A stretch of DNA of 34,910 bases, from contig JAAYKF010000015.1 of NCBI GenBank assembly GCA_012522535.1, forward strand, positions 1-34,910, in the 5' to 3' direction. Shown here piece by piece: positions 1 through 34,910 of the stretch. The DNA comes from Bacteroidales bacterium. Lineage in GTDB: Bacteria > Bacteroidota > Bacteroidia > Bacteroidales > WCHB1-69. The notes under the pieces are model-generated. The model searched no databases. It saw nothing but the letters and a program-made list of their open reading frames with translations, and had not been told where the DNA came from. The position numbers were made by a program, and so were the translations under genes. The first letter of the stretch is position 1, and each line of letters begins with the position of its first letter.

Positions 1-467
1 CGAGCCAAGTGAGCAGAACCAGCACCGCCCTTACCCGAGCGGAAAAATATTTTTACGTAATCTATAAAGTTTGAATTTGACATATCTAATTAAATAATGC
101 TACAAAATTACACTTTTTTATCTTATACCAATTGTTATAATAAAATAGTCCAATCTATTTTATTATTTTACAATGGTAAATGCCGATGGTTTAAATATAT
201 AGAACAATTGAGTTGCGATAGATGTCGGGACGAAAATTGGACTATAATATTTTCCCAATCGGTATTATATCAATATTAATAATACTTAAGTAGATAAGAA
301 TGAGAAGTTTATTATGCAAAAAAGCCGATAAAAATTATACTTTTTGAAGAAAAAACTCTCATTTGTAAAAATAAGGCTTGAAATTTTAACAATAAATGTT
401 AAAAAGACCCCATTTTGGGTGGATTTATAAAGCTTTAAATTACTTTTGTTGCTTATGTAATTTTATT

Positions 468-1436
468 ATGAAACTTATAATTGGAAAAATATTAGTCCTA
501 AGTTTGTTGCTTTTTACAGTGGAATCACTTGTTGCTCAGGAGAATATCGTCGATGAAAGTCTTGCGCTTGTCCAAAATGATAGCTTATTATTGGACTCAA
601 ATTTAGTTCAAAATCAGGACGAACTTACAGATTTTCTTGTGCCAATTTCAATTTCGGAAGATGAAATTCCTTGTACAAACATTTACGAAACATGGAATAA
701 TGACCATGTTAGAATCAACCCAGCCAGTATTTCTACCATTGATACAATTTTGGTTTTAGTAAACGATAGTAGTAGATTTGTCTTTCCTTTTGAAGGAAAA
801 ATGATTTCAAATTTTGGTCAACGGGGGCGAAGAACTCATTCTGGATTGGATATAAAGCTTCAAAAAGGCGATACTGTGGTGTCTGCTTTTGATGGTGTTG
901 TGAGAATGGCAAAGACATACAGCGGATACGGAAAAATTGTTGTGGTGCGACACTATAACGGCTTGGAGACGGTATATTCTCATTTTTCTGAAATTTTGGT
1001 GGCTGTAAATCAGAAAGTAAAAGCTGGCGAACCCCTTGGTTTGGGTGGCAGAACAGGAAGAGCCACCACCGAGCATTTACACTTCGAAACCAGATATTTG
1101 GGCGTTGCTTTTCACCCCATGCACATTTTAGATTTTGATAATTTCGACCTAAAAACTGATACTTTAATCCTAAATAGAAAGACTTTCAGAATTTCCAATA
1201 GGCCAATTTATCAAAATATTGTAGATATAGAAAGTGATGATGAACACTCAGAAACAGAGCATGAAATAGCCCCAAGTGCCTCCAGCAGTACTCCTGAAAT
1301 TCATATTGTTAAAAAAGGAGATTCTCTTTATGCCATTTCACGAAGATATGGAAAAAGTGTAAAACAGCTTTGCGAACTAAATAGCATAAACGAAAACTCA
1401 ATTCTAAATATTGGACAAAGGATAAAGCTTAATTAA
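468..1436 (+). CDS. M23-family peptidase with C-terminal LysM domain, secreted
   Basis: HSGLDIKLQKGDTVVSAFDGVV...GLETVYSHFSEI...HLHFETR matches LytM/M23; C-terminal HIVKKGDSLYAISRRYGKSVKQLCELN is LysM. Signal-peptide start MKLIIGKILVLSLLLF at 468 is preferred over the ORF-track start at 396. Confidence 0.93.
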   Translation: MKLIIGKILVLSLLLFTVESLVAQENIVDESLALVQNDSLLLDSNLVQNQDELTDFLVPISISEDEIPCTNIYETWNNDHVRINPASISTIDTILVLVNDSSRFVFPFEGKMISNFGQRGRRTHSGLDIKLQKGDTVVSAFDGVVRMAKTYSGYGKIVVVRHYNGLETVYSHFSEILVAVNQKVKAGEPLGLGGRTGRATTEHLHFETRYLGVAFHPMHILDFDNFDLKTDTLILNRKTFRISNRPIYQNIVDIESDDEHSETEHEIAPSASSSTPEIHIVKKGDSLYAISRRYGKSVKQLCELNSINENSILNIGQRIKLN

Positions 1437-1500
1437 CTTGAAAATTATAATATTGTAAGTTTTTTGTAGTAAATATATTGTTGTTCTAATTTAATAAATT

Positions 1501-2190
1501 ATGAAGTCAAAATTAATATTAATTGCACTTTTTAGTGTATCGCTCGTTTTTGTTGGTCCTAAAATTTATGGAAATAAGACCCTAAATTCATCGGCAAGTG
1601 ATGATATAAAGGGTAAATTCAAGGACGACCGTGATGGTAATGTCTATAAGATAGTGAAAATTGGGGAGCAAGTTTGGATGGCAGAAAATTTAAGATATAT
1701 GCCCCTTGCATCTGATCCCGGTTTAGCATCGGGTGTAGAACCTTATTATCATGTTTTAGGATATGAAGGTACGGAAATTAAGGCTGCCAAAGCAAGTTCA
1801 ACTTATAAAACTTATGGCACTTTGTACAATTGGACAGCAGCCCAAACAGCTTGTCCCACAGGTTGGCACCTGCCCACTGATGATGAGTGGACACAACTGA
1901 CTGATTTTGTGGGAGGTGAAGACAATGCAGCTGTATTGTTGAAATCAAAAGAGGGCTGGGAAGAGGGTGGTAATGGCAGTGATAAATATGACTTTGCAGC
2001 TCTTCCGGGTAGTTGCTTAGCTTTTGGTAAATTCCACACAGAAAATGTAGGTCATTGGTGGACAGCAAACGAGTATGAGCATTGGGAAGATGATGCATAC
2101 AGCAGAGATATTTGGCATAACAAAAACAGTGTAGGTAGATATGATATCCATAAAGATTTTAGTTTCTCAGTTCGCTGTGTAAAGGACTGA
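1501..2190 (+). CDS. Fibrobacter succinogenes major paralogous (FISUMP) domain protein, secreted
   Basis: Signal peptide; DRDGNVYKIVKIGEQVWMAENLRY...YGTLYNWTAA...CPTGWHLPTDDEW...SVRCVKD is the typical FISUMP pattern. Confidence 0.9.
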   Translation: MKSKLILIALFSVSLVFVGPKIYGNKTLNSSASDDIKGKFKDDRDGNVYKIVKIGEQVWMAENLRYMPLASDPGLASGVEPYYHVLGYEGTEIKAAKASSTYKTYGTLYNWTAAQTACPTGWHLPTDDEWTQLTDFVGGEDNAAVLLKSKEGWEEGGNGSDKYDFAALPGSCLAFGKFHTENVGHWWTANEYEHWEDDAYSRDIWHNKNSVGRYDIHKDFSFSVRCVKD

Positions 2191-2700
2191 TGAGGAGAAA
2201 GTTTTTAGATAATAGATGAGATATAATAGATTTGAAAACTTTGAAATTTAGAAACCCCGAAACTTGTTTGTTTTATAACCACGGAGACACGGAGAATTCA
2301 CCAAGGACACGGAGGTGTTGCATACGCTAAAGAATATTTTTTGTCTCCGACAAAAAATGCAGATAACACAGCCAAAACCGTAATTTTTGAAATTTATTTT
2401 GTCAAAGACAAAATAATACATATAGGTGGAAAAATATAATAGAACACAAACCTCAAAATATAAAAACAGCTCTATTATATTTTTTCCTTATATGTATATA
2501 CTAATTGTATGCAATACAATCAGTAAAATTCCTAAGAAAGCTTCCTCTGTACCTTGGTGCCTCCTTTGTGCCTTTGTGGTTCCAGCAGTTGTGGCTCGGC
2601 TGGGCGCTAAACTTGGAAATTTGAGACTTTGAGAACTACATTGTTAATAATGAAAGCACTAACTAAAAACTCAAAACTCAAAACTCAGTACTTTCTCCTT
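2191..2700. repeat. Intergenic word-repeat island arranged as a large imperfect inverted repeat
   Basis: Left arm ~2193-2315, right arm ~2545-2699; outer AGGAGAAAGT (2193-2202)/ACTTTCTCCT (2690-2699); both arms carry GA words, an AAATTT...AAGTTT/AAACTT block and an ACCAC-GG-CAC-GG-CACCAAGG block. Confidence 0.8.
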
Positions 2701-2777
2701 TTATCTTTATGCTAACTGTAGTTTTTTAATTTTAATTCTTAACTTTGTGCAAAAATAAAAATCAAACAAATTACAAG

Positions 2778-3869
2778 ATGAAACAAACTGTTTTTTATTC
2801 AAAGCATGAGGCATTAGGTGCAAAATTAGCTCCTTTTGCCGGATTTAATATGCCCATACAGTATGAAGGCTTAGTGGCAGAACATCAACACGTTAGAGCA
2901 AAAGTTGGGGTTTTTGACGTTTCGCATATGGGACTTATTTACGTAAATGGACCAAAAGCTTTTGAGCTTGTTCAGTACGTTACTTCCAACGATTTAGCCC
3001 TAATTAGCGATGGCAAAGTTCAATACTCCTGCTTTCCCAACGACAAAGGTGGAATTGTTGACGACTTTTTAATTTACCAAATCAATCCAGAATCTTACCT
3101 TTTGGTGGTTAATGCGTCAAATATCGAAAAGGATTACAATTGGCTTCAAGAAAATAATAAAAATATTGGTGCCGAAATAGTTAATGAATCTGACAACTAT
3201 TCCATTTTAGCAATTCAAGGACCATTGGCAATGGCAACGGTGAAAAAGCTCACCAATGAGCCAGTGGAGGAGATGAAATATTACACTTTTAAGTATATAA
3301 ATTTTGCAGGTATTGACAATGTTTTGTTCTCCATAACTGGATATACCGGCGAAGCTGGTTGTGAAATTTACTTCAAAAATGAAGATGCCGACAAAATTTG
3401 GGATGCCGTTTTTGAAGCAGGAAAAGAGTTTGATATCAAGCCTGTAGGACTGGCATCAAGAGATACTTTGAGGCTGGAAATGGGATTTTGCTTGTACGGA
3501 AATGATATTGATGATACAACTTCGCCCATTGAAGCTGGTTTAGGCTGGATTACGAAATTTACGGAAAACAACCAGTTTGTAAATAGAAAATATCATGAAG
3601 ATTTGAAGGCAAATGGTGTGGAGAAAAGATTGGTAGGCTTTGAAATGATTGATAGAGGTATTCCACGTCATGGATACGAAATTGCCGATGCTGATGGAAA
3701 CATAATTGGAAATGTAACATCGGGTACACAAGGTCCATCGGTGGGTAAATCCATTGGACTGGGCTATGTGAAAAGAGAGATGGCAAAAGCAGATACAGAA
3801 ATATATATTGTAGTAAGAGGCAAACTCCTAAAAGCTGTAACTGTTAAACTCCCCTTTTATAAATCATAA
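2778..3869 (+). CDS. gcvT: Glycine cleavage system T protein (aminomethyltransferase)
   Basis: GAKLAPFAGFNMPIQYEG...HVRAKVGVFDVSHMG...SITGYTGEAGCEIYF...GLASRDTLRLEMGFCLYGNDI. Start MKQTVFYSKH at 2778 is more likely than 2745. Confidence 0.96.
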   Translation: MKQTVFYSKHEALGAKLAPFAGFNMPIQYEGLVAEHQHVRAKVGVFDVSHMGLIYVNGPKAFELVQYVTSNDLALISDGKVQYSCFPNDKGGIVDDFLIYQINPESYLLVVNASNIEKDYNWLQENNKNIGAEIVNESDNYSILAIQGPLAMATVKKLTNEPVEEMKYYTFKYINFAGIDNVLFSITGYTGEAGCEIYFKNEDADKIWDAVFEAGKEFDIKPVGLASRDTLRLEMGFCLYGNDIDDTTSPIEAGLGWITKFTENNQFVNRKYHEDLKANGVEKRLVGFEMIDRGIPRHGYEIADADGNIIGNVTSGTQGPSVGKSIGLGYVKREMAKADTEIYIVVRGKLLKAVTVKLPFYKS

Positions 3870-3881
3870 TGATAGATAATT

Positions 3882-3921
3882 TACATTGTCGTGGTTGAAT
3901 TATTTTAACCACGACAATGTA
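3882..3921. terminator. Long perfect hairpin downstream of gcvT, no T-run
   Basis: TACATTGTCGTGGTT (3882-3896) / AACCACGACAATGTA (3907-3921), 15-bp perfect stem. Confidence 0.65.
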
Positions 3922-3999
3922 TTAAATTGCTGTGAGTGAGCGTGTTATGGGTAGCACTGTCTCTGTTCACAAAATTGTGTTGAAAAACAGCGAGATAAA

Positions 4000-4031
4000 T
4001 TTGGTTAATTAAAATAATTACATTAATTTTG
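4000..4031 (+). promoter_or_regulatory. Bacteroidota-type promoter of rpmH
   Basis: TTTG (4000-4003), 20-nt spacer, TAATTTTG (4024-4031); fits the TTTG/TAnnTTTG consensus. Confidence 0.78.
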
Positions 4032-4052
4032 CAGTCCTAAAAAATAAGAGAA

Positions 4053-4214
4053 ATGAAAAGAACATATCAACCATCTAACAGAAAAAGAAGAAACAAACAC
4101 GGATTCCGCAAAAGAATGGAGAGTGCAAATGGTCGTAAAGTTTTAGCTGCTCGCCGTGCAAAAGGTCGCAAACGCTTAACAGTATCAGACGATATTAATG
4201 ATAAAAAATTCTAA
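4053..4214 (+). CDS. rpmH: 50S ribosomal protein L34
   Basis: 53-aa ORF below the ORF-track cutoff: [53 protein letters not shown]. Canonical L34. Confidence 0.97.
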
Positions 4215-4268
4215 TTTATATTAGCCCAAAGCTTTCTTAAATTAGATATTTATCGCCAAAATATATAC

Positions 4269-4300
4269 TCTACCTAGTTTAGCATTAGGTAGATTTTTTT
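4269..4300 (+). terminator. Rho-independent terminator of rpmH
   Basis: TCTACCTA-GTTTAGCAT-TAGGTAGA followed by TTTTTTT. Confidence 0.82.
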
Positions 4301-4345
4301 ATTGAATTTTATGTGAGAAAGGAGTGCTGTCTGCTCTCACAACTT

Positions 4346-4373
4346 AAGTCGAGTTTTATACTTGACTTTTTTT
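4346..4373 (+). terminator. Second hairpin plus T-run downstream of rpmH
   Basis: AAGTCGAG-TTTTATA-CTTGACTT followed by T-run. Confidence 0.6.
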
Positions 4374-4379
4374 ATTTTT

Positions 4380-4430
4380 AAAACTAATCTCTAATCTTTA
4401 ATCTTTTCTCTCTTCTCTTTTTTCCTTCGC
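4380..4430 (-). repeat. GA-rich word tail directly after the DUF2851 stop codon
   Basis: Minus strand after TAA: GCGAAGGAAAAAAGAGAAGAGAGAAAAGATTAAAGATTAGAGATTAG. Confidence 0.65.
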
Positions 4431-5699
4431 TTATTCTTTCAAAAGCCTATTGCCAATACCGCACTGAAGACATCTTTTCTTGTCGCAATAAAATTTCTTT
4501 AGGTGAATTAAAGCTTGACTTCTAAAGGCAGAATTAGAGACCACTCCTAAACTTTCAAAACCTTTTATAATATGATTTTTTTCGCTGGGTAGAGCTTCTA
4601 AAATTTGCAAGGCATTGTTGGTAAGTTCTTTGTTATTATGAATTTTGCCATAAAGAAATTTAAAAGGTAAAATGGTGTTAATTGTCAGTAAGTCAATGCT
4701 TTGTTTGCCAAGTTTTTTACTTCTAAACTTGCTCTCTTTATCGAATTGATAGTGATTTTCCCAATATTTGGAAGTAGATATATTCAATACTTTCCGAATT
4801 TCGTCCAATGATTTGGCAAAAATCAGTTCTGAAAAGAGTGAATTGTTGTTGTATATCAGAGTGGCAAATTGCGAAATTCTTATTGTGGGAAAATTTTGTG
4901 GTCGCAGGCGAGCCCAATTCCAAGCAGTTTCGTTTATGGGTTTTAACTGGAATTTATTTTGCAAAAACTTATATTCCCTTTTTAGTAAATTAGGATATTC
5001 ATCTTCAAAATCGTCGTTGAGCATCCCAGCTTGCCCGTACAGCATAGCTTCTATTTGTAAGATGTTGCTTTTATGCTTTAGAATATTTATAAATGGGAGA
5101 GAATCGGCTAACATTTCAAAGGCTAAACCATTCACTTTAAAACCAAAATTTGAGGCCAAAAACTTATAAAATGATTGTTCCCAATTGAAGGTGTTTTTCT
5201 CTAAGGATTTTAGAATGCTTTCGCTTTTAAGTTCCAATTTTTCCACCATCATTCTGTCTATCCACATTTCGAGATTAAGCCTGTCAATGCCGTCAATGAA
5301 GTTGGCACAAGGAATCCACAAATTACTATTTAGGAATTTAAGGTATCGTTGATAAATATCTTCATTTATCCTATCTTTTAATGAGATTGTGTGGCTGTTT
5401 TTCAACTGTTCAATTTCGGCATAGTCATCGTTATAAACAAGGTGTAAAATGAGATTGTTGTATGCATCATCATTTTGGTGTCCATGTTTAAGCCAGTCGG
5501 ATTTGTTTACATGAATTTCTACATTTCCAATCCACTGAATGCCGTCAATTTCTATTCTTGCATTCAAAAAATCAGGACCTGCATCAAGGTTGTGTATTCC
5601 CGGACTTATTGTTCTAACCTCATGACCCTCAGTTGTTTTTAAGTCGTAGAAGTTGAAAAGTTGAAATTTCCAAACATGATGCAAAAAGTCCTCTCTCAT
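4431..5699 (-). CDS. DUF2851 family protein
   Basis: MREDFLHHVWKFQLFNFYDLKTTEGHEVRTISPGIHNLDAGPDFLNARIEIDGIQWIGNVEIHVNKSDW fits the DUF2851 family. Start at 5699 sits directly next to the upstream SDR stop. Confidence 0.85.
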   Translation of the reverse strand: MREDFLHHVWKFQLFNFYDLKTTEGHEVRTISPGIHNLDAGPDFLNARIEIDGIQWIGNVEIHVNKSDWLKHGHQNDDAYNNLILHLVYNDDYAEIEQLKNSHTISLKDRINEDIYQRYLKFLNSNLWIPCANFIDGIDRLNLEMWIDRMMVEKLELKSESILKSLEKNTFNWEQSFYKFLASNFGFKVNGLAFEMLADSLPFINILKHKSNILQIEAMLYGQAGMLNDDFEDEYPNLLKREYKFLQNKFQLKPINETAWNWARLRPQNFPTIRISQFATLIYNNNSLFSELIFAKSLDEIRKVLNISTSKYWENHYQFDKESKFRSKKLGKQSIDLLTINTILPFKFLYGKIHNNKELTNNALQILEALPSEKNHIIKGFESLGVVSNSAFRSQALIHLKKFYCDKKRCLQCGIGNRLLKE

Positions 5700-5700
5700 A

Positions 5701-6459
5701 TTACAATTTTTTGTTCCACACAGTGGCACTAGCTTGTGCTGTGGGTGCCACAAAAACGTCGTTTATACAAACGTGTGGAGGCTGTTCTATCATAAATTTT
5801 ATCACATTGGCAATATCTTCTCCCACAAGTGGTTTGTAGCCTTTGTAGGTGTCTTTGGCACGTTTTTCGTCGCCGTGATATCTAACAATAGAAAACTCTG
5901 TTTCTGTGGCTGCTGGTGCCACTTGCGAAACTTTTATGTTGTGTTTTACCAAATCCATTCTCATGGCTTTTGTAATGGCTTCAACGGCGTGCTTGGTGGC
6001 ACAATAAACGTTTCCTCCGGGGTAAACCTCTTTACCAGCAATGGATCCAATATTGATTATATGTCCAGAGTTTTGCTCAATCATTAAAGGAATTACGTGG
6101 TGCGAAACATATAAAAGTCCTTTAACATTGCTGTCAATCATATTGTCCCAATCTTCGATGCTGCCTTCTTGAATAGGTTCGAAACCGAGGGCTAAGCCAG
6201 CATTGTTTACCAAAACATCTATGTTTTTCCACTCTTTGGGAATGGAGTTTATGGCATTTTTAACAGCCTCTTTGTCTCTAACATCAAAACAAAGTATTAA
6301 AACTTCAGATTTGAATTTTACCTGAATTTCGTGTGCCAATTCTTTAAGACGCTCTTCTCTACGACCGGTGATAATCAGTCTGTTATTGTCGTTTGCCATG
6401 GCTATTGCTGTGGCACGACCTATTCCGCTTGTTGCTCCTGTAATTAAAATGGTTTTCAT
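5701..6459 (-). CDS. SDR-family NAD(P)-dependent oxidoreductase (YdfG-like)
   Basis: TGATSGIGRATA, NNAGLAL, YCATKHAVEAITKAMR: classical short-chain dehydrogenase motifs. Confidence 0.94.
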   Translation of the reverse strand: MKTILITGATSGIGRATAIAMANDNNRLIITGRREERLKELAHEIQVKFKSEVLILCFDVRDKEAVKNAINSIPKEWKNIDVLVNNAGLALGFEPIQEGSIEDWDNMIDSNVKGLLYVSHHVIPLMIEQNSGHIINIGSIAGKEVYPGGNVYCATKHAVEAITKAMRMDLVKHNIKVSQVAPAATETEFSIVRYHGDEKRAKDTYKGYKPLVGEDIANVIKFMIEQPPHVCINDVFVAPTAQASATVWNKKL

Positions 6460-6462
6460 ATC

Positions 6463-9400
6463 TTATCTTTTCTTTTTTCGTTTTACAAATCTAAACAAAT
6501 CTTTAAAATTATCAAAATCTTGACGAAGAACAATTGCCACACCTTGAGTGTATGGCGCATTTATATTTGTAAATTCGTTCATATTTTGTTCGTTAAAGGC
6601 TTTGGCTCTAATGCGACCGTCATTGGTGATTTTGTACTCAATTTTAACATCACCAACAATTTGGTTTGTGTTTTGTTGATAAACATTTTGTCCGCCCACA
6701 CCCAAATTTCCGTCAATGATTAGCTTTTCATTGAAAAGTTCTGTAGAGAAATTCATCTGCAACTCTTCGCTATAAGTGTCGTCTCCTTTGCTGTAATTAA
6801 CACCAATATCAAGGTTTTTACTGTATTGAGAAATAAAGCTACTAAGTTGACTTGTGAGCATATTCATGGTTGAAGATTCTAGGTCGGCACTCATATCGCC
6901 GCCATACATTGCATTTTCGGGTTCAAATCGTCCTAACATCAAAAGTGAAAATGTTTGTCGCACCATGCTATGGCTGTTGGTGGTGTCTAATAGGTTGTAG
7001 AAAATAGTTTTTGTGGTGTTGTCGGCAGTGGGTAGCGAAACTCCAAAACGCACATCGGGGTTCATCAATTTTCCTGAAAGATATAGTTCACTGTTTACTG
7101 GTATTCGTCTCGAAGTGGCAGCGGTGCTACTAAACTGTGAAGTGGAGTCGGCACCCATCAGCGATTGCACAGAAGCTCTTGTTCTGTAAATAGCCTTTAG
7201 GTTAATATCTGCATCCACAGGACTGCCGTTCCAGCTAACTGTTCCGCCATCTTCTATGGTGAATTTTTTTGTAATAACATCTTTCAAAACCATTTGATAC
7301 TCACCTTCGGTAATGGAGTATAGTCCATACATATCAAATTCGCCGTTGGTATTCACTTCCAAGCGTATGGTACCGTTTCCGCTTCCTTTTAGTGTACCAC
7401 CAGTTGAGGGATCTAAAAATATTGTAAATTTGGCATCGGGTGTAACATTTACCAAGAAATTCATTTGAATGCCCGAAGAGGAAACTTTTGTTTCGATGTT
7501 TTCGGCAATATCAGTTTTATCTTTTGGATTTACAAACCTGATGTATGATTGTTCGGAAACTGTGGTGGCAAAGGAGACTGGGATAAACATTTCAGTATTT
7601 TTGTCGGAAGTCATTTGTGCACTAATTACAATATTGTCGCCCGGACCTTTTATTTCTATCAAGCCGCTGCCAAAAACTTTACCATAAAACATATCATTAT
7701 GGCTTTGGTTGGTGTTTAATGCCATTAAATTGTTTGCCAAAAGGGAAATGTCAACATAGAAATTTTTGAAATTATTATGTGTTATTATTCCATTTATAAC
7801 TCCCATATTTGATTCGGAATCGAAGACTTCTAGATCTTTGAAAACGATTTTATCTTTTTCCAATCTTAGATGGTGGTTCGTTGTGTAAACGGTATTTAGT
7901 TCATTTATACCAATTTCGGTACGCATAAGCTTGATGTCGCCGGCAATTTGTGGTGTTTTAAGAGTGCCAAAAATGTTTATTTTGCCAGATGCATAGCCAT
8001 CAAATTTATACATTATAACGCTCAAATATTTCTCTATGGTTTTTAGCCTAAATCTTTCGGCATTAGCCACAAGGTCGATGGTATCGCGGGCAGGGTAGTA
8101 GTAGCCTTGAATTTGCACCGGACGAGCTTCGCCAACATTGCCTCTGCTTATGACCTCCACATTTAAAAATAGTCCATTTTTGCGATTGTCCCAAACAGAA
8201 ACTAATTCGGCATCTCCCAATCGTTGACCATTAAGCCCAAACTTTTGAATATTCACATTGGAAATAAAACTAATATTTCCGAAGATGTCATTTAATTCCA
8301 ATTTTCCATTGGCAATGCCGTAAAGGTCAAATTGGCGTAGCATAGTAAGAGGCTCAGCTTCATATAAATCGATGTTTTTTAATTTTATCTCCAAAGTTTT
8401 ATCTGGAGTTTTGGAAACTATTCCATCAATTTCTATATGCTTATCTTTTTTGCCGATATATAGCTTTTCAAAGGCATATTCATCTTTGCTAATTAAGATA
8501 TTTCCTCCTCTTCTAATCCTCCACAAAGAGTCGTTAATCAAGATGTCGGATGCGTTGAAGCTAAGCTTAAAAATATCTTTACTTTTGATTACGGCATTTC
8601 CATTAATATCGGCTCTGTTTTCATTTTCATTATTGGAACCATCCCATTTAATATCAAAATCAATATTATCGCTAAGCAATTTGCCATCAACTTGAAATTT
8701 GTTCAGAAACACATTCTCTTTTCTGCTCAAAAATATGGTGTCGCAAACAAGCTCTACTTCAAGTTTTTCGCCCGTATTGGCATTGAGGTTTAGCTTTGAT
8801 ATTTCTACTCCAGGAATCTTCAAAAAGTCGCTATTGGCATTGGCTATAATACTTTTGTTCTTGGCACTCATAAATCCATTAACAAAGCTATTATTAGCCA
8901 ATTGTACCTTGGGAGCAAAAATTTCCATCAACGATTTTGCATCGTGCAAGAAGATGTCAAAACTCAAATACCTATTTTGTTCTAAAACTGTTTCATCTTT
9001 GTTTTGTTTCTTGTTGGTTTTTTGGTTTTGTACAAGCGTTTCTCCCTCTTCATCAATGAGGCTTGGAACATATTTTTCCAAAATATTGTTTACAATATCT
9101 CCAATATCTGAAATTAAAAATCTACCTGCAATTTCGGCGTTAATCCAGTCGGAATTCAGGTCGATATTCTTCATGCCAAGGAAGTCTAATGTGGATTCTA
9201 ATTTGAGATATGATAATTTGAAATCTTTATTATTTTCGGTGTAAACAAGTCTGTTTAAGTTAACAGTTCCCAGCATTTCGTCGGGGTTAAAGCCACTAAT
9301 ATCAGCTTGGAAAGAGGTTTTCAGACTTGTGATTTTATCCTTTTTCCAAAAATTAAAATGACTGATATTGAAATTATAAATTTGACCATTAAGAGCTATT

Positions 9401-10959
9401 CTTTCTTCATCTTTTTTGATGCTTCCAGTGCTGTTTAGCTCCAAATCCAAATTTGGGTCTTTAATGTCCACTTGTGCGTCCCATTGACCTTTGTTGTAGT
9501 GAGCATGCAGATTAATGTTATTCAATCCTTTGTGTTTTTGGTGGACAATTTCCGAAATTTCGCCGTTTAGTTTAAGGTTTGCATTTTTCAGATTTGTTCC
9601 AGAGCCTTTTACACTGCTATTTAGGCTGATGCTTGTTAAATCTTTTAGATCGTTGGAAAATAGTGAGGGGTTAAAATCTTGTGTCTTAATATTGCCCTCA
9701 TAGGCATATGTGTTTTTCAGTTTTTGTACCCTCAAAAAAGTACTAATATCGCCAGCATTGGAGAAGAAATCCATATCGGCTACAAAGTCGTTAATATTGC
9801 CAATAATACTACCATTTGACGATATTTTTCCGAAATTAGATAGTGAGCTGGGGGTTTTAATACTCTTATTATTTGGCAATTTTATTTTTTGAATATCCTG
9901 AATATTGGTGTTAAACTGGTGAATTTCTACCTTGAAATTACTCTTTTCAATATCGGGCAATCCTTTAATATTGGCATTGGCGTAAAGATTGGTGTTGTTT
10001 AGTGTGCTGAATATTATGTTATTGATAATCAGGTTGTTGACACTGCCTTTGGCATCAAGTTGGAAGTTTACAATATTGTTAAACGGATAAGAGTCTTTTA
10101 TAAAATAACTTAGGTCGTTGGTGTTTATATGCGAAGATTTCACCTTCACATCAAAGAGAACATCTTCCATAAAATTTTCAAAATCTGCCGTTGATTTATA
10201 AGATAGTCTCAAATCAAATTTTATCTGCGACTTAGATGTTTCAACTCTACTGTTTTGGAGGCTAATTCCACTGCTGGAATATTTTACAAAAGAGTTGAGA
10301 CTTTTTAGCCAAAATCCACTTTTTTCCAAAAAAGAGAAGTTGTTTAGAGCAAGTTGTATCTCATCGTCTTTCATAGAAAAATCCGAAATATCAACATTTA
10401 GATGCGAAACTTTTATATTGTTGAAATCCACATTGTGTATTATATTTTCTGCTTTATTATGGTTGGTGAAATTTATTTTTGCAGATCTTAGACTTAAATT
10501 AGACAGACTCATGGACCATTTGTTTGACTTTTCTTCCTTTTTGTCGCTACTAAAATAGTCCAATAGAAATTGAAAATTATAATAGGCTTCATCTCTATAT
10601 TTCGCCATATTAATTTGTGGTTCAAAAATACTTATCGATTTGAGTTTTAGTTCTTTATCCTTTAGAGAAAGCTTGTCAACAAAGGCAAATATTTTTTTAC
10701 TTGCCAACAAACAACTATCTTTTTGGTCTTTAATTTCCACATTTGTGGCACTAAATTCTAAAAAAGGAGATAGGTGAATTTTTTCGATTTTAATTTCCAC
10801 TCCCAATTCTTTGCTATAATGTTTAGCGACAGCTTTTGCCACCAATGTTTGCACCGCAGGGATTTGTATCAAAATAATTAGCAAAAGCAGTAGCGAAACC
10901 AAAGAAATGGTTGTCCACATTAGCGTTCTTTTGATTATTTTGATAATTTTGCGTTTCAA
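6463..10959 (-). CDS. Translocation/assembly module TamB domain protein
   Basis: ~1500 aa; N-terminal TM helix, beta-rich AsmA/TamB-like body, C-terminal GEYQMVLKDVITKKFTIEDGGTVSWNGSPVDADINLKAIYRT typical of Bacteroidota TamB. The ORF-track start is TTG; an in-frame ATG (MWTTISLVS) lies near 10920. Confidence 0.88.
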   Translation of the reverse strand: MKRKIIKIIKRTLMWTTISLVSLLLLLIILIQIPAVQTLVAKAVAKHYSKELGVEIKIEKIHLSPFLEFSATNVEIKDQKDSCLLASKKIFAFVDKLSLKDKELKLKSISIFEPQINMAKYRDEAYYNFQFLLDYFSSDKKEEKSNKWSMSLSNLSLRSAKINFTNHNKAENIIHNVDFNNIKVSHLNVDISDFSMKDDEIQLALNNFSFLEKSGFWLKSLNSFVKYSSSGISLQNSRVETSKSQIKFDLRLSYKSTADFENFMEDVLFDVKVKSSHINTNDLSYFIKDSYPFNNIVNFQLDAKGSVNNLIINNIIFSTLNNTNLYANANIKGLPDIEKSNFKVEIHQFNTNIQDIQKIKLPNNKSIKTPSSLSNFGKISSNGSIIGNINDFVADMDFFSNAGDISTFLRVQKLKNTYAYEGNIKTQDFNPSLFSNDLKDLTSISLNSSVKGSGTNLKNANLKLNGEISEIVHQKHKGLNNINLHAHYNKGQWDAQVDIKDPNLDLELNSTGSIKKDEERIALNGQIYNFNISHFNFWKKDKITSLKTSFQADISGFNPDEMLGTVNLNRLVYTENNKDFKLSYLKLESTLDFLGMKNIDLNSDWINAEIAGRFLISDIGDIVNNILEKYVPSLIDEEGETLVQNQKTNKKQNKDETVLEQNRYLSFDIFLHDAKSLMEIFAPKVQLANNSFVNGFMSAKNKSIIANANSDFLKIPGVEISKLNLNANTGEKLEVELVCDTIFLSRKENVFLNKFQVDGKLLSDNIDFDIKWDGSNNENENRADINGNAVIKSKDIFKLSFNASDILINDSLWRIRRGGNILISKDEYAFEKLYIGKKDKHIEIDGIVSKTPDKTLEIKLKNIDLYEAEPLTMLRQFDLYGIANGKLELNDIFGNISFISNVNIQKFGLNGQRLGDAELVSVWDNRKNGLFLNVEVISRGNVGEARPVQIQGYYYPARDTIDLVANAERFRLKTIEKYLSVIMYKFDGYASGKINIFGTLKTPQIAGDIKLMRTEIGINELNTVYTTNHHLRLEKDKIVFKDLEVFDSESNMGVINGIITHNNFKNFYVDISLLANNLMALNTNQSHNDMFYGKVFGSGLIEIKGPGDNIVISAQMTSDKNTEMFIPVSFATTVSEQSYIRFVNPKDKTDIAENIETKVSSSGIQMNFLVNVTPDAKFTIFLDPSTGGTLKGSGNGTIRLEVNTNGEFDMYGLYSITEGEYQMVLKDVITKKFTIEDGGTVSWNGSPVDADINLKAIYRTRASVQSLMGADSTSQFSSTAATSRRIPVNSELYLSGKLMNPDVRFGVSLPTADNTTKTIFYNLLDTTNSHSMVRQTFSLLMLGRFEPENAMYGGDMSADLESSTMNMLTSQLSSFISQYSKNLDIGVNYSKGDDTYSEELQMNFSTELFNEKLIIDGNLGVGGQNVYQQNTNQIVGDVKIEYKITNDGRIRAKAFNEQNMNEFTNINAPYTQGVAIVLRQDFDNFKDLFRFVKRKKKR
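10944..10951 (+). promoter_or_regulatory. Putative -7 box of tsaD
   Basis: TAATTTTG 20 nt before the tsaD ATG; lies in the first codons of the tamB ORF as annotated from TTG. No clear -33 box. Confidence 0.5.
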
Positions 10960-10971
10960 ATCGATTTATTT

Positions 10972-11994
10972 ATGAGTATTTATATTTTAGGCATTGAATC
11001 TTCTTGCGATGACACTTCAGCAGCTGTCTTGCATGGCAACAAAATGTTGTCAAACGTAATTGCGGGGCAGTCTGTACACCAGCAATATGGGGGTGTTGTG
11101 CCAGAATTGGCATCGCGTTCACATTTACAAAATATTATTCCAGTCATAGACACAGCTTTAAAACATGCAAAGATAACAAAAAGTCAAATTGATGCCATAG
11201 CTTTTACGCGTGGACCCGGATTATTAGGTTCTCTTTTGGTGGGCGTGAGCTTTGCAAAATCGTTGGCAATGTCGCTCAAAGTCCCATTGGTAGAGGTTGA
11301 CCATCTTCAGGCACATGTATTGGCACATTTCATCAAAATTAAAGGAGAAGAAAAAAATGTGCCAAACTTTCCTTTTTTATGTTTAACAGCTTCGGGTGGT
11401 CATTCACAAATTTTGTTAGTAAAGAGTTATAGCGATTTTGAAATTATCGGAAAAACTATAGACGATGCCGCTGGCGAAACTTTCGACAAGGCTGCAAAGA
11501 CAATGGGATTGCCCTATCCGGGCGGTCCAATAATTGATAAATTAGCCCAAGAAGGAAATGCAGAAGTTTTTAAATTTTCCGAAGCAAGGCTTCCAGCATA
11601 CGATTTTAGCTTTTCGGGTTTAAAAACATCATTTTTATATTTTTTAAGAGATAGAATTAAAGAAAACCCCAATTTTATAGAAGAAAACAGAGCCGATTTG
11701 GCAGCTTCTATTCAGAATGCTATTATAAATTCGCTCACTTCCAAATTGGTAATAGCGGCAAAAGATTTAGGAATTTCGGAAATTGCTGTGTCGGGAGGAG
11801 TGTCGGCAAATTCGGGACTACGCAGTAGCTTGCAAGAAATTGCCCAAGAGCATTCGTGGAATCTTTTTGTGCCAGCTTTTGAGTTCACCACCGACAACGC
11901 CGCAATGATTGCCATGGCTGGGTATTTTAAATACAAAGAAGGCGAGTTTGCCAGTTTAGACGTAACGCCATACACAAGATATGGAATGGGCTAA
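10972..11994 (+). CDS. tsaD: tRNA N6-adenosine threonylcarbamoyltransferase
   Basis: ILGIESSCDDTSAAVL...GGVVPELASRSH...TRGPGLLGSLLVG...DHLQAHVLAHF: TsaD/Kae1 signatures. Confidence 0.98.
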   Translation: MSIYILGIESSCDDTSAAVLHGNKMLSNVIAGQSVHQQYGGVVPELASRSHLQNIIPVIDTALKHAKITKSQIDAIAFTRGPGLLGSLLVGVSFAKSLAMSLKVPLVEVDHLQAHVLAHFIKIKGEEKNVPNFPFLCLTASGGHSQILLVKSYSDFEIIGKTIDDAAGETFDKAAKTMGLPYPGGPIIDKLAQEGNAEVFKFSEARLPAYDFSFSGLKTSFLYFLRDRIKENPNFIEENRADLAASIQNAIINSLTSKLVIAAKDLGISEIAVSGGVSANSGLRSSLQEIAQEHSWNLFVPAFEFTTDNAAMIAMAGYFKYKEGEFASLDVTPYTRYGMG

Positions 11995-12043
11995 GTTTTT
12001 ATATGTTTTAGACTTTTAAGAAATAAGTCTGAACAATTTGTTG

Positions 12044-12051
12044 TAAATTTG
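12044..12051 (+). promoter_or_regulatory. Putative -7 box of the R-M cassette
   Basis: TAAATTTG (TAnnTTTG) 23 nt before the MTase ATG. Confidence 0.45.
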
Positions 12052-12074
12052 GAGAATAATATTGAAAATTTGAA

Positions 12075-13001
12075 ATGAAAGAAAATATTGTGGCTAAACC
12101 TTTTTTGAAATGGGCTGGAGGAAAAACTCAGCTCATTACGGATATTGAGAAAGTTTTACCTTATGATTTAATAAAAGAAGACTTTGTATATATTGAGCCT
12201 TTTGTGGGTAGTGGAGCAGTTTTGTTTTGGCTTATAAACAATTATCCAAATATGAAAAAAGCTGTAATAAATGATATAAATGATGATTTAATAAACACAT
12301 ATAAAGTTATAAAATACAGAACAGAAGACTTGGTTTCGGTCCTTAGAGCATTGCAAGAAGAATATCATGCAATAGATGAAGATGTTGAGCTAAAAAAAGA
12401 GTATTATTACTCGAAAAGAGAACTTTATAATAGTAGGAAAGAAAATGATATAGGTAGGGCTGCTTTATTTATATTCCTAAACAAAACTTGTTTTAACGGA
12501 CTTTACAGGGTTAACAGAAAAAATGAATTTAATGTACCTATTGGTAGTTATAAAAAACCTTTGATATTAGATGAAGTTAATTTATTAGCAGTAAATCAGG
12601 CATTGAAAAAAGTTGATGTTTTAGCAGGAGATTTTGAACAAACACTTGATTATGCGGAAGATAATACACTTTTTTATTTCGATCCACCTTATAAACCTTT
12701 AAGTGAAACGTCTAGTTTTAATTCATATGCAAAAATTGAATTTGATGATGATGAACAAATTAGATTGAGAGATTTTTGTGAAAAATTAGATGTGTTAAAT
12801 CATCGTTGGATTTTAAGTAATTCAGATGTTAAGGGGAAAAACCCACAAGATGACTTCTTCGACGAATTATATTCTGAATTTCATATTCAAAGAGTTGAAG
12901 CAAAAAGAAGCATAAATGCCAATGCTGAGAAAAGAGGTAAGCTAACGGAGTTGTTAATTACAAATCAAGAAAATGTTAAAGAATATGCCAGAACAATTTG
13001 A
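12075..13001 (+). CDS. Dam/DpnM-like DNA adenine methyltransferase (predicted GATC)
   Basis: KPFLKWAGGKTQL, YIEPFVGSGAVLF, FFLNKTCFNGLYRVN-like block, LFYFDPPYKPL: alpha-class m6A MTase (D12 family). Confidence 0.93.
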   Translation: MKENIVAKPFLKWAGGKTQLITDIEKVLPYDLIKEDFVYIEPFVGSGAVLFWLINNYPNMKKAVINDINDDLINTYKVIKYRTEDLVSVLRALQEEYHAIDEDVELKKEYYYSKRELYNSRKENDIGRAALFIFLNKTCFNGLYRVNRKNEFNVPIGSYKKPLILDEVNLLAVNQALKKVDVLAGDFEQTLDYAEDNTLFYFDPPYKPLSETSSFNSYAKIEFDDDEQIRLRDFCEKLDVLNHRWILSNSDVKGKNPQDDFFDELYSEFHIQRVEAKRSINANAEKRGKLTELLITNQENVKEYARTI

Positions 13002-13827
13002 GGTTTTTTTATCACAACTTTCCGAAACAAACGCTACGCTTGATTATTTTACTGATTTTGATAAAATAAGAGGAAATGTAAATAAAATTGCCATAAAACT
13101 TAATCAGTTAAATTATTTAATCGGAAAAAAGAATTTACAAAAGTCTATAAAAGAGCTTTATAAAGAAAATCCCAGGACTTTTGATGTTTTGGATATTTTA
13201 ATAGCAATTCGCAAAAATAGAAAAGCAAAGACGATTAATAATCAAGGTGAAGTTGTTTTACTTGAAGATTATTTCGCTTCTCCGGATATGATTTTAGAAT
13301 ATATTGAAGAAACTGGTTTGGCTGAAGTTTTCAGGAATAAAGATATTACAAATTTAGTAGATTATGTATTTGGGGTTGAGGTTGGATTAGACACCAATGC
13401 AAGAAAAAACAGAGGTGGTGATAATATGTCAAAGACAGTTGCAAGAATTTTTGAAAAAGCTGATGTTTATTATAAAAAAGAAATTAGCAGCACAGAATTT
13501 GATGAAATAGTAAGTTTGGGTGCCGATGTTAAACGTTTTGATTTTGTTATTAAAACCAAGAAGAAAACGTATTTGATAGAAACAAAATACTACAATAGTG
13601 GGGGCTCAAAGTTGAATGAAACTGCAAGGGCATATTCCGATGTTGCTCCAAAAATCAATCAATATAAAAGCTTTGAATTCGTGTGGATTACAGATGGTCA
13701 AGGTTGGCTTTCAGCAAAAAATAAATTAGAAGAAGCGTATAATATAATACCTAGTTTATATAACTTAGTAACGCTTGAAAGTTTTATTGAAAAAATTCAA
13801 AAAGAAGAAATAAAAAACGAATGGTAA
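12973..13827 (+). CDS. DpnII/MboI-like type II restriction endonuclease (predicted GATC)
   Basis: Sits between two DpnM/DpnA-like MTases; GLDTNARKNRGGDNMSKTVA and RFDFVIKTKKKTYLIETKYYNSGGSKLNE (PD-(D/E)XK-like core) resemble DpnII. Overlaps the MTase ORF by 29 nt. Confidence 0.87.
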   Translation: MLKNMPEQFEVFLSQLSETNATLDYFTDFDKIRGNVNKIAIKLNQLNYLIGKKNLQKSIKELYKENPRTFDVLDILIAIRKNRKAKTINNQGEVVLLEDYFASPDMILEYIEETGLAEVFRNKDITNLVDYVFGVEVGLDTNARKNRGGDNMSKTVARIFEKADVYYKKEISSTEFDEIVSLGADVKRFDFVIKTKKKTYLIETKYYNSGGSKLNETARAYSDVAPKINQYKSFEFVWITDGQGWLSAKNKLEEAYNIIPSLYNLVTLESFIEKIQKEEIKNEW

Positions 13828-14387
13828 AGGAAAACTCACACAAAACGCCTCATATGAAAATTAAAGGCACTGATCCTTTAGCAATTATTGAAATAAATGA
13901 CACCTACATTTTAGGCGTTTATCAAGGTTCTTTTTCGGATTATGATTTGTTGCTCAGATATAGACAGAAAGATGAAAATACAAAGTCGGGTTGGTCAAGA
14001 ATTAGAACGCCAAAACATATACACTGGGCAGTTGATGCAATTATCAAAATGCACCACAATAGTAACGAAACAAAAAAGTTTCTTCAGTTTTTAATTGATT
14101 TATGGGACAATCAAATACAGCCCTTAAAAACAGACGAAGAAAGAAATTTGCTTTTAGATGTTGAGAAATTGAAAAGTGAAGCCAATATAGAAGCGAATAA
14201 ATATCCAGAACTTGCCAATAAAGGCGAATATAGTATTAAGTTTCTATACTTAATTGCTAAACTCTTAATGATACAAGAGAAAACTAATTTATCAACAGCT
14301 TTTATGTTTAAGAATTTACTTAATGCTCTTGAAGAACACAAAGATATTTATAGAATAGTTTCAATAGCAACACATAATCGAAGATAA
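13821..14387 (+). CDS. Uncharacterised 188-aa protein within the R-M cassette
   Basis: Complete ORF overlapping the endonuclease ORF by 7 nt and ending 4 nt before the next MTase; no family recognised. Confidence 0.78.
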   Translation: MVKENSHKTPHMKIKGTDPLAIIEINDTYILGVYQGSFSDYDLLLRYRQKDENTKSGWSRIRTPKHIHWAVDAIIKMHHNSNETKKFLQFLIDLWDNQIQPLKTDEERNLLLDVEKLKSEANIEANKYPELANKGEYSIKFLYLIAKLLMIQEKTNLSTAFMFKNLLNALEEHKDIYRIVSIATHNRR

Positions 14388-14391
14388 TACA

Positions 14392-15279
14392 ATGATAATT
14401 CCATACTTTAAATCCGAAGACAAAAACTTTTACCTTCTTCACGGAAATACAATGGAGATTTTACCTCAATTTGAGCATAAATTTGATATGGTTTTTGCTG
14501 ATCCACCATACTTCCTATCCAATGATGGACTATCCATTCAAAGTGGTAAAATTGTCAGTGTAAATAAAGGTAAGTGGGATAAATCTAAAGGATTAGATTA
14601 TGTGAATGATTTCAATAGACAGTGGTTGTCTTTAGTGAGAGATAAGATGAAAGATGATGCCACTATATGGATAAGTGGTACAATGCATAATATTTTTTCC
14701 ATTGGTCAAATTCTACAAGACTTAGGTTTTAAGATTTTAAATATTATAACATGGGAGAAAACAAATCCACCGCCTAATTTTTCTTGTCGATATTTTACAT
14801 ACTCTACAGAGCAAATAATTTGGGCAAGAAAGAGTGAAAAAGTTTCACACTATTTTAACTATGAGCTGATGAAAAAGTTAAATAACAACAAACAAATGAA
14901 TGATGTTTGGACTTTGCCCGCCATCGCTCAGTGGGAAAAATCTTGTGGAAAACATCCAACACAAAAACCCTTATCTGTTTTAACAAGATTAATTTTAGCT
15001 TCAACAAAACCAAATTCATGGATTTTAGATCCCTTTGCAGGAAGTTCAACAACAGGTGTAGCTGCAAACTTGTTAGATAGAAAGTTTCTGGGAATTGATC
15101 AAGAAAAAGAATATTTAGAAATAAGTAAGAATAGAAAGTTAGAAATAGAAAATTTGCACACGGCAGTGAGTTATAAAAGAAAAATAAAAGGTTTTAATAA
15201 CGAAGATGAGCTTCAATTATGTTTGTTCGAAGAGCCTAAAGTTGATTATGCAACGGAACTCATTTTCAAGAAACTATAA
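14392..15279 (+). CDS. DpnA-like site-specific DNA adenine methyltransferase (beta class)
   Basis: DMVFADPPYFLSNDGLSIQSGK...VNKGKWDKS...WISGTMHNIFSIG...ITWEKTNPPPNFSCRYFTYSTE...GKHPTQKPLSVL...LDPFAGSSTTGVAA. Strong resemblance to DpnA as recalled. Confidence 0.92.
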   Translation: MIIPYFKSEDKNFYLLHGNTMEILPQFEHKFDMVFADPPYFLSNDGLSIQSGKIVSVNKGKWDKSKGLDYVNDFNRQWLSLVRDKMKDDATIWISGTMHNIFSIGQILQDLGFKILNIITWEKTNPPPNFSCRYFTYSTEQIIWARKSEKVSHYFNYELMKKLNNNKQMNDVWTLPAIAQWEKSCGKHPTQKPLSVLTRLILASTKPNSWILDPFAGSSTTGVAANLLDRKFLGIDQEKEYLEISKNRKLEIENLHTAVSYKRKIKGFNNEDELQLCLFEEPKVDYATELIFKKL

Positions 15280-15402
15280 ACTGAACTCAGAAGTTGTAAG
15301 ATTGAAGTTTTGTTTTGAACATTTTCCTAATTTTAAAGTTCTTTAATTACTTTGTTATTTGTCTGTTTTCAATATTTAAACCCATATACACAAACTAAAA
15401 CT

Positions 15403-17778
15403 ATGTTGTCTCGAAAAACACTCTTATTTCTACTAATAAACCTAATGTTTTTGTCTGCTCTTTTGGCACAGAAGAAATATACTATCAGTGGTTATGTGAA
15501 AGATGGTGGCAATGGCGAGTCGCTCATTGGGACTAATGTTTATGCCAAAGAAAACTTGAAGGGTGTAAGCACAAATCATTATGGGTTTTATTCCTTGACC
15601 TTAGACGAGGGTACATATAATATTGTAGTATCGTTTATTGGTTTTCAGGATTATGAAAAGGAAGTAGTTTTGGATAAAAACCTCAGTTTGAATGTGGAGT
15701 TGCAGCCCAACTTTATTACCACTCAAGAGGTTGTAATTAGTGCTAAGGCTGCCGATCAGAATATTCAAAGTACCGAAATGGGGAAAATTGATGTTCCCAT
15801 CGAAGCCATAAAAACTTTACCAGCATTCTTTGGTGAGGTGGATGTTTTGAAGGCTATTCAGCTATTGCCGGGTGTTCAGAGTTCGGGCGAGGGTAATACT
15901 GGTTTTTATGTCCGTGGTGGCGGTCCCGACCAGAATTTGGTGCTTTTGGACGAAGCCACAGTTTATAACGCTGGACATCTGTTTGGTTTTTTCTCTGTAT
16001 TCAATGCCGATGCTGTGAAGAGTGTAGAGCTTACAAAGGCAGGAATGCCAGCCAATTACGGTGGACGTTTGGCTTCGGTTTTGGATGTACATATGAAAGA
16101 TGGTAATATGAAAAAATATGAAGTGGAAGGTGGTGTGGGTTTAATTTTTTCGCGATTGACGGTGCAAGGTCCCATAAAGAAAGATACTTGCTCGTTTATT
16201 GTTTCGGCACGAAGAACATATATAGATGTGCTGTTACAGCCTTTTTTGAAAGAGACTTCGGCATTGAAAAATACTGATTTCTTTTTCTACGATCTAAATG
16301 CCAAAATGAATTATGTGATAAGTCCAAAAGATAGAATTTTCCTTAGCGGATACTACGGCAGAGACGTTTATGGTTTTAAAAGTCCCGACCCTGAGAGTAA
16401 ATTTAGGGCTAAATTTTTCTGGGGTAATGGCACAGGTTCGCTTCGATGGAATAGAATTGTCAACAGCAGACTTTTTATGAACAATTCGTTTATTTTTAGC
16501 GATTACAAATTTGGCGTGGGAATGACGCAAGATATTTATGATTTCTCCATGATGTCGGGGGTGCGAGATTGGAATTTGAAATCGGATTTTACATTTTTAC
16601 CATCTACCACTAATACCTTTAAATTTGGAGCTCAATATATGTATCATATTTTTACTCCAACTTCAGTAGATGTCAACGCTGAGGATTTGAACTTTGAAAT
16701 GGCAACGCCAGATAAAATTCATTCGCATGAGCTGTCTTTTTATGTCAATGATGAGTTTGAAATTAATGAATATATAAAGATAAATGCCGGTCTTCGATAT
16801 AGTTTATATCAACATATTGGTCCCTTTGATAGATATATTTTAGATAACTATGACAGAATTGATTCCACAATTAGCTATAACAAATTTGAACCCATTGCCA
16901 CTTATCATTATCCAGAACCAAGAATTTCGGCACGATTCAAATTAGGTAAAAATAACTCTGTAAAAGCTTCATATACACAGAATTATCAATATATTCATCA
17001 GGTTTCTTTGAGTTCAATCTCTTTACCAACAGATTTGTGGTTTCCCAGCACCAGTATTGTAAAACCTCAATATTCAGTTCAATATTCCACTGGCTATTAT
17101 CACAATTTTTTTGATAATATGTTTGAGACATCTTTGGAACTTTATTATAAGGATATGAAAAATCTTTTGGAGTACAAAGAGGGTGTTTCTCCGGTGGATG
17201 ATGTGGGGAATAATCCCGATAATAATTATGCCTTTGGCAATGGCTGGTCGTATGGTGGCGAAGTGTTTTTGAAAAAGGCGAGGGGCGACTTCAACGGTTG
17301 GATTGGCTACACACTTTCGTGGACAGAACGACAATTTGAAGATATAAATTTCGGTAAAAAATTCTATGCCAAATATGACAGACGACATGATGTTTCGGTG
17401 GCACTTTCTTATCAAATTAATAAGCGATTAAACAGTTCGGTGGTTTGGGTCTATTCCACAGGAAACACCATGACAATACCCATTGGAAGATATTTTGTTT
17501 CGGGTAATTTAGTAACGGAATATAGCGAAAAAAACGAATATAGATTGCCACCATATCACAGAATGGACTTAAGTGTAACATATTTGTTGCGTAGCACCAA
17601 TCGCTTCGATTCGGAATTGAATTTTTCGGTTTACAATGTATATAATAGAAGAAATCCATTTGTGATATTTTTGGAGACAACAGGCGATTTAGAGAGTTTT
17701 GAAATTCAGACAAAAGCAAAACAGATGTCGCTTTTCCCTATTTTGCCCTCCATAAGTTGGAATTTTAAGTTTAAATAG
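15403..17778 (+). CDS. TonB-dependent receptor with N-terminal carboxypeptidase-like regulatory domain
   Basis: Signal peptide; YTISGYVKDGGNGESLIGTNVYAKENLKGVSTNHYGFYSL; plug GFYVRGGGPDQNLVLLDEATVYNAGHLFG; beta-barrel repeats. Start at 15403 preferred over 15352. Confidence 0.95.
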   Translation: MLSRKTLLFLLINLMFLSALLAQKKYTISGYVKDGGNGESLIGTNVYAKENLKGVSTNHYGFYSLTLDEGTYNIVVSFIGFQDYEKEVVLDKNLSLNVELQPNFITTQEVVISAKAADQNIQSTEMGKIDVPIEAIKTLPAFFGEVDVLKAIQLLPGVQSSGEGNTGFYVRGGGPDQNLVLLDEATVYNAGHLFGFFSVFNADAVKSVELTKAGMPANYGGRLASVLDVHMKDGNMKKYEVEGGVGLIFSRLTVQGPIKKDTCSFIVSARRTYIDVLLQPFLKETSALKNTDFFFYDLNAKMNYVISPKDRIFLSGYYGRDVYGFKSPDPESKFRAKFFWGNGTGSLRWNRIVNSRLFMNNSFIFSDYKFGVGMTQDIYDFSMMSGVRDWNLKSDFTFLPSTTNTFKFGAQYMYHIFTPTSVDVNAEDLNFEMATPDKIHSHELSFYVNDEFEINEYIKINAGLRYSLYQHIGPFDRYILDNYDRIDSTISYNKFEPIATYHYPEPRISARFKLGKNNSVKASYTQNYQYIHQVSLSSISLPTDLWFPSTSIVKPQYSVQYSTGYYHNFFDNMFETSLELYYKDMKNLLEYKEGVSPVDDVGNNPDNNYAFGNGWSYGGEVFLKKARGDFNGWIGYTLSWTERQFEDINFGKKFYAKYDRRHDVSVALSYQINKRLNSSVVWVYSTGNTMTIPIGRYFVSGNLVTEYSEKNEYRLPPYHRMDLSVTYLLRSTNRFDSELNFSVYNVYNRRNPFVIFLETTGDLESFEIQTKAKQMSLFPILPSISWNFKFK

Positions 17779-17780
17779 AT

Positions 17781-18668
17781 ATGAGTTTTTATAAATATAT
17801 AATTTTAATTTCGGCTGTTTTACTTATTTCTTGTCAAAAAGAGATAGATGTAGAATTGCCACCCTATAGCTCCAAAATCATTGTAGAGGGTTGGATAGAT
17901 TATGATGATTATGCCACGGTTTTTGTTACCCGAAGTAGCGACTATTTTGCTCCCCTGAACGAAGAGGCATTGATGGATATGATTATTACAGATGCCGTTG
18001 TTGTGGTGGAAGATTTGCAAGGTGTGATAGATACTTTAAAATTGGGTTTTGATGAAACTTTGTCGTTCCCACTACGATACAAAGGAGATAAAATAAAGGG
18101 TGAATATGGTGGGGTTTACAATTTGAGAATTTTCCACGAAGAATATATCATTACTGCCACCACTACCATTCCTCAGCCTTTTGAGTTTGATACAATTTAT
18201 TATGTTGAGCAGTTTCCGGAGCATAGAATGGGTTTCTTGAGAATGAAGTTCACCGACAGGGCAGGGGAGAACAATTACTATAGGATATTTTCCATGGTTT
18301 TGGGCAAGCATTCCAATTTTCGTCCTGCCTTAAATAGCACCTTCGACGATAGACTTTTTGACGGTCAGGAGATGATTTATGAGTTGTACCAAGGACAGGC
18401 ATCCAATATAATTTCGCCAGATTATTATCAAGATAGTCTGCACTACTTAAAATATTATTTTGGAGATGGCGATACAATATTATTAAAATATGCCACTATG
18501 GATTACGATCACTATAAATTTTGGTACACTGCCGAGTGGATAATAAATGCGGGCGACAATCCTTTTCTTTCGCCAGCACCCATACATTCTAATATTGATG
18601 GTGCCATGGGCGTTTGGGGTGGCTACGCATCGAGGATAGATACTCTTTATTTGAGGTATGTGGAATAG
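17781..18668 (+). CDS. DUF4249 domain-containing lipoprotein-like protein
   Basis: N-terminal lipobox-like LLISCQKEIDVELPPYSSKIIVEGWI; position directly after a TonB receptor is typical of DUF4249. Confidence 0.88.
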   Translation: MSFYKYIILISAVLLISCQKEIDVELPPYSSKIIVEGWIDYDDYATVFVTRSSDYFAPLNEEALMDMIITDAVVVVEDLQGVIDTLKLGFDETLSFPLRYKGDKIKGEYGGVYNLRIFHEEYIITATTTIPQPFEFDTIYYVEQFPEHRMGFLRMKFTDRAGENNYYRIFSMVLGKHSNFRPALNSTFDDRLFDGQEMIYELYQGQASNIISPDYYQDSLHYLKYYFGDGDTILLKYATMDYDHYKFWYTAEWIINAGDNPFLSPAPIHSNIDGAMGVWGGYASRIDTLYLRYVE

Positions 18669-18853
18669 ATGAGAGATGAGAGATTATAGATTATAGATGA
18701 GAGACTTGGATATTTAGAAAACAACTTAAAATTCATAATTCGTAATTGTTCATTGTTCATTGTGCATTAAATCCTCCGTGTCTCCGTGGTTAAAAAAAGC
18801 CCAAGTTTCTAGGTTTCTAAATTTCTCATCTCTCATCTCTCATCTCTCATCTA
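18666..18853. repeat. Second intergenic word-repeat island (imperfect inverted repeat)
   Basis: TAGATGAGAGATGAGAGAT (18666-18684) is the exact reverse complement of ATCTCTCATCTCTCATCTA (18835-18853); interior has AATTCATAATTCGTAATT / GTTCATTGTTCATTGTGCATT and CTCCGTGTCTCCGTGGTTA. Confidence 0.85.
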
Positions 18854-18900
18854 ATTCTCAAAATTTATTCATTCACCATCACTACCAATAAAAAAAACCT

Positions 18901-18908
18901 TACATTTG
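18901..18908 (+). promoter_or_regulatory. Putative -7 box of the transketolase operon
   Basis: TACATTTG before the 18934 ATG. Confidence 0.5.
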
Positions 18909-18933
18909 CATTAAAATAAATAAAAACACAAAT

Positions 18934-19779
18934 ATGACACGAGTAGAAGAATTGCAAGACATTGCCACGCAAGTACGTCGCGACATTATCCGAATGACCA
19001 ACGCAGTCATGTCAGGACACCCCGGAGGCTCATTAGGCTGTGCCGATTTCCTAACAGCACTATATTTTGACATAATGGATATCGAAACAGAGAAATTCGA
19101 TATAGATGGCAAAAACGAAGACCTCTTTTTTCTGTCCAACGGACATATTTCGCCACTGCTATACAGCGTTTTGGCTCGAAGGGGATACTTCCCAGTATCG
19201 GAACTTGCAACATTTAGAATATTAAATACACGCTTGCAAGGGCACCCTACAAATGCCGATGGTTTACCAGGGATTAGAATGGCGTCAGGCTCATTGGGGC
19301 AAGGCGTTTCTGTTGCTGTTGGTGCTGCACTGTCCAAAAAAATGAACAACGACCCAAAATTAGTCTATGTATTGACAGGAGACGGCGAATTACAAGAGGG
19401 ACAAATCTGGGAAGCATTGATGTATGCCGCTCACAACAAAGTTGACAACCTAATTATGACCATCGACTACAATAAAGTGCAAATTGATGGAACATTGGAC
19501 GAAGTTCTAAGTCTTGGAAATTTAAAAGACAAACTTACAGCCTTTGGCTGGGACGTTGTAGAGATGCAAGGCAATGAAATGTCAGATGTTTTAGACAAAA
19601 TAAAATTAGCACAAACTCGAACAGGAAAAGCTAAGCCAGTGGCAATATTGATGCACACACTTATGGGCTATGGCGTTGATTTTATGGCTGGTACAAACAA
19701 ATGGCACGGCTTAGCACCCAACGCAGAGCAAGCAGAAGCAGCACTTTCGCAATTGAAAGAAACATTGGGAGATTATTAA
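18934..19779 (+). CDS. Transketolase, N-terminal subunit
   Basis: MSGHPGGSLGCADFLTALYF, FLSNGHISPLLYSVLARRG, GSLGQGVSVAVGAAL, LTGDGELQEGQIWEA (TPP-binding). Confidence 0.95.
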   Translation: MTRVEELQDIATQVRRDIIRMTNAVMSGHPGGSLGCADFLTALYFDIMDIETEKFDIDGKNEDLFFLSNGHISPLLYSVLARRGYFPVSELATFRILNTRLQGHPTNADGLPGIRMASGSLGQGVSVAVGAALSKKMNNDPKLVYVLTGDGELQEGQIWEALMYAAHNKVDNLIMTIDYNKVQIDGTLDEVLSLGNLKDKLTAFGWDVVEMQGNEMSDVLDKIKLAQTRTGKAKPVAILMHTLMGYGVDFMAGTNKWHGLAPNAEQAEAALSQLKETLGDY

Positions 19780-19785
19780 AAACAG

Positions 19786-21177
19786 ATGAGAATACGAATT
19801 AAAATATTACTATTGTTGACCATTTTTGCCTTTGCAAAACTTGGAGCTCAACCCTTGAATAATGGCGAGCCAACAACACGTATTCTCTTTATTTTCGATG
19901 CCTCAAAAAGCATGTGGGGACGATGGCAAACCGATGCGAAAATCACCATTGCAAGAAATATTCTTACAAATATGTTAGACAGTTTGGAGGCATATTCAAA
20001 TTTACAAATTGGACTAAGAGTTTTTGGACATCAGAAAGATTTTCCACCGCAAGACTGCGACGACACCCGTTTGGAGGTGCCAATATCTTTCAATAGTATT
20101 CCAAAAATCAAACATCGACTCAAAACAATCTATCCCCGTGGTACTACGCCAATAGCACTCTCTTTGGAAGCTTGTGCCAACGATTTTACAGAGTGTAAAA
20201 ACTGTAGAAATGTGGTGATTTTGATAACAGATGGCATAGAAGAGTGCGGCGGCGACCCATGTGCAATTTCCATAGCTTTACAAAAAAAAGGAATTGTGCT
20301 AAAACCCTTTGTGATAGGTGTAGGCCTCGATTTTAAAGAAGCCTTCGACTGCGTAGGAACATATTTCGATGGCTCCACAGAAACAAAGTTTCAAGATGCC
20401 TTAACGACAATTATTTCGCATGTAATGCACAAAACCACAGCACAAGTCAGCCTGTTGGATGCTCATGAAAAAGCCAGCGAAACAAATGTGGTTTACACAC
20501 TCCACGATGCCACGTCAAACTCACTGTACTATCAATATGTGCACACCATGAACACACGTGGACTGCCCGATACACTGCTCCTTGACCCAATTCCAGTATA
20601 TAAAGCAAAAGTCTATACCATACCTCAAGTTTGGTCTGACAGCGTCTCTTTGGCACAAGGAAAACATACTATTATTCCAGCAAATACGCCCCAAGGAAAG
20701 CTTGTCTTTAAGACAAAAGAGCAGATAAATCGTTCAAAATATTCCAATCTGCCTGTTATAATCAGATTGGCAGGCAATCCCAATACCTTAAATGTACAAA
20801 ATTTCTTTAGGGAAGAGATATATTTGGCACAAAAATTCGATGCCGAAATACTCTGTTTACCCAGAATTTTATTGAAAGATATTGAGGTTAAACCAAATCA
20901 AACCACCTATATAGAAGTTAGCGAACCCGGAACTGTCGAGTTTCTCAATGCTGACAACGGTTCAGGAGCACTTTTTACATTGAAAAATGGAAATGAAATA
21001 GAGTGGATTTACAATTTTAAACCAAATTCAAAAAATCTGCGATTGATGCTACAGCCCGGAACATATCGCAGCATATTTAGAGCCAATAGCTCAAATACAA
21101 CCACCGATACCAAAGTCGTTGATTTTCAGGTGGAAGCGGGCAGAATAATTAAAGTAAATGTTTTACAAGATAATTAA
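19786..21177 (+). CDS. von Willebrand factor A domain protein, secreted
   Basis: Signal peptide; ILFIFDASKSMWG (MIDAS DxSxS), RGTTPIALSL, VVILITDGIEECGGDPC. Confidence 0.9.
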   Translation: MRIRIKILLLLTIFAFAKLGAQPLNNGEPTTRILFIFDASKSMWGRWQTDAKITIARNILTNMLDSLEAYSNLQIGLRVFGHQKDFPPQDCDDTRLEVPISFNSIPKIKHRLKTIYPRGTTPIALSLEACANDFTECKNCRNVVILITDGIEECGGDPCAISIALQKKGIVLKPFVIGVGLDFKEAFDCVGTYFDGSTETKFQDALTTIISHVMHKTTAQVSLLDAHEKASETNVVYTLHDATSNSLYYQYVHTMNTRGLPDTLLLDPIPVYKAKVYTIPQVWSDSVSLAQGKHTIIPANTPQGKLVFKTKEQINRSKYSNLPVIIRLAGNPNTLNVQNFFREEIYLAQKFDAEILCLPRILLKDIEVKPNQTTYIEVSEPGTVEFLNADNGSGALFTLKNGNEIEWIYNFKPNSKNLRLMLQPGTYRSIFRANSSNTTTDTKVVDFQVEAGRIIKVNVLQDN

Positions 21178-21183
21178 TATAAA

Positions 21184-22140
21184 ATGGAAAAACCAGTTTT
21201 TAGCGAGAAAAAAGATACACGTTCGGGCTTCGGTGCCGGATTAGACGTTTTGGGAGAAACCAATAAAAATGTAGTAGCACTATGTGCCGACCTTATTGGC
21301 TCATTGAAAATGAATAATTTTGCCGAAAAACATTCCGAAAGATTCTTCCAATTAGGAATTGCCGAAGCAAATATGATTGGAGTTGCAGCAGGATTGACCA
21401 TAGGCGGAAAAATTCCCTTCTTGGGAACTTTCGCCAATTTCGCCACAGGAAGAGTTTACGACCAAATTCGTATGGTAGTAGCTTATTCCAATAAAAATGT
21501 GAAAATTTGTGCCTCACACGCAGGAATAACATTGGGCGAAGATGGTGCAACTCACCAAATTATGGAAGATATCGGACTGATGAAAATGTTGCCAAATATG
21601 GTGGTGATAAATCCTTGCGACTTCAACCAAACCAAGGCAGCAACAATAGCCATAGCCGAATATGAAGGACCCGTTTATCTTCGTTTTGGACGCCCAGCAG
21701 TACCAAATTTCACCCCCGAAAATCAAAAATTTGAGATAGGAAAAGCCCTAAAACTTAAAGAGGGTAAAGATATTTCAATTTTTGCCACAGGGCATATGGT
21801 ATGGCACGCCATGGAAGCAGCATACGAACTTTCGCAAAATGGAATAGATGCAGAGGTGATAAATATTCACACCATTAAACCTTTGGACAAAGAAGCAGTC
21901 ATATCATCAATTGCCAAAACAAAATGTGCAGTTGTAGCCGAAGAACATCTCATGAATGGCGGACTTGGCGACACAATAGCACAATTGGTAGTCCAAAACA
22001 ACCCAATTCCAGTGGAATATGTTGCAGTGGACGACAAATTTGGCGAGAGTGGAAAACCTGCTCAACTAATGGAAAAATATGAACTTACAACTGAAACAAT
22101 TATTGAAAAATCAAGAAAATCTATCCAACGAAAAGGATAA
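21184..22140 (+). CDS. Transketolase, C-terminal subunit
   Basis: DTRSGFGAGLDVLGETNKNVVALCADLIGS...FFQLGIAEANMIGVAAGL...HAGITLGEDGATHQIMEDI. Confidence 0.95.
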   Translation: MEKPVFSEKKDTRSGFGAGLDVLGETNKNVVALCADLIGSLKMNNFAEKHSERFFQLGIAEANMIGVAAGLTIGGKIPFLGTFANFATGRVYDQIRMVVAYSNKNVKICASHAGITLGEDGATHQIMEDIGLMKMLPNMVVINPCDFNQTKAATIAIAEYEGPVYLRFGRPAVPNFTPENQKFEIGKALKLKEGKDISIFATGHMVWHAMEAAYELSQNGIDAEVINIHTIKPLDKEAVISSIAKTKCAVVAEEHLMNGGLGDTIAQLVVQNNPIPVEYVAVDDKFGESGKPAQLMEKYELTTETIIEKSRKSIQRKG

Positions 22141-22669
22141 AGAAAAAATAATTGTAAAACAGCTTAAAAATAAATCAACCAAAGAGGCGGCATTCCGCTC
22201 TTTGGTTGATTTGTATAAAACACAAGTCTATTGGCAGGCACGCCGAAACGTAGTTGTACACGAAGATGCCGACGATATAGCCCAAAATGTTTTTATCAAA
22301 ATATGGCAAAATGTTGACAAATTTCGGGGCGATGCCAAACTCTCCACATGGATATATCGCATCACCGCCAACGAAATAATCGATTTTGTAAATTCTAAAT
22401 ATAAAAAACAAGAATTTAATAGCGACGATTTAGATAGAGTAGAACAATCGCTTTCGGAAGAATATTTCTCCGGAACGCATATCGAAAAACAGTTCCAAAA
22501 AGCACTTCTGGAAATTCCACCACGACAAAGAATGGTCTTCACCATGAGATATTATGACGAAACGCCATTTAAAGATATTGCCGAAAAATTGCAACTCACA
22601 GTGGGAGCCGTTAAAGCATCATATCATCACGCCAGCGAAAAAATGAAAAGATTTTTATTGGAGAATTAA
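22079..22669 (+). CDS. RNA polymerase sigma factor, sigma-70/ECF family
   Basis: EDADDIAQNVFIKIWQNVDKFRGDAKLSTWIYRITANEIIDF and ALLEIPPRQRMVFTMRYYDETPFKDIAEKLQLTVGAVKASYHHASEKMK (regions 2 and 4). Overlaps the transketolase ORF by 62 nt. Confidence 0.92.
   Translation: MNLQLKQLLKNQENLSNEKDKEKIIVKQLKNKSTKEAAFRSLVDLYKTQVYWQARRNVVVHEDADDIAQNVFIKIWQNVDKFRGDAKLSTWIYRITANEIIDFVNSKYKKQEFNSDDLDRVEQSLSEEYFSGTHIEKQFQKALLEIPPRQRMVFTMRYYDETPFKDIAEKLQLTVGAVKASYHHASEKMKRFLLEN
22172..22212 (+). promoter_or_regulatory. Near-perfect hairpin inside the sigma-factor ORF, 31 nt after the transketolase stop
   Basis: AAATCAACCAAAGAGGCGG-CATT-CCGCTCTTTGGTTGATTT; 18 bp with a single bulged G. Confidence 0.75.
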
Positions 22670-22711
22670 ACCTTTATGATTTTTTGAAGTCATAGAACTA
22701 AATGCCCGAAA

Positions 22712-23086
22712 ATGAAAGAGAATAATTTACATAAAAACAACTTCAAAGTTCCCGAAAATTACTTCGACAATTTCACCAACGAAATTATGAATAAAGTTCA
22801 AACTGAAGAGCCACGAAAAAGATTTCAGCTAAATGCTATGAAATATGCCACAGTAGCAGCATCTGTTTTGATAGTCTTGTCGCTCACTTTTGGACTGGTA
22901 AAATTCAATGATAATAACAAAGATCAATTTTCGAAAAACTTTGATACAAACAATATAGTCAACACAAACAATAATAATATAATAGTTGACAATCATTATA
23001 CTGACGAGTATGATGAGCTTTTAGATTGGTCGGCAACCATGGGCTTGACCGATGAAGAATTATATATTTTACTATCAATCTATTAA
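22712..23086 (+). CDS. Small single-pass membrane protein, candidate anti-sigma-like partner
   Basis: 124 aa with one TM segment (YATVAASVLIVLSLTFGLV) directly after the sigma gene; short acidic C-terminus. Confidence 0.72.
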   Translation: MKENNLHKNNFKVPENYFDNFTNEIMNKVQTEEPRKRFQLNAMKYATVAASVLIVLSLTFGLVKFNDNNKDQFSKNFDTNNIVNTNNNNIIVDNHYTDEYDELLDWSATMGLTDEELYILLSIY

Positions 23087-23097
23087 AATTTAAAGCT

Positions 23098-23682
23098 ATG
23101 AAAACAAATCAAAAAATTAGACTAATAGGCATGTTGGCATTTATGTTCATATTTGCAACATCAGGCTTTGCACAAAGAGGACAAGGCGGTCAGGGACGAT
23201 ACAACAGAGGTAACAACCAAGGACGTAACATCGAAAACAGAGCTCAAAATGTTGAGCGAATGAAAGAGCGTCAAAAAGTTGTACAAACACAAAAAGTAGA
23301 TTTTATAAAAGAATATCTCGAATTGACAGAAAAGGAGTTTACAGATTTCAACAAAATCTATACCGAATCCATCGAAAAACAAAGAGAAATGAGAAACTCA
23401 TTCCGCAAAGAGATGGCACCATTTTACAAGAAAAAATGGAACGAATTGACAGAAAAAGAGGCAGATAAAATGTTGGAGATAGAGAAAAAACATCATCAAA
23501 ATATGATGAAACTTCGTGACGATGAAATTGCCAAATACAAAAAAGTGATGCCAACAAACAAAGTAGCAAAAATTAAAGAAGCCGAACGCGAATTTAAAAG
23601 AAATATGGTTCGTAATGCATCAAAAAGAGGTGCACGCGGAGAGCGTAGAATGGCACCACCACTGGATATGAATGAAGAGTAA
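23098..23682 (+). CDS. Secreted Spy/CpxP-like charged helical protein
   Basis: Signal peptide ending GFAQ, then helical repeats (LTEKEFTDFNKIYTESIEKQREMRNSFRKEM...) resembling Spy/LTXXQ-type proteins. Confidence 0.7.
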   Translation: MKTNQKIRLIGMLAFMFIFATSGFAQRGQGGQGRYNRGNNQGRNIENRAQNVERMKERQKVVQTQKVDFIKEYLELTEKEFTDFNKIYTESIEKQREMRNSFRKEMAPFYKKKWNELTEKEADKMLEIEKKHHQNMMKLRDDEIAKYKKVMPTNKVAKIKEAEREFKRNMVRNASKRGARGERRMAPPLDMNEE

Positions 23683-23712
23683 ACAACTGCTTAATATAAT
23701 AAAATGATTGAC

Positions 23713-23743
23713 AAGGGGATTCTCAAAATTGAGAGTCCCTTTT
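23713..23743 (+). terminator. Terminator of the sigma/Spy-like operon
   Basis: AAGGGGATTCTCAAAATTGAGAGTCCCTTTT stem-loop. Confidence 0.75.
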
Positions 23744-23816
23744 CTATTTGAATTATAAAAATCATTAATAAAACCCTGATTTATGAGCAAAGACTGCTTC
23801 ATTGACTAATAATTCT

Positions 23817-23824
23817 TAATTTTG
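23817..23824 (+). promoter_or_regulatory. Putative -7 box of the heptose kinase-ubiE-porT operon
   Basis: TAATTTTG 16 nt before the 23841 ATG. Confidence 0.55.
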
Positions 23825-23840
23825 CACAAAAATAGATACA

Positions 23841-24857
23841 ATGACTCAAGAATTTATTGAAGAACTGTTTGAAAGTTTCAATAGCAAAAAAGTAGTGATA
23901 ATTGGTGATGTGATGGTAGATGCATACTTGTTTGGTAGTGTTGACCGCATTTCGCCCGAAGCACCTGTGCCAGTTGTAAATGTAAAATCCAGAGACAATA
24001 GACCTGGCGGTGCTGCTAATGTGGCACTAAATGTAAAAGCATTAGGAGCCGAAGCTATTTTGTGTTCGGTGGTAGGGAAAGACCCCAAAGGAAAAGAATT
24101 TGTGGCAGCTATGGAAGCAGAAGGAATTTCCACAAAAGGCATTGTTGAAAGTGAAAATAGAGTTACCACTACTAAGTTTAGAATTTTCGGAAATAAAATT
24201 CAAATGCTTAGGGTTGATGAAGAAACAACCAAAAGTCTAAACAAGGAAGATTGCGAAAATCTTTATAACACAATTGAATATATCCTTGAAAATGAAGATA
24301 TCGATGCTGTAATTTTTGAAGATTACGACAAAGGCGTTGTCTCTAAAGAGCTTATAGAAAAAGTAATTTTCAAAACACAAATTCTTGATATTCCCGTTAT
24401 GGTGGACCCCAAAAAAGATAATTTCCAGTTTTACGATAAAACCACCATATTCAAACCTAATCTAAAAGAGCTAGTTGAGGGAACTCACGCCGAAGTTGAT
24501 GTGAAAAACATAAATGAATTGCAGCAAGTTGTTGAGCAATTTATTCGTAAGCATCAAATAGAAATTGTTGTTACAACGCTTTCCGAAAGAGGCGTTATGG
24601 TCTCTTGGCAAGACGAAGATGAGTATTCAATAAATCACCAACATATTCCGGCACATATAAGAAATATCGCCGATGTTTCGGGAGCTGGCGACACCGTCGT
24701 TAGCGTCTTGGCATTGTGTCATGCAAGTGGGCTAAACCCTGTTCAAACAGCTTCAATAGCCAATATAGCAGGCGGTCTGGTGTGCGAAGAGGTGGGAGTG
24801 GTTCCCATTAACAAAGAGAAGTTCTTAAAAGAAGCTAAAAAACTATTGATAGGCTAA
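23841..24857 (+). CDS. D-glycero-beta-D-manno-heptose-7-phosphate kinase (HldE/RfaE domain I)
   Basis: VVIIGDVMVDAYLFGSVDRISPEAPVPVVNV, RPGGAANVALN, DPKKDNFQFY, ADVSGAGDTVVSVLAL: PfkB family, RfaE1-like. Confidence 0.93.
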   Translation: MTQEFIEELFESFNSKKVVIIGDVMVDAYLFGSVDRISPEAPVPVVNVKSRDNRPGGAANVALNVKALGAEAILCSVVGKDPKGKEFVAAMEAEGISTKGIVESENRVTTTKFRIFGNKIQMLRVDEETTKSLNKEDCENLYNTIEYILENEDIDAVIFEDYDKGVVSKELIEKVIFKTQILDIPVMVDPKKDNFQFYDKTTIFKPNLKELVEGTHAEVDVKNINELQQVVEQFIRKHQIEIVVTTLSERGVMVSWQDEDEYSINHQHIPAHIRNIADVSGAGDTVVSVLALCHASGLNPVQTASIANIAGGLVCEEVGVVPINKEKFLKEAKKLLIG

Positions 24858-24858
24858 A

Positions 24859-25647
24859 ATGATACTCGACAAGTCGAAAGAGAATATCGCAAAAATGTTC
24901 AACTCCATAGCACATGCCTATGATAGGTTTGGGCATTTGTTGTCTCTAAATTTCGACCAAAGGTGGAGAAAAAGACTTGTTAAAAAATTAAAGATAGACG
25001 AAAATAGTCAAATCTTAGATGTAGCCACAGGAACAGGATGTTTGGTAAGTATGATGGCAAAGAAAAATCCACAAAAAATAGTGGGTGTTGACATTGCCGA
25101 AAAGATGTTGGAAGTGGCAAAAAAGAAGACCAAAAATCAATATGAAAATATTGTAAATTTTATGCACGCCGATGCCGAAAATTTACCCTTCCCCGACGAA
25201 AGTTTCGATATTTTAACCATAGCTTTTGGGATTAGAAATATTAGTAATCCGAATATTGCATTAGATGAGTTTTATAGAGTTTTGAAACCCAACGGAAAAC
25301 TTGTAATGTTGGAGTTAACGATGCCTCAAAGATGGTTTATGGGTCTTTATAGAATTTATATTTTCAAGGTTTTTCCATTAATGGGTAAGCTTATAAGTGG
25401 AAACAAAAAACCCTATGTCTATTTGCCGCACTCCATAAAGCAGTTTAAGCAGGGCGAAGAGTTGTTAAGCAGCACTTCAAAGCATGGTTTTGAAAAAAAT
25501 AGCATAGAATCCTTGATGTTTGGAATTGCAAATATCTATTGTGTAAACAAGATTCCGCTTCACCAAAGAGTGAAAAATAGTGAGTTAAACGAAGGTGTAA
25601 TTTTTCAAAAACAAAATAAAATTTGTAAAAAAGCGTTTATAGATTAA
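24859..25647 (+). CDS. Demethylmenaquinone methyltransferase (UbiE/MenG)
   Basis: MFNSIAHAYDRFGHLLSLNFDQRWR, LDVATGTGCLVSMM, DILTIAFGIRNISN, GKLVMLELTMP. Confidence 0.95.
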   Translation: MILDKSKENIAKMFNSIAHAYDRFGHLLSLNFDQRWRKRLVKKLKIDENSQILDVATGTGCLVSMMAKKNPQKIVGVDIAEKMLEVAKKKTKNQYENIVNFMHADAENLPFPDESFDILTIAFGIRNISNPNIALDEFYRVLKPNGKLVMLELTMPQRWFMGLYRIYIFKVFPLMGKLISGNKKPYVYLPHSIKQFKQGEELLSSTSKHGFEKNSIESLMFGIANIYCVNKIPLHQRVKNSELNEGVIFQKQNKICKKAFID

Positions 25648-25659
25648 TTTTTAGAAAGA

Positions 25660-26373
25660 ATGAGAAAAAATCTTATATTAAGTTTCGTATTCACACTATT
25701 TGTGTCCATGTCGCTTTTTTCGCAAAATAGTGGCGGCATGAACCTACCTCGATATGACAGAAAGTCCTTCCATTTTGGCTTTCTGATAGGCTATAATCAA
25801 TTCGATTTTATGGTTAAACCTAATAACGACCTGAGTCCCTTCGATTCGCTAATGGTGATAGAGTCGTCGCCTATGAGTGGCTTCAATTTGGGAGTGATTA
25901 GCGATTTGACTTTGGGGAAATATTTCAACCTTAGATTTATTCCCACACTCTCTTTTGGCGATAGGGTGCTACATTATACCATCAAATTTCAAGATTCTGT
26001 ATATTTCGATGTAAATAAAAAAATAGAATCGACCTATGTAGATTTTCCACTATATATGAAGTTCAAGTCAAGCCGAATGAACAACACTAGGTTGTATGTC
26101 ATTGGTGGTTTGCAATATAGCCTCGACTTGGCTTCACTCTCCAAGAAAAAGAATACCAATAGAGATGAGATTTTTGTGAAACTAAAGAGGGACGATATTT
26201 CGTTTAATGCAGGCGTGGGAGCCGATTTTTATCTCACTTATTTTAAATTTGCGGTGGAGCTAAAAATGAATTATGGATTTATGGACTTAATTGTCCGTGA
26301 AGGAAATTTATACTCCAACAGCATAGATAAACTCAACTCCAAAATTATGCAAATTTCATTTTTGTTTGAGTAA
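25660..26373 (+). CDS. PorT/SprT-like outer-membrane beta-barrel protein
   Basis: Signal peptide; HFGFLIGYNQFDFMVKP..., beta-barrel character; immediately downstream of ubiE, a porT context in Bacteroidota. Confidence 0.82.
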   Translation: MRKNLILSFVFTLFVSMSLFSQNSGGMNLPRYDRKSFHFGFLIGYNQFDFMVKPNNDLSPFDSLMVIESSPMSGFNLGVISDLTLGKYFNLRFIPTLSFGDRVLHYTIKFQDSVYFDVNKKIESTYVDFPLYMKFKSSRMNNTRLYVIGGLQYSLDLASLSKKKNTNRDEIFVKLKRDDISFNAGVGADFYLTYFKFAVELKMNYGFMDLIVREGNLYSNSIDKLNSKIMQISFLFE

Positions 26374-26577
26374 AATAGAAGTTTTCTTAGCATTTGTCTA
26401 TCTTTCGATGCCCGCTCACTGCGTTCGCTATTGAAAATTCCGATGCTATATTCAAAAGCATAATAAGGCATAGCCGAAATTAGGTGTAATTGAATTTGTT
26501 ATCGGAACTCAATATGACAAATGTTTCATTTTTCACCCTCTGAGTAATGTTACTATTTTGATAATGAGGATGTTAGC

Positions 26578-27048
26578 TTAGAAAGTGAGTTTCAATTCAA
26601 TATCTAATTGTCTTCCTTCAGTTTGGGCTTTTTTATCAAGTCTTTTCCCTACAAAATATCCGTAAATCATACCAATTGGTAAACCAATTCCCAGCAAAGC
26701 AATATTGTTTAAACTTATACCTAATGCAGCCCCAATGGGCAGACCTACTGCGTTCATGCCTACTAAAAGCCATTTGTTTAGATAGTGGTTTTTGCTGACA
26801 ATTTTATGCTGCTTTTCGAGCATTTTTAAGACTTCAGACTGCGTTTTTCTCAACAGCTCTCTGTATGATTTGTCGGTAGCTGAAATAGAATTTAATACTT
26901 TAATTTTATCATTTATAAACTCTATGCTATCGTCTGGAAGCTTTTGTTTATCTATTTCTTGAATAAGTTTCACAAATTGCTCCTTGGCATAATGTAATTT
27001 ATGATTTTCAAAACTCTCTTTTTCAATATTTAAGCTATTAATTTTCAT
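26578..27048 (-). CDS. Hypothetical membrane protein
   Basis: Complete 156-aa ORF; coiled-coil-like N-terminus and two Gly-rich TM segments (LLVGMNAVGLPIGAALGIS / IALLGIGLPIGMIYGYFVG). Confidence 0.7.
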   Translation of the reverse strand: MKINSLNIEKESFENHKLHYAKEQFVKLIQEIDKQKLPDDSIEFINDKIKVLNSISATDKSYRELLRKTQSEVLKMLEKQHKIVSKNHYLNKWLLVGMNAVGLPIGAALGISLNNIALLGIGLPIGMIYGYFVGKRLDKKAQTEGRQLDIELKLTF

Positions 27049-27053
27049 AATCC

Positions 27054-29567
27054 CTATTTCACAATAACTTCATCAATAAAAAGCCAAGCATCACTTCCTT
27101 CTCCGGGGTGTCCTTCGGGACATTTGCCCATGGATTTGGCAACAACTTTCACATATCTTGCCCTGACAGTTTTGGGCATGTCAACGCTGGCACTTTCTAT
27201 TTTAATTATGCCATCGGCACTATTATCACCATTGTAGTTTGTCTCAAGTTTAGTGAACTTTTTTCCATTATTTGAAATGTAAATTTCCACCTCAGTAGGT
27301 AAGAAAATCCAAGCTCCAATATCTTTCAAAAAATTGGTTTTTATATGATTTATTTTCTCCCTTTTACCCAAATCTATAACCACATCTATATCATTTCCTC
27401 TGAAGCCTTGCCAGAATCCATCTCTATAATTCAATGAACCTATGATACCGTTTACCAAGGTCCTTTTGTGTTTTGACTTATAATTTCTGCTATATTCACT
27501 GTTGTATTTAGCTTTCTTTCCAGTTGATATTGAGGGGTTTACGTTTATTATCATATCCTCTTTTTGCATAAAAGTTTCGTTTTCGGCTCTTACAAAAACT
27601 ACACTCTCTTTTTCAATCATAATTGGACTTGAATATATGTTTGAATTTTCGTCTGGCACGCTGCCATCTAAGGTATATCGAATATGACTATTGGTGTCGC
27701 GGACATGAAAAGCTAACCAACATCTGTTCAAACTGTCCACCCAATTATTACTCTTGAGGTCAATAACAGAAGCTTGGTCTAAGATAGGTTCTTCGAGGGT
27801 TTGGAAAAATATTTCATTATATTTTAATTCATCAAAAATAATCAATTCATTATCTTTGTGTTTCAGCCAAGGTGCTGGTACATAGACCGTTTGGGTAGGT
27901 CCAATATTCCAAAAACGACCTAGGTTATGTCCATTTAACCAAACAAAACCTTTTCCAAAATTGGACATATCTATATATGTATCGCCAATTTCGTCGATGT
28001 CGAAGGTGGCTTTGCGGAAAACTGGCGAACGATTACTCTCTTGTAGGGCGGGGTTAAATTCAGGCATTTCGGTCATAGGAAGTGAATAAATCATCCAGTT
28101 TTTCAACTCGGTTTGATTAAATTCAACTTTTCTTGTAATACCTTTTTTATTATCATTTAGGAAAGAGCCATAATTTATTCTTCCCATATTTTCCACCAAA
28201 ATATCCAAAGTATCACCCTGTTTTATATTTCTAATAAATAATGAATCTTGTTCTAAACGGCGGTCTAAAGTGCCAACTCTTCTGCCGTTGACAAGAACTA
28301 CGGCATAGTCTCTAACGTCAAAAACTTTTAGAAAACCTCTGCCTTCTTCCTTCATAATATTTCGATACATCACAAATCCATAGCCTTGATTTATCTCTTC
28401 AAAAGTTTTGAGATTTTCAGAAAATATTGGTTCTGGGAGATTGTCATATAACTTTGCCACATGGGTTAATTCGGTCTTTTTTATGGCAATAGTTTTATTT
28501 TTCTGAGGTACTTCAGGAAGTTTTTCTCCTATATGATTTTCAATAACATTACGGAAAGCGTAAAATTTAGGTGTTGCATTTCCAGCCTCATCAATGGGAG
28601 CATCGTAGTCGTAGGATGAGGTCTGTGGGCGGAAAGGTGGCATATTGGCACCATTCCAAAAGCCTCTTGTAGAACCTCCGTGCACCATATACATATTTAT
28701 GGATAAACCAGAATCGAGTACAGTTTTATAGTCGTCAATAAAATCCTCAAAAGGCACTGTTTTATGCACCTCACCCCAGTGGTCGAACCAAGCGGGGTAC
28801 CATTCGGAAATAAAATAGGGTCCACGATTGAAGTTATATTTATTCACTAAATTTTTCACCAGTGTAACATCCAATGTGCCATTTAGTGCCGGCAACAAAC
28901 CGGGTAGATGACCCTCCTTGATTTCGCCCGTTCCGTCGCAGGTAAAAAGTGGTACATCAATGCCAGCATCACGCATCATGTTTTTGTTTATATTGAGGTA
29001 CTCTTTGTCATTACCATAAAAACCATACTCATTTTCCACCTGAGCCATTATAATGGGTCCGCCGTTGGTAATTTGTAGTGGAGCTATTTCTTGTGCCAAT
29101 GCTTGGAAATATTTTTCACTCAGTTCCAAAAATATTGGGTCTTGACTTCTAACTTCAATATCTTTTTCATTTAGCAACCACCACGGATAGCCACCAAACT
29201 CCCATTCGGCACAGGCATAGGGGCTAGGGCGGATAATTACCCACAGTCCGACCTCTTGTGCTGTGCGGACAAATTCGGCCACATCGGCATTACCCTCAAA
29301 GTTATAAACTCCCGGCTGGGGTTCGTGATAGTTCCAAAAAACGTAGGTACATATTGTATTCATCCCCATGGCTTTAGCCATTTCTAAGCGGTGCTTCCAA
29401 TACTCCTGAGGTACACGTGCAAAGTGCATTTCGCCACTAATAATTTGAAAAGGCTTGCCATTTAGTAAAAAGCTGTCATCGCCATAGGCAAAAGTGTGCT
29501 TATCTTGAGAAAAAAGAGAAGATGAAGCGAATAAAAGAACAAAAATTGAAACTATAATCTTTTTCAT
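27054..29567 (-). CDS. GH35 beta-galactosidase with chitobiase-C-like and F5/8-type C domains
   Basis: SGEMHFARVPQEYWKHRLEMAKAMGMNTICTYVFWNYHEPQPG, GGPIIMAQVENEYG, FISEWYPAWFDHWGE; RYTLDGSVPDENSNIYSSPI; C-terminal discoidin-like region. Confidence 0.95.
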   Translation of the reverse strand: MKKIIVSIFVLLFASSSLFSQDKHTFAYGDDSFLLNGKPFQIISGEMHFARVPQEYWKHRLEMAKAMGMNTICTYVFWNYHEPQPGVYNFEGNADVAEFVRTAQEVGLWVIIRPSPYACAEWEFGGYPWWLLNEKDIEVRSQDPIFLELSEKYFQALAQEIAPLQITNGGPIIMAQVENEYGFYGNDKEYLNINKNMMRDAGIDVPLFTCDGTGEIKEGHLPGLLPALNGTLDVTLVKNLVNKYNFNRGPYFISEWYPAWFDHWGEVHKTVPFEDFIDDYKTVLDSGLSINMYMVHGGSTRGFWNGANMPPFRPQTSSYDYDAPIDEAGNATPKFYAFRNVIENHIGEKLPEVPQKNKTIAIKKTELTHVAKLYDNLPEPIFSENLKTFEEINQGYGFVMYRNIMKEEGRGFLKVFDVRDYAVVLVNGRRVGTLDRRLEQDSLFIRNIKQGDTLDILVENMGRINYGSFLNDNKKGITRKVEFNQTELKNWMIYSLPMTEMPEFNPALQESNRSPVFRKATFDIDEIGDTYIDMSNFGKGFVWLNGHNLGRFWNIGPTQTVYVPAPWLKHKDNELIIFDELKYNEIFFQTLEEPILDQASVIDLKSNNWVDSLNRCWLAFHVRDTNSHIRYTLDGSVPDENSNIYSSPIMIEKESVVFVRAENETFMQKEDMIINVNPSISTGKKAKYNSEYSRNYKSKHKRTLVNGIIGSLNYRDGFWQGFRGNDIDVVIDLGKREKINHIKTNFLKDIGAWIFLPTEVEIYISNNGKKFTKLETNYNGDNSADGIIKIESASVDMPKTVRARYVKVVAKSMGKCPEGHPGEGSDAWLFIDEVIVK

Positions 29568-29717
29568 ATTGCTAGATTGTTTTTATAGTTTACAAATATA
29601 AATATATTTATCGTAAATGGTGAAAAAATAAAGCTTTGAAGCTAATTATGATATTTTAATTTTTTTTCCGCCATTTTTTGTGAGAAAAATTATAACTTAG
29701 CACAAAATAAATCAATT

Positions 29718-30416
29718 ATGTCAAAGAAAGAATTTCCCAGTAATAGTGTCATTGAATCGTTGATAAGCAAAGGCAATTTGAAGCAAGATATTTATATAAA
29801 CACCATGAATGCCTTTAATTTGTTGAAAAACTCAGCCATTATTTTTAATGAAGTTTGGAATGAAAAATATTCAGTTGATGTCCAAAGGGTGCAATTGGAG
29901 TTTACGGAGCAGAATATACATGAGTTTAAGCTGAAATTTGCAGGCGACACATTGGTATTTATGATGCATACCAATATTTTTGAATTTCCCAGAGCTCACG
30001 AAATAATGAAATTGCCCTATGTGAAAGAAAATCCCAATAGAGCTTACTGTGGAGTTGTAAATATTTATAACTTTTTGTCCGACTCTTTTAAGTACAAAAG
30101 GATAAATGATTCGGGTTATTTAGTGGGAAGAATCTTTGTAAACTTCGAAAATCACTATTTTGTGGAGGGGAAAAAGGAAATAGCCATGTTGGTTAACAAT
30201 TTTACGAAAAATGAGTTTGATAAAGATAAAGCCAACGAAATAGTGGAGTCGGCGGTGCAATATTCCATAGATTTTGACTTACTAATTCCACCTTATGATA
30301 TTGTAAAAGAGGTACTTGTGTTGGATATCCTACAAAGTGAATTGCAAGGTTCAAGCATGAAAACCGCCAAGAGAATGGGCTTTAGATTTCAGGCGGATAA
30401 AGATATATTTGAATAA
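29718..30416 (+). CDS. Conserved-looking hypothetical protein
   Basis: Complete 232-aa ORF preceded by a TAACTTAG promoter-like box; no family recognised. Confidence 0.75.
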   Translation: MSKKEFPSNSVIESLISKGNLKQDIYINTMNAFNLLKNSAIIFNEVWNEKYSVDVQRVQLEFTEQNIHEFKLKFAGDTLVFMMHTNIFEFPRAHEIMKLPYVKENPNRAYCGVVNIYNFLSDSFKYKRINDSGYLVGRIFVNFENHYFVEGKKEIAMLVNNFTKNEFDKDKANEIVESAVQYSIDFDLLIPPYDIVKEVLVLDILQSELQGSSMKTAKRMGFRFQADKDIFE

Positions 30417-30451
30417 TTTTGCACAAAAAGTGAAGAAAACTTGCAAAAAAG

Positions 30452-30482
30452 TTTGGTGGTATCATTTTTTTGTGTAATTTTG
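30452..30482 (+). promoter_or_regulatory. Bacteroidota-type promoter of tRNA-Glu
   Basis: TTTG (30452-30455), 19-nt spacer, TAATTTTG (30475-30482). Confidence 0.78.
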
Positions 30483-30521
30483 CACCGTTCTTTACAGGAT
30501 ATGACAAAAAAGATACCAAAT

Positions 30522-30593
30522 GGTCCGTTCGTCTAGGGGTTAGGACACCAGGTTTTCATCCTGGCAGCAGGGGTTCGATTCCCCTACGGACTA
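30522..30593 (+). tRNA. tRNA-Glu (anticodon TTC)
   Basis: GGTCCGT/ACGGACT acceptor stem, CCAGG-TTTTCAT-CCTGG anticodon arm, GGGGTTCGATTCCCC T-arm; CCA is not encoded. Confidence 0.96.
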
Positions 30594-30596
30594 CTT

Positions 30597-30628
30597 AAAA
30601 AAAAGCACTGAATTTCAGTGCTTTTTTT
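30597..30628 (+). terminator. Rho-independent terminator after tRNA-Glu
   Basis: AAAAAAAGCACTGAATTTCAGTGCTTTTTTT stem-loop with T-run. Confidence 0.85.
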
Positions 30629-30644
30629 GTTTTAAGGATTTTTT

Positions 30645-31127
30645 TTAGCTGATAAGCCTATTAATTTTTTCTAAGTAAGTTTCGGCAATTTGAAATTCTC
30701 CGGATAGTTGCAAACCACTGTTGTGGTTGTATAGCTCCAAAATAATTTCTTTGTCATTTTTGTTTTTGGGATAAAAGTTTAGCTCAAGCCGTTCCACCAC
30801 AGTGGAGCTTCCGCCTGCCGTTTTTGCCGAGCGGGATGAGTTGGTTATTTTGCACCATTGAATACTTTTCAGATCGATGGCTTGTTCCGATATTTCATCT
30901 TTTATGGTTTTGATGAAAAATAGATTTTTAGTATTCTCGTCTATGCCAATGACAAAATTTTTGCAATATTCATAGCTGCTAATTTTGCTGTTATGACTGA
31001 TGGCAAAATCTTTTAGTTGTACGATTTTTGTATTTCTTTTTGCTCTACTTCTGATATACATTGCTATAAAAGGAGCAAATATAAGTGCTAATATAACCAA
31101 TGTTGTGATAATAATTCCTGGTTCCAT
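30645..31127 (-). CDS. Hypothetical single-pass membrane protein
   Basis: MEPGIIITTLVILALIFAPFIAMYIRSR start at 31127 looks more likely than the 31214 ORF start; no family recognised. Confidence 0.68.
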   Translation of the reverse strand: MEPGIIITTLVILALIFAPFIAMYIRSRAKRNTKIVQLKDFAISHNSKISSYEYCKNFVIGIDENTKNLFFIKTIKDEISEQAIDLKSIQWCKITNSSRSAKTAGGSSTVVERLELNFYPKNKNDKEIILELYNHNSGLQLSGEFQIAETYLEKINRLIS

Positions 31128-31222
31128 TTTTTTGGTTTTTAAAAATATTAAATATAGTCCTTTGCTAAAAGGACAATGATTGAAAATTGTAAGCTGTGAT
31201 TGGTTCTGAGCCAATTTTCACT

Positions 31223-31591
31223 TTACCAAAAGTAATGGAAAGGATATAGAAGATCTGATTTTCTGTAATTTATAAGCAGATTGGAAGATTTCTCAACATA
31301 GCTAAAGAACTCTTCATCTAATATATTTTCGCTCTGTTTGGTGGAGACCCATTGCCAAGTTGATGTTTTCTTAAAATTTGGTGTGGGTAAATTATAAATG
31401 TTACCAATGGTGATTTCGCTTTGGAGGGTGTGCGAAAAAGTGTGAGAATTCCAATTTAGAACAATTTTTTCGGCATGGGGAAGTTTTTCCAAAATCTCAA
31501 TATCGGGAAAAGCTCTGCTGGCTTGACTTATGGCTATTACATAAACCAACGCCAAAAGGCTGAGTCCAAATGTTTTCCAAATTTTTCTCAT
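31223..31591 (-). CDS. Hypothetical protein with N-terminal signal/TM segment
   Basis: Complete 122-aa ORF, MRKIWKTFGLSLLALVYVIAISQASRAF. Confidence 0.6.
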   Translation of the reverse strand: MRKIWKTFGLSLLALVYVIAISQASRAFPDIEILEKLPHAEKIVLNWNSHTFSHTLQSEITIGNIYNLPTPNFKKTSTWQWVSTKQSENILDEEFFSYVEKSSNLLINYRKSDLLYPFHYFW

Positions 31592-31671
31592 AATGCAAAT
31601 ATAATCAATAAATTATAGTTCAATCTGAAAATTAGCGGAAAAATATTAACTTTGTTTCAAATCAGAATATT

Positions 31672-31965
31672 ATGGAAGAATTGAAAATTTCGTGGTTAGT
31701 AGATGTTGAGGTGTTTGATAGATTGCAGTTTAAGGATTATTTACATGGATTAAATGAGCTTGTAAAAGAGTTTTCGGGTGAGTTTGTAAAAGAGTTCTCT
31801 TTGCCAGAAATAGTGGAGGGCGATTGGCGACCAAGGACTTTGCTTTTAATTTTTGAATTTGAAGATAAAGCATATTTTAACAGATTCAAAAATTCGTCTC
31901 AGCTTCGCAATTTGCGTTATCAGTTCAACGATGTAGCCAGTTTTAAATCGGTGATAATGAGGTGA
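31672..31965 (+). CDS. Small hypothetical protein
   Basis: 97-aa ORF preceded by TAACTTTG box; followed by a perfect hairpin. Confidence 0.65.
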   Translation: MEELKISWLVDVEVFDRLQFKDYLHGLNELVKEFSGEFVKEFSLPEIVEGDWRPRTLLLIFEFEDKAYFNRFKNSSQLRNLRYQFNDVASFKSVIMR

Positions 31966-31974
31966 GTTATACCA

Positions 31975-32013
31975 AATCAATCCAGCTTTGCATTTTGCAA
32001 AGCTGGATTGATT
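31975..32013. terminator. Perfect 18-bp hairpin between converging genes (bidirectional terminator candidate)
   Basis: AATCAATCCAGCTTTGCA-TTT-TGCAAAGCTGGATTGATT. Confidence 0.72.
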
Positions 32014-32032
32014 ATTTTATTATTACAATTAA

Positions 32033-32641
32033 TTATTTCCCAGAGTTCATATACTCTTCCAATAGTCGTTGTACATATTTTCCAAGTATATCAAATTCTA
32101 AATTCACCACAGTACCTTCTTTAAAGTTGTGGAAATTTGTAACATCATAAGTGTAGGGTATAATAGCCACTGAAAAGCTGTTTTTGGTGGGGTCAACCAC
32201 TGTGAGGCTTACTCCATTAACCGAAACAGAGCCTTTCGAAACGGTGAAGTTGTTCATTGCGGGGTCATATTCGAAGAAGAATCTCCAGCTTCCGTCGTCT
32301 TCTACAACCTTTGTACAAACGGCAGTTTGGTCAACATGCCCTTGAACAATATGTCCGTCAAAACGGCTATTCATTGCCATACTTCTTTCTAAATTCACTT
32401 CGTAGCCCACATGCCAAGTACCCAAGTTAGTTTTATCTAAGGTCTCTTGAACAGCTGTAACAACGTAGGTTTTGTTTTCGTGATCAACATTTACAATGGT
32501 TAAGCAAACTCCATCGTGAGCCATACTTTGGTCAATTTTCAACTCATCAGCTATGGAAGTTTCAACGGTGAAATGAACATTACCTTGTTCTTTTTCAATT
32601 TTTACTATTTTTCCTGTTAATTCTACAATTCCTGTAAACAT
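32033..32641 (-). CDS. ribE: Riboflavin synthase, alpha subunit
   Basis: MFTGIVELTGKI...VETSIADELKIDQSMAHDGVCLTIV...NLERSMAMNSRFDGHIVQGHVDQTA...VNGVSLTVVD. Confidence 0.96.
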   Translation of the reverse strand: MFTGIVELTGKIVKIEKEQGNVHFTVETSIADELKIDQSMAHDGVCLTIVNVDHENKTYVVTAVQETLDKTNLGTWHVGYEVNLERSMAMNSRFDGHIVQGHVDQTAVCTKVVEDDGSWRFFFEYDPAMNNFTVSKGSVSVNGVSLTVVDPTKNSFSVAIIPYTYDVTNFHNFKEGTVVNLEFDILGKYVQRLLEEYMNSGK

Positions 32642-32666
32642 ATTTTTTGATTTTTAATTTCTATTT

Positions 32667-34910
32667 CTATCTAAAAAGGCTAACTGTGCCTTGCAATGTT
32701 CGTTTTTTAATTCCTCCAATTCTATATTCAAAAACATCACAAATATAGTAATAAACCCCTTCGGCACAATCGTTGCCTGTAAATTGATCTTTTCCATCCC
32801 ATAAAACATCTGGATTTTTGGTTTTATAAACAATATTTCCCCAGCGATTATAAATTTTCATATCAATACTTTCCACAAAACTGTATGGAAATGGCACAAA
32901 AAGATCGTTGTAATTGTCGCCATTGGGGGTGAAAACATTGGGAAGTACGTATGGATTGCACTCTTCCAAATCTATGCAAACAAAGTTGCTAAGGGCACTT
33001 TCGTTATATGATAAATCGAAGGCTGAAATGGCAACGCATCCAGCCATATACTCCATATTTGCAATTTGAAATTGATGAAGGTTTACATCAAAAACGGAAT
33101 CTATTTTCACAAAAATACCATCATTGGAGCTGTTGAAATATACGTAGTAGCCATAAACGTCCAATAGACAGCTATCGGCTGGCAGTTGTATAGTATAAGT
33201 GTTTGTTTCACAGTCGGTTTCGCCTTGCAAAATTGGTACACAGGGTGGCTCGTTATCAATGGGGGTTTGACACGATTTTTGTGAGAAATTTATCAGTGGC
33301 GACTCAATTCCGTCTATGGTGTATTCGCCTGAACTTCTGATAAAATAGCATTGTTCGATGTCGTTCTCCAAGGGAAAATCAACAAAAGATTTTTCATGGG
33401 TTGTGGCTATGGAGTCCCACAAAGAGTTTTCTAAATTCTTTCTGAAAACGGTGTATTCAAAATTTGTCCAAGGTGTGTTTTCGTTCCACGATAGGGTGAT
33501 TTTTCTATCGTTGGGAGTGAGGTTAATAAAGATACTTCCAGCCGGATTTGATGTGCCGATTGTGAGGCTATTTTCAGGGGTTAGATTGTTTAGCTCAATC
33601 TTGTAGAACCACGTATTGGAGACGGTGTTGATATTTGTATCAAAAAATGTGGTGTCGTTTAGGTCGTCTAAAGTTCCAATTTCGCTGTATGTGCCGTTTA
33701 CAGTTGTACTTCGTAAAATTTTATACTGATGTGGTCCGGGAAATTGGGCAAAGTCTAATTCAGTGGGTTTTGTCCATCTGATAAATATTTTTCCATCTGT
33801 GCTTGATGTCTCTTCTACACTGACATTGGTAATGATTGGCACTTCTCTTTTTAGTGATGCACAAGCTTCGTTGGAGGCATAGCTTTCGGCAAAATCGGGA
33901 AATGTAGCCACCACTACATAGCAATATTGATTTCCGTATATTAAGCCCTGCCCAGCATTGTCATCAACAAATATTGTATCTAAGATTGAGGTGCTTGTCC
34001 CCACAAGTTGAAAACTTGTATATTCGGGAACCCCAGTTTCGCAGTGGTCATGTGTCCATCCCGATGGTCCATTGTGGCGATAAACTTTATACCCATTGGC
34101 ATTTCGGCAGTTGTGGCTGTCCCACCTAACAACGATGGAGTTGCCCAGAGGGTCGGCTGTAAGATTTTCGGGTGCTGGCGAAACCACCGTTATTCTCATT
34201 GTTTTCATGGAGACCAAATTTATGGGAATATTGTTGTCTTCAGCCTTAAAGCTCACCTGATAGGGGTGTTTGCGAACGTGAGAGCAATTTGTACTCCATT
34301 TGAAATCGGCTTGCACCTGCCCAAATCCATAAATTGATTGTGGAAAAATCGCTGGAGATTGTTCCACATTAAAAGGTCCCCCAGTTGCCGTTAGTGTGAT
34401 TTTATCTCCCTGGGCATCGGTGGCTTTAACAGTGGTTTGGAAATTTGTTCCAGCCACAATACAGGTGTCTTCAATAACTTCTATCTCAGGAGGGGTGTTG
34501 TTGCAAGCCCCAATATTTATCTGCATATCGCGCAGCACAGAGCCAATTTTTACCCCAGCACGCCACTCTTCAATTAAAATTGCAATATTGTATTCGCCCT
34601 GCAAAATAGGGCTATCCCAAAACAGGTCGCCAGTAACAGGGTCGATTGTTATAGAGTTTGAAGCCAAAGGCAATGAATATCCGGGTATCACTTCACCCTC
34701 CAATCCAAGGCAGTTTACAAGTTTATACGAAAGGCTGTCGCCGTCGGGGTCATAGGCACTGGGATTATGATAAAAAGGGGTGTTGACGCAACCATTGTCC
34801 ACTGGTGGATTTAGCAAAACTGGTGAGCTATTTCCACCCAAAAAAGGGTGAATAGTGATTATTGTTTCAAGATAAAATGGGATATTTACAGAATTGGGAA
34901 TATTTATCAC
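32667..34910 (-). CDS. Large secreted protein with FN3-like repeats and gliding-motility/CHU (T9SS type B) C-terminal domain, 5'-truncated by the window edge
   Basis: C-terminus LPNVFTPNGDNYNDLFVPFPYSFVESIDMKIYNRWGNIVYKTKNPDVLWDGKDQFTGNDCAEGVYYYIC is the gliding-associated CTD; several FN3-like blocks upstream. Confidence 0.92.
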   Translation of the reverse strand: MINIPNSVNIPFYLETIITIHPFLGGNSSPVLLNPPVDNGCVNTPFYHNPSAYDPDGDSLSYKLVNCLGLEGEVIPGYSLPLASNSITIDPVTGDLFWDSPILQGEYNIAILIEEWRAGVKIGSVLRDMQINIGACNNTPPEIEVIEDTCIVAGTNFQTTVKATDAQGDKITLTATGGPFNVEQSPAIFPQSIYGFGQVQADFKWSTNCSHVRKHPYQVSFKAEDNNIPINLVSMKTMRITVVSPAPENLTADPLGNSIVVRWDSHNCRNANGYKVYRHNGPSGWTHDHCETGVPEYTSFQLVGTSTSILDTIFVDDNAGQGLIYGNQYCYVVVATFPDFAESYASNEACASLKREVPIITNVSVEETSSTDGKIFIRWTKPTELDFAQFPGPHQYKILRSTTVNGTYSEIGTLDDLNDTTFFDTNINTVSNTWFYKIELNNLTPENSLTIGTSNPAGSIFINLTPNDRKITLSWNENTPWTNFEYTVFRKNLENSLWDSIATTHEKSFVDFPLENDIEQCYFIRSSGEYTIDGIESPLINFSQKSCQTPIDNEPPCVPILQGETDCETNTYTIQLPADSCLLDVYGYYVYFNSSNDGIFVKIDSVFDVNLHQFQIANMEYMAGCVAISAFDLSYNESALSNFVCIDLEECNPYVLPNVFTPNGDNYNDLFVPFPYSFVESIDMKIYNRWGNIVYKTKNPDVLWDGKDQFTGNDCAEGVYYYICDVFEYRIGGIKKRTLQGTVSLFR

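Follow-up and report, generated by a model that had tools for sequence, protein, structure and literature searches.

Intergenic sequence is usually viewed as regulatory or inert. A preliminary description of the 34,910-nt stretch of DNA analysed here (the window), one entire contig of the 2.45-Mb, 194-contig genome (GCA_012522535.1) of an uncultured bacterium of the Bacteroidales type, proposed that a GA-rich word module begins at or just 3' of the stop codon, on the coding strand, in three of three cases. This raises the question of why such words should lie there and in that orientation. The features concerned are listed below.

1501-2190, plus strand: Fib_succ_major (FISUMP) gene, with its TGA stop at 2188-2190, followed by TGAGGAGAAAGTTTTTAGATAATAGATGAG
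2191-2226, plus strand: degenerate GA module immediately 3' of the Fib_succ_major TGA, read from the sequence
2658-2693, plus strand: AACTCAA heptamer array (lag-7 test) in the same gap as the FISUMP module, with the next start 84 nt away
4346-4368, plus strand: terminator-like hairpin with a T tract (consensus scan), distinct from the GA module and alone no proof of function
4384-4430, minus strand: GA module 3' of the DUF2851 stop, with the sequence GCGAAGGAAAAAAGAGAAGAGAGAAAAGATTAAAGATTAGAGATTAG, read by inspection
4384-4411, minus strand: 7-nt-periodic core of the DUF2851 GA module (lag-7 test)
4431-4433, minus strand: TAA stop of the DUF2851 gene, TTA on the plus strand (ORF list)
4431-5753, minus strand: DUF2851 gene (ORF list; Pfam PF11013, E = 4e-139)
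17781-18668, plus strand: DUF4249 gene, with its TAG stop at 18666-18668, within which the array ATAGATGAGAGATGAGAGATTATAGATTATAGATGAG begins
18665-18704, plus strand: heptamer array AGATGAG/AGATTAT containing the DUF4249 TAG (lag-7 test, tandem repeat finder)
18736-18763, plus strand: middle heptamer segment with the words TAATTCG and ATTGTTC, in the same island as 18665-18704 (lag-7 test)
18819-18855, minus strand: AGATGAG array in the opposite orientation, CTCATCT on the plus strand (lag-7 test, tandem repeat finder, repeat search)

Inspection of the sequence confirmed the modules at all three genes, FISUMP, DUF4249 and DUF2851. The DUF2851 module, first placed at 4374-4431, occupies 4384-4430, and 4374-4383 is a separate A/T tract next to the terminator-like hairpin. 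The FISUMP module is degenerate and escaped detection as a 7-nt array, and the repeat search aligned it with 18673-18702 at 80% identity across 30 nt. The phase of the DUF4249 array takes in the stop codon itself, as the words run ATAGATG, AGAGATG, AGAGATT, ATAGATT and ATAGATG. The count of three out of three is thus correct for stop codons, but it omits a fourth strong array, at 18819-18855, which is antisense to both flanking genes and lies 78 nt upstream of the start of the next plus-strand gene. Another kind of intergenic word, ACCACGGAGACACGGAG / CTCCGTGTCTCCGTGGTT, was noted within the FISUMP and DUF4249 islands, as a 71-nt inverted pair (2228-2298 and 18770-18840) with 79% complementarity.

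We then counted 12 GA words at 0-60 nt after stops in 61 stretches of the same genome, including the window (709 kb), in which genes were called with a hexamer-scored ORF caller, so that starts are uncertain and stops firm. The GA words showed 5.27 sense versus 0.52 antisense occurrences per kb (101 versus 10), while reversed control words gave 2 versus 3 and windows before starts had no strand bias (14 versus 12). Since overlapping words are not independent, we also counted windows with at least three GA words, and found 7 such windows in sense and none in antisense 3' of stops, against 1 and 0 before starts; the 7 are among 358 stop windows, i.e., a few per cent. The check that the preliminary description had suggested therefore came out in its favor with respect to the stop link and the sense orientation at stops, both of which are strong and recur in G012 (214 sense versus 4 antisense words after stops) and G033 (322 versus 126), two relatives from the same family. 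A whole-genome scan for AGATGAG(x2) afforded six sense sites after a stop (C41, C57, C59, C96, C97:18667 and C172), two antisense sites before a start (C97:18830 and C122), and one site within a reading frame (C166).

The words belong to arrays with a strict period. In the 709 kb, all 19 period-7 segments found by the lag test were intergenic, and at periods 5-6 or 8-11 the same test found no segment between genes, so that only period 7, with its multiple 14, stands out. The relatives are richer in arrays, with 97 intergenic period-7 segments versus 7 in coding sequence in G012 (764 kb), and 48 versus 1 in G033 (787 kb). Reversed-word controls, the other periods and the background in coding sequence ruled out chance or composition as the cause. 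About 20% of the co-directional gaps in the G012 and G033 samples are filled with arrays; the samples were in part chosen around known hits, which inflates such densities; ratios of position and strand should suffer less from it. The comparisons cover three genomes, in draft metagenome-type assemblies, at the species level.

Random placement of the segments within their gaps in the three genomes would put 18.6 of the 185 over a stop or within 5 nt of one, and 90 were observed there, whereas at starts the 20 observed against 14.5 expected were no enrichment. Many arrays extend into the coding sequence and contain the stop codon of the gene. Stop usage at array-flanked genes indeed shifts: TGA accounts for 37% instead of 11% in G012, and in G033 the share of TAG is 41% instead of 21% and that of TGA 31% instead of 15%. 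The arrays thus provide both the stop and the last residues, and unrelated proteins consequently end alike: the tail -TEN occurs in 4 of 34 array-overlapped genes versus 1 of 1649 others, -DER in 3 versus 0, and -IEN in 3 versus 3. Among reciprocal orthologues, with only 12 pairs, array-gene tails have a median of 2.5 unaligned residues versus 2.0; this ordinary length, matching that of the orthologues, rules out long C-terminal extensions and indicates that the arrays substitute for the natural protein end. Such array-made tails and stops can mislead annotation and pass for conserved motifs.

Orientation is best described relative to the gap. The purine-rich strand points inward by 22:1 in convergent gaps and by 102:25 in co-directional gaps, where the stop side shows 75 sense versus 17, and the arrays nearer the next start are 27 antisense versus 8 sense. 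In divergent gaps, a small class of 19 oriented segments, the ratio is 15:4 (p = 0.019). The purine-inward rule is thus firm in convergent and co-directional gaps and weaker in divergent ones. A plain coding-strand rule had to be rejected as stated, since arrays near starts are antisense and divergent gaps lean purine-inward.

We also compared the word vocabularies between species. AGATGAG, AACTCAA and AATTCAT are the words of the genome that holds the window, AGATTAG and AGTTTAG those of G033, and AGATGAG, AACGGAG, AACTGAA, AACAAAG, AATTCAA and GTGAGAA those of G012. In G012, 54 of 61 inward arms of the AGATGAG/AACGGAG/AACTGAA/AACAAAG/AATTCAA type lie on the stop side, and 14 of 17 of the GTGAGAA type on the start side (Fisher p = 6e-8). 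Something about gene 3' ends therefore matters, and part of the earlier idea stays alive, as gene 3' ends do bear their own kind of module. Between the stop-side and start-side arrays of G012, start-side gaps (e.g., L113 14018-14299 and L149 1686-1915) carry a recurring 8-nt-periodic stretch, cttaactccttagtttcttaacttcttaac, and the first G012 sample had 16 intergenic period-8 segments.

The turnover of words was followed at one orthologous junction, after a conserved G033 gene, in ten congeneric genomes including G033. The protein is conserved up to residue 427/428 in all ten, and beyond it the sequence differs, with the following words at the junction.

G033: AGATTAG/AGTTTAG
G067 (protein 96% identical): AATTCAA
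G060 and G064: GCTATTA/GCCATTA
G061, G062 and G065: AGTTAGC/AGTTAGT
G066: nearly no gap

Different words at one orthologous junction argue against a conserved 3'-UTR signal. Genome-wide, AGATTAG(x2) occurs 116 times in G033, 9 times in G067 and 0-1 times in the other congeners searched, counts for which a reversed-pattern control tells nothing, since AGATTAG read backwards is a rotation of itself. AGTTAGT(x2) occurs 152 times in G062, 161 in G068, 110 in G065, 33 in G061 and 0 in G033, and AATTCAA(x2) occurs 44 times in G012 and few times elsewhere. AGATGAG(x3) was present in only 3 of the 296 other genomes of the phylum, ruling out a phylum-wide word. These gap repeats, whose vocabulary varies between species, set in at the last useful codon and encode the C-terminal ends of dozens of unrelated proteins. 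In G067 (L186), the array appears at its right-hand end to take the place of the opening codons of the gene that follows, with an in-array TTG as a possible start codon.

We give about an even chance to the reading that the modules are the gene-proximal ends of lineage-specific, drifting intergenic heptamer arrays, a fast-turnover filler that is trimmed by selection; the sequence patterns themselves are shown, and the generating process is one that we infer from them. Arrays would arise and turn over via repair or replication synthesis that deletes and refills intergenic DNA, by 7-nt slippage and by template switching among existing arrays, and selection would halt the deletion at the last indispensable codon. 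Slippage has been proposed for heptamers, with 7-nt indels between Cyanothece strains (PMC4679880). On the stop side, the last indispensable codon would be the end of the coding sequence, so that arrays would begin at the stop, and because a 7-nt unit runs through all three frames, a new in-frame stop soon follows if the word contains one. At starts, where promoter and leader have to be kept, arrays would end farther away. The apparent coding-strand preference 3' of stops would then reflect this gap geometry, rather than a dedicated 3'-UTR signal. The "insertion preference" of the preliminary description comes closer to the data, yet arrays often stand in for the stop codon itself, which speaks against targeting of transcript ends and for turnover bounded by selection. 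Against the filler reading, the segregation of stop and start words in G012 needs an extra assumption if the filler is neutral, and slippage alone explains neither the purine-inward orientation nor a vocabulary common to many sites; the divergent class is also small, and the samples partly hit-picked.

The original proposal, a sense-strand 3'-UTR role of the GA module in termination, transcript-end protection or transcript-end targeting, appears unlikely. The sense enrichment 3' of stops in three genomes and the distinct stop-end vocabulary of G012 are in line with it, but such a signal does not predict the antisense arrays near starts or the purine-inward lean of divergent gaps, into which neither neighbour is transcribed, entirely different words stand at the orthologous junction, and few stop windows in the genome bear the module. 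The fold of the module at 4384-4430 is unexceptional (z = -0.66), the module contains no intrinsic terminator (G+C hairpin plus U tract), the terminator-like hairpin at 4346-4368 being separate from it, and Rfam 15 gave no match in the window at the gathering score except a tRNA (30522-30593); a 3'-UTR function is therefore not needed. Stop-codon supply, with the other orientation leaving the gene stopless, would account for orientation and anchoring together, and arrays do supply stops: AGATGAG contains TGA, and its complement is stop-free. However, AAAATTC (20:3), AAAGAAC (9:2) and AACGGAG (3:0) are oriented although their purine strand is stop-free, words with a stop solely in the pyrimidine strand are still purine-inward (28:6), as are words without any stop (14:3), and arrays entirely 3' of the stop are oriented as well (e.g., 26 purine versus 2 pyrimidine in G012). 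Since stop-free words are also oriented, stop supply is refuted as the sole cause of orientation; as the whole explanation it is rather improbable, and it remains a contributing filter.

The islands might also be inverted-repeat (hairpin) elements, each arm being a copy of the other. Indeed, the island at 18665-18860 folds strongly (-58.4 kcal/mol, z = -6.3), and the repeat search found inverted pairs I1-I3 in the window; this fold arises because sense and antisense arrays pair, and is not general. Arms that share a gap show no more complementarity than arms from different gaps, and in G012 they show less (0.24 versus 0.43, 11 pairs); many islands have a single arm or different words in each arm. 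The permutation test of arm complementarity led us to reject the hairpin as the general form in G012, and we regard this explanation as very unlikely. The geometry is most directly fitted by a hypothetical DNA-end-extending activity, resembling in effect chromosome healing by telomerase, that would extend the 3' ends at chromosome breaks with purine-rich heptamers prior to joining. Both edges would then be purine-inward regardless of gene direction, and chew-back to the last useful codon, independent arms and species-specific words would likewise follow; however, the different stop-end and start-end words need an extra assumption, and slippage with recombination may explain as much. We thus hold end extension to be quite doubtful, and find little probability in the wider proposal that such healing rebuilds gaps from the last useful codon to the next leader, with protein C-termini rewritten as a by-product.

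STRR heptanucleotide repeats occur in cyanobacteria, and the present arrays share both the 7-nt unit and the many intergenic loci of such intergenic heptamer tandem arrays (SSR/STRR type). Among long simple sequence repeats (Mrazek 2007, cited in PMC4679880), heptamers outnumber other long units in most genomes covered, and polymerase slippage is proposed as their cause. Neither stop anchoring nor edge-relative orientation is known to feature in the descriptions of STRR or of long simple sequence repeats. A close precedent is the GGGNATC repeat that Rehm et al. (2015, PMC4692102) described in Xanthomonas and Nostoc. Its heptamers occupy the coding strand up to 50 bp from the stop, stop overlaps included, and the non-coding strand 5' of starts, and are under-represented between divergent genes. 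They are likewise heptameric and intergenic, sense after stops and antisense before starts. GGGNATC, however, has a quadruplex-forming G-tract, with four units preferred (PMC4692102), whereas AGATGAG, AGATTAG, AATTCAA, AACAAAG and others lack GGG, and the words here vary between congeners and between stop and start ends. The edge-relative orientation rule thus recurs with different words, suggesting a common process.

TAACTGA direct repeats, described in Beggiatoaceae, Cyanobacteria and some Bacteroidetes (MacGregor 2015, PMC4679880), consist of one word found mostly right upstream of starts in BOGUAY, and some Bacteroidetes have larger mixed-heptamer assemblages. Intergenic heptamers, mixed assemblages and contig ends within repeats are common to both systems, but here mixed vocabularies are anchored at stops and TAACTGA is not among the common words. 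A literature search on the exact heptamer words gave only an unrelated match. In GTAG-tagged REPs, 20-40 bp palindromes with a terminal tag, the repeat termini often give the TAG stop of flanking ORFs (PMC3733652). The supply of the flanking stop is a property that the arrays share, without proving membership; they consist of non-palindromic, directional 7-nt units and lack the palindrome with its tag.

Arrays also appear to break assemblies: contigs end in or near heptamer arrays in G000 (C57, C122 and C10; L027, L029 and L034) and start in or near them in G012 (C115) and G033 (C14), so that draft assemblies probably under-count arrays. In addition, short palindromes, GTAGAGACGCGGCRYGCCGCGTCTA, recur after some arrays in G012 and G033 islands (L118, L130, L148 and L101), and may be GTAG-tagged REP-like sequences.
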